Below, piece after piece: positions 1 through 64,000 of a stretch of 64,000 nucleotides of DNA. The first letter of the stretch is position 1. Each line of letters opens with the position of its first letter. Below the pieces are notes generated by a model. The model worked only from the letters and a program-made list of their open reading frames with translations, had not been told where the DNA came from and did no database searches. Made by a program: the position numbers and the translations under genes. The stretch lies in assembly GCF_013215345.1 (NCBI RefSeq), contig NZ_JABSOV010000013.1, positions 1 to 64,000 on the forward strand. The letters run 5' to 3'. The stretch is from Colwellia sp. Its GTDB lineage: Bacteria > Pseudomonadota > Gammaproteobacteria > Enterobacterales > Alteromonadaceae.

Positions 1-342
<342 letters not shown>

Positions 343-573
343 AAAATCGTTTGTGTAACCTCATCACAAGTGATGTGTTACTGCTCAATGAATTCTGTCG
401 TGATACCAACCGAAGTTGATATCGCATTACATAGTCGCTACCTATCTCGCTAGAAATAAGTAACTATATTTATTTGCATGAACATCATTCATTAAGCGTT
501 TTTGTTCTCCTCGAAAGGAAAACTAGGTAAAACAACATTAATGTGAGTGCTCACACAAATTGCATGATAACTA

Positions 574-590
574 ATTGTTAAAGAAAACGT
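574..590 (-). promoter_or_regulatory. rrn leader boxA antitermination element
   Basis: Minus strand reads CTTTAACAATTAGTTATCATGCAATTTGTGTGAGCACTCAC, closely resembling the E. coli rrn leader CTTTAACAATTTATCAGACAATCTGTGTGGGCACTC. Confidence 0.75.
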
Positions 591-635
591 CCCGTATGGA
601 ACGTAGATAAGAGTCACATTCGCTCTTCATCTGGA

Positions 636-660
636 GCAAATTAAGTTGAACTTAATTTGC
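636..660 (-). promoter_or_regulatory. Leader hairpin (possible boxB-like element) upstream of boxA
   Basis: Perfect 11-bp stem GCAAATTAAGT-TGA-ACTTAATTTGC between the rrn promoter and boxA. Confidence 0.5.
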
Positions 661-695
661 GTTGCTCGTTGCTGTAGCCCCGAAGCAGGATGCGT

Positions 696-723
696 ATAAT
701 ACGCTTCCGAGTTTTGAAGTCAA
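696..723 (-). promoter_or_regulatory. rrn promoter P2 (-35 TTGACT, 16-bp spacer, -10 TATTAT)
   Basis: Minus strand TTGACT-TCAAAACTCGGAAGCG-TATTAT-ACGCATCC. Confidence 0.65.
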
Positions 724-870
724 CGTTTTTTCTTAATTAAAAGTAAAGTATTTTAAAACACTTTAAAACTCAACGTTAAGTTAACTAATTTACCTTAATA
801 GCAAGTAGATAACTTATCAAAACAGTTCTTTGATGATTCAATTTGCGTGAACCCCTTGGAACTGGAGCGC

Positions 871-898
871 ATTATAGAGAGAGTTCATTTTAGTACAA
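871..898 (-). promoter_or_regulatory. rrn promoter P1 (-35 TTGTAC, 16-bp spacer, -10 TATAAT, GC-rich discriminator)
   Basis: Minus strand TTGTAC-TAAAATGAACTCTCTC-TATAAT-GCGCTCC with A/T-rich upstream (UP-like) DNA; same architecture as E. coli rrnB P1. Confidence 0.75.
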
Positions 899-1013
899 GC
901 ATTAATATCATTTTTTTATCAATTCTGGTTTGTTCGAACAATGATCGTACAAACCAGCGATATATTGATTAAATAGCATGCTAACAAAAGGCTACGGTCG
1001 GGAAGAATGCAAG

Positions 1014-1784
1014 CTACATGCAAAGACCGCCATCAATTTCAACAACACGACCAGTGAAGAATTCATTTTCAAAGATGTATTTTGCTGTATGAGCAATTTC
1101 TTCTGCTTCACCTAAACGACCAACAGGTTTCATTTTCTCTAACCGGTCGCGCATCTCTGGTTTCATTGCATCTGTCATGGCTGTTCGGATCACACCAGGT
1201 GCAATTGCGCCAACACGAATACCGTGACGGCCAAGCTCTCTAGCCCAAGTTGTTGTCATCGCAACTACGCCCGCTTTTGAGGCCGCATAGTTGGTTTGTC
1301 CCATATTACCGCCACGGGCAATTGAAGACATATTAATAATGACGCCTTTCCTACGCCCTTCAATCATATGAACTGCTGCTTCACGGCCACATAAAAATAC
1401 CCCGGTAAGGTTAACGTCAATGACAGACTGAAAGCTTGCTAAGGACATCTTCTTAGCGACAACACCGTCTTTAGCTTTGACAAACATCCCGTCACGTAAT
1501 ATTCCAGCATTATTAACTAAGCCATCAATACCATCGAAGTCTTTATTAATTTGTTGGAAGGTTTCTTCTACTTCAGCTTCTTTACTGACATTCGCTATGT
1601 AGTAGTTAACTTTTATATTTTCATCGCCCGCGGCAGTAACTTGCTTAACGCTTTCTTTTAACTGCTCTTCATTTAAATCGATTAACGCGATATTGGCGCC
1701 ACTTTTGGCAAAGCTTATTGCCATTGTCAGACCTAAACCTTGACCACCACCGGTTATAACGATTGTTTTATCTTGTAATTTCAT
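1014..1784 (-). CDS. SDR-family 3-hydroxyacyl-CoA dehydrogenase / 3-oxoacyl-ACP reductase-like protein
   Basis: Rossmann TGGGQGLG, NNAG, YAASK motifs. Start trimmed to MKLQDKTIV from the longer ORF, which overlaps mmsB. Confidence 0.85.
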   Translation of the reverse strand: MKLQDKTIVITGGGQGLGLTMAISFAKSGANIALIDLNEEQLKESVKQVTAAGDENIKVNYYIANVSKEAEVEETFQQINKDFDGIDGLVNNAGILRDGMFVKAKDGVVAKKMSLASFQSVIDVNLTGVFLCGREAAVHMIEGRRKGVIINMSSIARGGNMGQTNYAASKAGVVAMTTTWARELGRHGIRVGAIAPGVIRTAMTDAMKPEMRDRLEKMKPVGRLGEAEEIAHTAKYIFENEFFTGRVVEIDGGLCM

Positions 1785-1794
1785 TTGTCTCAAC

Positions 1795-2685
1795 TTAGCT
1801 TTTATTAAATAGATTAAAAATACTGGAGAAATCTTTACTGCCATTTCCTGAAGCTGCATGCATAGCGTATAAACTTCGCGCCAACGCTCCCATAGGGGTA
1901 GACGATTGACTTGCTAATGAAGTTTCCATGGCTAAACCTAAATCTTTAGCCATTAAATCTACCATAAAACCACCTTGATAATCATTCGATGCTGGTACAT
2001 TTTCCATTACATCTGGGCATGGGTTATATACATCAAGGGTCCAGTTACTGCCTGAGCTTTTACTCATGATGTTAGACAACACCTTAGGGTCTAAACCATT
2101 AGCAAGGCCCAATTGTAATGCTTCACTAGTACCTAGCATTAATACCGACAACAGCATGTTATTACATACTTTGGCTATTTGCCCAGCGCCATGTTCACCG
2201 GCATGGAAAATATTCTTGCCCATGGCCTCAAGGATTGGCTCGGCTTGGGAAAACTCTTTACTGCTGCCGCCGACCATAAAACTTAACGTGCCAGCTACAG
2301 CACCACCCACACCGCCTGAAACGGGTGCATCAACAAAATTGATGTTTTTTTCAGCCAGTGCTTTAGCAACTTTGCATGAGGTAGCGGCATCAATAGTTGA
2401 TGAGTCTATGACTAGTGTGCCCGGTTCAATATGGTTAATCAGGCCATTTGATTCCGAAAGGTAAACGGCATCAACATGTTTGCCTGCCGGTAGCATTGAG
2501 ATAACAAATTGTGCACCTTGTACACATGCTATAGCACTAGTCTTAGTGCTAGCCCCAACTTCAACAACATGAGCCACAGCTTCAGCTGAAAGATCAAAAA
2601 CACAAACCTCGTGACCCGCTTTAACTAAGTTAATAGCCATTGGGCCGCCCATATTACCTAAACCAATAAAAGCGATATTTGCCAT
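1795..2685 (-). CDS. mmsB: 3-hydroxyisobutyrate dehydrogenase
   Basis: FIGLGNMGGPMAINLVKAGHEV N-terminus and DAPVSGGVGGAVAGTLSFMVGG motif. Confidence 0.93.
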   Translation of the reverse strand: MANIAFIGLGNMGGPMAINLVKAGHEVCVFDLSAEAVAHVVEVGASTKTSAIACVQGAQFVISMLPAGKHVDAVYLSESNGLINHIEPGTLVIDSSTIDAATSCKVAKALAEKNINFVDAPVSGGVGGAVAGTLSFMVGGSSKEFSQAEPILEAMGKNIFHAGEHGAGQIAKVCNNMLLSVLMLGTSEALQLGLANGLDPKVLSNIMSKSSGSNWTLDVYNPCPDVMENVPASNDYQGGFMVDLMAKDLGLAMETSLASQSSTPMGALARSLYAMHAASGNGSKDFSSIFNLFNKS

Positions 2686-2724
2686 GATGTATCCTTAAAA
2701 ATAATTACAGTTGTTATAATTGTT

Positions 2725-2992
2725 ATATACCCAAGCGACTTCAAGATACTCGTTTCAGGATTGCTGAGCGATTCATAATCAAGGCGCGTATTTTATTAAT
2801 GGTTATTCCCTTAATTACATACGTAACGATGAATATTATTTGCTCATACGTCCCACTAGGGCTGGTTTAGAAACGTTTTATCCATCGTTATTGATTTCGA
2901 CAAGGGAATAACCATTTTCTTCAATCAATGCCTTGCCTAAAGACGTTTCTAATTCCAGCTGAATCCTGCATCTTGAGGTTGTTTGGGTATAT
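2725..2992. mobile_element. MITE-like non-coding element A with imperfect terminal inverted repeats
   Basis: Left end ATATACCCAAGCGACTTCAAGAT matches reverse complement of right end ATATACCCAAACAACCTCAAGAT at 20/23 positions; internal 15-bp inverted repeat AATGGTTATTCCCTT / AAGGGAATAACCATT; no ORF. Confidence 0.7.
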
Positions 2993-3069
2993 GTCTTATC
3001 TAATAACTAGCTGCTAACCCAGCACTAACTCTGTGACTTAGTCCGTCTCTTAGCCTGAGTTAATAAAAT

Positions 3070-4242
3070 TTAGCCAAGTTTAACCAGCGGATGTTCTACT
3101 GCTGACCATTTAGACTCAAAAAACCAATCCACTACCTTGCTATCAATTGACTCAACTGACGAGTATTGCCATTGAGGACTATTATCTTTATCGATTAATA
3201 ATGCTCTGACACCTTCAAGGAATTCGCCAAAGTGACCACATTTAACCGCTAAGTTTAACTCCATACGAAAGCAATCAGCCAATGGCATGCCTTTACCTAG
3301 TTGCAATTGCGAATAGGCAAGTTGTGCACTTAAGGCACTGCCTCTTTTCAACGACTTTTGTGCTCTGTTAAACCACTTATCTTCTATTTCAACACTTAAG
3401 ATAGCGGCGACAATTTCACTCAAGTCTTGCTTTTCAACTAACTGACTTATAAATGTTTGATGTTCTCTTAATAATGATGTTGGCAGTTTACTTACTGAGC
3501 CTTGTTCAAACTCTTGTAATAGTTGCGCCGCTTTATCGTGATTTAATGGTATTGTCTCGCCCCAGTTAATCATTGTAAGTTGCTCGAGAAAGTTACCTTT
3601 GTGTTGCTGCTCAATAAAATAATCAGCAAGCTGGCAAAACTTGGCATCAGCCGCATTGATTGATGCACCTGTTAGGGCAAGAAATAAACCACAACCTGCA
3701 GGCATTTTATTTAAAAAGTAGCTACCGCCGACATCAGGGAATAAACCAATACCTATTTCAGGCATGGCAATACGTGAGCTTTCAGTAACAACCCTATGGC
3801 TGCCGCCAACAAGCATGCCCAGACCACCACCCATGACAATACCACTACCCCAAACAATAAAGGGTTTGTTAAAGGTGTGAATTAAATAATCTAATTGGTA
3901 TTCTTGGGTAAAATAATCTTCAATTTCTGGTGCGAAATTTTTATCTGTAATCAGCGCTTTAATTTTATCTTCACTGCTAATGCTATTTTTCAGCGCATTA
4001 TCTTTCATCGCCTCATATAAATGCACTATATCGCCGCCAGCACAAAAAGATTTATCACCTTCTCCCTGTAAAAATACCGCGGCAATGTCTTCTTGCTGTT
4101 GCCAGGTAAGTAACTGCGGGTACAGTAGGCCGATCATCTCGCCACTTAAGGCATTAAGTGATTTAGGTGAATTAAGGGTGATTACACCAACCTTTTTACC
4201 GTTATCACAATTAAGTTCATGAAAAAGAACTACATCCGTCAT
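3070..4242 (-). CDS. 3-hydroxyisobutyryl-CoA hydrolase (enoyl-CoA hydratase/isomerase family)
   Basis: Crotonase fold: SFCAGGDIVHLYE, GSGIVMGGGLGMLVGGSHRVVTE, MPEIGIGLFPDVGGSYFL. Confidence 0.9.
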   Translation of the reverse strand: MTDVVLFHELNCDNGKKVGVITLNSPKSLNALSGEMIGLLYPQLLTWQQQEDIAAVFLQGEGDKSFCAGGDIVHLYEAMKDNALKNSISSEDKIKALITDKNFAPEIEDYFTQEYQLDYLIHTFNKPFIVWGSGIVMGGGLGMLVGGSHRVVTESSRIAMPEIGIGLFPDVGGSYFLNKMPAGCGLFLALTGASINAADAKFCQLADYFIEQQHKGNFLEQLTMINWGETIPLNHDKAAQLLQEFEQGSVSKLPTSLLREHQTFISQLVEKQDLSEIVAAILSVEIEDKWFNRAQKSLKRGSALSAQLAYSQLQLGKGMPLADCFRMELNLAVKCGHFGEFLEGVRALLIDKDNSPQWQYSSVESIDSKVVDWFFESKWSAVEHPLVKLG

Positions 4243-4287
4243 ATTTTTTCCTATTTATAGGCTGTTTAGCGTTTTAAAGTATTGATA

Positions 4288-5076
4288 CTACTTATTTAGC
4301 CAGACAGGCTTACGTTTATCTAGAAAAGCTTGTACGCCTTCTTTTTGATCAAGTGAATCAAATAAATCGACAAAAGCTTGCCGCTCTTGTATCAATACTT
4401 TATTAATAGGCATGATTCGATTTTTTTGAATTAAACGCTTACAAACGCTTACCGCTACGGGGCTTTGCTTGGCGACTTTAGCCGCTAAAGCGATTGCCGC
4501 AGATTTACCTTCACCTTGACCAACAACCTCTTCAACTAAACCAACTTTTAATGCTTTATCAGCATCAAGGCGTTCACCACATAAAATCATGCGCTTAGCC
4601 CAGCCTTCACCGACTAACAGTGCTAAATTTTGTGTACCACCAGCACAAGGTAACAAACCAACACTTGCTTCTGGCAATGCCATTACGGCATGTTCTTCGG
4701 CAATACGAATATCACAAGCTAAGGCGACTTCTAGGCCTCCGCCCATGGCATAACCATTAATGGCAGAAATTGAAACACCACGAAAAGCAGCTAAGGTCTC
4801 AAATGCCTGAGCAAAGATATCACTCATCTCTTTAGCTACTTGTTTATCACCATCGGCGAAAACATTAAGGTCGGCACCCGCAGAAAAGAACTTAGTGCCA
4901 TCCCCTGTTAACACCAAAGCGTATATATTTTTATCTTCATTGAGCGACAAAACTAAATCACGCAAGTCTGCCAAACTTTGTGCAGTCCAAGTGTGCGCTG
5001 GAGGGTTATTAAAGGTGACAACGGCAGTATGGTCAATTACTTCTGCCTTTAAAAACTGTGATGAATAATCAGACAT
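4288..5076 (-). CDS. Enoyl-CoA hydratase
   Basis: FFSAGADLNVF, INGYAMGGGLEVALACDIRIAEE, LPEASVGLLPCAGGTQ crotonase motifs. Confidence 0.9.
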   Translation of the reverse strand: MSDYSSQFLKAEVIDHTAVVTFNNPPAHTWTAQSLADLRDLVLSLNEDKNIYALVLTGDGTKFFSAGADLNVFADGDKQVAKEMSDIFAQAFETLAAFRGVSISAINGYAMGGGLEVALACDIRIAEEHAVMALPEASVGLLPCAGGTQNLALLVGEGWAKRMILCGERLDADKALKVGLVEEVVGQGEGKSAAIALAAKVAKQSPVAVSVCKRLIQKNRIMPINKVLIQERQAFVDLFDSLDQKEGVQAFLDKRKPVWLNK

Positions 5077-5177
5077 TAGATTTCCTTTACTAGGTGCTTT
5101 TTTATATTTATTTTTATTTAACGCTAATATTATTGATAACTTAGCGTTACTGATAAAATGTGCTTTGCTAGTTTTAG

Positions 5178-6335
5178 CTAGAGTATTTGCCCTGCCCCTT
5201 CGGTTAATAACCTTCTAGCAATAATTACCCGCATGATTTCATTGGTACCTTCAAGGATTTGATGGACACGTACATCTCTAAAGTGACGCTCTAAAGGGTA
5301 TTCTTTCATATAGCCATAGCCGCCATGGATTTGTAGGGCAGCATCACAAACTTGAAAGCCTATATCCGTAGCAAAGCGTTTTGCCATAGCACAATAGGCA
5401 GTTTTCTCAGGGTCGTTTTGATCTAATTTATAAGCAGCTAAGCGCACAAGTTGTCTCGCGGCAACCAACTCTGTTGCCATATCGGCAAGTTTAAATTGTA
5501 ACCCTTGAAAAGCGGCAATGGGTTTACCAAACTGTTCTCGTTCTTGCATATATGCCATAGCGCTATTTAATGCTTGCTGGGCAGTACCAATTGAACAAGT
5601 GGCAATATTAATACGTCCACCATCAAGTCCCTTCATGGCGAGAGAAAAACCTTCGCCTTCTTTGGCAAGTAAGTTCTCTCGTGGAATTTTGACATTATCA
5701 AAAGTAATTTGCTTGGTAGGCTGAGCATTCCAGCCCATCTTATCTTCGGCTTTACCATAAATAACGCCCTCGGCGTCAGCTGGAATAACCACGGCAGAAA
5801 TACCTTTTGCCCCTGCTTCACCTGTACGTACCATAACAACTAAAACATCAGTTTCACCGGCACCTGAGATAAACATTTTTGAACCATTAATAATATAATG
5901 ATCGCCATCAACTTTTGCACTAGTGCGCAGTGATGCCGCATCAGAGCCAGAGCCTGGTTCAGTTAAACAATAAGAAGCTAACTTTTCCCCTGTAACTAAC
6001 TCAGGGCACCATGCTGCTTTTACTGTTTCAGTGCCCCAAGTGGCAATCATCCATGTTGCCATATTATGAATAGTCATCATGGCCGTTGTGGTGGTACAAC
6101 CCATGGAGAGTTGTTCAAAAATTATTGATGAGTCTAATCGACTTAGCCCTAAACCACCGGCATCTTCTGGTGCATATAAACCACAAAAACCTAACTCGCC
6201 CGCTTTAGTGATAACATCTTTTGGAAAAGTATGTTCTAAGTCCCACTTAGCGGCATTTGGTAATAATTCGCTGTCGCTAAATTGCTTGGCGGTATCCGCA
6301 AACATTTTCTGGTCTTCGGTTAAATCAAAATTCAT
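5178..6335 (-). CDS. Acyl-CoA dehydrogenase (isobutyryl-CoA / short branched-chain type by context)
   Basis: MNFDLTEDQKMFADTAKQF; CLTEPGSGSDAASL; QIHGGYGYMKEYPLERHFRDVRVHQILEGTNEIMRVIIAR. Confidence 0.92.
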   Translation of the reverse strand: MNFDLTEDQKMFADTAKQFSDSELLPNAAKWDLEHTFPKDVITKAGELGFCGLYAPEDAGGLGLSRLDSSIIFEQLSMGCTTTTAMMTIHNMATWMIATWGTETVKAAWCPELVTGEKLASYCLTEPGSGSDAASLRTSAKVDGDHYIINGSKMFISGAGETDVLVVMVRTGEAGAKGISAVVIPADAEGVIYGKAEDKMGWNAQPTKQITFDNVKIPRENLLAKEGEGFSLAMKGLDGGRINIATCSIGTAQQALNSAMAYMQEREQFGKPIAAFQGLQFKLADMATELVAARQLVRLAAYKLDQNDPEKTAYCAMAKRFATDIGFQVCDAALQIHGGYGYMKEYPLERHFRDVRVHQILEGTNEIMRVIIARRLLTEGAGQIL

Positions 6336-6344
6336 GGTTTACTC

Positions 6345-7544
6345 CTACATTAATTCAAGGGCTATAGCAGTCGCTTCACCGCCGCCAATACAAAGAGAAG
6401 CAACACCTTTTGGCTTACTACCATCAGCTAAGCCTTTATTTTTCAATGCATGAATCAAAGTCACCATAATACGTGCGCCACTTGCGCCTAATGGATGCCC
6501 TAATGCACAGGCACCACCGTGAATATTGACCTTATTAATATCTAGCGACATATTTTTAACCGCAAGCATAGTTACCATGGCAAAGGCTTCGTTGATTTCA
6601 AACAGATCAACATCTGCTGTTGTCCAATTTGCTTTAGCTAATACTTTGGTCATAGCGCCTACCGGGGCAACAGTAAACTCGCTTGGTGCTTGTGCGTGAG
6701 TTGCATGAGCAACAATCTTACAAAGTGGTGTTAGACCACGCTTATTCGCTTCTGATAATTTCATCATAACTAGCGCTGCAGCACCGTCAGAAATTGAACT
6801 AGAGTTTGCTGCGGTAATAGTGCCGCCTTTTTTAAAGACTGCACGCAATGACGGAATTTTATCTGGGCGAGCATTGCCAGGTTGTTCATCGGTATCAATA
6901 AGCGTTTCTTTACGTCGATTAGTCACAGTAACTGGCGTGATCTCATTTTTAAAAGCACCACTTTCAATGGCAGCATTGGCACGAGAAAGTGAACGGATAG
7001 CAAACTCATCCATAGCTTCACGAGTAAAGCTTGCTTCATCAGCAGTATCTTGAGCGAAACAGCCCATAGAGATGCCGTCATAAGCATTTTCTAAACCATC
7101 TTGCATCATATGATCAATAACTTGGCCATGTCCCATACGTAAACCTGTTCTTACTTTGGGTAATATATAGGGCGCATTACTCATACTTTCCATACCGCCA
7201 GCAACGGCTACATCGATAGAGCCAGCAAGTAAGGCATCATGTGCTTGCATGGCAGCTTTCATACCTGAGCCACAGACTTTGTTAATTGTGGTACAAACCG
7301 TAGATAAAGATAAATCTGCAGCAATGGCAGCTTGTCGTGCTGGCGCTTGTTTTAACCCAGCAGGCAATACACAGCCCATAATGACCTCGTCAATTTGGTC
7401 AGTGGCTATGTTAGCTTGTGCTACTGCTGCTTTAATTGCACTGGCGCCTAACTCAGGGGCAGTAACACTTGCAAAGCAACCGCCAAAGCCGCCCATAGGG
7501 GTTCTTACCGCGGAAACAATAACAATAGGATCAGGTGATGACAT
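6345..7544 (-). CDS. Acetyl-CoA C-acyltransferase (thiolase)
   Basis: IVSAVRTPMGGFGG; INKVCGSGMKAAM; NIHGGACALGHPLGASGARI; CIGGGEATAIALE. Start placed at MSSPDP. Confidence 0.93.
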   Translation of the reverse strand: MSSPDPIVIVSAVRTPMGGFGGCFASVTAPELGASAIKAAVAQANIATDQIDEVIMGCVLPAGLKQAPARQAAIAADLSLSTVCTTINKVCGSGMKAAMQAHDALLAGSIDVAVAGGMESMSNAPYILPKVRTGLRMGHGQVIDHMMQDGLENAYDGISMGCFAQDTADEASFTREAMDEFAIRSLSRANAAIESGAFKNEITPVTVTNRRKETLIDTDEQPGNARPDKIPSLRAVFKKGGTITAANSSSISDGAAALVMMKLSEANKRGLTPLCKIVAHATHAQAPSEFTVAPVGAMTKVLAKANWTTADVDLFEINEAFAMVTMLAVKNMSLDINKVNIHGGACALGHPLGASGARIMVTLIHALKNKGLADGSKPKGVASLCIGGGEATAIALELM

Positions 7545-7611
7545 TCGGTTCTCCAACAAATTTAATCAGATATAATAATTAGTAATTCCTCAAGCCTAAC
7601 TTAATAACAGC

Positions 7612-7627
7612 TTTACGCCAACGTAAA
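7612..7627. promoter_or_regulatory. Putative LiuR operator
   Basis: TTTACGCCAACGTAAA palindrome in the divergent promoter region between the thiolase and merR genes. Confidence 0.55.
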
Positions 7628-7791
7628 CTTAAAGGCTTGTTCATCATTCAGACGATAAAGTGTAAGCAGTTAATTACACTCAGCGGTTACAGTCATCAAT
7701 AGACAAGATTGCTATAAAATCACAGGGGTTACCCCTTAGCGGCTTGAAATTTAAACTGCTAATTCAACAATAGGGTCTAACGCCACCGAGC

Positions 7792-7807
7792 TTTACGTTA
7801 ACGTCAA
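7792..7807. promoter_or_regulatory. Putative LiuR operator
   Basis: TTTACGTTAACGTCAA palindrome directly upstream of the MerR-family gene. Confidence 0.6.
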
Positions 7808-7838
7808 CTTCATATAAGATAAATCAATAAATAAGTTT

Positions 7839-8246
7839 TTGAGTAAAAATTACATGAGCCAACAACTGACTTCGATAAAGTATTCAATTAGTGATTTATC
7901 GAAAGAGTTTGATATCACCACCCGAAGCATACGTTTTTATGAAGACCAAGGATTACTCTCCCCTGCTAGAAAGGGTCAGACTCGGATTTATAATCAAAGA
8001 GATAAAGTACGATTAAAGTTGATTCTCCGTGGTAAACGACTAGGGTTTTCTTTAGCTGAAACAGGTCGTTTGTTTGAACTTTATGATGTCGATAAAACCA
8101 GTGCCACTCAGTTGAATAGCATAATGACCTTGATTACCGATAAAAAAAATGATTTAAAGCAGCAGCTTGAAGATATTAATGCGGTATTAATTGAGCTCAA
8201 TGATTTAGAAGATAACTGTAAAGGCATTCTCAATTCTTTTGATTAA
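7839..8246 (+). CDS. liuR: MerR-family transcriptional regulator (LiuR-type)
   Basis: YSISDLSKEFDITTRSIRFYEDQGLLSPARKGQTRIYNQRDKVRLKLILRGKRLGFSLAE; located immediately upstream of the liu operon. Confidence 0.85.
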   Translation: MSKNYMSQQLTSIKYSISDLSKEFDITTRSIRFYEDQGLLSPARKGQTRIYNQRDKVRLKLILRGKRLGFSLAETGRLFELYDVDKTSATQLNSIMTLITDKKNDLKQQLEDINAVLIELNDLEDNCKGILNSFD

Positions 8247-8383
8247 AGTCAGCCATTAGCAGTGATAGCAAAGCACAATAAATTATAGAAAATATAAACA
8301 TAAGTAAACACGAACAAACTAAGCCCATTCAATCGTTACTTTGCCTCGCTAAGCGGGGTTGAGTTTAACAAAAAGGAAAAATC

Positions 8384-9553
8384 ATGATTTCACAATACAC
8401 GTCACTTAACTTCAATTTAGGCGAAACCGTCGACATGATTCGCGATCAGGTCAATGCTTTTGCCCGTGATGAAATCGCGCCACGCGCAGCACAAATCGAT
8501 ATTGATAATGAATTCCCTAAAGATTTATGGCGTAAGTTTGGTGATATGGGCTTATTAGGCATGACCGTCGAGGAGCAATATGGTGGCTCAGGTCTAGGTT
8601 ATTTAGAACATATTATTGTTATGCAAGAAATCAGCAGAGCTTCCGCCTCTGTCGGCTTAAGTTATGGCGCTATGTCTAACTTATGTCTAAACCAATTACG
8701 TAAAAATGGCTCTCATGAGCAAAAACTAAAGTACCTACCTAAGCTTTGTACTGGTGAACATGTTGGTGCTCTTGCGATGAGTGAACCAAATGCTGGCTCA
8801 GATGTGGTAAGCATGAAACTTCGCGCCGACAAAAAAGGTGACAAGTACATTCTTAACGGCAATAAAATGTGGATTACCAACGGTCCAGAAGCCGATGTTT
8901 ATGTGATTTATGCCAAAACAGATACCAGTGCTGGTTCAAAAGGTATTACGGCATTTATCGTTGAGCGTGATTACCCTGGCTTTTCTCGCCATCAAAAATT
9001 AGACAAATTAGGTATGCGCGGCTCTAATACCTGTGAGCTAGTTTTTCAAGATTGCGAGGTTCCTGCGGAAAATATATTAGGCGGTGAAGGCAAAGGCGTA
9101 CGTGTACTGATGTCAGGTTTAGACTATGAGCGCGTGGTTTTATCTGGTGGCTCTTTAGGCATAATGGATGCGTGTATGGATTTAGTTGTACCTTACATTC
9201 ATGACAGAAAGCAGTTTGGCCAATCTATTGGTGAGTTCCAATTAGTACAAGGTAAAATTGCTGACATGTATACCCAAATGAATGCGGCTAAGTCATACGC
9301 GTATATGGTTGCTCAAGCTTGTGATCGTGGTGAAACCACCCGTAAAGATTCAGCAGCCGTTATTTTATTTGCGGCAGAATTAGCGACAAAAATGGCTCTT
9401 GATACCATTCAATTACTTGGCGGCAATGGTTATATCAATGAATTTCCCGCTGGCCGTTTATTACGTGATGCTAAATTATATGAAATTGGCGCCGGTACTT
9501 CAGAGATCCGTCGTATGCTAATTGGTCGTGAATTGTTTAACGAATCTAAGTAA
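8384..9553 (+). CDS. liuA: Isovaleryl-CoA dehydrogenase
   Basis: Acyl-CoA dehydrogenase motifs ([55 protein letters not shown]) at the head of the liu operon. Confidence 0.94.
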
Positions 9554-9866
9554 TAATTCATCTTGTTGCTGTGCAGCCTAATTAATTCGTTAAAAGTACT
9601 CATTGATAGTTATCAATTCCGTGCCTTTTCCTTTTAATTAAACCGTACAGCTTAAAGATAAATCACTACTAAATTAGCTAATTAACTTCATTGAATGATA
9701 AATGAAGCATTCATTTGAATACCAGTGATTGTTTAGTTTGCAGCGGTTTGACTAAAGTACAAGGCAAAAAAGTGGAGTTGACGTTAGTCAATGAGCATTT
9801 TTCAACGCTGTAGTTGAGTTAAAGCGCAATAAAATAAATGATGACTAACAAATAAAAGGCTCTCCC

Positions 9867-11483
9867 GTGGCAAAACTAGTAAGTAAGATAAACACCCGCA
9901 GCCAAGACTTCGTCGACAATGCTGCCCATATGCAAAGTCAAATTGATGATTTGCGTGACAAACTCAGTGAAGTAAAACTTGGTGGTGGTGAAAGAAGTCG
10001 CAAGCGTCATCTAGACCGCGGTAAGTTATTGCCACGTGACCGAGTTAACGCATTACTCGATGCAGGCTCGGCATTTCTAGAATTATCACAACTCGCCGCT
10101 TATAAAGTCTATGATGACTATGTACCTTGTGCTGGCATAATCACCGGTATCGGTCGTGTATCAGGACAAGAATGTGTCATTGTTGCCAATGATGCCACAG
10201 TTAAGGGTGGCACTTACTATCCGCTCACGGTAAAGAAGCATCTTAGAGCACAGGCAATAGCCCAAGAAAATAACTTACCTTGTATCTACCTCGTTGACTC
10301 CGGCGGTGCTAATTTACCCAATCAGGACGATGTTTTCCCTGATAAAGAGCATTTTGGTCGTATTTTTTTTAACCAAGCCAATATGTCAGCCAACAATATC
10401 CCACAAATTGCTGTGGTTATGGGCTCTTGTACCGCAGGTGGTGCTTATGTGCCAGCCATGGCTGATGAATCAATTATTGTTAAAGAGCAAGGCACTATCT
10501 TTTTAGCTGGCCCCCCTTTAGTTAAAGCGGCAACGGGTGAAGTAGTAAGCGCTGAAGAATTAGGTGGCGCTGATGTCCATTGTCGTACCTCTGGGGTAAC
10601 CGATCATTACGCACAAAACGACCATCATGCCCTTGATATTGCTCGCGCTGCGGTTAAAAACTTAAACAGGGTTAAACCGATAAACCTTAATATTCAATCT
10701 TTAGACAAAGTAGCAGAGCCGGCTTACCAAGCGGATGAAATCTACGGCATCATTCCTAAAGATACCCGTCAGCCATATGACGTACGCGAAGTTATTGCCC
10801 GTATCGTTGATGGTAGTAATTTTGATGAGTTTAAAGCGCTTTATGGTAATACCTTAGTTTGTGGTTTTGCCAATATTTTTGGCTACCCGGTAGGTATCGT
10901 CGCGAACAATGGCGTGTTATTTGGTGAGTCTGCCGAAAAAGGAGCACATTTTATTCAACTGTGCGCCCAACGTAAAATTCCACTTGTATTTTTACAAAAT
11001 ATTACCGGCTTTATGGTTGGTAAACAGTATGAGGCTGGCGGCATTGCCAAACATGGCGCTAAAATGGTAACTGCGGTAGCTACAGCACAAGTACCTAAGT
11101 TTACTATCTTAATTGGCGGCAGCTTTGGCGCCGGCAACTATGGTATGTGTGGCCGAGCTTATGATCCACGTTTCTTATTTATGTGGCCAAACGCGAGAAT
11201 ATCGGTAATGGGCGGCGAGCAAGCTGCTGGCGTAATGGCGCAAGTTACCCGAGATAAAAAAGCTAAATTAGGGGAAAGCTGGAGCGAAGCAGAAGAGCAA
11301 GCATTCAAACAACCTATTATTGAAGACTACGAACACCAAGGTCACCCTTATTATGCTTCGGCGCGTTTATGGGATGACGGTATTATCGATCCCGCTGATA
11401 CTCGCCAAGTTTTAGGTCTAGCCATATCAGCGTCACTCAATAAAACCATTGAAGACACCAAATTTGGTATTTTCAGAATGTAG
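9867..11483 (+). CDS. liuB: Methylcrotonyl-CoA carboxylase, carboxyltransferase (beta) subunit; GTG start
   Basis: Carboxyltransferase motifs [79 protein letters not shown]. Confidence 0.95.
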
Positions 11484-11545
11484 CCTGCCCTCACCTGTAG
11501 TGAATAAGGGTAAATAATACATAGGAAATAGCTAAAGGAAAAAGT

Positions 11546-12445
11546 ATGTCGATTGATACATCTGACTCAAATAAGTCAAACAATTTAAGTCACTCAAGCA
11601 AGGTGCTTTATACAGTAAGCGACAATGGCGTAGCTACCGTTACTTTTGATAATGGTGCCAAGCATAATGCTTTTGATGACACTATTATCAAAATCTTAAC
11701 CGATATTTTTAATGATATTGCTAAGCGTGACGATATTAAAGTGATGGTGCTTGCCGCTAACGGTAAAAGCTTTAGTGCTGGCGCTGATTTAGGCTGGATG
11801 AAGCGCATGGCCGGTTATTCTTATGAAGATAACCTAAAGGACGCTCATAAATTAGCAGATATGCTCAAGGTCTTGAACTTTCTGCCACAAGCAACCATAG
11901 CTAAAATCCAAGGGGCTGCATTTGGCGGCGCCGTTGGTCTAGCAAGCTGTTGTGACATAGTGATCGCCAGCAATAAAGCCAGCTTTTGTCTGAGCGAAGT
12001 TAAATTAGGGCTTATCCCTGCAACCATTAGTCCTTATGTAGTAAATGCCATTGGCTTAAAAGCCTCACGACGCTATTTTCAAACTGCTGAGCGATTCTTT
12101 GCCGATAAAGCCATGCAAATTGGTTTAGTGGATGAAGTTGTCGACGCCGAAGAGTTAACGCCAGCGGTTGAGAAAATGATAAATACCCTGCTTAGCAATA
12201 GCCCTCAAGCAATGCGTCAAGCTAAACAGCTTGCTTTTGATGTTGCTTATCAGAAAATTGATGAACAGCTACTCAGTGATACCAGCGCACGCATTGCCAG
12301 TATTAGAGTATCAAACGAAGGCCAAGAAGGCCTGAGCGCTTTTTTTGAAAAGCGTAGCCCTGCTTGGCAACAAAGTGCCAATACAGGCAATCAGCTAACT
12401 AGCAACCACCTAGCTAGCAGCCAATGTAACGACAGCGAAGGATAA
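11546..12445 (+). CDS. liuC: Methylglutaconyl-CoA hydratase (enoyl-CoA hydratase family)
   Basis: Crotonase motifs SFSAGADLGWMKRM, GAAFGGAVGLASCCDIVIA; operon position between liuB and liuD. Confidence 0.92.
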   Translation: MSIDTSDSNKSNNLSHSSKVLYTVSDNGVATVTFDNGAKHNAFDDTIIKILTDIFNDIAKRDDIKVMVLAANGKSFSAGADLGWMKRMAGYSYEDNLKDAHKLADMLKVLNFLPQATIAKIQGAAFGGAVGLASCCDIVIASNKASFCLSEVKLGLIPATISPYVVNAIGLKASRRYFQTAERFFADKAMQIGLVDEVVDAEELTPAVEKMINTLLSNSPQAMRQAKQLAFDVAYQKIDEQLLSDTSARIASIRVSNEGQEGLSAFFEKRSPAWQQSANTGNQLTSNHLASSQCNDSEG

Positions 12446-12449
12446 ACAA

Positions 12450-14510
12450 ATGTTTAGTAAAATATTAATTGCTAACCGTGGTGAAATTGCTTGCCGCATA
12501 ATAAAAACAGCCAAAAAAATAGGCATATTAACGGTCGCCGTTTATTCTGACGCTGATAAAGATTCCTTACACGTACATATGGCAGACGAAGCCGTTTACC
12601 TTGGTGCTTCACCTTCTCGTGAAAGTTACCTTGTGATAGAAAAAGTCATTGCCGCAGCCAAGAAAACTGGTGCGCAAGCGATTCATCCTGGCTATGGTTT
12701 TTTATCAGAAAACGCGGATTTTTGTCGAGCCTGTCAGCAAGAAAATATTACTTTTATTGGTCCTCCTGTAGCCGCTATTGAAGCTATGGGTTCAAAGTCT
12801 GCTGCCAAAAACATCATGGCAGAAGCAAACGTACCTTTGGTTCCAGGCTACCATGGTGATGATCAAAATGAACAAACCTTAAAACAAGCCGCCGATGACA
12901 TGGGTTATCCTGTTCTGCTTAAAGCCACAGCAGGTGGCGGCGGTAAAGGTATGCGCCAAGTATGGAATGAAGCAGAGTTTTCCGAAGGTTTTGCTGCCGC
13001 CAAACGTGAAGCAATGTCTTCTTTTGGTGACGATACCATGTTGGTTGAGAAATATTTAACCCAGCCTCGTCATGTTGAAATTCAAGTGTTTTGCGACAAC
13101 CACCAAAATGCGGTGTATTTATTTGAGCGTGATTGCTCAGTACAACGCCGTCACCAAAAAGTCATCGAAGAAGCACCCGCATTTAGTATGAGTGAGTTTT
13201 TGCGCAGTAAAATGGGTGAAACGGCGATAAAGTCAGCGCAAGCCATTGGCTATCAAGGCGCGGGCACGGTTGAGTTTTTACTTGACGTTGATGGTTCATT
13301 TTATTTTATGGAAATGAATACCCGCTTGCAAGTGGAACACCCGGTCACTGAAATGATTTCCGGACAAGACTTAGTTGAGTGGCAATTACGTGTTGCCGCT
13401 GGTGAAAAGCTGCCTAAGACACAAGAAGAATTGACGATAACCGGTCATTCCTTTGAAGCAAGAATTTATGCCGAAGACCCAAGTAATGATTTTTTACCGG
13501 CAACTGGCCAATTAAACTTATTAAAAACGCCACTAGAAAGTAAACATGTGCGTATCGATACCGGTGTTCGTCAAGGTGATGAGGTCAGTGTCTTTTATGA
13601 TCCCATGATAGCAAAACTCATCGTTTGGGATGAAAACAGGGACAAAGCCTTACAACGTTTAGCGAAAGCCTTACGTGAATACCGTATTGATGGTGTTACC
13701 ACTAACATTGAATTTTTATATAACTTGGCCACTACTGATGCTTTTAAAAATGCCGATATAGACACAAGCTTTATTGAAAAAAATCACCAAGCTATTTTTC
13801 ATCAAGCCGATGAAAAGCAACATGATGAGTTATTAACGAAGCAATTACCTACTGCCGCCTTATACATTGTGCTTGCGCTAACAAATAAAAACAAAGAACA
13901 AGCAGCATTGAGTAATGATCGCCACTCACCTTGGCATATGACTAATGCATGGCGGTTAAATGAACCACATAATCACTCATTAACCCTTGCTTATAATGAC
14001 ATTGACTATGCAATTACCATTGAACAAAAGCGTCAAGCAAGCGCTGTTTATTACCAAATAACGATTAGCGATGCCGGGACAACCAGCCATACGGTTGATT
14101 GCCAGGGCGAAATAGAAGGTGAAAATATAACTGTAACTATCGATGGTCATCGTAGCCAAAGTATTGTTGCTCATCACGAGAACAGCATAAGTCTTTATCA
14201 AGAGCATGGCGTATTTAGCTTTAGCCATATCCTGCCGGATCATGGCGAAAATCAAGATGATGATAATCATGGCGGTTTAATGGCACCTATGAATGGCACT
14301 ATGGTAAGTGTACTGGTAACGCCTGGTGAGCACGTTAGCAAAGATCAGCCATTGGTTATCATGGAAGCGATGAAAATGGAACACACCATTAAAGCGCCAA
14401 GTGACGGTGTAGTAAATGAAGTGTTTTTCAGTGCCGGTGATATGGTTAATGGTGGTGCTGAATTACTCGATTTTTCAACACTAGCTACCAGCAAAAGTGA
14501 AGAGGCCTAA
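12450..14510 (+). CDS. liuD: Methylcrotonyl-CoA carboxylase, biotin-containing (alpha) subunit
   Basis: Biotin carboxylase N-terminus [23 protein letters not shown]-grasp GGGGKGMR; C-terminal biotinyl motif [12 protein letters not shown]. Confidence 0.95.
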
Positions 14511-14512
14511 TA

Positions 14513-15460
14513 ATGAGCATTCAACCCCCTGCTTTACCACAACAATTACCTAAACAAGTTAAGATTGTTGAAGTTGGCCCCCGAGATGGTTTGCAAAATG
14601 AAGCTCTCATTAATGGAAAGGCTATTAGTGCTGCCGATAAAGTGGCACTTATTGAACAATTAGCTGATGCTGGCGTTAGTTATATCGAAAGTGGCAGTTT
14701 TGTCTCACCTAAATGGGTGCCGCAAATGGCAACCTCTGCGGAAGTATTTACCACAATAAAGCGCAATGAAAAAGTCACTTATGCAGCTTTAACGCCAAAC
14801 ATGAGGGGCTATGAAGCGGCAATTGCCGTTAATGCCGATGAAGTTGCCATTTTTGCTGCCGCTTCAGAAAGCTTTAGTCAAAAGAATATTAATTGCTCGA
14901 TAGCAGAAAGCATTGAGCGCTTTGCCCCTATAATTGCTGATGCTAAAAAGCGTAATATCAAAGTCCGTGGCTATGTTTCTTGTGTTGTTGGCTGCCCTTA
15001 TGAAGGTGATATTTCCCCTGAGCAAGTAGCCATGGTGGCAGAAAAATTACTGGCTATGGGCTGTTATGAAATATCGCTTGGCGACACCATAGGTGTTGGT
15101 ACACCTGCCAGCGTAACTAAGATGTTACAGGCCGTGAGTGCCCGTGTACCCACAGCTCAGCTAGCGGTTCACTTTCATGATACCTATGGCCAAGCGTTAA
15201 CTAATATTTACGCCGCATTAGGCCTAGGGATTTCAGTTATCGATAGTGCTATTGCAGGTTTAGGCGGCTGTCCTTATGCTAAAGGTGCCTCAGGTAACGT
15301 AGCCACAGAAGATGTAGTTTATTTACTTAACGGTCTGGGCATATCAACGGGTATAGATTTCGATAAGTTGCTACAAACCGGCTGGTTTATCAGTAATAAG
15401 TTAGGAAAACCACCAATTTCTAAGGTATCAAGCGCTTATCTTGCACAGCAGCAATCATAA
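14513..15460 (+). CDS. liuE: Hydroxymethylglutaryl-CoA lyase
   Basis: [44 protein letters not shown]. Confidence 0.94.
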
Positions 15461-15511
15461 TCGACCATCCATAAACGATAAATGACACAAATTATATAGC
15501 AGGAGATAAAA

Positions 15512-16237
15512 ATGGCAGGATTTGACAAAGTAGTAGCAAGCTATGCTGAAGCCATGGCAGGACTTACCGATAACATGACAGTAATTGCCGGTGGTTTCGG
15601 CTTATGCGGCATTCCAGAGAATTTAATTAGCGAAATAGAACGCAAAGGCACTAAGGGCTTAACCTTAGTTTCAAATAACTGTGGTGTTGATGATTTTGGC
15701 TTAGGTGTGTTGTTACCAAATCGTCAAATTAAAAAAATAATTGCCTCATATGTCGGTGAAAATGCCGAATTTGAACGTCAAATGATGGCGGGTGAATTAG
15801 AAGTTGAATTAACCCCACAAGGTACACTCGCAGAAAAAATGCGTGCTGGTGGTGCTGGTATTCCTGCATTTTTCACCGCCACTGGTGTTGGTACACCTGT
15901 AGCAGATGGTAAAGAAGTACGTAGTTTTAATGGCCGTGATTATATTTTAGAAGAAGCTATTGTTGGTGACTTTGCCATTATCAAAGCGTGGAAAGCCGAT
16001 AGATATGGTAACTTAGTTTTTAGGAAAACAGCGCGTAACTTTAACCCTTTAGCCGCGACTGCCGGTAAAATCACCGTCGTTGAAGTAGAAGAAATTGTTG
16101 AAGTGGGTGAATTAGACCCAGATCAAATTCATACACCGGGCATTTATGTTAATCGGGTAATTCAAGGGTCTTTCGAAAAACGTATTGAACAACGTACCAC
16201 ACGCCCAGCAGATCCGCTTATAGCAAAAGGAGCATAA
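15512..16237 (+). CDS. 3-oxoacid CoA-transferase subunit A
   Basis: [67 protein letters not shown]. Confidence 0.93.
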
Positions 16238-16239
16238 CC

Positions 16240-16896
16240 ATGGCTTTATCAAGAGAACAAATCGCCCAGCGTGTTGCCCAAGAGCTAAAAGATGGTTATT
16301 ACGTCAACCTAGGCATAGGTATACCGCCCTTAGTAGCAAACTTTATCCCTGATGATATTGAAGTGATGTTGCAATCAGAAAACGGCTTACTGGGCATGGG
16401 ACAGTTTCCAACGGAAGATGAAATTGATGCCGACTTAATCAATGCCGGCAAACAAACCGTAACTATGGCCGCCGGTGCTTCTATTTTTGACTCTGCAGAA
16501 TCTTTTGCCATGATACGTGGCGGTCATGTCGATTTAACCGTACTAGGCGCTTTTGAGGTAGATGTTAATGGCAATATCGCTTCCTATATGATCCCGGGTA
16601 AATTAATCAAAGGCATGGGCGGAGCCATGGACTTAGTTGCGGGTGCAGATAATATCATTGTCACTATGACCCACGCTTCTAAACACGGCGTATCAAAGTT
16701 ACTGAGTAACTGCACTCTGCCGCTAACAGGTAAAGGCTGTATTAAAAAAGTATTAACTGATTTAGCCTTTATTGAAATTAGGGATGGTAAGTTTCATTTG
16801 CTTGAACGAGCCCCGGGTGTATCAGTAGAAGAAATAATTAAGTTAACAGATGGTGAACTTGTTGTTAGCGGTGAGATAGCAGAAATGAAATTATAA
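16240..16896 (+). CDS. 3-oxoacid CoA-transferase subunit B
   Basis: YYVNLGIGIPPLVANFIP; QSENGLLGMGQFP; GAMDLVAGADNIIVTMTHASKHG. Confidence 0.93.
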   Translation: MALSREQIAQRVAQELKDGYYVNLGIGIPPLVANFIPDDIEVMLQSENGLLGMGQFPTEDEIDADLINAGKQTVTMAAGASIFDSAESFAMIRGGHVDLTVLGAFEVDVNGNIASYMIPGKLIKGMGGAMDLVAGADNIIVTMTHASKHGVSKLLSNCTLPLTGKGCIKKVLTDLAFIEIRDGKFHLLERAPGVSVEEIIKLTDGELVVSGEIAEMKL

Positions 16897-16977
16897 TTCA
16901 GTACAATTTTGTAACCAAAGAATAAAGTCCACTTTGTACGATTATAAGTACGAAGTGAATTTTCAGTTAAACTCATA

Positions 16978-17009
16978 AAGGCAATAGTTATCAATCTGTT
17001 GCCTTTTTC
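16978..17009 (+). terminator. Intrinsic terminator after the CoA-transferase operon
   Basis: AAAGGCAA-loop-TTGCCTTTTTC. Confidence 0.65.
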
Positions 17010-17089
17010 GTTACCTACCGTACATAGCATAAAACCTTAACTACCTAGCAGTAATAGTCGCTAAAATCTAGCCACTCGGCCCATTTAAC

Positions 17090-17118
17090 TTGCACTTTGG
17101 TTACAATTACGTGATAAT
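17090..17118 (+). promoter_or_regulatory. Sigma-70-type promoter upstream of the riboswitch
   Basis: TTGCAC-17 bp-GATAAT, ending just upstream of the aptamer. Confidence 0.5.
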
Positions 17119-17129
17119 TAATTTTGACA

Positions 17130-17226
17130 AAGAAAAGGCAAAACACGCGAAAACGTGTTACGCAAAACCACCGGTCTAAGGACATATTTGCTTTATAGCA
17201 AGTTAATCTATGACAGCGGAGTCACC
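17130..17226 (+). ncRNA. Cyclic di-GMP-I (GEMM-I) riboswitch aptamer
   Basis: Contains the GEMM consensus in order: aaaaGGCAAA-[P2 AACACG CGAAAA CGUGUU]-ACGCAAAaCCACCGGUCUAAGG-[variable stem UUUGCUUUAUAGCAAG]-UAUGACAGCGGaGUCACC. Confidence 0.88.
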
Positions 17227-17242
17227 TCGTTAACAGGTACAT

Positions 17243-17260
17243 CCCGTGGTTTTTTCTTTT
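17243..17260 (+). terminator. Riboswitch expression platform: U-rich terminator 3' arm complementary to the aptamer
   Basis: CCCGTGGTTTTTTCTTTT; CCCGTGGTTTT (17243-17253) pairs with AAAACCACCGG (17164-17174) at 10/11 positions. Confidence 0.6.
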
Positions 17261-17288
17261 ATTAACTCAATTAATTAAGGTTTATAAA

Positions 17289-17648
17289 ATGAAAAAATTA
17301 TTAATAGCTTCAACCATCACTGTTTTAACATTAGCGTCTGCTGTAACAACACCAACGGCACAAGCTGCGGACATTGCGACAAGTTTATGTCAGTACGTAG
17401 CATCCGATGACAAGAAACGCATGCGTTCATTTTTAAAGACGAATAAATTAAAGATTCGTCGTATCTTCAACGGTATTCAGTGTAATGGTAAAAACTTATT
17501 AGAGTTTGCATCGACTTCAGGATCAGTAAAAACAGGCTCTTTGATGATTTCAAAATTACCAAAGAAAGTTGTTTCGGCTAACCTAACATTCCTTCAAACT
17601 GGATCGCAACCATTGATAGACGCTGCCAACGCTCGCGTTAGCAGTTAA
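17289..17648 (+). CDS. Small secreted protein, DUF3718-like
   Basis: Signal peptide [28 protein letters not shown] followed by LCQYVASDDKKRMRSFLKTNKLKIRRIFNGIQCNGKNLLEFA. Confidence 0.75.
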   Translation: MKKLLIASTITVLTLASAVTTPTAQAADIATSLCQYVASDDKKRMRSFLKTNKLKIRRIFNGIQCNGKNLLEFASTSGSVKTGSLMISKLPKKVVSANLTFLQTGSQPLIDAANARVSS

Positions 17649-17734
17649 AATTATTTTAAAGTAGACGTTAATACCTTTTAGCAATAAAAACGGATGAGTA
17701 AAAGCAATACTATTTAATAATTCTATGTCATTTA

Positions 17735-17762
17735 AAAAGCCAGCTTAGCTGGCTTTTTTTTG
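17735..17762 (+). terminator. Intrinsic terminator
   Basis: AAAAAGCCAGCTTAGCTGGCTTTTTTTT. Confidence 0.9.
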
Positions 17763-17907
17763 CTCTAAGATAAAGTCAGTCCTTCTATAATATTGTTGAT
17801 ATTCCCTAGCGAAGTAAATAAAAAGCACTTACACTTAATAGCAAGTTGGTTAAGCAATAACTGTTGTGCAAGTAGTTAAAAATTATAACAAAAATAACTG
17901 ATTCTCT

Positions 17908-19059
17908 ATGACACTAAAAAGAAATTACCTTGAGAGTAAAAATGCGCTGGTGTTAACCGGTGGTGGTGCCCGTGCTGCTTATCAAGTTGGGGTATTATCA
18001 GCCATAGCAAAGTTCATCCCAAGAAACCATGGCATTCCCTTTCCTATTCTTTCTGGCACCTCTGCTGGTGCTATTAATACCACCTCACTCGCCTGTTATG
18101 CTTCCTGCTTTCATTTAGGGGTAAAGAAACTAGAGTGGGCTTGGAAAAACTTCAATATATCAAGTATCTATTATAGTGACCCTGTTAGGGTTTTTAGTCA
18201 CATAAGCCAAGGTATGTTATCGAGTTTTCAAGCGGATTATGCCAATAAAAAACCCCACTGTTTACTCAATAATGCACCACTAAGAGAATTGCTTGACCAG
18301 ATACTCGATTTTAACCGTATAGATAATAATATTGCCCGAGGTTATTTATCTGCGGTATCCATTACCGCATCAAGTTATAGTAACGGTGACTCCATTAGCT
18401 TTTATCAATCTGATGGGATGGCACAACCTTGGTCACGCGTTAAAAGGCGCGGCGAATTATGCCAATTAAACACTGAACACTTAATGGCTTCAGCTGCTAT
18501 CCCTATGGTGTTTCCCTCAGTAAAAATTAAGAATCAGCATTTTGGTGATGGCTCAGTGCATCAACTATCGCCTTTAAGCCCAGCAATTCATTTAGGGGCA
18601 AAGAAAATATTTGTTATTGGTGTAGATCAACCCAAAGAGCCGTTACACCCAAGAGAAAATAATCCCCATCCACCCAGTTCGGCAACAATTGCTGGTCATT
18701 TACTGGACTCAATATTTGCTGATACCATGCACAGCGATCTCGAACGCATGGCCCGTATTAACTCCACCCTCAAATTAATATCAGCCAAAAATAGAAAGGC
18801 AAACGAAGGGTTACAGCATATCGAAAGTTTTGTCATAAATCCAAGTCATGATTTTAATGCTATTGCAGCCCAGTATTATTACGATTTGCCCTTATCTATT
18901 CGTATACTTTTACGCGGAGTTGGCATAGCTAATGACTCAGAGTCGAGTATTCTCAGTTATTTACTCTTTGAGAAGAATTTTTGTAGTGAATTGATAAGAC
19001 TAGGCTTCGCTGATGCCATGGAACAAGAGCAAGCCATTAAAGCCTTTCTAGAAATTTAA
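17908..19059 (+). CDS. Patatin-like phospholipase family protein
   Basis: Oxyanion hole LTGGGARAAYQVGVL, nucleophile elbow GTSAGAINT, and FGDGSVHQLSPLSPAIHLGA. Confidence 0.92.
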   Translation: MTLKRNYLESKNALVLTGGGARAAYQVGVLSAIAKFIPRNHGIPFPILSGTSAGAINTTSLACYASCFHLGVKKLEWAWKNFNISSIYYSDPVRVFSHISQGMLSSFQADYANKKPHCLLNNAPLRELLDQILDFNRIDNNIARGYLSAVSITASSYSNGDSISFYQSDGMAQPWSRVKRRGELCQLNTEHLMASAAIPMVFPSVKIKNQHFGDGSVHQLSPLSPAIHLGAKKIFVIGVDQPKEPLHPRENNPHPPSSATIAGHLLDSIFADTMHSDLERMARINSTLKLISAKNRKANEGLQHIESFVINPSHDFNAIAAQYYYDLPLSIRILLRGVGIANDSESSILSYLLFEKNFCSELIRLGFADAMEQEQAIKAFLEI

Positions 19060-19242
19060 TGGGACTTACAGTGATTTTGGCTTAAAGGCTTAGCTCTTTT
19101 CTGCCAAGCCTACTATTTACTTCTTATTTAATGAACCGCCCCAATATTAAAAGCACAGTGTTTTGCGTAGTCCTTGCTGAACTCTTGTATAACTATTGCT
19201 TAGCTATTTCTTAACACTTGCAAAATTAGCTCCTTTAATAAA

Positions 19243-21210
19243 TTAACCACCTTCTTGTAAATAACGCTCAACACGTTCCACTCGGCGCGGCTTTCCTCTA
19301 ACAACTAGGGTATCTTGATCTTGTAATACCGTATCTAATGCTGGTGACTCTGTTTCTACGTCACCTCGGTGTAAAGCAACAATATGAACACGGCGCTGAT
19401 CTAGCGCTAAAGAAGCAAGTGATTTACCGCGAGCAAAAGAGTTGTTATTGATCTGTATTGCATGGGCGAATTCAATCCGGTCAATAGCCTCTGGACTCAT
19501 ATCTGTTTGTTCGCCCTGAAAAAAACCATGCAGATGATTGTAGTGATTTTTACGCTCTTTTTGCACTCGGCGCATAATTCGAGAAAACGGTACCCCGGAT
19601 AATGACAGGACTTGAGAAACCAACATCAAACTGCCTTCTAAACTTTCCGGTACAACTTCATTGGCTCCTGCCGCTTGTAATGCGTCGAGTTGGTCATCAT
19701 TACGTGTTCTGACTAAAATAGGTACATCAGCATTCATACTTCTGACTTTTTGAATTACCTCAATCGATTGTTTATCATTACCAAAAGCAATAACCACCAG
19801 CTTAGCTTCGGCTAAATTAGCGGCATTGAGTACCTCTGTTTGACGACATGAACCAAATAGTACTTTTTCACCGGCTTCTCGAGCTTTTTGTGTGCGCAAT
19901 GGATCAACATCGATAGCGACAAAATCAATTTTATCTTGTTTTAAGAAGCGACTTACTGTTTGACCAATGCGACCAAAACCACAAATAATGACGTGATTTT
20001 CCAACACTTTATTTTCAGGTAATTGTGATAAATCTAAGGTCTCCGCAGTCTTTTCTTGGCTTAAAAATAGCGCCCAAGATCGGGCATTGTTAATCATATA
20101 AGGGGTGATCGCCATACTAAGCACACCTGCACCGAGCAGCATAGAAGCAACATCAAGTGGTAATACCTGACTTTGACTGGCTAAAGCAATCAATACAAAG
20201 CCAAATTCGCCCATTTGCGCCAGCATTAGCCCAGATGCCCAAGCATCTTTACTTGACTGCCCAGCTTTGACTGCCAGCGTTTTAATAACCATAACTTTAA
20301 CCAACATAAAGCAGAACATCAAACTGACTAAACTTAAAGGCGAAGATAATAATAAGTTAACATCAAGTTTCATGCCGACGGTAATAAAAAACAGGCCTAA
20401 CAGAATATCACGGTAAGGTCTGATATCAGCTTCAAGTTGATGTTTATATTCACTTTCTCCTAGCATCATACCAGCAAGAAAAGCGCCTAATGCCATTGAT
20501 AAGCCAAACCATTGGGTGAAAGCGGCCGCCAACAGGGTTACTAATAAGGTGGTTAAAACAAAGAGCTCATCGGTACGAACTTGCGCAATGATATTAAAGA
20601 CTTTTGGTAGTAACCATTTACCGACAAATAATAATAAGGTAACAACCACTACACCTTTCACCATAGCCAGCATTAACGCCCAAACCATGGTGCTCTGACT
20701 ATCTAATGCCAACATAGGAATAATTATTAATAGCGGGACAACGGCAACATCTTGAAAAAGTAAAATGGCGACGGAAAGCTGCCCAGACTTTCGCTTCATG
20801 GCGCCACTCTCACTTAACTGCCTGATGACTATAGCCGTTGAAGAAAGCGCTAGTATTCCACCAACGACAAAAGCCGCAGAGAAACTTAAACCAAAAAACA
20901 CTCCGGCAACCATGAAGACAAGCAGAGAAATAGCAACTTGTAAACTGCCTACCGAGACCACTAAATGACGCATGGCCATTAGCCTAGGCAATGAGAATTC
21001 AAGCCCTAAGGTAAAGAGTAAAAAAACAATACCTAGCTCAGCAAAGTGATCGTAATCAACTTGATCATTCGCAATGTTTAAGCCATGTTGACCAACGATC
21101 ATGCCAGCGACTAAATAAGCTAATATCGCTGGTAACTTCAATCGACGAAATAGCCATACCACGAAGACAGCACAGGTTAATATCGCAAGAATTTCAAAAT
21201 AACCGCTCAC
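19243..21210 (-). CDS. Monovalent cation:proton antiporter (CPA2/Kef type) with TrkA-N domain
   Basis: N-terminal membrane domain (LGLEFSLPRLMAM, ALSSTAIVIRQL), C-terminal VIICGFGRIGQTVSRFL NAD-binding motif and TrkA-C-like end. Confidence 0.92.
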   Translation of the reverse strand: MSGYFEILAILTCAVFVVWLFRRLKLPAILAYLVAGMIVGQHGLNIANDQVDYDHFAELGIVFLLFTLGLEFSLPRLMAMRHLVVSVGSLQVAISLLVFMVAGVFFGLSFSAAFVVGGILALSSTAIVIRQLSESGAMKRKSGQLSVAILLFQDVAVVPLLIIIPMLALDSQSTMVWALMLAMVKGVVVVTLLLFVGKWLLPKVFNIIAQVRTDELFVLTTLLVTLLAAAFTQWFGLSMALGAFLAGMMLGESEYKHQLEADIRPYRDILLGLFFITVGMKLDVNLLLSSPLSLVSLMFCFMLVKVMVIKTLAVKAGQSSKDAWASGLMLAQMGEFGFVLIALASQSQVLPLDVASMLLGAGVLSMAITPYMINNARSWALFLSQEKTAETLDLSQLPENKVLENHVIICGFGRIGQTVSRFLKQDKIDFVAIDVDPLRTQKAREAGEKVLFGSCRQTEVLNAANLAEAKLVVIAFGNDKQSIEVIQKVRSMNADVPILVRTRNDDQLDALQAAGANEVVPESLEGSLMLVSQVLSLSGVPFSRIMRRVQKERKNHYNHLHGFFQGEQTDMSPEAIDRIEFAHAIQINNNSFARGKSLASLALDQRRVHIVALHRGDVETESPALDTVLQDQDTLVVRGKPRRVERVERYLQEGG

Positions 21211-21572
21211 ACAACTTCCTTTATTTTGCTTTGTTAATTTCTAAGTATGAGCAATAGCTCAAAACTTGAGGTTATTTGCCAAGCGGCAATAACCTGCCAT
21301 CTCAGTGATCATTCAAGGCAAAATAACGACTTGCCATAATTATAGTTTACCTAGCCTTAAAGTATTTTAACAACAAAAAAAACTATATTTCAATTAGTTA
21401 AAGTACGCTATTACATTAATAACCTATCTTTGCTCTAAAAAGTACCCGTATTGAAAAAAATGGTACATTTTTTGCTTTTATCTGTGTAGTGAAAAATAAC
21501 GTCAAAATATACTCTTTGAGCAATTAAGTTTTATCAATTGACGTTAATAGATAAAGTTAATGAGGTTGTTGT

Positions 21573-22490
21573 ATGCAAACACTAAACGTACTTGATAATA
21601 GATTCTCACCGTTCAATACCTATAGTACATTGAGAACTGATGCGCATGTTGCTGGAACTTTTACTAATACTGTTTTCGATAAGCGTCAGATCTTAGCCTT
21701 TATGACGCAATTACAAACCACACTCGATATAGATAAGCTATTAAATATTTTTGCGGTAGAAGCGGCACGCTACGTTGATTTTTCTGGGCTTTACTTTAAA
21801 AGCCAGAGCGTTAACAAGACGTTACCTGGTAGCAGAAAAGCAAAAAAAGAACGTCGTTTTGATTTGACAATTACCGATGATTTTATAGGTACCCTTAGTT
21901 ACGGCATCAATAGCCCTATCAGTTTAACTAACTATAAAGTTTTACAACAACTGCACTTATGTTTATTACACCCGCTTAGAAATGCCATTGCTTACCATGC
22001 GGCTATGCAACTTGCCATGCAAGATGCATTAACAGGGCTAGGAAATCGCCGTTATTTTGATGAGCAATTAAAGCGTTCTATGCATAATGCTAATCGCCAT
22101 CATAGTTTGGTGGGTTTAGTCTTAGGTGACTTAGATAAATTTAAAGCGATTAATGATGCTTATGGCCATGTAACTGGCGATTTAGTGTTGCGAGAATTTG
22201 CCAATGTGCTGCGCCAGTGTACTCGAAACTCAGACAGTATATTTAGATTTGGTGGCGATGAATTTGCCATTATCGTCGAGAATGCTGACGAGACTGCTTT
22301 AGCCATAATTGAAAATAGAATAAATTTAGCATTAACAACGAACGTATTGTTAAGTAAATACCAACTAGGTTGCAGTATAGGTACTACTTTTATGAATAGA
22401 GTTGATAATGAAATGAGTTTCTTTGAACGCGCAGATGAAATTTTATACCGCAGTAAAATGCAAGCGGCTGCGCACTTAAGCGTGGTATAG
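21573..22490 (+). CDS. GGDEF-domain diguanylate cyclase
   Basis: DALTGLGNRRYFDEQL, RFGGDEFAIIVENAD; RNSD five residues before GGDEF fits an I-site RxxD. Confidence 0.94.
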   Translation: MQTLNVLDNRFSPFNTYSTLRTDAHVAGTFTNTVFDKRQILAFMTQLQTTLDIDKLLNIFAVEAARYVDFSGLYFKSQSVNKTLPGSRKAKKERRFDLTITDDFIGTLSYGINSPISLTNYKVLQQLHLCLLHPLRNAIAYHAAMQLAMQDALTGLGNRRYFDEQLKRSMHNANRHHSLVGLVLGDLDKFKAINDAYGHVTGDLVLREFANVLRQCTRNSDSIFRFGGDEFAIIVENADETALAIIENRINLALTTNVLLSKYQLGCSIGTTFMNRVDNEMSFFERADEILYRSKMQAAAHLSVV

Positions 22491-22523
22491 CTTGAAGTCA
22501 ACCGTCGATAAACGGATTAGACT

Positions 22524-23315
22524 CTAACTATTTTCAGCCTTTAGCGCCTTAAATGCCACTTTACGTTCATTCGGAGTGGCATTTACTAATAGCCGACAAA
22601 AGCGAACCGCTTGGGCAAATGATTTTTCATCGACAGTAATTCCATCAACATTGGCCTTACTTAAGTATTGTAAAACAGCGGTAAAATAGACTTCATCTAA
22701 GAAGAACACCTTAGCGTAGTGAGTAATCGCATCCGCTAATGAGGGATACAAGACACCATCAAAACTAAAGGTTGCGCCTTCATCCAATTCAACATCAACC
22801 TCATCAAGCTCAATACCATTAGCCACCAATGGCCAACCTAAATAGTTGACTCTCTCCTTGGCAACTTCATACATAAACCAAGCACTTCGGGCAAAACCGG
22901 CAAAGTTGCCTTGCTCAAAACCACTGTTCGCTAATTCTTGCTCTGTCCAATTAATACCGATAGCAAGGTCTTTTGCGTAGCGTTTTAATAACTGGCGCTT
23001 TACTTGCTCTTTAACTGCCCAAATGGAATTTTCATCGGCTTTGCTGGCAAGCTGTTGACACTCTCGGCACGTTGGCACAGATATCATGGGATGAGGGCAT
23101 GAGCGTAACAAGTAGTTGTTACGCTCATTAGTAACAATTTTACTCTCGGCAGGAACAATAAAACTTACTTGGCTAGGCTCACCACAAAACCAACAGCAGT
23201 GCCTTTTATTAAAAGGGGTTTCAGTAATGATTACTGCTACTGGCTCTGCTGTGTGTACTGATATTTCAGCTACAAGGGGTGCTACCATATTGGTTTCACT
23301 ACCAGTTTTACTCAT
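22524..23315 (-). CDS. Uncharacterised protein with a putative zinc-binding Cys cluster
   Basis: Long ORF; N-terminal CCWFCGEPS...CPHPMISVPTCRECQQLA. Confidence 0.75.
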   Translation of the reverse strand: MSKTGSETNMVAPLVAEISVHTAEPVAVIITETPFNKRHCCWFCGEPSQVSFIVPAESKIVTNERNNYLLRSCPHPMISVPTCRECQQLASKADENSIWAVKEQVKRQLLKRYAKDLAIGINWTEQELANSGFEQGNFAGFARSAWFMYEVAKERVNYLGWPLVANGIELDEVDVELDEGATFSFDGVLYPSLADAITHYAKVFFLDEVYFTAVLQYLSKANVDGITVDEKSFAQAVRFCRLLVNATPNERKVAFKALKAENS

Positions 23316-23344
23316 TGACTATGAGTGAGCCGTTCAACAAGGTT

Positions 23345-24697
23345 CTAGCGCTTTCTTTTAATTTTACTATTGTACTTGCTGTTAGTTTGCTCAGCTTTAT
23401 TTTTCTGCTTTGCTTTACCTTTAACATCTTTTTTAGCTAAGTTTTGATTTTTTTCTTGAGTAGCACGATATCGATTCTTACTTTCACGCTTAACCGTTGC
23501 TTCTTGATAAGCTTCATTTTCTTGGTGATTAAACTCGTAACCTGGCACCACAATACGTTCAAATCGGCGACCGATAAGTTCTTCAATGTTTCCTAAAAAG
23601 CGCTCATCTTTCGGGCTTACTAAAGAAATTGCCGTACCTGACTTACCTGCTCTGCCCGTACGACCAACACGATGAACGTAATCTTCGGCAAGGAACGGTA
23701 AATGAAAGTTAACAACATAGCCAAGGTCTTCTATATCTAAGCCACGAGCAGCAACATCGGTTGCCACTAATACGCGTACCTTACCTTCTTTAAATTGCTC
23801 TAAGGCTTTATTTCTTGCGCCCTGAGTTTTATCGCCATGACATAACGCGGCTTTAATACCGTCCAATTTAAGCTCTTTTGCTAAGAGATTAGCACTTTCT
23901 TTGGTACCAGCAAAAACAAGCACTTGTTGCCAGTTGTTGACGCCAATTAACTCAGAAAGTAATTCACGTTTACGCGCTTCACTTACCCAATATACTGATT
24001 GCTTTATTTTACCTGAAGTGGTGTTTTCTCTAGAAACGCTAATAGTTTTTGGCGTTTTTAACAATTGATTGGCTAATGTTTTTACCCGATCAGAGAAAGT
24101 CGCTGAAAACATTAACGTTTGGTGTTTATGTTTAATTGCTAAAAGTAACTTTTCTATGTCGGTTAAAAAACCCATGTCTAGCATGCGATCAGCTTCATCA
24201 AGTACTAGAAATTTAACTTGCGATAAATCAACATTGTGCGAGGCTAAGTGCTCTAACAGACGACCTGGCGTTGCCACTAACACATCAAGACCTTGCTTAA
24301 GCATATTAGTTTGTGAGGCCATTTTACCGCCACCATAAACCACACCTGTTTTTACTGGCAGGTATTGACTGAACTGCTTAATATTATCGTTAACTTGTTT
24401 AGCAAGCTCACGGGTTGGTGTTAGTATCAAGGCACGAATCCCCTGACCTGAAGCACTTTTTTCATTGCCAGCAGTAGTTGAACTGTGCGCCGCATGGTTG
24501 GCTTTAGCAATCGCATCTAAAATCGGTAAACTAAAAGCAGCAGTTTTTCCGGTACCAGTTTGTGCGCTCGCTAAAAGGTCAGTACCTCGGCGAATAACCG
24601 GAATTGCTTCTTGTTGAATTGGGGTTAAATTCTTATAACCACAGGCCTTAACCGCTTTTAATAAATCCGCTGATAAGCCAATTGCATCAACACTCAT
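23345..24697 (-). CDS. rhlE: DEAD-box ATP-dependent RNA helicase (RhlE-type)
   Basis: ASAQTGTGKTAAF, PTRELAKQV, VLDEADRMLDMGF, FSATF, HRVGRTGRAG; basic C-terminal tail. Confidence 0.9.
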   Translation of the reverse strand: MSVDAIGLSADLLKAVKACGYKNLTPIQQEAIPVIRRGTDLLASAQTGTGKTAAFSLPILDAIAKANHAAHSSTTAGNEKSASGQGIRALILTPTRELAKQVNDNIKQFSQYLPVKTGVVYGGGKMASQTNMLKQGLDVLVATPGRLLEHLASHNVDLSQVKFLVLDEADRMLDMGFLTDIEKLLLAIKHKHQTLMFSATFSDRVKTLANQLLKTPKTISVSRENTTSGKIKQSVYWVSEARKRELLSELIGVNNWQQVLVFAGTKESANLLAKELKLDGIKAALCHGDKTQGARNKALEQFKEGKVRVLVATDVAARGLDIEDLGYVVNFHLPFLAEDYVHRVGRTGRAGKSGTAISLVSPKDERFLGNIEELIGRRFERIVVPGYEFNHQENEAYQEATVKRESKNRYRATQEKNQNLAKKDVKGKAKQKNKAEQTNSKYNSKIKRKR

Positions 24698-25075
24698 ATG
24701 TCACCTAAACCCTAAAATAAACGCGTAAAAAACTGAAATAGTATAATTGGGCGGGATTATAATACAAATTGTTGTTAAAAGCAGAACTAGTCTTGATTAA
24801 TTAGCTTTCTGGCTTATTTGTCAAATTAAGGGCCTTGTTGTTGGGTAAGTAATAGCTTTCAACAAAAGAAAAAGCCCCAACAAGCAGCCATCAATGATTT
24901 TAAAGAGGTGAAGCAGTTGTGCATTTAGAGTCATAACAACAGCTATCACAGGTTATGTGATTCTTAAGCTTGATGTCGAAAAATTCAGAATCAATATTGG
25001 TTCTACAGCTAATCGTTATATGGTTAACTGTAGAACAGTGAAGTTACTAAATTACCAGTACTGTACTCATTCTTG

Positions 25076-25705
25076 CTAATTATTAGTAATAGGGGCGGCA
25101 ACGCCAGCGGCAACATAAGGAATGACGCGCTCTATAACTCCGGCGATATCTAACTTGTTATCAAAATCATTTTGAGCAATATCAATCAAGGCTTCACTTG
25201 AAGACATAGTAAAAACAATAGTGCCCATGGTGAAGTGTAAACGCCAAAACATTTCTTCAGTTGTTAATTCTGGGTAAGCTATTTTTACCGCTTTGGTGAA
25301 ATTGGTGAACACATTAGGATACTGGGTTGTTAAGAACCAGCGTAAAAAGCCCTGACTGTCCGTGTACCCGCGGCCTAATAACTGCAAAAAGGTGCTGGTA
25401 CCGTTTTCTTTAAACTCATTAAGCTTAAGTAACGGATCGATAAAGGCGTAAAATACCTCATGCAAAGTCGGCTTTTGCTCTGCTTGGCAAATTAATGACA
25501 GTGCTGACTCTAATTGTGGAGATAATTCATCCATATAACGAGACATCACCGCTTTGATTAACTCTTTTTTAGAGCCAAAATGATAATTCACCGCCGCTAA
25601 ATTTACATTAGCTTGGCTGGTAATTTCTCTTAAAGAGGTACCATTAAAACCTTTATCGGCAAAAAGTACATCGGCGGCATCTAATATTTTATTTTTGGTA
25701 CTCAT
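25076..25705 (-). CDS. psrA: TetR-family regulator, PsrA-like (fatty-acid metabolism)
   Basis: KILDAADVLFADKGFNGTSLREITSQANVNLAAVNYHFGSKKELIKAV resembles PsrA; PsrA-like palindrome upstream. Confidence 0.75.
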   Translation of the reverse strand: MSTKNKILDAADVLFADKGFNGTSLREITSQANVNLAAVNYHFGSKKELIKAVMSRYMDELSPQLESALSLICQAEQKPTLHEVFYAFIDPLLKLNEFKENGTSTFLQLLGRGYTDSQGFLRWFLTTQYPNVFTNFTKAVKIAYPELTTEEMFWRLHFTMGTIVFTMSSSEALIDIAQNDFDNKLDIAGVIERVIPYVAAGVAAPITNN

Positions 25706-25772
25706 ACTTCCACTTCTAACTGCTTGCTGTTTAGCTTATTTAATACTAATAGCATTAAATATAAACAGCTAG

Positions 25773-25790
25773 TTTAAACACCCGTTTAAA
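25773..25790. promoter_or_regulatory. Putative PsrA operator
   Basis: TTTAAACACCCGTTTAAA palindrome 68 bp upstream of the psrA-like start; fits AAAC-N4-GTTT. Confidence 0.55.
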
Positions 25791-26044
25791 ATAGCGTATT
25801 CTTTGTAAATAGGTCAAGCTTTTATAAATGACGATATTATAAATATTTAAAATGTAGCGAACAAGAGCACTCTATTACAAAACGTTACCTAATCTATACA
25901 GTAAAACACAGGCGGAGCATTTATCATTAACTCAGTTTCAAACAAGCAGTGATTTAACCAGTCGCTGCAGACCTTGACTCCCTTTTATACCATTGTTTTT
26001 GTTTATTATTGTTTTATATTTCTACCCTGTTTCATGTTGTAGTT

Positions 26045-26074
26045 TGCTCATTCATTTGAATGAGCATTTTTTTT
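26045..26074 (+). terminator. Perfect intrinsic terminator in the divergent psrA-like / M2 peptidase intergenic region
   Basis: TGCTCATTCA-TT-TGAATGAGCA followed by TTTTTTTT. Confidence 0.85.
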
Positions 26075-26190
26075 GCCTGCAATTCAACCTTCCCAGCCCT
26101 AAGTAACTATTTCCCTTATAAACTTTGTATCAAGCAAACATTTTTATATACTAGCGCCACCTAATAACTTATCTAATAACGATTATAAAA

Positions 26191-28050
26191 ATGATACAGA
26201 TTAAGAAAACATTCAAGTTTACCGGTCTTGCTTTAATTATTGCCGCTTCTTTAACCGCGTGTAATCAAGGCTCTAGTCAACAAGCCTCCGCAGAACAAGC
26301 GACTACGGCCACAACTCAAACAGCACTAACCTCAGCCGACGCGCAAAAATTCTTAGATGATGTTGCTAAAGAAATGGTTGTTATGAACCTAGAAGGTTCA
26401 CGTGCAGCATGGATATATGCTAACTTCATCACTGAAGATACTGCTGCCTTAGCTGCAGATGCCGATCAAAAATCCACTGATGCTGGTGTTAGATACGCCA
26501 TGAAAGCAGCTACTTTTGATAAGGTAGCGGTTAACGACATACAACGTCGTCAATTAAACATTTTAAAACAAAGCTTAGTTATGCCTGCACCACAAGACTC
26601 AGCGAAGTCTGCTGAACTTGCCAACATTGGCGCTAAGCTTGGCAGCATGTATGGCACAGGTAGCTATACCACCAAAGCAGGTGAGAAACTTAGTTTAGGT
26701 GATATGACCGCTAAGATGGCTAATTCTCGTGATTACGATGAATTACTTGAGCTGTGGTCAGGCTGGCGTGAAATTAGTCCAGAAATGAAACCACTTTATA
26801 CCCGCCAAGCAGAGCTTGCCAATGAAGGTGCGAAAGGCCTGGGTTATAAAGACTTAGGTGCTATGTGGCGTTCAAATTATGATATGCCTGCCGATGAGTT
26901 TGCTAAAGAACTAGACAGACTTTGGGGACAAGTTAAGCCTTTATATGATGACTTACATTGTTATGTAAGAACTGAGTTAGGTGAAACGTACGGTACTGAT
27001 AAAGTAGCCCAAGACAAACCTATTCCAGCGCATTTATTAGGTAATATGTGGGCCCAATCTTGGGGCAACATATATGATTTAGTTGCGCCTGAAGATGCCG
27101 ATCCTGGTTATGATATTACCAAACAATTAGCCATTCATAATTATGATGAAGTAGACATGGTTCGAGGTGCGGAGAAATTCTTTACTTCACTAGGTTTTGA
27201 CGCTTTACCAGAGACTTTTTATAGCCGTTCATTATTTACTAAACCGGCTGATAGAGACGTAGCTTGTCACGCCAGCGCATGGGACCTTGATGCTAAAGAC
27301 GATATTCGCATCAAGATGTGTATCCAAAAAACCGGTGAAGAGTTCAATGTTATCCACCATGAGTTAGGGCACAATTTCTACCAACGTGCTTATAAAGACC
27401 AACCGGTATTCTTCCAAAACAGTGCCAATGACGGCTTCCATGAAGCTATCGGTGATACGATTGCTTTATCTGTTACCCCTAAATACTTAAAAGAAATTGG
27501 TTTAATCGATACCATTCCTGACGAATCAAAAGACATTGGTTTATTAATGAAGCAAGCCCTTGATAAAATTGCTTTTATTCCCTTTGGCTTGATGGTTGAT
27601 CAATGGCGTTGGAAAGTTTACTCAGGTGAAATCATCCCTGAAAACTACAACACTTCATGGTGGGAATTACGTGAGAAGTATCAAGGTGTAGCAGCTCCTA
27701 TTGATCGTGATGCTAATGCCTTCGATCCCGGTGCTAAATACCACGTACCCGGTGGTGTTCCGTATAGCCGTTATTTCTTAGCACACATTCAACAATTTGA
27801 ATTCCATCGTGCTTTATGTGAAATTTCAGGTAATACTGACCCAATTCACCGCTGTTCAATTTACAACTCAAAAGAAGCCGGTGCTGCACTTAATACCATG
27901 CTAGAAATGGGTTCAAGCCAACCGTGGCAACAAGCTTACAAGGTTATTACTGGCAATGAGCAAATGGACGCTAGTGCTATTTTAGATTACTTCGCACCAT
28001 TACACGTTTGGTTGAAAAATAAAAACCAAGGTAAACAATGTGGTTTTTAA
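26191..28050 (+). CDS. M2-family peptidyl-dipeptidase (ACE-like) lipoprotein
   Basis: Lipobox LTAC; zinc motif IHHELGHNFYQRAY plus EAIGDT; ACE-like HASAWDLDAKDDIRIKMC and PGAKYHVP. Confidence 0.93.
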   Translation: MIQIKKTFKFTGLALIIAASLTACNQGSSQQASAEQATTATTQTALTSADAQKFLDDVAKEMVVMNLEGSRAAWIYANFITEDTAALAADADQKSTDAGVRYAMKAATFDKVAVNDIQRRQLNILKQSLVMPAPQDSAKSAELANIGAKLGSMYGTGSYTTKAGEKLSLGDMTAKMANSRDYDELLELWSGWREISPEMKPLYTRQAELANEGAKGLGYKDLGAMWRSNYDMPADEFAKELDRLWGQVKPLYDDLHCYVRTELGETYGTDKVAQDKPIPAHLLGNMWAQSWGNIYDLVAPEDADPGYDITKQLAIHNYDEVDMVRGAEKFFTSLGFDALPETFYSRSLFTKPADRDVACHASAWDLDAKDDIRIKMCIQKTGEEFNVIHHELGHNFYQRAYKDQPVFFQNSANDGFHEAIGDTIALSVTPKYLKEIGLIDTIPDESKDIGLLMKQALDKIAFIPFGLMVDQWRWKVYSGEIIPENYNTSWWELREKYQGVAAPIDRDANAFDPGAKYHVPGGVPYSRYFLAHIQQFEFHRALCEISGNTDPIHRCSIYNSKEAGAALNTMLEMGSSQPWQQAYKVITGNEQMDASAILDYFAPLHVWLKNKNQGKQCGF

Positions 28051-28169
28051 GGCTTAAGCATTAAAAGATTAATTGTTGACTAATAGCTACTGATTAACCT
28101 TGTGCAATTAAATAAGGTTAATCTAAACCAGCTTTACTTAAGAAAAGTAGTCTAAACATGAGCCACTAA

Positions 28170-28217
28170 AAAGCCCCGTTACCTTAGGTATTAACCTTTA
28201 GATAACGGGGCTTTTTT
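28170..28217. terminator. Bidirectional intrinsic terminator between convergent genes
   Basis: AAGCCCCGTTA...TAACGGGGCTTTTTT. Confidence 0.85.
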
Positions 28218-28261
28218 AATGCGTTTAATTTAGCTTTATAGCGTAACTAACGCGTTAGAAG

Positions 28262-29515
28262 TTAGCTCATATGTACTAACATATGACTCGGCTTCTCAAG
28301 GAATGATTTCCATAGATTACAAAAACGGGCAATAGTACCACCATCAATAACTCTATGATCGCCAGACCAGCTCACTTGCATAATACTGCGTGCTTCGACT
28401 TCACCTTGCTCATTAAAGCGTGGTAATTTTTGTAATTTACCCAAAGCAACGATAGCCACTTCCGGCTTGTTGATAATAGGCGTCGCTACAGTGCCACCTA
28501 TTGCGCCAATGTTAGAAATGGTGATAGTACCACCTTTCAAGTCTTCACTAGCGACACGACCACTACGGGCATCATTGGTTAAACGCATAATATCGTTAGC
28601 TAGCTCTAATATTGATTTAGCTTGTACCTGTTTAATATTAGGTACAAGTAAGCCAACTTTAGAATCAACTGCCATGCCAATATTGTGATCGTCAAAGTAA
28701 GTTAGCTCAGTGCAGTCGTCATTCACTTTGGTGTTAACCAAAGGATACTCTTTAATCGCTAATGACATAGCTTTCATAAAGAACGGCATCATGGTTAATT
28801 TAATATCTTGCTTGGCGTAAACTTCTTTTAGCTCTGTACGTAAAGCGATAAGCTCTGTAAGGTCAATTTCTTCACAATAAGTAAAGTGCGGAATAGTGCT
28901 GACGCTATTTTGCATCGCTGTTGCCATGATCTTTTTAATACCGCGAATGGGCTCAACTCTTGTATTACCAATAACAGTACTGCCTACAACACCAGGTGCA
29001 ACACATTGACCATTTTGACTATGAGCTAAAACATCATCTTTATAAACGCGGCCTTTTTTGCCACTGCCGGCAACTTGATGGATGTTAATATCAAGCTCAC
29101 GCGCAACGCGCCTAACCGCAGGGCTGGCTAATGCTTTACCCGTGGCGGTTTTATTAGTGTTATCAACTTTTGCATCATTTATTGTTGATGCTACTGGGCT
29201 AACAACTGCTGCTTCTACAGCTGGTGCTTTTGCTTCTGGCTCAGCGGTAACTTCAATGTCATCACTGCTGCTTTCTTCATCTGTAGTCATAGAAAAAAGT
29301 GGTGAATGCACTTTGGCTATTTCACCTTGTTTATAATACAGCTTTTGCACAACACCTGAATACATGGCAGGAATTTGTACTAAGGCTTTATCTGTCATTA
29401 CATCAGCAATTGGCTGATCTTCAACAATAGTTTCACCTTCTTTAACTAACCACTCGACGAGTTCACACTCAACGATACCTTCGCCAATATCAGGTAATAT
29501 AAAATCAATACTCAT
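28262..29515 (-). CDS. bkdB: Branched-chain 2-oxoacid dehydrogenase E2 (lipoamide acyltransferase)
   Basis: Lipoyl motif VMTDKALVQIPA; catalytic SWSGDHRVIDGGTIARFCNLW. Confidence 0.92.
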   Translation of the reverse strand: MSIDFILPDIGEGIVECELVEWLVKEGETIVEDQPIADVMTDKALVQIPAMYSGVVQKLYYKQGEIAKVHSPLFSMTTDEESSSDDIEVTAEPEAKAPAVEAAVVSPVASTINDAKVDNTNKTATGKALASPAVRRVARELDINIHQVAGSGKKGRVYKDDVLAHSQNGQCVAPGVVGSTVIGNTRVEPIRGIKKIMATAMQNSVSTIPHFTYCEEIDLTELIALRTELKEVYAKQDIKLTMMPFFMKAMSLAIKEYPLVNTKVNDDCTELTYFDDHNIGMAVDSKVGLLVPNIKQVQAKSILELANDIMRLTNDARSGRVASEDLKGGTITISNIGAIGGTVATPIINKPEVAIVALGKLQKLPRFNEQGEVEARSIMQVSWSGDHRVIDGGTIARFCNLWKSFLEKPSHMLVHMS

Positions 29516-29545
29516 GTGCTGTTTCCTGTTAATAGGGAGTTATCG

Positions 29546-30523
29546 TTAAAAGTTAACGGTCTTTTTAATTGCTTCATATACTTTGAGGTGATCGCTAACA
29601 TACTCTTTTTCTAACGCTAATGGGTATGGCGTATCTAGTCCACATACTCGAGCAATAGGTGACTCTAAATGTAAGAAACATTCACTTTGAATAGTCGCGG
29701 CAATTTCACTAGCAAAACCTGCGGTTAACGGTGCTTCTTGACTGACAAGTAAACGCCCTGTTTTCATCACTGAGTTACTAATGGTGTCGATATCCCAAGG
29801 TAAAATAGTACGTAAATCTACCACCTCACAAGAAATACCATCGTTACTGGCCAATTGCGCGGCTTTTTCAATGATTTCCATTTGTGCGCCCCAAGCGAGT
29901 AAGGTGATATCAGTGCCCGTTTGTACCACTTCTGCTTTACCTAGTGGTAACTGGTAATCTTCTTCTGGCACTTCTCCAACCGAGGCGCGATATAGGCGCT
30001 TAGGTTCAAAAAACACCACCGGGTTATCATCACGAATAGAGGCAAGCAATAAGCCTTTAGCTTGATATGGATTACGAGGAATAACGACCTTTAAACCTGG
30101 AGTATGAGCAAAATAAGCTTCTGGTGATTGACTATGGTATAAACCACCGGCAATACCGCCGCCGTATGGAGTACGAATAGTCAGTTTACCGACATTAAAT
30201 TCATTGCCGGTACGGTAACGAAATTTAGCTGCTTCATTGACGATTTGATCAAAGGCTGGAAATATGTAATCAGCAAATTGAATTTCAGCAATAGCAACAC
30301 TGCCTTGAGCAGCTAAGCCATTGGCAAAACCAATAATGCCCTGCTCTACTAACGGGGTATTGAAACAACGTGCTTTACCATACTTCTCTTGTAAGCCACT
30401 AGTGGCACGAAAAACACCGCCAAAATGACCAACATCTTCACCAAAACATACCGTGCGGTCATTGTCCGCCATGGCAATATCAAGTGCGCTATTAATAGCA
30501 TGTAATAAATTAATTTTCGCCAT
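29546..30523 (-). CDS. bkdA2: Branched-chain 2-oxoacid dehydrogenase E1 beta
   Basis: [49 protein letters not shown]. Confidence 0.93.
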
Positions 30524-30525
30524 GA

Positions 30526-30612
30526 TTAGAGTTTCCCTGCCGCTGTAGTTGGGTAAGCTTCATGAGAGTCAGTGTTGATATCACACACTTGGTCAATATA
30601 GATTTGCGTCAT
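30526..30612 (-). CDS. Mini-ORF 2 (28 aa) [28 protein letters not shown], between bkdA1 and bkdA2
   Basis: ATG to TAA, 87 nt; TAATCATG junctions on both sides; homologous to mini-ORF 1 and to the bkdA1 C-terminus (EAYPFTAGKF). Confidence 0.5.
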
Positions 30613-30614
30613 GA

Positions 30615-30701
30615 TTAAAATTTCCCTGCAGCTGTAGTTGGATAGGCTTCATGAAGATCATTGTTGATAATACACTCATTATCAGTATAAATTTGCGTCA
30701 T
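30615..30701 (-). CDS. Mini-ORF 1 (28 aa) [28 protein letters not shown], between bkdA1 and bkdA2
   Basis: ATG to TAA, 87 nt; TAATCATG junctions on both sides; tandem copy offset by 89 bp from mini-ORF 2. Confidence 0.5.
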   Translation of the reverse strand: MTQIYTDNECIINNDLHEAYPTTAAGKF

Positions 30702-30703
30702 GA

Positions 30704-31885
30704 TTAGAATTTCCCTGCGGTAAACGGATAAGCTTCTGGGTATTTTTTGATGTGAACTTTCACTTCATCTAACTGTGCTTGAAGTTGTGCTGATGGCACA
30801 TCATAAACATCGGTGATCATGGTATCGATATGCGGCTTGTCTATTTTCTCTGCCACTTTTACTGCCGCTAACACTTGCTCTCTATACTGCTCGTACAAAG
30901 CTGTGTCTTGTGCTTCATCCCACCAGTTTTGCTTCAACATCCAGTTTTTCATGCGCAAAATAGGATCATTACTTTGCCATTTAGCTTCTTCTTCTTTTGT
31001 TCGATAACCTGATGGATCATCTGAGGTAGAATGTGCGCCAAGACGATAAGACATCGCTTCGATTAATACCGGTTTACTTTCTTTTACCGCATAAGCGCGA
31101 GCAATTTGTGTTGCTTTTAGTACCGCTAGAATATCGTTGCCATCAATACGAATGGTTTTAATACCATAGCCAACACCACGCGAAGCAATGCCGTTACCTC
31201 TAAACTGCTCTTCAGCAGGAGTCGAAATGGCATAACCATTGTTTCGACAGAAAAAGATAACTGGCGCCTCTTGTACTGCCGCCATATTTAAACCGGCATG
31301 GAAGTCGCCTTCTGATGCAGCCCCTTCGCCAAAGTAGCAAATAGTCACAGCATCAAGACCTTGTAATTTTTGCCCATAAGCATAACCAGTCGCTTGTGGA
31401 ATTTGTGTGGCAAGTGTCGAAGAAACCGTCATACAGTTCAGCGCTTTAGAGCCATAGTGTATTGGCATTTGACGGCCTTTACCTAAATCTTCCGCATTAC
31501 TAAACAGTTGGTTCATAAAGTTTTCAAGGCTAAAGCCACGATACATTAAGGCACCCTGTTCACGATATTGCATCATGATCATATCTTGCGGCTCTAACCC
31601 CGCAGCACCACCAACGCTGGCAGCTTCTTCACCTAAAGCTGTCATGTAAAAGCTTAAACGCCCTTGGCGCTGCGATGCTACCATGCGTTCATCTAATACA
31701 CGATGAAAGGCTAGCGTCTGATATATTTTTGTCGCTAATGTTTGGTCAATATCAGGTAAATCAGCACCCGGATAGGTGGTGCCGTCTTGATGTAAAATTC
31801 TCAATTCAGGAATTTCAACACTGTGGCCATCGATAAAAGTAGGCTGATGCACTACCGGTCCATCATTATAAAGTTCTGTGCTCAT
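30704..31885 (-). CDS. bkdA1: Branched-chain 2-oxoacid dehydrogenase E1 alpha
   Basis: TPP motif YFGEGAASEGDFHAGLNMAAVQEAPVIFFCRNNGYAIST; YRLGAHSTSDDPSGYR. Confidence 0.94.
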   Translation of the reverse strand: MSTELYNDGPVVHQPTFIDGHSVEIPELRILHQDGTTYPGADLPDIDQTLATKIYQTLAFHRVLDERMVASQRQGRLSFYMTALGEEAASVGGAAGLEPQDMIMMQYREQGALMYRGFSLENFMNQLFSNAEDLGKGRQMPIHYGSKALNCMTVSSTLATQIPQATGYAYGQKLQGLDAVTICYFGEGAASEGDFHAGLNMAAVQEAPVIFFCRNNGYAISTPAEEQFRGNGIASRGVGYGIKTIRIDGNDILAVLKATQIARAYAVKESKPVLIEAMSYRLGAHSTSDDPSGYRTKEEEAKWQSNDPILRMKNWMLKQNWWDEAQDTALYEQYREQVLAAVKVAEKIDKPHIDTMITDVYDVPSAQLQAQLDEVKVHIKKYPEAYPFTAGKF

Positions 31886-31945
31886 AACGTTCTCTTCTTT
31901 TTACTCTAACGCGCAAGATATTGCGGCTAAAGTCTGCGAAAGTTG

Positions 31946-31987
31946 ATACCAAGTCGATGATATTAGAAAGCTTAATCAACTTGGTAT
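31946..31987. repeat. Short inverted repeat (ATACCAAGTCGAT ... ATCAACTTGGTAT)
   Basis: 12/13-bp stem; tip resembles the ATACCAA terminus of MITE B. Confidence 0.55.
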
Positions 31988-32073
31988 TAGCTAGGCTTAA
32001 TTTTTTGTTTTTAGTATAGCTAATTTATACCTATGCCTAAGTAAAGTAAGGCGTGCCATAATAGTCAATTTAC

Positions 32074-32089
32074 TTTACCTTTACGTCAA
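32074..32089. promoter_or_regulatory. Putative degenerate LiuR-like operator upstream of bkd
   Basis: TTTACCTTTACGTCAA matches TTTACGTTAACGTCAA (7792-7807) at 14/16 positions. Confidence 0.4.
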
Positions 32090-32244
32090 CTGACAATCAA
32101 TAAACAAAGACAATAAGTTACTATGTGCACAATAGAAAGTGAGCAATATTCTTTACAGTGGGATTAACGTAATGAAGTGGTGGCAATTGATGAAAAAAAG
32201 AGTTATTACTAAGTGGGGGGTAATAACTCTTAAATAGCAGAAAC

Positions 32245-33906
32245 CTAGAGCCCTGCTGCTTTAAATGCAGCACTGACAATAGCTTGTGCTTCACTGATGA
32301 TTTTTTGCAGATGATTATCATCGATAAAACTCTCTGCATAAATTTTATAAATTTCTTCCGTACCTGAAGGACGCGCAGCAAACCAACCATTATCAGTCAC
32401 TACTTTTATGCCTCCTATGGCAGCACCATTGCCAGGTGCATGGGAGAGTACTTGTATAATTTTATCACCAGCAAGTATGTCGGCACTAACATCATCTATT
32501 GAAAGAGCCGTTAATACACGTTTTTGCTCAAATGATGCCACCGCTTCAACTCGACCATAACATGGTTTCCCTAAACTTTTAGCAAGTTCAAGGTAATATA
32601 GGTAAGGGTCTTTGCCGGTAACAGCAAGAATTTCTGCGGCTAATAAAGCTAGGATAAAACCATCTTTATCTGTGGTCCAAGTACTGCCATCACGTGCTAA
32701 GAAAGAAGCACCTGCACTTTCTTCTCCGCCAAAGGCATAACTTGCATCGGCTAAACCATCAACAAACCACTTAAAACCAACGGGTACTTCTGATAAGGGT
32801 AACGACAGCTGGTTAGCAACACGATCAATCAGTGAGCTGGACACTAAAGTCTTGCCTATCTTACAGCTTTTTGGCCAATCTCTATGGGTCATCAAGTAAT
32901 GAATCGCGACAGCGAGGTAATGATTAGGATTCATCAAACCGCCAGTCGGGGTAACGATACCGTGGCGATCAAAGTCGGGGTCATTACCAACACTGATATC
33001 AAAATCATCTTTCATGGCGATTAAGCCAGCCATAGCGTATTTTGAAGAACAGTCCATGCGAATTTTGCCGTCTTTATCTAGTGGCATAAAAGCAAAGCTA
33101 GCATCGACAACTTCATTAACTACCTTAATTTTAAGGTCATATTGCTGAGCAATCACCGGCCAATAATCAATGCCTGAGCCGCCAAGCGGGTCAACACCTA
33201 TAGTTACTCCGGCTTTGGCAATAGCCTGCATATCAATCACTTGGTCAAGTTGGGTAACATAATGATTAATAAAATCTTCTTTAACGAGTAAAGAGGATTG
33301 TAATGCCTGCTGGTAAGATAGCTGCTTTATACCCTCTGAGTTAGCGGCAATTAATTCATTAGCACGCTGTTCAATTTTTTTAGTGATGTCACCTTCGGCA
33401 GGACCACCATGAGGGGGGTTATATTTAATACCCCCATCGCTAGGTGGATTATGCGAAGGAGTGATCACCAGACCATCGGCAATGTTATTAGCGTCTGATT
33501 TATTATGGCAAATAATTAAACGAGAAATAACCGGCGTTGGCGTAAAGCCCTTTCCTGATAATGCGTCACTTTGTATAACAACATTAACACCATTGGCAAT
33601 AAGTACCGAGATAGCACTAGCAAAAGCCGGCTCAGATAACGCATGAGTATCTTTACCTAAAAAAAGTGGACCATTAATGCCATTATCTTGGCGATACTCA
33701 GCGATAGCCTGACAAATAGCAATAATATGCTGTTCATTGAAACTACGCTTGCTGGCACTGCCACGATGACCTGAGGTACCAAAACTAACTTGCTCTGCTG
33801 CTAAGCTAACATCTGGAGTCTGGGTAAAGTAGTCACTAACTAGCTGACCAATATTAATTCTATCTTGAGGACGAACAGGTTTACCGGCAAAAGTATCAAC
33901 ACTCAT
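32245..33906 (-). CDS. pgm: Phosphoglucomutase (alpha-D-glucose phosphate-specific)
   Basis: FGTSGHRGSASKRSFNEQHI, TPSHNPPSDGGIKYNPPHGGPAEG, GNDPDFDRHGIVTP, ARPSGTEEIYKIYAESF. Confidence 0.96.
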   Translation of the reverse strand: MSVDTFAGKPVRPQDRINIGQLVSDYFTQTPDVSLAAEQVSFGTSGHRGSASKRSFNEQHIIAICQAIAEYRQDNGINGPLFLGKDTHALSEPAFASAISVLIANGVNVVIQSDALSGKGFTPTPVISRLIICHNKSDANNIADGLVITPSHNPPSDGGIKYNPPHGGPAEGDITKKIEQRANELIAANSEGIKQLSYQQALQSSLLVKEDFINHYVTQLDQVIDMQAIAKAGVTIGVDPLGGSGIDYWPVIAQQYDLKIKVVNEVVDASFAFMPLDKDGKIRMDCSSKYAMAGLIAMKDDFDISVGNDPDFDRHGIVTPTGGLMNPNHYLAVAIHYLMTHRDWPKSCKIGKTLVSSSLIDRVANQLSLPLSEVPVGFKWFVDGLADASYAFGGEESAGASFLARDGSTWTTDKDGFILALLAAEILAVTGKDPYLYYLELAKSLGKPCYGRVEAVASFEQKRVLTALSIDDVSADILAGDKIIQVLSHAPGNGAAIGGIKVVTDNGWFAARPSGTEEIYKIYAESFIDDNHLQKIISEAQAIVSAAFKAAGL

Positions 33907-33957
33907 ATTTTCTTCTTAATGATTAATGGCAATTAGTTAGAGTCTCTACGCGTTTAG

Positions 33958-34569
33958 TTAGAGTAACTCACGAATTTTCTCAACATCAATATCACTATAA
34001 CCTAATGAAATTGACGCTTTAGTTAACATCATTTTTTTACGTGTGGTGTTAGAGTTAGTAATAACCCAAAAAGGACTTTCCGGTATTTGGCGAGGTTTAG
34101 TACTGCTACCACTTTCTGCTAATTTATTTTCACTGTTAGCAAAATACAAGCGATCACGGCCACTGATCTCAGTGACTACGCCAAACTGCTCAGGATGCGC
34201 ACGATATAACGCCGCAAGGATTAATAAAAACCGACCGACAGCGCCACGTTGCATGGCTAGCTCTTCTTTATTAATAAAGTTAAACACAGTTTCATGACTC
34301 TCAGCCACTGCTTTAACAAGCTTAACCGCCTCTGGCTTTATAATTCCCGCAGTTTTAATACTCACTACAGGCTGGTCGACTTTAAGGGAGACTTCGACCT
34401 TATCTGAAATTTCATTAACGGTAACAGCTTCAACAACGGTTGCTGAGTCTTTAGCTTCTAAACCAAAATTTAGCAAACGGCGTAAAATGGCAGAAGCACT
34501 TTCACCAATATATTGGGTATTCGTGGCAATGTATTGATAAAGTTCTTCATCTATTTCGATGTTTTTCAT
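33958..34569 (-). CDS. seqA: Negative modulator of replication initiation SeqA
   Basis: [34 protein letters not shown]-terminus; C-terminal [16 protein letters not shown]; adjacent to pgm. Confidence 0.93.
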
Positions 34570-34635
34570 TGTTACCCTTAACTTAAAGAATTCGGGCAGA
34601 TTATATAGGGAAATGGCGGATGGTTGAACTGATTT

Positions 34636-34875
34636 ATACCCATTACCATTCAAAGTGCAGGATTTCAGTGGGAATTAGCATGACTTTAGACAAGATAACT
34701 AATTTATGCATAGTTATTCTATTCTATGCTTTGATTATTTACCGCAGTATAAAGCCATGTTAAACCCATCGAAGAAGGGCTTAACATGGCTATCCTTAAA
34801 ACGAATTTCACCACATCACATCGAAATAAAATTACCCCGCACTCTGGAACATGCGTCTTGACTGGTAACGGGTAT
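34636..34875. mobile_element. MITE-like element C with imperfect terminal inverted repeats
   Basis: Left ATACCCATTACCATTCAAAGTGC vs reverse complement of right ATACCCGTTACCAGTCAAGACGC (18/23); internal perfect stem AGCCATGTTAA/TTAACATGGCT. Confidence 0.65.
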
Positions 34876-34942
34876 CCTTGCAAATAGTCGTTAAAAACAT
34901 GACAATATCGTCATTAATGGACAAATAAAAACTAAGTCAAAC

Positions 34943-35731
34943 ATGATAAAACAGCACGCAATACTTAACTATAAACAAACAGGTACTGGCGAACATCTTG
35001 TACTTATCCATGGTTTATTTGGTAGCTTAGAAAATCTCAATATGGTGGCAAAATCATTAAGTAACAATTTTTGTGTTACTAGTGTTGACGTAAGAAATCA
35101 TGGTAATTCGTTTCATGCAAGCTCCATGGAATACCCTGAATTAGCACAAGACATTATCAATTTATTAGACCATTTAAACATTTATACTTGTCTATTACTT
35201 GGACATTCTATGGGAGGGAAAATAGCCATTCAAGTCGCTATAGAACAGCCTCAACGAATTAAAAAATTACTTATCGCTGATATTGCGCCGGTTAGTTACC
35301 CGCCACATCATTTAGAGATAATAAAGGGTTTGCAAGCAATCGATTTATCCAAGGTGATGAAGCGAAAGGATGCTGATGAGCAACTTGCGCCCTTTGTCGA
35401 AAACCTAGGTGTTAGACAATTTTTATTGCGTAATTTAGCACTCGATAGCCAAGGTGAATTCAGCTTCAGATGTAGCCTTAGCAACATTAGTTTATGCTAC
35501 CCACAAATAATGAAAGCCAATGAATTAGCGGCCAACCAAGCCGCTTATAACGGACCAACATTGTTTATCAAGGGTGGTAAATCAGATTATATTTTACCTG
35601 AGCATAGAGCAGCTATTGCAAAGTTATTACCTAACAGTAAAGCAAAAATAATCCAAGGTGCTGGTCATTGGCTGCATGCTGAGAAAACCCTAGCCTTTAA
35701 CAAGATTGTTGTCGACTTTATCAAGAGTTAA
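34943..35731 (+). CDS. ybfF: Alpha/beta hydrolase (YbfF-type esterase)
   Basis: HGLFGSLENLNMVAKSL; LLGHSMGGKIAIQVA; GAGHWLHAEK; seqA/pgm context. Confidence 0.9.
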   Translation: MIKQHAILNYKQTGTGEHLVLIHGLFGSLENLNMVAKSLSNNFCVTSVDVRNHGNSFHASSMEYPELAQDIINLLDHLNIYTCLLLGHSMGGKIAIQVAIEQPQRIKKLLIADIAPVSYPPHHLEIIKGLQAIDLSKVMKRKDADEQLAPFVENLGVRQFLLRNLALDSQGEFSFRCSLSNISLCYPQIMKANELAANQAAYNGPTLFIKGGKSDYILPEHRAAIAKLLPNSKAKIIQGAGHWLHAEKTLAFNKIVVDFIKS

Positions 35732-35957
35732 CGGCTGGTAAATATTTATAAAAACACAAGTTCCCCCCGTCGACTTGACTATCATTGATGAAGATCAAAA
35801 TTCTTAGTGCCAACACACGCTATTGTTGTTATTTTCTGAGCTTATTTAGCCATTAGTCATAAATGCTAATGGTATGGCGGAGATGATATGTTATAATCCC
35901 GCCAATTTTTTGGCCTTAATGTTTTTGGCCTTAGTGTATAAGAAACAATCAACCACT

Positions 35958-36179
35958 ATGCTAGTAGAACATTTTGAGCTTATTGAGGCCATCGGCCTGA
36001 ATTTATTTTTCCTTTTTATCTTTGGTTTTATCGGCTTATCTATTCATGGTGTGATGAATGAAAACGATGTGCCAAAAATGGGTAAAATGGTGGTATACAC
36101 TGTTTTATTTGCCGGCTGTGCCGGTTTTATTGCTAAGGCTATTATCCAGTTTATCTGGGAAAGCCAGGGTGTGGGTTAA
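35958..36179 (+). CDS. Small two-TM protein (DUF2788-like)
   Basis: MLVEHFELIEAIGLNLFFLFIFGFIGLSIHGVMNENDVPKMGKMVVYTVLFAGCAGFIAKAIIQFIWES; start trimmed from the longer ORF. Confidence 0.75.
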   Translation: MLVEHFELIEAIGLNLFFLFIFGFIGLSIHGVMNENDVPKMGKMVVYTVLFAGCAGFIAKAIIQFIWESQGVG

Positions 36180-36182
36180 CTC

Positions 36183-36464
36183 ATGGCAAAAGAAATATCC
36201 GATTTAACCACTATTGACTTATTCAATAATGAAAAACGCCCTGGACGCCCAAAAACGAACCCAAACTCTCGTAGCGTACAAATAAAGATAAATAAGCGAA
36301 ATCAAGTTAAACGTGATAAAAACAATGGCTTAAAACGCGTTGAGTTTAAGGTTCATCACAGTTTATTCGAACAATTAGAGCAATTAGCTGAAACTCAACA
36401 AGTGAGTCGAAGTGAATTAATAGAGGCGCTGCTAATAGAGTCGTTAGCCGCACACGTTAAGTAA
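36183..36464 (+). CDS. ybfE: YbfE-like LexA-regulated family protein
   Basis: DLFNNEKRPGRPKTNPNSRSVQIKINKRNQVKRDKNNGLKRVEFKVHHSLFEQLEQLAE; between ybfF and fldA. Confidence 0.8.
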   Translation: MAKEISDLTTIDLFNNEKRPGRPKTNPNSRSVQIKINKRNQVKRDKNNGLKRVEFKVHHSLFEQLEQLAETQQVSRSELIEALLIESLAAHVK

Positions 36465-36496
36465 TTTTTAAGAAAGCATCTATAAGGTAAAATTTC

Positions 36497-37024
36497 ATGG
36501 CAATCGTAGGTTTATTCTTCGGCAGTGATACCGGTAATACTGAAGCAATTGGAAAAATGATCCAGAAAAAACTTGGCAAGCAAATGGTTGATGTGAAAGA
36601 CATTGCCAAAAGCACTAAAGAGGAAATCGCTGAGTTTGATCTACTGATTTTAGGCATCCCTACTTGGTACTATGGTGAAAACCAATGTGATTGGGATGAC
36701 TTTTTACCTGATTTAGAAGAAATTGATTTCACTGACAAATTAGTTGCCATCTATGGTTTAGGCGACCAAGAAGATTACGCCGAATACTTCTGTGATGCGA
36801 TGGAGCCATTGCGTGACATCGTTGAAAGCAAAGGTGCTATCGTTGTTGGTAATTGGTCAACCGAAGGTTATGAATTTGAAGCTTCTAAAGCGCTTGTTGA
36901 TGAAAATACATTTATCGGCTTATGTATTGACGAAGACAGACAAAGTGAATTAACAGAAGAGCGTGTTGATAAATGGCTCGTGCAATTAAATGATGAAATG
37001 TGTTTAGCTGAATTTTCCGAATAA
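36497..37024 (+). CDS. fldA: Flavodoxin
   Basis: VGLFFGSDTGNTEAIGKMI; GIPTWYYGENQCDWDDF; YGLGDQEDYAEYFCDAM. Confidence 0.96.
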   Translation: MAIVGLFFGSDTGNTEAIGKMIQKKLGKQMVDVKDIAKSTKEEIAEFDLLILGIPTWYYGENQCDWDDFLPDLEEIDFTDKLVAIYGLGDQEDYAEYFCDAMEPLRDIVESKGAIVVGNWSTEGYEFEASKALVDENTFIGLCIDEDRQSELTEERVDKWLVQLNDEMCLAEFSE

Positions 37025-37050
37025 CCTTATTTCATTCATGGATATAATAG

Positions 37051-37080
37051 AAAAAAGCCCATTAATTGGGCTTTTTTTTT
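37051..37080 (+). terminator. Intrinsic terminator
   Basis: AAAAAAGCCCATTAATTGGGCTTTTTTTTT. Confidence 0.92.
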
Positions 37081-37196
37081 AGCTTTTTCAAGCAAATCTA
37101 AAAATATCATCAAAGAATAAAACTAAAGCTTTTCTCTTTATCGATAACCCCCTATAATTTTGATATTACATTACTTAATCACTTTAGAGACTTAAT

Positions 37197-37640
37197 ATGG
37201 CTGAACAAAACGAAGAACTTAAAAGAGCTGGATTAAAAATCACCCTGCCTAGAATTAAAATACTAAGTATTCTTCAACAGCCAAATAATCAGCACATCAG
37301 TGCTGAAGATGTGTATAAAATATTACTAGGGCAAAATGAAGAAATTGGCTTAGCTACTGTATACCGAGTATTAAACCAATTTGATGATGCTGGTATCGTT
37401 ACCCGTCACCATTTTGAAGGTGGTAAGTCAGTCTTTGAATTAGCCCATAAAGCACATCATGATCATTTGGTTTGTTTGAAATGTGGTAAAGTGGTCGAGT
37501 TTGAAGATAATGTCATTGAAGAAAGACAAAAAGATATTGCCGTAGCTAACAAGATCAAGCTAACTAATCATAGCTTATATCTATACGGTGAATGTGAAGA
37601 TCAAGAGGCTTGTGAGTCGTACAGAAAAAAACATCAATAA
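37197..37640 (+). CDS. fur: Ferric uptake regulator Fur
   Basis: LKRAGLKITLPRIKIL; GLATVYRVLNQFDDAGIV; HHDHLVCLKCGKVVEF. Confidence 0.96.
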   Translation: MAEQNEELKRAGLKITLPRIKILSILQQPNNQHISAEDVYKILLGQNEEIGLATVYRVLNQFDDAGIVTRHHFEGGKSVFELAHKAHHDHLVCLKCGKVVEFEDNVIEERQKDIAVANKIKLTNHSLYLYGECEDQEACESYRKKHQ

Positions 37641-37689
37641 AAGACATTACTAGTTCAGGTAACTTTACTTACCTAGTTACCCAAACATA

Positions 37690-37724
37690 AAAACGCTGCG
37701 ATATCACTATCACAGCGTTTTTTG
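37690..37724. terminator. Intrinsic terminator after fur
   Basis: AAAACGCTGCGATATCACTATCACAGCGTTTTTT. Confidence 0.8.
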
Positions 37725-37766
37725 TTGTCGATATTTTGCTTATTGAAATCTGTCGTTAAGGTCAGA

Positions 37767-38336
37767 TCAGGCTTTTTTCAAGTAAGCTGATACTAGAACT
37801 ATGCGAGTGCCGTTTACTTTCCCTTCGATGTGTTCAGGGTTATCCGTTAGCGTAATACCGCGTACTAAGGTGCCTTGTTTGGCAGTAAAGTTTGCCCCTT
37901 TAACTTTTAAATCTTTAATTAGTGTCACATTATCACCGTCTTGTAATTCTGCACCATTACTATCTCGGGTTGGTCCATTACTACGCTCCGCTGCTATACC
38001 CTGCTCTGCCCAGGTTTTAACTTCATCTTCCAAGTAAATCATCTCTAAGGCGTCTTGTGCCCAACTTTCTGTAGAGAGTTTGTGTAACATGCGATATGAC
38101 ATGACTTGTACCACTGGCTCTTGATTCCACATACTGTCATTCAAACAGCGCCAATGGTTTAGATCTAACTCGCTTTGACCTTCAATCTGTGACAAGCACT
38201 TTTGACAAACATAAATAGATTGCTGAGCACTTAAGTCACTTGTTGGCGGTACAGGATAAACTGCCAGCGTATTGGTACTGGTACAAAGTTCACAGCTATT
38301 ATTACTACGGGTTTTTAATGCTTGTTCTGCAGGCAT
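37767..38336 (-). CDS. PhnA/YjdM-like zinc-ribbon protein
   Basis: CELCTSTNTLAVYPVPP; CQKCLSQI; SNGAELQDGDNVTLIKDLKVKGANFTAKQGTLVRGITLTDNPEHIEGKV. Confidence 0.85.
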   Translation of the reverse strand: MPAEQALKTRSNNSCELCTSTNTLAVYPVPPTSDLSAQQSIYVCQKCLSQIEGQSELDLNHWRCLNDSMWNQEPVVQVMSYRMLHKLSTESWAQDALEMIYLEDEVKTWAEQGIAAERSNGPTRDSNGAELQDGDNVTLIKDLKVKGANFTAKQGTLVRGITLTDNPEHIEGKVNGTRIVLVSAYLKKA

Positions 38337-38518
38337 AATTTTTCCAAAGATATTCGTTATTTTAATAAGCTAATTATACCCGCATCGCCTTATATTTCTA
38401 TGAAAAAACTTACTTTAACGGTTAAATCCCCTCGTTTATCGATTACCCCTAGACAATGACTATTCTTCAATGATAAAACTCCCCCATAATTATAAACTAC
38501 TGAGTAGCAGGCTAAACC

Positions 38519-39742
38519 ATGACCAGCGCAACGACAGCGAATGTATCTTTTTTTCAAAAACTTAAATCGACCAGTTTGGTCAGCCAAATAATCGTCGCAA
38601 TTATTTTAGCTTGCCTATTAGCAACTCTATCACCAGAATCCGCTAAGACATTCGGCATGCTCGGCAGCTTATTTGTCAGCGCCTTAAAAGCAGTTGCGCC
38701 AATTCTTGTGCTGGTATTGGTCACCTCTGCTATCGCTAATCAAAAGCTCGATAGTAGTGCTGAGTTAAAGCCTATCATTGGCTTATATTTCTTAGGAACC
38801 CTGAGTGCAGCCTTTATTGCGGTATTATTAAGTTTTGCTTTTCCGACTGAGCTGACCTTAGATTTAGCCGGAGCGAGCGCTAACCCGCCACAAAAATTAA
38901 CCGAAGTTTTGGCTACGCTGGCTTTTAAAGTGGTTGAGAACCCAATAACAGCTATTGCTACTGGTAATTTTATCGCTGTACTTGCTTGGGGATTGGGCTT
39001 AGGATTTTCATTAAAACATGCCAGTGCGTCAAGTAAAGCTATGGTGCATGACTTAAGCGAAGCAATTTCGAGCATTGTTCGTATGGTAATACGCTTTGCA
39101 CCACTAGGGATATTTGGTTTAGTAGCGAATACTGTTGCCACTACCGGCTTTAGCGCTTTAGGTGAATATAGCCACTTGGTGGTCGTGTTGATTAGCGCTA
39201 TGTTAATTATTGCCTTGCTGGTTAACCCGCTTATTGTCTTTATTATCACTAAGAAAAACCCTTACCCTTTGGTTTTCACTTGTCTTAGAGAGTCAGGTAT
39301 TACCGCCTTTTTCACCCGTAGTTCCGCAGCGAATATTCCAGTGAATATGGCCTTATGTAAGAAGTTAGATTTACATGAAGACACCTATTCGGTATCAATT
39401 CCATTAGGTGCCACTATCAACATGGCAGGTGCCGCTATTACGATTACCGTACTAACCTTGGCGGCAGCGAATAGTTTAGATATTGAAGTTAGCTTTGCCA
39501 CGGCAATATTACTGTCAGTGGTTGCCGCTATTTCAGCATGTGGTGCCTCTGGTGTCGCTGGTGGCTCACTATTACTTATTCCATTAGCTTGTGGCTTATT
39601 TGGCATCAATAACGATATTGCTATGCAGGTTGTTGCCATTGGTTTTATTATTGGCGTTATTCAAGACTCAGCCGAAACGGCATTAAACAGTTCAACCGAT
39701 GTGGTGTTTTCAGCAGCAGCTTCGCATCATATAACTAAGTAG
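38519..39742 (+). CDS. sstT: Serine/threonine:sodium symporter SstT
   Basis: Dicarboxylate/amino acid:cation symporter motifs [69 protein letters not shown]. Confidence 0.92.
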
Positions 39743-39777
39743 CGAACTGCCAGATAAACAAAAGCTGACGCTCATAT

Positions 39778-39817
39778 TAAAAAGGCCGATAATACATTAG
39801 TACTATCGGCCTTTTAA
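39778..39817. terminator. Bidirectional intrinsic terminator
   Basis: AAAAAGGCCGATAATACATTAGTACTATCGGCCTTTT. Confidence 0.85.
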
Positions 39818-39847
39818 AATTCTAATTCTAATTCTAATTCTAATTTT
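39817..39847. repeat. Hexanucleotide microsatellite (ATTCTA)n, about 4-5 units
   Basis: ATTCTAATTCTAATTCTAATTCTAATTTT immediately after the terminator. Confidence 0.9.
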
Positions 39848-39934
39848 GAACTTAGAAGTTTAGAAAAGTATGGTCAAAGTTTTTGATAAAATCCCGTTGA
39901 ATAGTTGCTTGCTCATAGACATCGTTTTACCATA

Positions 39935-41284
39935 CTAATTCCAGTTTATAGTGATGCTTTTTTCATTGTCCTTGGCGATAAAAGGCTGACAAATAAAATG
40001 CCCCACCGCTGCGACCAACTCATTATCGTAATATAAGAAAGCAATACGCTTACGCTGCCAAGGGGCTATATTTAGCTCTTGTAGTACTTTTTTAACGCTA
40101 CGGGAATGCTGTCTAAAATCAGGTAAACACTTAGGGTTATGATGACTAAAACGTACCGTGACGCGCTGTTTCTGTTTAGGAAAAATAATAGCTGACGAGC
40201 CATTAGCTTTACCGATGTTATGATTGAAAATCAGTTTCCCTAAGTTATCCGGTAAAGTGACTGCAGTGTTGTCTTCGGACAGAGCAACTGACGTTTGCCA
40301 ATCACTTAAGTCTTGATAATCTGGTGTTAAGTAAAGCGCACCTTTAAAGCGGCGAAAAACCTGCCCAGACACGTTAATTTGTGGACTTTTATCATCAGCT
40401 GCCTGTAACTGTTGCCTAACTTGGTTCAGCTGTTCAGTACTTGGCATCAAGCAAGCATGCTGCGCCATAAAATAGCGAATTAGATTATTAAAACGGGCTA
40501 TTGATAATGACTGCAAGCGATCAATATGTAAGCTGTCTTCACTGGCACTACATACGCTTAAATCTTGCTCGGCAAGTTCATCCAATAACTCTTGTCCAGC
40601 TAAACAATGGCTGGCACTGCGATTAATGGTGTTACTAATACTGGGCCAACGTGCACGTAAAAGTGGCATGACCTGCTGCCGAATAAAGTTACGATCAAAA
40701 CAAGTATCAAGATTTGACTCATCCTCAATCCAATTAAGCTGGTGAGCTTGCGCATAAGCTTCTATTTCTTGTCGGGAGATACTCAATAACGGACGAACTA
40801 ATAAGTGCTGAGCAAGTTGAGTTTGCGCTGACATAGCTGCAAGACCTTTTAAACCTGCACCTCGTTTCAGCGCTAATAAAAAGGTTTCACTCTGATCATC
40901 ACTATGATGGCCAGTTAACACCAAAGACTTTTGAGCCCTTAATGTTTTCAAAGCATGGTATCTAGCATCACGTGCTAAAGCTTCAAGCGAGTGTTGTGCT
41001 TGCGCTTGTACATGCACACTTTTAATAACGAGTTTAACCGAAAGCTTGTCACATTCTTGCTGAGCGAATTGCTGCCAATGCAGGGCATTGTCACTTAAAC
41101 CATGATTAACATGACAGACTGTTATGTTATTATTGACCAGTTTTTTTTGCTTTAATTGCATTAAAGCGTGTAACAGAACCTGAGAGTCAACACCGCCACT
41201 ATAGGCAATAACTAACTCAATATTTCCATGTATTTCGAAAAGACTTTTGAGGGTGTTATGAAGGGTTGTTATTATATTATGCAT
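39935..41284 (-). CDS. tilS: tRNA(Ile)-lysidine synthetase
   Basis: PP-loop AYSGGVDSQVLLHAL; TGHHSDDQSETFLLALKRGAGLKGLAAM; between sstT and accA. Confidence 0.95.
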   Translation of the reverse strand: MHNIITTLHNTLKSLFEIHGNIELVIAYSGGVDSQVLLHALMQLKQKKLVNNNITVCHVNHGLSDNALHWQQFAQQECDKLSVKLVIKSVHVQAQAQHSLEALARDARYHALKTLRAQKSLVLTGHHSDDQSETFLLALKRGAGLKGLAAMSAQTQLAQHLLVRPLLSISRQEIEAYAQAHQLNWIEDESNLDTCFDRNFIRQQVMPLLRARWPSISNTINRSASHCLAGQELLDELAEQDLSVCSASEDSLHIDRLQSLSIARFNNLIRYFMAQHACLMPSTEQLNQVRQQLQAADDKSPQINVSGQVFRRFKGALYLTPDYQDLSDWQTSVALSEDNTAVTLPDNLGKLIFNHNIGKANGSSAIIFPKQKQRVTVRFSHHNPKCLPDFRQHSRSVKKVLQELNIAPWQRKRIAFLYYDNELVAAVGHFICQPFIAKDNEKSITINWN

Positions 41285-41340
41285 AGTAAAAAACCGGCAG
41301 CTATATCCAAGATAATTGAAAATACTGCCGGTTAAGTTGT

Positions 41341-42297
41341 TTAGCAGTAACCAAATGACATTAATCTGTCATAGCGTTGCTCAATCAGCTCATCTTTACT
41401 TAAGCCTTCTAAGTCAGCTAGGTCCTTCTTAAGTGCTTGCTTAAGATGTGCTGCCATAAGATCCATATCGCGATGTGCTCCACCTAATGGCTCTTCAACA
41501 ATAGTGTTGATTAAATCTAATTCTTTAATGCGAGTAGCAGTAATGCCCATAGCTGCAGCTGCGGTAGGCGCTTTCTCAGCCGTTTTCCATAAGATAGATG
41601 CACAACCTTCAGGAGAAATTACTGAGTAAGTTGCATATTGCAGCATGTTTACTCTGTCACCAACACCAATGGCTAAAGCGCCACCTGAGCCACCTTCACC
41701 AATTACAGTACAAACGATAGGTACAGTTAAACGTGCCATTACTTTTAAGTTACGGGCAATCGCTTCACTTTGACCACGCTCTTCCGCACCAACACCAGGG
41801 TAAGCACCAGGAGTGTCGATAAAAGTGATGATAGGCATATTAAAACGTTCAGCCATTTCCATTAAACGTAGCGCTTTACGGTAACCTTCTGGACGCGGCA
41901 TACCAAAGTTACGTTTAACTTTCTCAGCGGTTGAGCGGCCTTTTTGATGACCAATAATCATCACAGGTTTGCCATCTAAACGTGCGGTACCACCAACAAT
42001 GGCACTATCGTTTGCATAAGCGCGATCACCGGCTAATTCATCAAATTCAGTAAAGATACGCGGAATATAATCAAGTGAGTAAGGACGTTGTGGATGACGT
42101 GCTACACGTGCAGTTTGCCATGGGTCAAGATTGGCAAATATTTTCTTAGTTTGCTCTTTGTTTTTTTCGCGCAACTGCGTGATTTGCTCTTCTAAATCAA
42201 GATCAAGCTCTTGGCCGTTATTAACCAACTCTAGCTCTTCAATTTTTGCATCAAGTTCAGCAATAGGCTGCTCGAAATCTAAAAAGTTTAATGACAT
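41341..42297 (-). CDS. accA: Acetyl-CoA carboxylase carboxyltransferase subunit alpha
   Basis: [67 protein letters not shown]. Confidence 0.97.
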
Positions 42298-42407
42298 GCT
42301 TATTTTTACCTAATAAATCTAGTTAATTTTTAAAATAGTTTTTAAACTATGCAAACATATAATATTAATCAATATAGCTTTGTTAATATATTTTGTTGAA
42401 TAGTAAG

Positions 42408-45400
42408 TTATTTAAATTCCATGGCGACACAGTCGTCACCAAGCAATGTTTTTAATTCGTATAGCAACATATCGGCTGGCGTTACTCGCCATTGCACGCC
42501 TAACTCGAGCATAGCTTGAGCTTCTTCGCGCTGATAAAAAACCCGCACTGGACAGGTACCTTCTTTAAAAGGCGTTAACACCTGAGCAAACTGCTCGATA
42601 AAATCATCTGCTATCAAGCTCTTATCGACTTTAACATCAATTGAGCTGAGATAATTTTCACGCGCGGCAGTGACGGTCATTATATCCCGAGCGGTCATTG
42701 TATTACCACCTGAATAATCATCAAAGCTGACCTGTCCGCTACAAACCAAAATAGCGTCATTTACTAGCAGTTCAGCGAAGCGATCATAGTCATCAGGAAA
42801 GAGTCGAATATCCATTCGGGCACTCTTATCATCCAAGGTCACTAATGCCCAGCGACGCCCGCGCTTATTGACTAACACGCGTACACCAATAACTAAACCA
42901 ACGGCTACTGCTTGGCTATCACGACCGGTAGGTTGCATCGCAACCAGTCGATTAGAAGAATATTTTTTTATTTCACTCAAGTAACGATTAATTGGATGAC
43001 CGGTTAAATAAAGACCTAAAGTTTCTTTTTCACCGTCAAGCCAAACTTCTTCCGCCCAAGCTCTTACCTCTTTATAAGATTGTCTAGAGTCTGTTTGTTC
43101 ATCATTGATCAAACCAAATAAATCATTTTGTCCTAATGATTCCGCCTTGGCATGCTGCTCTGCGGCTTTAATCGCTTCAGGCAGGCTTTCAAAGAGTGCC
43201 GCACGGTTAGCGCCCTGCTCGGTGACAATACCTTTTTGATATTTCGGCCCTAAGCTATCCATAGCGCCCGATTTAATTAATTTTTGCAGTACGCGCTTAT
43301 TAGTTTTCTTCAAATCAAGACGAGCACAGAAATCAAATAGGTCGGTAAAAGGACCTCCTGCTGTGCGTGCGGCAATAATGGCTTCAATAGGGCCTTCACC
43401 GACACCTTTAACGGCACCTATGCCATAAACAATTTGATCTTCTTCATTGACGGTAAATTTATACTGCCCAGCATTTACATCAGGTGGTAATAAGTCGATA
43501 TCCATATTGCTACATTCATCAACTAAAGTAACAATCTTCTCAGTATTATCCATATCCGCTGACATAACCGCAGCTAGAAAAGGTCCCGGAAAATGGGTTT
43601 TCATCCACAATGTTTGATAGGAAACTAAGGCATAAGCGGCAGAATGAGACTTGTTAAAACCATAACCAGCAAACTTCTCTACTAAATCGAAGATTTTCAT
43701 TGCCAGTTCGCCATCAACACCGCGATCTATAGCACCTTTTTCAAAGCCCGCACGCTGCTTGGCCATTTCTTCTGGCTTTTTCTTACCCATGGCACGACGC
43801 AACATATCTGCGCCACCAAGTGAATAGCCCGCCAGTACTTGCGCAATTTGCATGACTTGTTCTTGGTACAAAATGATGCCGTAGGTTGGCTCAAGAACGG
43901 GTTTTAAATCAAGATGCTGCCAGGTTTCATCTGGATAGCTAACTTCTTCACGACCATGTTTACGCTCGATAAAGTTATCCACCATGCCTGATTGCAATGG
44001 CCCAGGGCGAAATAATGCCACCAGAGCGATAATATCTTCAAAACAATCCGGTTTTAGTTTCTCAATTAACGACTTCATGCCGCTAGATTCAAGCTGGAAT
44101 ACGGCCGTGGTTTTCGAGGCAAGTAATACCTTAAAACTGGCTCTATCTTCCAGATCGATTTTAGTGATATCAATAGGCTCTTTGCCAGCTTTAAGCAATT
44201 TCACATCAGCCATTTCAATGGCCCATTGCAAGATTGTTAACGTTCTTAGCCCTAAGAAATCGAACTTAACTAAACCCGCATCTTCAACATCATTTTTATC
44301 AAACTGGGTAACCGGGTTTTTACCTTCGTCATCACAATAAAGTGGCGCAAAATCTGTGATGGTAGTCGGAGAAATAACCACGCCTCCGGCATGTTTACCA
44401 GCATTACGCGTAGTACCTTCCAGAATTCGGCACATATCAATAAGATCTTTGACTTCCGGATCTTGTGCATAAATTTCAGGTAGCTTAGGCTCTTCTTCAA
44501 AGGCTTTAGCTAAGGTCATGCCAGGTGTTGGCGGAATAAGCTTTGAAATTCGGTCAACAAAGCCGTATGGATGACCGAGTACACGACCAACATCACGGAT
44601 AACGGCTTTCGCCGCCATGGTACCAAAGGTGATAATTTGCGAAACCGCATCACGGCCATAAAGCTCGGCCACATGGTCAATAACTTCATCACGTCTGTCC
44701 ATACAAAAATCGATATCGAAATCTGGCATGGAGACACGTTCAGGGTTTAAGAATCGCTCAAATAACAAGTCATATTCCAAGGGGTCGAGATCGGTAATAT
44801 CAAGTGAATAAGCAATCAAAGAGCCAGCACCTGAACCACGACCAGGGCCTACGGGTATATTATTATCTTTACTCCACTGGATAAACTCCATAACAATCAG
44901 GAAATAACCAGGGAAGCCCATATTATTAACAACTTCAAGCTCTATTTTTAAGCGTTCATCGTAGCGCACTCTAATTTGGGCAAAGTCTTCGGCATTACGA
45001 TCAAATAGTTGGTCGAGACGTTTTTCCAAACCTTCTTCTGAAACTTTAATAAAGAAATCATTAATCTCCAAACCTTCGGTTGGGAAGTCCGGTAATACAT
45101 ATTCGCCTAGGGTGACGGTGACATTACAGCGCTTCGCTATTTCAACGCTGTTGGTTAGAGCTTCAGGTATGTCACTGAATAGTTCACACATTTCAGCTTC
45201 GCTACGCAAATACTGCTGCGTACTGTAACGCTTCGGGCGCCTCTTATCATCAAGGGTAAAGCCGTCATGAATGGCCACGCGAATTTCATGGGCATCAAAG
45301 TTTTCAGGTTCGAGGAACATCACTTCATTAGTGGCAACTACCGGCAAGTTTTGCTGCTCTGCCAGTGCTACGGCAAGGTGAATATAGTTTTCTTCATCTT

Positions 45401-45962
45401 CTCGACCCGTTCTAATTAGCTCAAGAAAAAAACAACGGTCAAAGTGTTGCTGATAAAAGTGAACCATCTCATTAACAAGTTCAGTATTACCTTTTAACAA
45501 GGCTTTACCAATATCGCCTTCGCGACCACCTGAAAGTATGATCAAACCTTCTTTATATTCAACTAACCATAATTTATCAATAACAGCCTTGTTTTGTACA
45601 TGTCCACGCAGGTAGGCTTTAGAGATGAGTTCGGTTATGTTTTTATAGCCAACATTATTGGTAGTAAGTACCACAATGCGTGACAGCTCATCTTCTAGCT
45701 CATCACTTTTAACCCAAAAATCACAGCCAATGATCGGCTTGAGACCAGCGTTATGTGCAGCATGGTAATATTTCACTAGGCCGCATAAATTAGTCTGATC
45801 AGTTAGGGCTACCGCTGGCATATTAAGCTCAGCAGCTCTAGCGATGATAGGTTTAACCTTCTTTAGACCATCACACATAGAGAAATCACTATGTACACGT
45901 AAATGGATAAATTTAGGCGGCACATAAACGCTAGACTCGGTTTCGGTCGAAAGATCAGTCAT
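42408..45962 (-). CDS. dnaE: DNA polymerase III alpha subunit
   Basis: PHP domain [43 protein letters not shown]-type motif; [38 protein letters not shown]. Start placed at MTDLSTE; longer start possible. Confidence 0.97.
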
Positions 45963-45975
45963 GATTTCCCCCATG

Positions 45976-46632
45976 CTATTTGTCATGATAAGTACCTAGC
46001 ACCCTAGCGACAGGTTTAAAACTTTGTCGATAGCAATCAAGTACACCATGCTCAATGATTTTTTCTAAATGTAACTTGGTTGGATAACCTTTGTGTTTGG
46101 CAAAACCATACTCAGGGTGGAGTTTATCTAGGGCGATCATTTCATCATCACGGGCGACTTTAGCAATAATGGAAGCGGCACTTATTTCGGCAACGCGCGC
46201 ATCACCTTTTACCACAGCTAGGCTAGCTATTTTAGCACTTTGTGCTTGCTCATCACGGCTTGAGCTTAAAAAAGTTGGACAGCGATTACCATCCACTAGC
46301 ACGAAATCAGGCTCTACGCTAAGCCCTGCTACAGCGCGTTGCATGGCAAGCATGGTAGCGTGCAAAATATTTAAGGTATCTATTTCTTGCGGGTTAGCGC
46401 GCCCTAATGACCAAGCAATAGCTTTTTCTTTTATTTCAATAGAAAGTAAAGCGCGCTTCTTTTCAGATAGCTTTTTTGAGTCCTTTAGCCCTTCAATCGG
46501 ATTATCTGGGTCTAGAATGACTGCCGCAGTAACCACATCACCAACCAATGGACCACGACCAACTTCGTCAACACCAGCAATACAATAGGCGATGGGATAC
46601 TCAAAATCTGGAAAAGTTTGCTTGCTCGGCAT
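45976..46632 (-). CDS. rnhB: Ribonuclease HII
   Basis: [46 protein letters not shown]. Confidence 0.96.
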
Positions 46633-46677
46633 AAATTTAGTCTTATATTATTTATTAATTACTATTGATTGAAATTA

Positions 46678-47853
46678 TTATTCAGCTAAAGGCTTAGTCG
46701 ATAAAACATCAAGTACTGCTTTGGCTGCTTGCACACTGGCATCACATTTTAGTTGCTGGTGAATGGTAAGGTAGCTGTCATTAAGCTGGCTTTGATCTTG
46801 ATATAAGCGCTCTTTGATTAACGGCACAATATTGTCAGGGCAAACTTCTTTTTGCAATAACTCCGGAACTAAAGACTTATTTGCTAATAAATTAGGCAGA
46901 GAGAACCATTTCAATTTAACCAACCAGCGAGCTAAGAGAAATGTTACTGGGCTGAACTTATAACAAATCACCATGGGTCTTTTTATCAAAGCGGCTTCTA
47001 AGGTGACTGTACCCGAGGCTGTTAATAAGCAATCACTGGCTGCCATCACCGCTTGGGTTTGATTGAGGATAACTGTTACCGGCAAGTCTGGGGCAAGCTC
47101 AGCTTTAAGGGTATTGAATTGCTCAGTGCGTTGTTCACTGATCATAGGTGCGATAAAAAGTAATTCACTATCTTGGGCGTATAATTGTTTGGCACTTTCA
47201 AAAAAGTCACTAAGTAAGCGAGATAATTCCCCACCACGACTACCGGGCATAAGTGCTAATATTTTTTGCTCTTGCGCTAAGCCTAGCTGAGCTCTAGCCG
47301 CCGATTTATCACTATGCATGGGGATATCATCGGCAAGGGGGTGACCAACAAAGGTACAAGGTACATTATGTTTATCGTAGAAGGCTTTTTCAAAAGGCAA
47401 TAAAGCCAATACCATGTTAGTTGCTTTGGCTATTTTAAAAATACGCTTTTCACGCCAAGCCCATACAGACGGGCTAACATAATGCACTGTTTTAATGCCC
47501 TGAGCTTTAAGTTTCAACTCTAGACCAATATTAAAATCAGGCGCATCAATGCCAATAAATACGTCTGGCTTATGGCTGGTAAAATAATTGCTTAAGGTTT
47601 TACGGACATGCAGTAAACGTCGGATACGGCCAAGTACTTCTACTAGTCCCATCACTGACAACTCATCCATAGCAAATAGACTTTCAAAACCAAGTGCTTG
47701 CATTTTTGGACCGCCAATACCAATAAACTCAGCATTAGGGTGTATTTTACGTAATGAAGTTATCAGGCCTGCGCCTAGGGTATCACCTGAATGTTCACCA
47801 ACAACAATAGCAAAGACAAGTTGTTGATGAGCTTTTTGATTCTGAGCAGTCAT
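46678..47853 (-). CDS. lpxB: Lipid-A-disaccharide synthase
   Basis: VGEHSGDTLGAGLITSL; GLVEVLGRI; VSPSVWAWREKRI; LLPFEKAFYDKHNVPCTFVGHPLAD. Confidence 0.96.
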   Translation of the reverse strand: MTAQNQKAHQQLVFAIVVGEHSGDTLGAGLITSLRKIHPNAEFIGIGGPKMQALGFESLFAMDELSVMGLVEVLGRIRRLLHVRKTLSNYFTSHKPDVFIGIDAPDFNIGLELKLKAQGIKTVHYVSPSVWAWREKRIFKIAKATNMVLALLPFEKAFYDKHNVPCTFVGHPLADDIPMHSDKSAARAQLGLAQEQKILALMPGSRGGELSRLLSDFFESAKQLYAQDSELLFIAPMISEQRTEQFNTLKAELAPDLPVTVILNQTQAVMAASDCLLTASGTVTLEAALIKRPMVICYKFSPVTFLLARWLVKLKWFSLPNLLANKSLVPELLQKEVCPDNIVPLIKERLYQDQSQLNDSYLTIHQQLKCDASVQAAKAVLDVLSTKPLAE

Positions 47854-47876
47854 AGGCGTTAAAGGTACTTAAAGTG

Positions 47877-48002
47877 AACGGTACCTTTATTAACGGTACC
47901 TATAGTAACGGTATCTGTACAAAGTACAGGTATTAACGACACATGGTTAACGTACTAGGTTTAACGTACTAAATTTAATGTACCAAATTTAATGTACTAA
48001 GT
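47877..48002. repeat. Short tandem repeat array between lpxA and lpxB (14-15 bp units, GTAC-GTTAA core)
   Basis: Five 14-bp units at 47933-48002 (ttaacgacacatgg, ttaacgtactaggt, ttaacgtactaaat, ttaatgtaccaaat, ttaatgtactaagt) and related 15-bp units at 47877-47921 (aacggtacctttatt, aacggtacctatagt, aacggtatctgtaca). Confidence 0.85.
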
Positions 48003-48773
48003 TTAACGAATGATGCCGCGATTAGATTCTTTGATTGAATCACAAAACAGTTGTAATTCTGGGGATTGTGCTGGCATTTCGCTGATTAGCTTTAATGCTT
48101 CATCAACGGAAAAACCTTGGCGGTACATGATCTTATAAGCACGTTTAATGGTTAAGATAGTTTCTTTACTAAAGCCACGACGCTTTAGCCCTTCACTATT
48201 TAAACCAAAAGGTTTTGCTGGTTGCCCTGACGCCATAACATAGGCAGGCACATCTTTAAGTATTAAGGCATTACCGGCTATAAAGCTATGGGCGCCAATA
48301 CGACAGAACTGATGTACTCCTACCATGCCACCAATAATGGCATGATCACCAACGTGAACATGACCAGCAATAGAAGCATTATTAGCAAAAATACAATGGC
48401 TGCCAACTATACAATCGTGGGCAACATGGGTATAAGCCATAAATAAATTATTACTGCCAATTTGAGTAATACTATTATCTTGAATAGTGCCACGGTGAAT
48501 AGTACAGGACTCACGAAAGGTATTATTGTCACCAATAACTAACTCTGTTGGTTCACCTGCGTACTTAAGATCCTGACAGTCTTCACCAATACTGGCGAAT
48601 TGAAAAATACGGTTACCTTTACCTAACCGTGTTGGGCCATTAATAACCACATGTGAGCTAATTTCACAGTTATCACCAATAACAACATTACTGGCGATAT
48701 AGGTCCATGGACCTATGGAAACATTTTTGCCAATCACTGCGCCTGGCTCAATAATAGCTTGGGGATGAATCAT
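48003..48773 (-). CDS. lpxA: UDP-N-acetylglucosamine acyltransferase
   Basis: [26 protein letters not shown]; hexapeptide repeats; [29 protein letters not shown]. Confidence 0.97.
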
Positions 48774-48821
48774 ATGTTTAATCTTCTACTGGATAAGTGA
48801 GCGTTTGTTATTAAATAAAAG

Positions 48822-49274
48822 TTATAAGGCGCGACGTGCACACATAAGATTGGCACTACAAACTACCTTGCCATCAACCCTTGCCTCACCATAAAACTTC
48901 CACATGCCTCGACGCTCTTTAAGCAGTTCAACATGTAAATGCATGGTATCACCGGGTAATACCGGCTTTTTAAACCTAGCCTTGTCTATTGAAGCAAAAA
49001 GGTACATTTCATTATCTTCACGACCTTCTGTACTTTTAAAGCCAAGTATACCCGTTGCCTGTGCTAAGGCTTCTAAAATTAAAACACCAGGAAATATTGC
49101 TAACTCCGGAAAATGGCCAGTAAAAACAGGTTCATTTATCGTAACATTTTTTATCGCATGTAACGTTTTCCCTGGTTCATGATCTATAACTTTATCAACT
49201 AATAACATTGGGTATCTGTGCGGTATCAATGTTTTTATTTCGTTAAGATCTATTGGTTTTTTTACAGTTTCCAA
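48822..49274 (-). CDS. fabZ: 3-hydroxyacyl-ACP dehydratase FabZ
   Basis: [38 protein letters not shown]. Confidence 0.97.
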
Positions 49275-49401
49275 ATGAATATTCCTTGTTGGCTAGCGCG
49301 ATTAGTTAATAGAGAACTAATCGCTTACTATATATACGTCCGCATCGTCTTGAATGATGGAAGAGACTTTGCAGCATTTTACGCATTGGCGGGGTTAATA
49401 G

Positions 49402-50451
49402 CTAGTTATTCGCGAGTAATTTTTCTAACTCTTTCACTCGTTTGGATAAGCTATCTAGGCGCCTAACCCTAGCATTGGTTTTATTCCATTCTTTATTTGG
49501 CGCTGCTGGCATACCAGAAGAATAAACACCTGCGTGAGGGATATCTTTGGTTACCATAGCCATACCGGTAAAAACACAATTATCAGCAATATTGATATGG
49601 CCATTTACGCCAACCAAACCAGCAATGGTACAGTTTTTGCCCATTACTGTACTACCGGCAATGACACTACAAGCCGCCATCGCAGTATTTTCACCAACGA
49701 TAACGTTATGGGCAATTTGTATTTGATTATCTAAAATCACCCCATCTCGTATTTCGGTATTGTCCAATGCACCACGGTCAATGGTAGTACTGGCACCAAT
49801 TTCGACGTGATTACCAATAATTACACTACCCAACTGGGGGATTTTATGCCATTTGTATGGGCCCTTCACTGGCGCATAACCAAATCCATCAGAGCCAATA
49901 ACGGTATTAGCCTGAATTAAACAATGGTGACCAATTTGAACTTGATGGTAAATAGTAATATTTGCCCAAAGCGTAGTCGCTTCGCCAATTTTTACTCCTT
50001 GACCAATAAAGCAGCCCGCACCAATGCTGACGTCATCAGCTAATTGAGCGCCAGATTCAATCACGGCATTAGCACCAACACTGACATTTTTACCGATAAC
50101 AACATTATCCGCAATAACGGCACTTGCATGGATACCACAGGCAACTTTTGGCGTGCTGTTAAGTAAATTAGCAAGAATGGCATAACCCATATAAGGGTTA
50201 GCCATCACTAGGGCACTGACAGGACAAGACTCAACTGCATCGGCAGTAACAATTACTGCGCTCGCCTTGGTTGAACTAAGTTGTTGCTGGTATTTGCTAT
50301 TAGATAAAAAAGCCACCTGCCCGCTAGCTGCATTTGCTAGCGTTGCTAAGCCACTTATTTCAACTGAAGCCGCTTGTGCATCATCTAGCTCTGCTGGAAC
50401 TACTAATTTAGCATCTAGCTTGATAGCTATTTCAGCTAGGGTGTAAGTCAT
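49402..50451 (-). CDS. lpxD: UDP-3-O-acylglucosamine N-acyltransferase
   Basis: Hexapeptide repeats; IGSDGFGYAPVKGPYKWHKIPQLGSVIIGNHVEIGASTTIDRGALDNTEI. Confidence 0.97.
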   Translation of the reverse strand: MTYTLAEIAIKLDAKLVVPAELDDAQAASVEISGLATLANAASGQVAFLSNSKYQQQLSSTKASAVIVTADAVESCPVSALVMANPYMGYAILANLLNSTPKVACGIHASAVIADNVVIGKNVSVGANAVIESGAQLADDVSIGAGCFIGQGVKIGEATTLWANITIYHQVQIGHHCLIQANTVIGSDGFGYAPVKGPYKWHKIPQLGSVIIGNHVEIGASTTIDRGALDNTEIRDGVILDNQIQIAHNVIVGENTAMAACSVIAGSTVMGKNCTIAGLVGVNGHINIADNCVFTGMAMVTKDIPHAGVYSSGMPAAPNKEWNKTNARVRRLDSLSKRVKELEKLLANN

Positions 50452-50523
50452 ATCATTGCCTTTTATTACAATTATTAAGCCAATAAGTCGTATTAATAAT
50501 GATTGTTAACAGCCTATTCAAAT

Positions 50524-51042
50524 TTACTTAAGCTTACTTACATGCTCTACCACAAGATCAGTAATGCTAGCACCCGGTTTAGAGTAAACTACCGCTTGTT
50601 GAGAAAGTACTAAATCATAATCTTGTTTAGCCGCAATATTATCAACAGCTTGACGAACTAAAGCGATGATTTTATTAGTCTCTTGGTTTTGACGTTGAGT
50701 CGCTTTTTGCTGTAGTGCTTTGCCCTTTACTTGGTACTCTTGAAATAAAGACTTAATTTTAACATCTAATTCTTCTTTTTCTTTAACACTCATTAATGAG
50801 CCATCACGCTTAAGTTTTTCTTGATAATATTTAATATCTTTTTCAAGTTGAGTGATGATAGCTTTTTCATCTTTAAACTCGGCTTCTAAACTTTGCATTA
50901 AAGCTGCTGTTTGCGGAATTTTACCCATAATTTCTTGAAAGTTTACTACGGCAATTTTTTGATCAGCAGCCATTGCCGAACTTGCTAATAACATACCTGA
51001 CGCAGCTACGCCCATAACCATAGTTTTGATAACTTTATTCAA
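50524..51042 (-). CDS. skp: OmpH/Skp-family periplasmic chaperone
   Basis: Signal peptide; KIAVVNFQEIMGKIPQTAALMQSLEAEFKDEKAII; between lpxD and bamA. Confidence 0.92.
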   Translation of the reverse strand: MNKVIKTMVMGVAASGMLLASSAMAADQKIAVVNFQEIMGKIPQTAALMQSLEAEFKDEKAIITQLEKDIKYYQEKLKRDGSLMSVKEKEELDVKIKSLFQEYQVKGKALQQKATQRQNQETNKIIALVRQAVDNIAAKQDYDLVLSQQAVVYSKPGASITDLVVEHVSKLK

Positions 51043-51166
51043 CGTTGTTCCCCTTTATTTATTATTTATTATTTATTTCTAGCCATTAATAATGACAATT
51101 TTCTAGTCGGACAATATAGCAAGATTAATTCATTTAACGTAGCTAAAATCTACTGGTTAAAGTGAC

Positions 51167-53701
51167 TTAAAACGTTTTACCAATATTAAAGCTAAAGCCT
51201 TCTGTATCGTCACCTTCTTCTTCTCTAATTGATTTAGAAAAACTAAAAATCATTGGCCCCATCGGTGAAAGCCACTGAATTGATATACCTACTGAACTAC
51301 GAAAACGTGTTGGATCAGAAAAATCAACAATCTTCTCGTACTCATTCGGCGCTAGATCTTGGTAATCGGCTACATTAAACTCGGTATCCCAAACACTACC
51401 TGCATCCCAAAAAATACTAGTACGGACACTATTACTATAACTTTCATCTAAAAATGGTGTTGGCACTATCAACTCTATACCCGCAATTGCCATAGCATTA
51501 CCACCAACAGAGCTTGGGCTAACATAAATAGAGGCATTGTCAGGACCTAAACAACAGCCACCTGGAATTGATTGTGGCGTACGATATATTGCTCGTGGAC
51601 CAATAGTATTGTTTTCAAAACCACGTAAGGTATCTGCGCCACCAGCACTAAAATTTTCCCAGAATGGTAACAATTGGTCATTACCATCAACGGTTCCGTA
51701 ACCATTGGCATAACCTAGCTGTATGCGAGTTAACACCGACCACTTTTGACTACGAGTTAATGGGAAATAAAACTTGGCATCATAATTTAGTTTGAAATAC
51801 TGTAAATCAGACTTTGGTGAGGTCATTTTTGCATTAAATCTTTGTGATGAACCTGCCGTTGGGAAAGTACCACGGTTTAAAGTACTACGAGATAAACCGG
51901 CATTTAAATCTAATGTTTTAAAAGTTAACTGACCATCGGGATCATTAGGGTCAGCATAAATATCATAGAAGTCTTGAATTTGATCATAGGCTTGCAATTG
52001 TGATATTTGGTTAAACTTCCAACCGACACCAAAGTTTAATCGTAAGTATTCATTAACTGGGAAGCCCCAATTTAGACCAGCACCAAAGGTTTTATTTTTA
52101 TAATCAACCATATTGGCATTACCGGCATCGTATTCGCTATAGTAAACTTGTCCGCCAAGAGAAATGGCATCGACAGTAAAATACGGGTCGGTATAAGAGA
52201 TGGTGGCACTTTGTTGATAATAATTTTTGGCGACATTAAAACCAAGCTGGTTACCTGTACCTAAGAAGTTATTTTGCTGAACGCCAGCGTTTAAGCTTAA
52301 TTTGGTTTCTGAGCCATAACCAATACCCGCATTAAAAGAACCTGATGGTTGCTCTTTTACGGTAAAGTCAATATCAACTAAGTCGTCTTCGCCTTGAATT
52401 TGTTTCGTTTCAAACTCAACAGTTTCCATGTAAGGCAGACGCATCAACCAAGATTTTGATGACTCTACCACGCCATTGGATAACCAAGCCCCTTCCATTT
52501 GACGCATTTCACGGCGCAAAACATTATCAGCCGTGACATGGTTGCCGGTAAAGTTAATGCGATTAACATAAACACGTTTACCTGGGTCAATGGATATAGA
52601 TAATTTAACGGTATGATTTTCATCATCAACTTCAGGAATGGTTCTTACTTTAGGGTAAGCATAACCGTAACGTCCTAAAAACTTACTAATAACCTCTTCG
52701 GTGTATGTGACTTCTGCACCGTTATACAATTCATCTGCTTGCAGAGGGTTTATGGCACGAATAGTATTTTCAAAACCAGCCATATCACCAATAAAGTCAA
52801 CTTCACTAATAGTATAAGTCTCCCCTTCGCTGACATTTAGCGCGATATAAACCGCCTTTTTATCTGGGGTCATTGATACTTGAGTAGAGTCTACTTTAAA
52901 ACGTAAATAGCCGCGGTTAAGATAATAACTATTAATTGTTTCCATATCTCCTTGCAGCGCTTGTTTCTGGTACCTATCTTGCGCCATAAAGTTCCACCAT
53001 GGCGAATCAAAGCTCAACTCTATTTTATCTAATATTTCTGCATCAGAAAAAACTTCATTACCGACAATGTTAATTTGTTTAATGGAAGCGGAGTCGCCTT
53101 CAACAAAAGTAAATTCTAAGATAACTCGATTTCTCGGTAAATGAGTGATTTTAGCGGTAACTTTGGCATTATATTTACCGACACTGTGGTAAAAGTTTTC
53201 TAAGCCCATTTCGATGCCTGAAATGACAGTACGATCAAGGGTTTCACCAACACGAATATTACTACCATCAAGGCTTTCGGTTAACTGCTCATCTTTAAGA
53301 TCGCTATTACCGTCAAAGATTATATCACTGATAGTTTCTCGCTCTTTTACCCGATAGACCAAGCGGTTGCCATCACGGTAAACACGGATATCATTAAAAT
53401 GACCCGACTGATAAAGTGACTTAATTGATTGTGATATTCTAAATTCATTAATATTATCACCAACATTAAAGGGAATATGAGTTAATGCAGCACCTAAAGC
53501 AACTCGCTGCAAGCCCTTAACTTCGATATCTTCAACTTGAAAGCTGAGTGCAGCTTGGGCGCTTTGTGCCGATGTACTTAGGGCATCATGCTGCAGACCT
53601 TTACCGTTAATATCTTTAACTTGAAAGCCTGTTTCAGCTTGAGCATTTTGTGTCGATGTTCCTAGTGCACCTAACAGGAGGGCAAAGGCAATTTTTTTCA
53701 T
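51167..53701 (-). CDS. bamA: Outer membrane protein assembly factor BamA
   Basis: POTRA motifs (FQVEDIEVKGLQRVALGAALTHIPFNVGD); beta-barrel motif RGFENNTIGPR; C-terminal FSFNIGKTF. Confidence 0.96.
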   Translation of the reverse strand: MKKIAFALLLGALGTSTQNAQAETGFQVKDINGKGLQHDALSTSAQSAQAALSFQVEDIEVKGLQRVALGAALTHIPFNVGDNINEFRISQSIKSLYQSGHFNDIRVYRDGNRLVYRVKERETISDIIFDGNSDLKDEQLTESLDGSNIRVGETLDRTVISGIEMGLENFYHSVGKYNAKVTAKITHLPRNRVILEFTFVEGDSASIKQINIVGNEVFSDAEILDKIELSFDSPWWNFMAQDRYQKQALQGDMETINSYYLNRGYLRFKVDSTQVSMTPDKKAVYIALNVSEGETYTISEVDFIGDMAGFENTIRAINPLQADELYNGAEVTYTEEVISKFLGRYGYAYPKVRTIPEVDDENHTVKLSISIDPGKRVYVNRINFTGNHVTADNVLRREMRQMEGAWLSNGVVESSKSWLMRLPYMETVEFETKQIQGEDDLVDIDFTVKEQPSGSFNAGIGYGSETKLSLNAGVQQNNFLGTGNQLGFNVAKNYYQQSATISYTDPYFTVDAISLGGQVYYSEYDAGNANMVDYKNKTFGAGLNWGFPVNEYLRLNFGVGWKFNQISQLQAYDQIQDFYDIYADPNDPDGQLTFKTLDLNAGLSRSTLNRGTFPTAGSSQRFNAKMTSPKSDLQYFKLNYDAKFYFPLTRSQKWSVLTRIQLGYANGYGTVDGNDQLLPFWENFSAGGADTLRGFENNTIGPRAIYRTPQSIPGGCCLGPDNASIYVSPSSVGGNAMAIAGIELIVPTPFLDESYSNSVRTSIFWDAGSVWDTEFNVADYQDLAPNEYEKIVDFSDPTRFRSSVGISIQWLSPMGPMIFSFSKSIREEEGDDTEGFSFNIGKTF

Positions 53702-53941
53702 GATCATAAATTATAAACTTCGTTACTTCTTTTTATAAAAACTATTAGCTACACACTCAAGACATTACTATTGCGCTAACTCTCAACTAAAATCGTAAAT
53801 AAACAATTCATCTTTGCATATTCTCTAAGACACATCCTTGAAGTTGGTCTATTAAACTTTCTCCCGTATTGCGCTCAACTTTCCCTCTAAAGGCGGTAAC
53901 AGTATCACAGCTAGCAGGAATAAGTGTTGTTCTTGCTTACG

Positions 53942-55300
53942 TTACCCTAAAACCCGACTAAAATCATTGAATAAGCCAATGGCCATTAACATCAACAATG
54001 CCAATGCACCAAATTTAAAGCCAGCTTCTTGAATCTTCTCGGGCACTTCTTTCCCGGTAAAAAGCTCTATAACATAATAGAGTAAGTGTCCGCCATCAAG
54101 TACTGGTAATGGTAAAAGGTTAATTATTCCTAAATTAATACTAATTAGCGCTAAAAAGCCTAGAAAATAAACAAAACCATGACTAGCACTGCTACCTGCT
54201 CCTTGAGCAATACCAATGGGTCCACTTAAATTCTTAACGGATACATCACCGGTGATTAACTTACCAATCATACTAAATGTTAAGGTGGTTAAATTCCAAG
54301 TTCGTTGTGCACTTTCCTTTATCGCCTCAATTGGGCCATACCTTAACTCAATTAATAGTGACTCTGGCCAGGCATCTACTCTAGGTGCTACACCTATATA
54401 ACCAATAACTTTCCCAGCTTGCTCAACACTGTTAGGCGTCACAGCTAAAGTCAGTAGCTCACCATTTCTTTTGACGGTGATTAAGACTTCTTCTGCTGGA
54501 AATTGTTTTATTTCCTTAGCAAAGCTTTGCCAGTCACTTGTCTTTACATTAGCCACTGAAATAAGGGTATCACCCACTAATAACCCTGCTAATGCTGCCG
54601 GACTTTCTTCTGCTACCGCGGATAATTCATTATGCACATTAGGCCTGAAAGGGGTAATACCTAGACTGGTAAGCGCTGAGGTTTTATCCGGTGAAAACTG
54701 CCAGTTACGGGTATCTAAAATAAAGCTAGAAATATATTGGCTATCTGCTTGTTTGGTATTTATGGTGATTTTGTCATTGCCAATTTGTCCAATAAGCGCC
54801 AGATTAACTTCCTGCCAATCTCGAGTAACATTACCGGCAACACTAACAATTTCGCTGTTATTACTTAGTTTAGCTTTACCCGCAATTGAGCTTGGCGCTA
54901 TATCACCAATCACAGGTTTTACCCCAGGCACGCCAATTAAGAACATCAGGTAGAAAGCAAATAAAGCAAAGATAAAGTTAGCTAAGGGCCCTGCCGCAAC
55001 AATGGCTATGCGTTGATAGACGCTTTTGCTATTGAAAGTTTTATCTTTATCTTCAGGCTGAACATCATCAACACGTTCATCGAGCATTTTGACATAACCA
55101 CCAAGTGGTATCATGGCCAAAACATATTCAGTGCCATCTTTAGCTGTTTTGCGCCAGATTGCCCGGCCGAAGCCAACAGAAAAACGTTCAACTTTAACGC
55201 CGTTCTTTCTAGCAACCCAAAAATGACCATATTCGTGCACTGTCACTAAGATGCCCAACGCGACAACAAATGATGCTAGGTTCCACAAAAAATCAAACAT
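53942..55300 (-). CDS. rseP: Site-2 metalloprotease RseP
   Basis: HEYGHFWVARKNGVKVERFSVGFG; PDZ domains; NLLPLPVLDGGHLLYY. Confidence 0.96.
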   Translation of the reverse strand: MFDFLWNLASFVVALGILVTVHEYGHFWVARKNGVKVERFSVGFGRAIWRKTAKDGTEYVLAMIPLGGYVKMLDERVDDVQPEDKDKTFNSKSVYQRIAIVAAGPLANFIFALFAFYLMFLIGVPGVKPVIGDIAPSSIAGKAKLSNNSEIVSVAGNVTRDWQEVNLALIGQIGNDKITINTKQADSQYISSFILDTRNWQFSPDKTSALTSLGITPFRPNVHNELSAVAEESPAALAGLLVGDTLISVANVKTSDWQSFAKEIKQFPAEEVLITVKRNGELLTLAVTPNSVEQAGKVIGYIGVAPRVDAWPESLLIELRYGPIEAIKESAQRTWNLTTLTFSMIGKLITGDVSVKNLSGPIGIAQGAGSSASHGFVYFLGFLALISINLGIINLLPLPVLDGGHLLYYVIELFTGKEVPEKIQEAGFKFGALALLMLMAIGLFNDFSRVLG

Positions 55301-55321
55301 GTTATTTATTACCCTTTAGCA

Positions 55322-56539
55322 TTACAGACATTTATTGGTATTAAAATCAGCCAATAATGTTTGTGTAAAAATGCGCACTTGCTTATCAAGGGCAATCACC
55401 TCGTTTATATTATCTACCTGTTGTGAGACAAATTTTTTCACAGAAGTTTCATTTATTTTAAATATATCGGTAAATTTTATTTTTTCGTCTAAAAAAGCAG
55501 CAACGGCTATTTCATTGGCGGCATTAAGCGCAGTACAGGCTGCTTGCCCTTGTTTACAAGCATCGATAGCCAATTTTAAATTTGGGTAACGAGCAAAATC
55601 GACTGGTTGGAATTCGAAAGAGGCGGTATTAAAAAAGTCTAAAGGAGCAACACCCGACTCTATTCGCTCTGGAAAATTCAAAGCATGAGCAATTGGCGTA
55701 CGCATATCAGGATTACCCATTTGAGCAATAACTGAGCCGTCTTTGTATTGTACCATGGAATGTATGGTACTTTGTGGATGCAAGACCACTTGAATATCTT
55801 CAGCTTCGATATTAAAAAGCCACTTGGCTTCAATAAATTCAAGACCTTTATTCATCATAGTGGCAGAGTCTACTGATATTTTTCGGCCCATATCCCAGTT
55901 TGGATGGTTACAAGCTTCTTGTGGAGTTACCGTTGCTAATGTATCGATAGCTCTTGTTCTAAAAGGCCCACCTGAGCCAGTTAACAGTATCTTACTGATG
56001 CCGTTGGCTAGCAGTTGGCATTCACCAAGATTAGCTTGCTGCTGAGCGGGTAAACATTGAAAGATAGCATTGTGTTCACTATCAATGGGTAGCAATTCAG
56101 CACCCGAAGCTTTTACCGCCGCCATAAAAATAGCACCTGAAGTAACTAAAGCTTCTTTATTTGCCAGCAAGACCCGTTTGCCTGCATTTACAGCCGCAAG
56201 CGTAGGTAATAGACCTGCAGCGCCAACAATAGCCGCCATTACCGTATCAGTAGATTTACATTGAGCAAGTTCAATTAAGGCTTGCTTGCCTGACAACACA
56301 GTAATATCGCTAAGATTAGCGCCCTTAAGCTTTTCAGCCAATAGCTTGGCATGATCACTTGAAACTAGCACCACTTGCTGTGGTTTGAATTCAAGGCATT
56401 GCTCAAATATCACATCAACGCTAGCGTGAGCAGCTAAACTGATCACTTGAAACTTATCAGGGTGAAGACGCACCACATCTAAGGTACTGCTACCAATAGA
56501 GCCCGTTGAACCTAAAATACAAAGTTGACGTTTAAGCAC
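55322..56539 (-). CDS. dxr: 1-deoxy-D-xylulose 5-phosphate reductoisomerase
   Basis: [76 protein letters not shown]. Confidence 0.97.
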
Positions 56540-56610
56540 GTATATACCTCACTTTTCTAATCAAAAACTAATCAAAACACTAACAATTTAAATTTTTACT
56601 CTTTAAATTG

Positions 56611-57474
56611 TTAAGCAAGTAATACGTAACAAAGCGCAAAAACTGGTGCCGTTGCCGTTAAACTATCAATTCTATCTAAAATACCACCATGGCCGGGTAA
56701 GATAGTGCCACTATCTTTAACACCTGCTTGGCGTTTAAACATACTTTCCGTTAAGTCACCTAAAACAGAAATAGTGGTAATTAATACTGTCACCAGTAAG
56801 GCAGTAACAAACTCCTCAATAGACCACTGTAATGAAATACCAACAACGACAGTTAATACTGCAGCGCAAGCCACCCCACCAAGGAAGCCTTCAATAGTTT
56901 TTCCAGGGCTAACATTAGGCATGAGTTTATGTTTACCTATTGATTTCCCGACAAAATAAGCACCGACATCAGCACTCCACACGAGCATAAATAGGTACAT
57001 CAATAACTGTGCACCTTGAAATTCATCTAACGCATAGTTATTGCTGCGTAAGACTATAAAAGCTAACCAAGTAGGCACTAAGGTTAACCAGCCAAACAAA
57101 GCAATAATGACTTTATTCTGTGACCAAAAACCGTTGAATTTAGGGTAGGAAAACATTAATAAAGCAGCAAATAACCACCAAATTACACTTAACCATAGAA
57201 TTGAGGATATTTCATGCTCTATACCAAAGATCACTAGCCATGTTTTACCCACGGGCAAGAAGAACCATAACACCGCAACAAGTGCTGTGGTAACAATAAC
57301 ATAGGCTAAACGTTGTATTGTTTTGGTTAAGCCCATGAAGCGAGCCCATTCCCACGCACCTATGGCGATAATAGCCATTAAAAGCCCAGCAAAGTAATTA
57401 ATAGGTAAATAGAAAATAGCTGTGATTGCTGTTGGTGCTAATATTAAAGCCGTAATAATTCGTTGTTTTAACAA
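56611..57474 (-). CDS. cdsA: Phosphatidate cytidylyltransferase
   Basis: SADVGAYFVGKSIGKHKLMPNVSPGKTIEGFLGG; GDLTESMFKRQAGVKDSGTILPGHGGILDRIDSL. Confidence 0.96.
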   Translation of the reverse strand: MLKQRIITALILAPTAITAIFYLPINYFAGLLMAIIAIGAWEWARFMGLTKTIQRLAYVIVTTALVAVLWFFLPVGKTWLVIFGIEHEISSILWLSVIWWLFAALLMFSYPKFNGFWSQNKVIIALFGWLTLVPTWLAFIVLRSNNYALDEFQGAQLLMYLFMLVWSADVGAYFVGKSIGKHKLMPNVSPGKTIEGFLGGVACAAVLTVVVGISLQWSIEEFVTALLVTVLITTISVLGDLTESMFKRQAGVKDSGTILPGHGGILDRIDSLTATAPVFALCYVLLA

Positions 57475-57566
57475 GGGCTACCCTTTTTATTTTTATAGAC
57501 AGTTGTTATAGACTTTATTAAGTCCGGCAAGCTCTACGTATAAGATTTTCGGCTTGCTGTTATTAT

Positions 57567-58331
57567 TTATACTTGTTCGTTTTTTGCTTGTTCACCGGTT
57601 TTACCAAAACGACGTTCTCGCTGATCGAAGCAGTTTATCGCCTGTTCAAATTGAGCTTCATTAAAATCTGGCCATAATATATCGGTGAAATATAGCTCTG
57701 CATAAGCTGCTTGCCATAATAGGAAATTACTAATGCGATAGTCGCCACCGGTGCGGATCAACAAATCTAAAGCGGGCAAATCCGCTAGACAAGTTTGCGC
57801 ATTAAGGGTCTGTTCATTAATATCATCTAGGGTCATTGTGCCCTGTTGAACGTCACTGGCGAGTTTTTTAGCCGCTTGGGCAATATCCCAACGACCGCCA
57901 TAATTTGCTGCCACAGATAATACTAAGCCAGTATTTTCTGACGTAAGTTGCTCTGACTTAGCAATATTTCTCTGTAATTTGTCAGAAAATCGACTCAAAT
58001 CACCTATCACTTGAAAGCGAATATTATGTTTATGTAAACGTTTAACTTCTTTAGTTAACACATACATAAACAAGTCCATCAGTACACTGACTTCCTTTTC
58101 CGGTCGCTGCCAATTTTCACTACTAAAGGCAAAGAGTGTTAACGCTTTAACATTAGACTTTCGTGCACTAGCGACAACAGCTCGCACTGATTCAACACCG
58201 GCTCTATGACCAGAAACGCGCCCTTTACCTTGCAGTTGAGCCCATCGACCATTACCATCCATTATGATAGCAACATGTTGAGGAGTATTTTTATTTTCAG
58301 CTTGTTCCGCTAAAGCTTCGCTATTGTCCAC
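57567..58331 (-). CDS. uppS: Undecaprenyl diphosphate synthase
   Basis: [73 protein letters not shown]. Confidence 0.97.
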
Positions 58332-58461
58332 TACAAATTACCCACTTGAAAATTACTCACTTAACAATTTTCCATTAATCATTTAAGTCACTACTTATTT
58401 AAAGCCAATTAGTTAAAGTAAACTAGTTAAGACAGAATAAACTTATAAGTCGCTATTAAAC

Positions 58462-58502
58462 AAAAACGCCAGTTAGCTAATTTAAGCGAGCTGGCGTTTT
58501 AA
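58462..58502 (-). terminator. Intrinsic terminator between frr and uppS
   Basis: AAAAACGCCAG...CTGGCGTTTT; minus-strand U tract. Confidence 0.75.
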
Positions 58503-58511
58503 ATAGAAGAA

Positions 58512-59069
58512 CTATATTTCCATTAATTCGGCTTCTTTTTTCACTAATATTTCATCAACTTGCTTCACAAAAGTATCTGTGCTTTTCTGAATTGAATCTT
58601 CAGCTTGATGATGCTCATCTTCACTGATGTCTTTGTCTTTTAACAAGCTTTTAAAATCTGAGTTAGCATCACGGCGAATATTACGAATCGCTACTTTACC
58701 GCCTTCTGCTTCGCCACGTACCACTTTAACTAAGTCTTTTCGGCGCTCTTCGGTAAGCGGTGGTAATGGAATGCGTATTAAGGTGCCATTTGATTGTGGA
58801 TTTAAACCTAAATCAGATTTCATAATGGCTTTTTCAACCGCACTAATCATACCTTTATCGAAAACGGTAATAGAAAGGTTACGAGCATCTGGAACAGAGA
58901 TATTACCGACCTGATTCAATGGCGTGTCCATACCATAGTATTCAACGACAATATTATCTAATAAAGAGGCATGCGCGCGGCCTGTTCTTATTTTGTTCAA
59001 GCTGGTTTTTAAAGCATCAATACTTTTGCCCATACGTTCTTGAGCATCTTCAATTATTTCATCTATCAC
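58512..59069 (-). CDS. frr: Ribosome recycling factor
   Basis: [54 protein letters not shown]. Confidence 0.97.
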
Positions 59070-59165
59070 GATTATTTTCCCTAAATATTATCAAGTTAAC
59101 TTTAAGCCAGTAGTCTATATTACTTGAGCTTATTAGCACTTATTTTTGACTTGAATCTCGAAAAG

Positions 59166-59894
59166 TTACTTATGTGTAATTATAGTGCCTTCGCTACCGC
59201 CCATGATGACAGATTTCAACGCACCCGGTTTATTCATGTTAAATACGCGAATCGGCATATTGTGATCTCGCGCTAAAGTAAAGGCTGCTAAGTCCATTAC
59301 TTTTAATTCTTTATCAAGTACTTCATCATAACTAAGCTCACTATAAAGCTCAGCATTTGGATTTGTCATTGGGTCTGCAGAGTAAATACCATCAACTTTA
59401 GTCGCTTTTAATACTACATCCGCTTCAATTTCAATACCACGTAAACAAGCCGCTGAATCTGTGGTGAAGAATGGATTTCCCGTACCAGCAGAAAAGATAA
59501 CCACACGACCAGATTTTAATAAACTGATAGCATTGGCCCAGTTATAGCGTTCACATACACCCGCTAAATCAATGGCAGACATTAAGCGGGTATTAACAAA
59601 AGCACGATGTAATGCATCACGCATAGCTAAGCCATTCATTACTGTGGCAAGCATACCCATTTGGTCACCAACAACACGGTTCATGCCAGCTTCGGCTAAC
59701 CCAGCACCACGGAACAAATTACCACCACCAATAACTAAGCCTACTTGGATACCCATCTCTACCAATTCTTTGATCTCTAGAGCCATACGGTCAAGTACTT
59801 TAGGATCAATACCAAAACCCTCATCCCCCATCAGTGCTTCACCACTGAGTTTTAATAATATTCGTCGATAAGCAGGCTTCGGATTGGTTGTCAT
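59166..59894 (-). CDS. pyrH: UMP kinase
   Basis: [72 protein letters not shown]. Confidence 0.97.
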
Positions 59895-60165
59895 AGGGAA
59901 AGATTCCTGTAGCAGTTAGGTAATAAAATTTAAGCCGATAAAAGCCGAGGTCAAAAGACCGCGGCTATTTTAATACGTTTAGCGCAGACACGAAAGTCTA
60001 AACTGAAAAAACTCATTTTTTTTGTGTAAATATGCCTGTTTGGGCGTAAATAGTAGGGGCTATTGATCTTTAACGGTTAAATTTTGTTCATTTATTTCAA
60101 AGAGAGTAAAGCGTTTTAGGCGCGGCGAGTAGTGTGTAGCCTAGTCATTCTAAGAAAATACTACT

Positions 60166-60202
60166 CAAAAAAAAACGCCTACCTAGGTAGACGTTTTTTT
60201 GA
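60166..60202. terminator. Bidirectional intrinsic terminator between tsf and pyrH
   Basis: AAAAAAAAACGCCTACCTAGGTAGACGTTTTTTT. Confidence 0.85.
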
Positions 60203-60258
60203 TAATTCATTCTATTTGACGTGCTTAGCTATAAAGCTAACACTTCAAACAAATCAAA

Positions 60259-61110
60259 TTAAGCTTTTGCAGCAGCAGCTAGTTGTGCTTCTACTTCAGC
60301 AGCAAAATCTTCTGATTTTTTCTCGATACCTTCGCCAACTTCCATACGAACGAATGCAGAAACAGTTACGCCTTTTTCTTTTAACACTTCACCAACCGTT
60401 TTCTTAGGCTCCATGATAAATGCTTGGCCTGATAAAGAAACTTCGCCAGTGAACTTACGCATACGGCCAGTAACCATTTTTTCAGCGATTTCTTCAGGCT
60501 TGCCTTCGTTCATCGCCATTTCGATTTGAATGCGCTTTTCATTGGCAACAACATCAGCAGGAACGTCATCAGGAGTTAAGTACTCAGGCTTACTTGCTGC
60601 AACGTGCATAGCAATATGTTTAAGTGCTTCTACATCACCTTCACCGGCAACAACTACACCAATTTTAGCACCGTGAGTATAAGAAGCTAAGTTAACACCT
60701 TCTACATATTCAACACGACGTACATTGATGTTTTCACCAATTTTAGTCACTAACGCGATGCGTTTTTCTTCAAATTGTGCTTGTAGCTCTTCGATAGTAA
60801 CTTTAGAGCTAAGTGCAGCATCAGCTACAGCATTGGCAAAACCTAAAAAGTTATCATCCATTGCAACGAAATCAGTCTGACAGTTAACTTCAACTATTGC
60901 AGCTGTGTTTCCTGATACTTTAATGATAATCGCGCCTTCAGCAGCGATATTACCTGCTTTTTTAGCGGCTTTTGCTTGACCGTTCTTACGCATATTTTCA
61001 ATCGCAAGTTCCATGTCGCCTTCAGCTTCTACTAACGCTTTTTTACAATCCATCATGCCCGCAGCTGTGCGTTGACGTAATTCTTTAACCATAGCAGCTG
61101 TAACTGTCAT
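60259..61110 (-). CDS. tsf: Translation elongation factor Ts
   Basis: [48 protein letters not shown]. Confidence 0.97.
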
Positions 61111-61187
61111 AGGTATTTCCTCGATTTTCAGTTACCCCCGTAGCGGCACTCATAATAAGCTAGCCTTGGGAATAAATATTAAATAAG

Positions 61188-61215
61188 TTGCCACAAAAGC
61201 TAGCTTTTGTGGCAA
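61188..61215. repeat. 28-nt perfect palindrome in the rpsB-tsf intergenic region
   Basis: TTGCCACAAAAGCTAGCTTTTGTGGCAA equals its own reverse complement. Confidence 0.95.
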
Positions 61216-61245
61216 TAGCAAAATAAAACGTGTTATTAACTGAAA

Positions 61246-61974
61246 TTATTCAGCTTCAACAAAACCGTCTTTTTCAGCTTGTACAACGATATTTTGCTCA
61301 CGACCACTGATTACAGCGTCGGCAACAGCGTTACAGTATAAACTTACTGCACGAATAGCATCATCGTTACCCGGTACGATGTAATCGATACCATCTGGGT
61401 TAGAGTTAGTATCAACAACAGAAATTATTTTGATACCAAGGTTGTTTGCTTCTTTAATAGCAATGTGCTCGTGATCAGCATCAATGATAAATAAAACGTC
61501 AGGTAAACCACCCATGTTTTTAATGCCACCTAAACTTTTATCAAGCTTTTCCATTTCACGAGTACGCATTAACGCTTCTTTTTTAGTTAAAGCTTCAAAA
61601 GTACCGTCAGTGCTTTGAGATTCTAAATCTTTTAAACGTTTGATTGATTGACGAACTGTTTTCCAGTTAGTCAACATACCACCTAACCAGCGATGGTTAA
61701 CGAAGAATTGGTCAGATTTGATCGCAGCGTCTTTGATAGCATCACTTGCAGCACGTTTAGTACCAACAAATAACACTTTACCTTTTTTCGATGAAACATT
61801 GCTTACAAAAGCAAGTGCTTCATTGAACATAGGAACAGTTTGCTCAAGGTTGATGATATGAACTTTATCGCGTGAACCGAAAATGAATGGCTTCATTTTA
61901 GGATTCCAGTAACGAGTTTTGTGACCGAAATGAACACCAGCTTTAAGCATATCGCGCATTGAAACGTTTGACAT
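61246..61974 (-). CDS. rpsB: 30S ribosomal protein S2
   Basis: [43 protein letters not shown]; start trimmed to MSNVSMRD; the upstream extension in the ORF track is leader. Confidence 0.97.
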
Positions 61975-62381
61975 TGTATTTTCCTTTAATGGGGTTAAGC
62001 GTTCATACATCCAATATACACGACCTCTTCGCTTTGACTTTATAGCCAAAAACTGGGCACCCCGGTATACCTTTAATAGATGTATGTGAGTTTATAATAA
62101 TGACTTACCGAATAAAAAACTTAATAAAGTATCTTACTCAAATAGTCGATTTAAATTGTCACCAAACCAAGCCAAGCCATTCAGCTAATGTACAAGACAA
62201 AAACAAAAATGATCCAACTAAAAATTTAGCGCCGCACTTTATACCATAAATCAGTTTTTTTAGCGAGATAAAAATCATTTATCACTAAAGGGGGATTTAT
62301 AGTGGGATATTCAGGCAAGGCGAGTTAAAATCACCTGAGACCCTATTTTTCACCCAAACATTCATTTTTGTAGAGTAAGCA

Positions 62382-63002
62382 ATGTCAGCAGAATTATTTT
62401 TTATTTATGACAGTCACTGTCCGTGGAGTTATGCAGCAACTCCTTTAGTTAATGCGGTAAATCAATCGTTACCTCAAGTAGCCCTTAATTTATGGCATTG
62501 TGCCTATTTTTCTGATGCTGACGGTGAAAGTGCAATCACTAAACAGCAAATAGTTCAAGTTAAAGAGCTATCATCGGTTAGTTTTTCGCCTGAATATATG
62601 AAGGCATTATCGCAAGGCAAAGACTCTACCTTATGTGCCAATTTAATGACGTGGGCGACAAATAAAACCTCCCAACAGGCATTAATGTTATTAAATGCGC
62701 TGCAAGCTGCACATTTTGGTGCGGGTAACCCTCTAAGTGAGCAAACAGATTTAAGCAACATAGTCGAAGAGTTCAAGCTATCCGTACCTGCTAAAGTTTT
62801 TAATAAAACGAAATTGACTAATGATGCTGAAGCACAAGTGCATGAGATCTATGCACTACAAGAAATTATAGCAACACAAGCGATACCTGCCTTATTACTG
62901 GCTATAAATGATGAGTTAATATTGCTTAACCACAATTTATACTTACAAGATCCTGACGCATTTATTGACGCGGTCAAATTAGAGTTAAACAAACACAGTT
63001 AA
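62382..63002 (+). CDS. DsbA-family thioredoxin-fold protein
   Basis: ELFFIYDSHCPWSYAATPLVNAV; FrnE/DsbA-like fold; cis-Pro-like AIPALLL. Confidence 0.8.
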   Translation: MSAELFFIYDSHCPWSYAATPLVNAVNQSLPQVALNLWHCAYFSDADGESAITKQQIVQVKELSSVSFSPEYMKALSQGKDSTLCANLMTWATNKTSQQALMLLNALQAAHFGAGNPLSEQTDLSNIVEEFKLSVPAKVFNKTKLTNDAEAQVHEIYALQEIIATQAIPALLLAINDELILLNHNLYLQDPDAFIDAVKLELNKHS

Positions 63003-63013
63003 CTTGCTATCTT

Positions 63014-63289
63014 ATACCAAACGGATTAGTTAACTGACCAACTTAGAACTACGTTAGTGAGCTTAGAACAAACAAAATGAGTTAAACATAGTTATTCTAT
63101 ATTTCATTCATTTTGTGACGTTATCAGTTTACTAAGGAGTTCCCAAAGGGCAAATACCTAATAAAAGGCAAAGGCTTACATGCACCGTTATTGATTGTGA
63201 GAAGGGAGTAACCATTCACTTCAATCAATGCCTTGCCTCTAAGCCTTTTAATTTTCGCTAAGTAAACAATTAATTAGTCCGATTGGTAT
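63014..63289. mobile_element. MITE-like element B with imperfect terminal inverted repeats
   Basis: Left ATACCAAACGGATTAGTTAA vs reverse complement of right ATACCAATCGGACTAATTAA; carries a 60-bp core matching element A at 50/60 positions. Confidence 0.7.
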
Positions 63290-63390
63290 TAAGAGCAAGT
63301 TACTCATCTATCATGATGAAATGACAAACAATTAAAAGCATAGTCGCCAGCAACAATGCCGCTAGCGCAAACTTAAAGAGATAGAACAAT

Positions 63391-64000
63391 ATGGCCATCA
63401 CCATAAAAAGCCAAGAAGAAATCGCCAAAATGCGTATTGCCGGGCAATTAGCCGCTGACGTTTTAGAGATGATAGCACCGCATGTAAAGGCCGGTATTAG
63501 CACAGATGAGCTAAATAGCCTTTGTGCCGAGTTTACTGAAAAAGTGCAAAATGCCATTTCAGCGCCGCTCAATTACCATGAATTTCCTAAATCGATTTGT
63601 ACGTCAGTAAACCATGTCGTTTGTCACGGAATTCCTGATGATACTGTGCTAGCCGATGGCGATATTATTAATATTGATATTACCGTAATAAAAGATGGCT
63701 ATCATGGCGATACCAGTAAAATGTTTATCGTCGGTGAAGGCTCCCCTGAAGATAATCGTCTCTGCCGCATTACTCAAGAGTCTTTATACCTCGCCTTAAA
63801 AAAAGTAAAACCAGGCACCATATTTGGCGAAATTGGCACAACCATTCAAAAATTCATTAAAAAATCTGGTCGATATTCTATCGTCAAAGATTATTGTGGT
63901 CACGGCATAGGTAAAGACTTTCATGAAGAGCCGCAAATTGTCCACTATAAAAACAATGATAAAACTAAGATGGAAGTTGGTATGTGTTTTACTATCGAGC
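63391..64000 (+). CDS. map: Type I methionine aminopeptidase (truncated by window end)
   Basis: MAITIKSQEEIAKMRIAGQLAADVLEMIAPHVKAGISTDELN; SVNHVVCHGIPDD; INIDITVIKDGYHGDTSKMF; CGHGIGKDFHEEP; divergent from rpsB as in other gammaproteobacteria. Confidence 0.96.
   Translation, partial: MAITIKSQEEIAKMRIAGQLAADVLEMIAPHVKAGISTDELNSLCAEFTEKVQNAISAPLNYHEFPKSICTSVNHVVCHGIPDDTVLADGDIINIDITVIKDGYHGDTSKMFIVGEGSPEDNRLCRITQESLYLALKKVKPGTIFGEIGTTIQKFIKKSGRYSIVKDYCGHGIGKDFHEEPQIVHYKNNDKTKMEVGMCFTIE

Follow-up and report, generated by a model that had tools for sequence, protein, structure and literature searches.

A GEMM-I riboswitch predicted to turn on a DUF3718 gene through a terminator that shares a strand with its own aptamer in Colwellia and relatives

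Upstream of a DUF3718 gene, the window, by which we mean the whole 64,000-nt stretch of Colwellia sp. DNA analysed here, carries a c-di-GMP-I (GEMM-I) aptamer, one strand of which is complementary to a downstream arm that runs into a U-tract. This arrangement is probably a transcriptional ON riboswitch, in which c-di-GMP, a signal for sessile life, prevents a terminator from forming and thereby turns the DUF3718 gene on. The riboswitch class and the ON mechanism are already known and this is not a new kind of regulator; the target gene and the family-restricted expression platform are new. The counts below refer to 55 distinct modules sharing the window's platform (type A), and the features of the locus are the following.

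17090-17118 (+), sigma-70-type promoter TTGCAC-17-GATAAT, read from the sequence and conserved in the modules
17126-17137 (+), A-rich 5' leader GACAAAGAAAAG, near-invariant in the 55 modules and part of the predicted OFF fold
17142-17159 (+), P2 stem-loop with GAAA tetraloop, from the Rfam alignment, its pairs kept through two-sided changes
17164-17174 (+), switching strand AAAACCACCGG, conserved and complementary to 17243-17253
17218-17244 (+), predicted OFF-state inner hairpin GGAGU(C)ACCU...AGGUAC(A)UCC, from the minimum-free-energy fold of 17164-17256
17243-17259 (+), predicted terminator arm CCCGUGG plus U-tract UUUUUUCUUU, pairing with 17164-17171
17277-17280 (+), Shine-Dalgarno sequence AAGG, read from the sequence, 8 nt before the start codon and outside all switch helices
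17289-17648 (+), DUF3718 protein of 119 aa, PF12514 E 4.1e-18
17734-17758 (+), intrinsic terminator after the DUF3718 gene, 11-bp stem plus T-run

The initial annotation had placed a GEMM-I aptamer at 17130-17260 and suggested a covariance-model search as a check; this search, which we ran, confirms the assignment, since 17127-17229 (+) matches Rfam RF01051 over the full model (1-87 of 87) at 58.1 bits (E 9.2e-9), above the gathering cut-off of 35 bits. When the whole genome from which the window comes (257 contigs) is searched, the same aptamer is recovered together with two other GEMM-I aptamers on different contigs. Both P2, with its GAAA tetraloop, and the P3 stem are present; P2 shows compensatory changes and the upper pairs of P3 are kept in 55/55 modules. 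The ligand-site residues are conserved across modules, namely G17138, A17165 and C17225, which we take, by our own alignment to the Vc2 sequence, to be the equivalents of G20, A47 and C92 in Vc2. In Vc2, these three residues contact the ligand according to PMC4744006, whose P2/P3 scheme is also the basis for our naming of the switching strand. A G20A variant of GEMM-I binds 3',3'-cGAMP (PMC6274999), and a cGAMP-specific variant was considered, but the position-20 equivalent here is G, not A, which speaks for c-di-GMP as the ligand. We infer that the window aptamer binds c-di-GMP.

With the GEMM-I class as a whole (RF01051), the window's aptamer shares the full-length aptamer match, the ligand-site residues and the position in a 5' UTR. 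Its P3, in contrast, has an unusual mismatch, the basal pair 17169:17220 being an unpaired C.A in 54/55 type A modules, whereas 77 of 84 further GEMM-I aptamers from the family form a standard pair at the equivalent position; this comparison set was extracted automatically and has a few shifted rows. Both C17169 and A17220 find partners in the OFF fold. The window's platform also differs from the rest of the class in being limited to its family in the samples searched.

The promoter proposed earlier just upstream of the aptamer has its two elements at 17090-17095 (TTGCAC) and 17113-17118 (GATAAT), 17 nt apart, and is conserved: 52/55 homologous modules have a promoter of the form TTG-N3 / 15-19 nt / NATANT, 49 of them with a spacer of exactly 17 nt. 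A generic scan does not list TTGCAC-17-GATAAT. The predicted transcription start, at about 17125-17127, coincides exactly with the conserved 5' boundary of the aptamer. The protein starting at 17289, first described as DUF3718-like, proves to be a true DUF3718 protein (PF12514, 65.8 bits against a Pfam gathering value of 22.5). Given the strong terminator at 17734-17758, the switch most likely controls the DUF3718 gene alone, and the transcript looks monocistronic; the upstream neighbour is a CoA-transferase gene that ends at 16896. Elsewhere in the window, a diguanylate cyclase (GGDEF, DgcS-like) is encoded at 21573-22490, some 4 kb beyond the riboswitch gene, and is a possible local source of c-di-GMP. 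At 1-342 (-) lies the 5' part of a gene for 16S rRNA, which runs off the window edge.

The switching strand AAAACCACCGG (17164-17174) and CCCGUGGUUUU (17243-17253) pair at 10/11 positions, as the initial annotation had reported, the sole exception being C17172/C17245. In the bound state this strand would be the 5' side of aptamer P3, and in the free state the 5' side of the terminator. The further claim that aptamer and terminator exclude each other is borne out computationally, in that both folds draw on 17164-17171 and 17224-17226 and the pairing is conserved. More specifically, the 93 nt of 17164-17256 fold as a three-way junction at -23.6 kcal/mol (z -2.7; 2 of 200 shuffles are as stable), closed by AAAACCAC (17164-17171) and GUGGUUUU (17246-17253), with the upper part of P3 retained inside. 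The inner hairpin of this junction keeps its core pairs in 47-55 of the 55 modules and its loop-closing pair in 31/55, and it sequesters the ACC at 17224-17226, including the C92 equivalent C17225. At the 5' end, AAAGAA of the leader (17129-17134) is complementary to UUCUUU of the U-tract (17254-17259), each pair being kept in 53-55 of the 55 modules. The leader probably pairs with the U-tract in the OFF fold, which would explain the near-invariant C within the U-tract.

As proposed here, the terminator consists of a long-range junction with U6CU4 behind it. Its closing helix spans about 70 nt, with only 3 G-C among its 8 pairs, of which the last two outer ones (GG:CC) face competition from the inner hairpin. 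For the window sequence, a global alternative fold lies 0.4 kcal/mol below the OFF fold computed with the eight-pair helix enforced. In the absence of ligand, the OFF fold lies below the aptamer fold in 53/55 modules, by a mean of 3.9 kcal/mol in nearest-neighbour energies, which take no account of the aptamer's tertiary contacts or of the co-transcriptional order of folding. A gap of about 4 kcal/mol could plausibly be surmounted by ligand binding.

We propose the following mechanism. Without ligand, AAAACCAC would leave the base of P3 and pair with GUGGUUUU, a second hairpin (17218-17244) would take the ACC that otherwise touches the ligand, the A-rich leader would pair with the remaining U-tract, and RNA polymerase would stop within the U-run, around 17250-17259. 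Once c-di-GMP is bound, both captured strands would be held by P3 and the ligand site and the terminator would be blocked, so that at high c-di-GMP read-through would give a single-gene DUF3718 message and, from it, a small exported protein. The ON direction is inferred from the mutual exclusion of terminator and bound aptamer, no competing local terminator having been found. A bolder version, which we put forward tentatively and consider possible rather than probable, holds that the terminator of the OFF state is of a non-canonical kind, in which one continuous 3' strand GUGGUUUUUUCUUU pairs with both the P3 strand and the leader at the far 5' end, so that the U-tract folds back onto the start of the transcript and two of the three ligand contacts are buried. 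It further holds that c-di-GMP riboswitch control of exported DUF3718 proteins makes up a widespread, hitherto undescribed regulon of this marine family, wired by at least two different expression platforms.

A standard terminator scan of 16900-17900 reports nothing on the + strand from 17160 to 17289, and at the platform it finds no canonical intrinsic terminator, by which we mean a compact G+C-rich hairpin with a T-run behind it. We therefore describe the system as an antitermination-like switch and do not class it as having a canonical terminator. A local hairpin at 17215-17256 as the sole terminator was rejected, as its fold is no better than shuffles (z -0.36). These results leave some room for a c-di-GMP-I riboswitch acting after transcription or through Rho, by message stability, Rho-dependent termination or translation, in which the U-rich stretch would not be an intrinsic terminator. 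In the same direction point the absence of a simple hairpin beside the U-run, the near-invariant C that breaks the U-tract and is able to pair with the leader, and the sister modules (type B, below) that have no long U-run. Nevertheless, the U-run directly follows the conserved GUGG arm, and the Shine-Dalgarno sequence and start codon lie 18-30 nt past it, outside the switch helices. We regard this alternative as unlikely, and it keeps what probability it has because the standard scan sees no terminator; a simple hairpin scan would, however, miss an OFF terminator that is a three-way junction, as in the transcriptional ON switch that we prefer.

The opposite polarity, with bound c-di-GMP favouring termination, has precedent within the class, Cd1 of C. 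difficile being described as such an OFF switch (cited in PMC4744006). Here, by contrast, the sole terminator-like fold uses the aptamer's own strands, and no separate terminator hairpin was found for the bound aptamer to release, which makes an OFF switch very improbable.

Judged from the window sequence alone, the 10/11 complementarity is only moderately unlikely by chance. When the downstream 59 nt are dinucleotide-shuffled, an 11-mer with no more than one mismatch to this segment turns up in 55 of 20,000 shuffles, and one with no more than one mismatch to any 11-mer of the aptamer in 72 of 2,000; the weight therefore rests on the comparative data. Searching GTDB genomes with the protein gave 27 relatives (Colwellia, Litorilituus, Cognaticolwellia, Thalassotalea and MAGs), and the same aptamer and platform are present at 26/27 orthologous loci, the exception being the most distant relative (53% identity). 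Of 150 genomes surveyed in the family, 93 have GEMM-I and 144 have DUF3718, and a DUF3718 reading frame lies at most 1 kb downstream of 60 of 151 GEMM-I loci, these being the best-scoring matches of the survey with the window included. With a few DUF3718 genes per genome, we estimate the chance expectation for such adjacency at well under one. The whole module is present in about 13 genera of the survey, and among 395 genomes of the order the exact type A pattern occurs in 6, all of them in this family. That the aptamer is a degenerate relic, its complementarity arising by chance from sequence rich in A and in U, would fit the moderate rarity in shuffles and is hardly credible against an RF01051 score well above cut-off, a module kept across these loci and genera, and a conserved promoter and ligand site.

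The terminator arm is complementary to the aptamer strand in 55/55 type A modules, and each of the eight pairs between 17164-17171 and 17246-17253 is kept in 54-55 of them, while the P3 loop and the spacers vary freely. The changes within this helix are four A-U to G-U, one C-G to U-G and one A.C, in addition to one compensatory change in L132, where both sides of an A-U have become U-A, and one A.G, found in L108, a module that recovers pairing through a bulged register, AAAACC[A]CCGG with CCGGGGUUUU. Covariation support for the eight-pair helix is thus thin, comprising one double change and a few wobbles, because the pairs vary so little; the argument rests instead on the retention of GUGG in the arm, for which the aptamer has no need. 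In one genome, two complete type A modules (L183 and L161, at G085:C1:35798 and 36757) stand in tandem about 960 bp apart.

Among known systems, the GEMM-I RNA Bc2, which precedes cap in Bacillus thuringiensis, has been shown by experiment to be an ON switch acting by antitermination (PMC4933901). The window's module shares with Bc2 the ON direction by antitermination, here predicted, and a single surface or exported protein as target. Bc2, in contrast, comes from another phylum, has another target and is described with an intrinsic terminator, unlike the long-range junction closed by an aptamer strand proposed for the window. Vc1 of Vibrio cholerae, also a gammaproteobacterial GEMM-I, lies upstream of gbpA and raises expression of this secreted protein upon c-di-GMP, a positive effect that matches the direction proposed here; no U-tract arm pairing with P3 is described for Vc1 in the available text of PMC4744006.

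The DUF3718 product has a signal-peptide-like N terminus and two Cys conserved in the alignment, and is predicted to be a small exported protein. Its structure model is a compact helical fold (pLDDT 83.6), for which nearly all of the closest solved structures found by Foldseek are ankyrin repeats or designed ankyrins (E 0.2-1, TM about 0.5); the resemblance to an ankyrin-like helical fold is suggestive only. A sequence search of solved structures gave nothing significant, the best matches being engineered or designed repeat proteins (E 0.1-0.7). Literature searches on DUF3718 and on GEMM in Colwellia found no paper, and the link between c-di-GMP and DUF3718, coupled in two ways, is apparently undescribed in the literature searched. 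The modules connect an uncharacterised family of putatively exported proteins with c-di-GMP in marine Colwellia and relatives.

The second way of coupling is found in type B, a group of 22 GEMM-I/DUF3718 modules (e.g. L112, L106, L148, L102, L190 and L142) that share with the window module the aptamer class and the downstream protein family. They differ from it in having a leader, AGAAACGG, whose complement is CCGUUUC(U) further downstream, and in lacking both P3-strand pairing and a long U-run. Tested against its own downstream region, the P3 5' strand scores 22.7±1.0 in type A and 13.8 in type B, and type A strands score 12.4 against type B regions. Since the type B and swapped-region scores are much lower, the self-pairing of the P3 strand is specific to type A. 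The two paralogous types offer a natural comparison of one aptamer class coupled to different expression platforms.

Another GEMM-I group (L001, L008, L010, L018, L020, L021 and others), represented in the window's own genome at G000:C184:15603-15685, has conserved downstream GUGGGGGCUUAUCU and CUUUGCGUGC. In this group, CUUUGCG is complementary to CGCAAAG of the aptamer, in some members CUUAUC/CUUGUC is the complement of the leader GAUAAG/GACAAG, and several have a reading frame of about 330 aa (MKYHDSI...) a few hundred nt downstream. The third GEMM-I aptamer of the genome (L002, G000:C209:534-619) lies upstream of a lipoprotein-like frame with GTPDTG/GTPDIG tandem repeats.

Follow-up and report, generated by a model that had tools for sequence, protein, structure and literature searches.

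A tandem array of mini-cistrons between bkdA1 and bkdA2 in one Colwellia clade, a candidate translational bridge

Introduction

Why should two short open reading frames stand in tandem between bkdA1 and bkdA2, genes for two subunits of one enzyme complex, and what becomes of ribosomes that reach them? Genes for subunits of one complex are overrepresented among close gene pairs, and in three Escherichia coli gene pairs 30 to 95% of reinitiation is left with a 2-nt gap, while a 38-nt gap nearly abolishes it and no more of the upstream gene than its final 15 nt is needed (PMC10666635). An untranslated insert of 180 nt should therefore uncouple bkdA2 from bkdA1, whereas complete mini-cistrons should not, and for this reason we read the array as a candidate bridge. 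Here, we describe the array in the window, i.e., the whole 64,000-nucleotide stretch that was analyzed of DNA from Colwellia, a genus of marine bacteria of cold waters, together with its distribution and evolution among relatives.

Results

The layout of the locus is given in Table 1. Coordinates and translation confirmed the two tandem 28-codon mini-ORFs of a preliminary description, with the peptides it quoted, and the TAA-TC-ATG that it reported at all three junctions (bkdA1/mini1, mini1/mini2, and mini2/bkdA2) is present in the sequence. The operon neighbors of the array encode E1-alpha, E1-beta, and E2 of the branched-chain 2-oxoacid dehydrogenase. The C terminus of bkdA1 reads EAYPFTAGKF, and the last ~38 nt of the gene contain the ribosome-binding site of the start codon that follows. 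Units 1 and 2 share 79% identity, and neither mini-ORF has any Pfam match. By TRF (period 89, 2.3 copies, score 286), the array stands far above every other tandem repeat of the window and so is not a product of chance. Moreover, the TAATCATG-to-TAATCATG pattern at the array spacing was found nowhere else in the window's genome. Elsewhere in the window, at 47860-48008, two more short tandem repeats, with periods of 15 and 14, lie near each other.

Table 1. Features of the bkdA1-bkdA2 locus in the window
Feature	Position	Strand	Description
bkdA1	30704-31885	-	E1-alpha, branched-chain 2-oxoacid dehydrogenase; Pfam E1_dh (E 2e-98); PDB BCKDH E1-alpha chains (E 1e-120)
Coupling module 1 (predicted)	30702-30718	-	GCAGGGAAATTC-TAA-TC (SD-like GGGA, bkdA1 stop, 2-nt gap), then mini-ORF 1 ATG
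Repeat unit 1	30613-30701	-	89 bp: ATG, 28-codon mini-ORF, TAA, TC
Mini-ORF 1	30615-30701	-	87 nt, 28 codons
Coupling module 2 (predicted)	30613-30629	-	GCAGGGAAATTT-TAA-TC, then mini-ORF 2 ATG
Repeat unit 2	30524-30612	-	89 bp
Mini-ORF 2	30526-30612	-	87 nt, 28 codons
Coupling module 3 (predicted)	30524-30540	-	GCAGGGAAACTC-TAA-TC, then bkdA2 ATG
bkdA2	29546-30523	-	E1-beta; Pfam Transket_pyr and Transketolase_C

The bkdA1-bkdA2 junction was extracted in 57 genomes, the window's genome included. Thirteen of these, all Colwellia and all in one clade in both the bkdA2 tree and the bkdA1+bkdA2 tree, bear the array, with 18 mini-ORFs in total. Copy number varies between species from 0 to 3, in counts on which the possible collapse of identical units in short-read assemblies bears: three units occur at locus L040 (genome in one contig, 5,373,180 bp), two in the window's genome, L034, and L042, and one in nine other genomes. 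The two copies in L042 are identical and those in L040 nearly so, which shows ongoing duplication or homogenization. Five or more clade members lack the array (the placement of a sixth, L048, is not firm), and its presence or absence changed a minimum of four times on the tree. L036, with no copy, and L037, with one, are 99.5% identical over 1.1 kb upstream; because such near-identical relatives differ in having a copy, an essential role of the array is argued against. From this distribution we infer that the array probably arose once, in the clade ancestor, and was then lost repeatedly. A full unit was present at no other locus in 39 genomes of the genus (one locus per genome), and among 399 genomes of the family the only match outside the genus was a partial one of 36 nt. 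A mobile or dispersed element was thus ruled out, since the array occupies a single locus.

Two units depart from the common length. At L041, a 30-nt expansion keeps the frame and triples EAYP, while at L037 (G154:C13, C. marinimaniae) a 35-nt internal duplication shifts the frame of the single unit, so that its mini-ORF extends 14 nt beyond the start of bkdA2. The preliminary description had held that no stops or frameshifts had accumulated and had pointed to the junction in relatives as the place where its reading could fail. The window's own copies are indeed free of frameshifts; among relatives, both absent copies and the frameshifted C. marinimaniae copy came to light, which goes part of the way against that reading. 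In a further genome (L033, G183:C60), bkdA1 is 84% and bkdA2 98.5% identical to the window protein, identity drops upstream, and a second, partial bkdA2 is present; this pattern suggests recombination inside the operon or a mixed bin.

Array junctions have a stop-to-start gap of 0 or 2 nt everywhere except at the frameshifted L037 unit, and the units end in GCNGGGAAANTNTAATC, with small variations, ahead of the ATG. The gap is likewise 0 or 2 nt in all 44 array-free genomes. Anti-Shine-Dalgarno (anti-SD) energy ranges from -4.3 to -6.8 kcal/mol at every array junction and is the same in array-free relatives, and bkdA2 has its own SD-like site. The coupling arrangement noted at the outset is supported, with the same geometry at nearly every junction in the clade. 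An RNA hairpin, attenuator, or processing element was ruled out, because the RNA of the array folds less than shuffled sequence in each of the 13 species and no terminator was found. An internal promoter for bkdA2 was also rejected: no sigma-70-like site lies on the coding strand, and the two weak ones on the opposite strand are at chance level.

The last ~38 nt of the unit, including the ribosome-binding site, align with the 3' end of bkdA1 (P < 1/2000), which upholds, for this part of the unit, the earlier proposal that the bkdA1 3' end was duplicated with the junction. The first 11 nt of the unit are those of the bkdA2 start in relatives (ATGGCGCAAAT), and its middle ~40 nt have no significant alignment to bkdA2, bkdA1, or the operon. 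A histidine-kinase gene of a sister-genus genome (G049; L098:507-542, G049:C101) contains 36 nt, SVIDQGCGIKPEFH, that match the unit middle in frame at 83%. This segment encodes the ATP-binding motif of the kinase, and ~0.3 such matches are expected over 399 genomes; the gene found no backing as a donor from orthologues in the genus, and a match so near the chance rate remains a lead. We propose that the array was born by duplication of the bkdA1-bkdA2 junction plus ~40 nt of other sequence in the ancestor of one Colwellia clade, and that recombination between direct repeats would then add and remove units, a deletion leaving an intact junction. The nearest copies of unit 1 among relatives are L034_1 and L038_1. 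The units of L034 and L038 diverge by 0.08, against a synonymous divergence of 0.50 in bkdA2; lateral transfer of the unit was not adopted, since differential loss from an old array of two unit types explains the low divergence equally well.

Selection was evaluated on 16 full-length copies, with neutral simulation on the unit tree. For codons 2 to 17, pN/pS was 1.00 (82% of neutral runs at or below this value) and omega from inferred changes was 1.45 (59 nonsynonymous, 14 synonymous). For codons 18 to 28, by contrast, pN/pS was 0.30 (0.7% of neutral runs at or below) and omega 0.39 (11 nonsynonymous, 12 synonymous; P = 0.02), a signal absent from the other two frames. Codons 18 to 24, which precede both the SD and the last 15 nt, gave an omega of 0.40 (P = 0.049), and the tyrosine of the tail is retained in 18 of 18 mini-ORFs. 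No stop-making change occurred among the 96 inferred, against an expectation of 3.3 (P = 0.036), and all copies stayed stop-free in only 5% of neutral simulations (P = 0.053), so that the apparent surplus of open frames reaches no more than marginal significance. All these values are suggestive, as they come from few changes, a poorly resolved tree of 84-nt units whose uncertainty was ignored, and several tests. They suggest that the peptide body is free to vary and that the tail, where the ribosome-binding site overlaps it, is not entirely so. Purifying selection across the whole frame, as for a functional small protein, was not seen; only codons 18 to 28 appear constrained.

These results divide the earlier claims about the frames. 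The statement that the shared segment differs only synonymously is correct for the window's pair and does not extend to the 16 copies. Translation under constraint is upheld only in so far as frames are weakly kept open and the last 11 codons are moderately constrained; the dN/dS comparison that had been called for separates a constrained tail (omega 0.30 to 0.39) from an unconstrained body (1.0 to 1.5). Functional 28-residue microproteins, one of the roles first suggested, are not supported, given this body and the lack of the array in close relatives.

Discussion

In our view, the array is probably a bridge of mini-cistrons, akin to the mycobacterial interspersed repetitive units (MIRUs), through which termination-reinitiation from E1-alpha to E1-beta is preserved; in other respects it would be nearly neutral. 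Each unit would bring its own start, open frame, SD-like GGGA, stop, and 2-nt gap. A ribosome finishing bkdA1 would terminate, reinitiate on mini-ORF 1, then on mini-ORF 2, and then on bkdA2, so that E1-beta synthesis would stay coupled to that of E1-alpha across 180 nt, with the mini-peptides mostly by-products. Ribosomes probably pass in this way, translating the units and reinitiating, and selection on coupling may be what holds the frames open. Of the coupling spacers tuning stoichiometry that had been suggested, the units do appear as coupling bridges, and nothing indicates tuning. Against the bridge, C. marinimaniae (L037) tolerates a frameshifted unit that runs past the bkdA2 start; the SD-like site of bkdA2 itself may make coupling unneeded; and the conservation of codons 18 to 24 seems to exceed what coupling requires and is not predicted by the bridge model.

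Some of the same observations could fit a neutral minisatellite, prone to slippage and untranslated or indifferently translated, with open frames left over from a recent origin and bkdA2 initiated from its own SD. An omega of about 1 in codons 2 to 17, the lack of the array in some clade members, the frameshifted L037 copy, and the marginal stop deficit all agree with it. We nevertheless regard it as unlikely, since it accounts neither for the absence of stops where 3.3 stop-making changes were expected nor for the low omega of codons 18 to 28, and since spacing and SD are intact at all junctions other than that of L037 and the sole other length change, the 30 nt in L041, is in frame. The constrained tail might instead be read as the mark of a functional microprotein or assembly peptide of 28 residues, whose copy of the E1-alpha C terminus touches E1-beta and, for example, shields it until E1-alpha arrives. 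The frame-specific signal, the invariant tyrosine, and the tripled EAYP in L041 favor such a peptide, as does the alignment of EAYPF with EHYPL, residues 391 to 395 of human E1-alpha, around Tyr393, which we take to sit at the alpha/beta contact. Tyr393Asn is a known maple syrup urine disease mutation (in a reference listed by PMC7603684). A functional 28-residue protein is, however, argued against because codons 2 to 17 are without amino-acid constraint. Likewise, no Pfam match exists, the array is missing in at least five clade members and all other relatives, the same tail is already supplied by E1-alpha, the tail DNA overlaps a ribosome-binding site that is itself expected to be conserved, and the statistic rests on few changes; we thus consider the peptide quite improbable. 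That the tail peptides act in trans while the E1 heterotetramer assembles co-translationally, in a dose set by the number of copies, is in our view very improbable.

Copy number could also be the selected trait, with each added bridging step lowering reinitiation so that the E1-alpha:E1-beta ratio would depend on the number of units, which would differ adaptively among species. An adaptive imbalance is not obvious, E1 being a 2:2 heterotetramer, and near-identical genomes differ by 0 versus 1 copy. The range of 0 to 3 copies among close species speaks for such a rheostat, as does the cost of a 2-nt gap, 5 to 70% of reinitiation in E. coli reporters (PMC10666635); on balance we find it very improbable.

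The array resembles MIRUs, such as the 77-bp ones repeated in tandem between senX3 and regX3, in being made of short tandem direct repeats in an intercistronic operon gap; its 89-bp units fall within the ~50 to 100 bp of such repeats. MIRU copy number varies between strains or species, as that of the array does between related genomes. In MIRUs, a small ORF within the unit is coupled to the start codon that follows, and every array unit has a small ORF (one frameshifted), a likeness of arrangement only, coupling being predicted here. However, MIRUs appear mobile and insert at start codons with a -4-nt overlap (PMC12548453). They are dispersed, whereas the array, across 39 genomes of the genus, occupies one locus, with a spacing of +2 nt and a 3' part derived from the neighboring gene. 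Furthermore, the senX3-regX3 MIRU region has been reported to drive independent expression of regX3 (PMC4213456), while the coding strand of the array has no promoter-like site. Thus, with MIRUs delimited by their published description, the array is not a MIRU: it is neither dispersed nor mobile and is locally born.

With termination-reinitiation gene pairs encoding subunits of one complex, the locus shares the 0- to 2-nt gap, well within the stop/start range of about -8 to +10 nt outside the frameshifted L037 unit, and an SD inside the upstream gene; it differs in the interposed complete mini-cistrons that preserve the coupled geometry. Short ORFs that deliver ribosomes to the next gene are known from the bicistronic designs of expression vectors (PMC12548453) and from the upstream ORF of CbrX-CbrA in Pseudomonas (PMC6591292). 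The likely job of the array ORFs is the same, yet these stand in tandem between two cistrons, vary in copy number, and derive from the junction itself.

The clade offers a natural series of otherwise similar operons with 0, 1, 2, or 3 putative reinitiation bridges in a gene pair of one complex, in which one can measure directly what each termination-reinitiation step costs and how selection acts on that cost. In addition, the frameshifted L037 unit is a natural experiment on the effect, if any, of breaking a unit. More broadly, these data suggest that no mobile element is needed for a MIRU-like arrangement to arise locally in a gammaproteobacterium.
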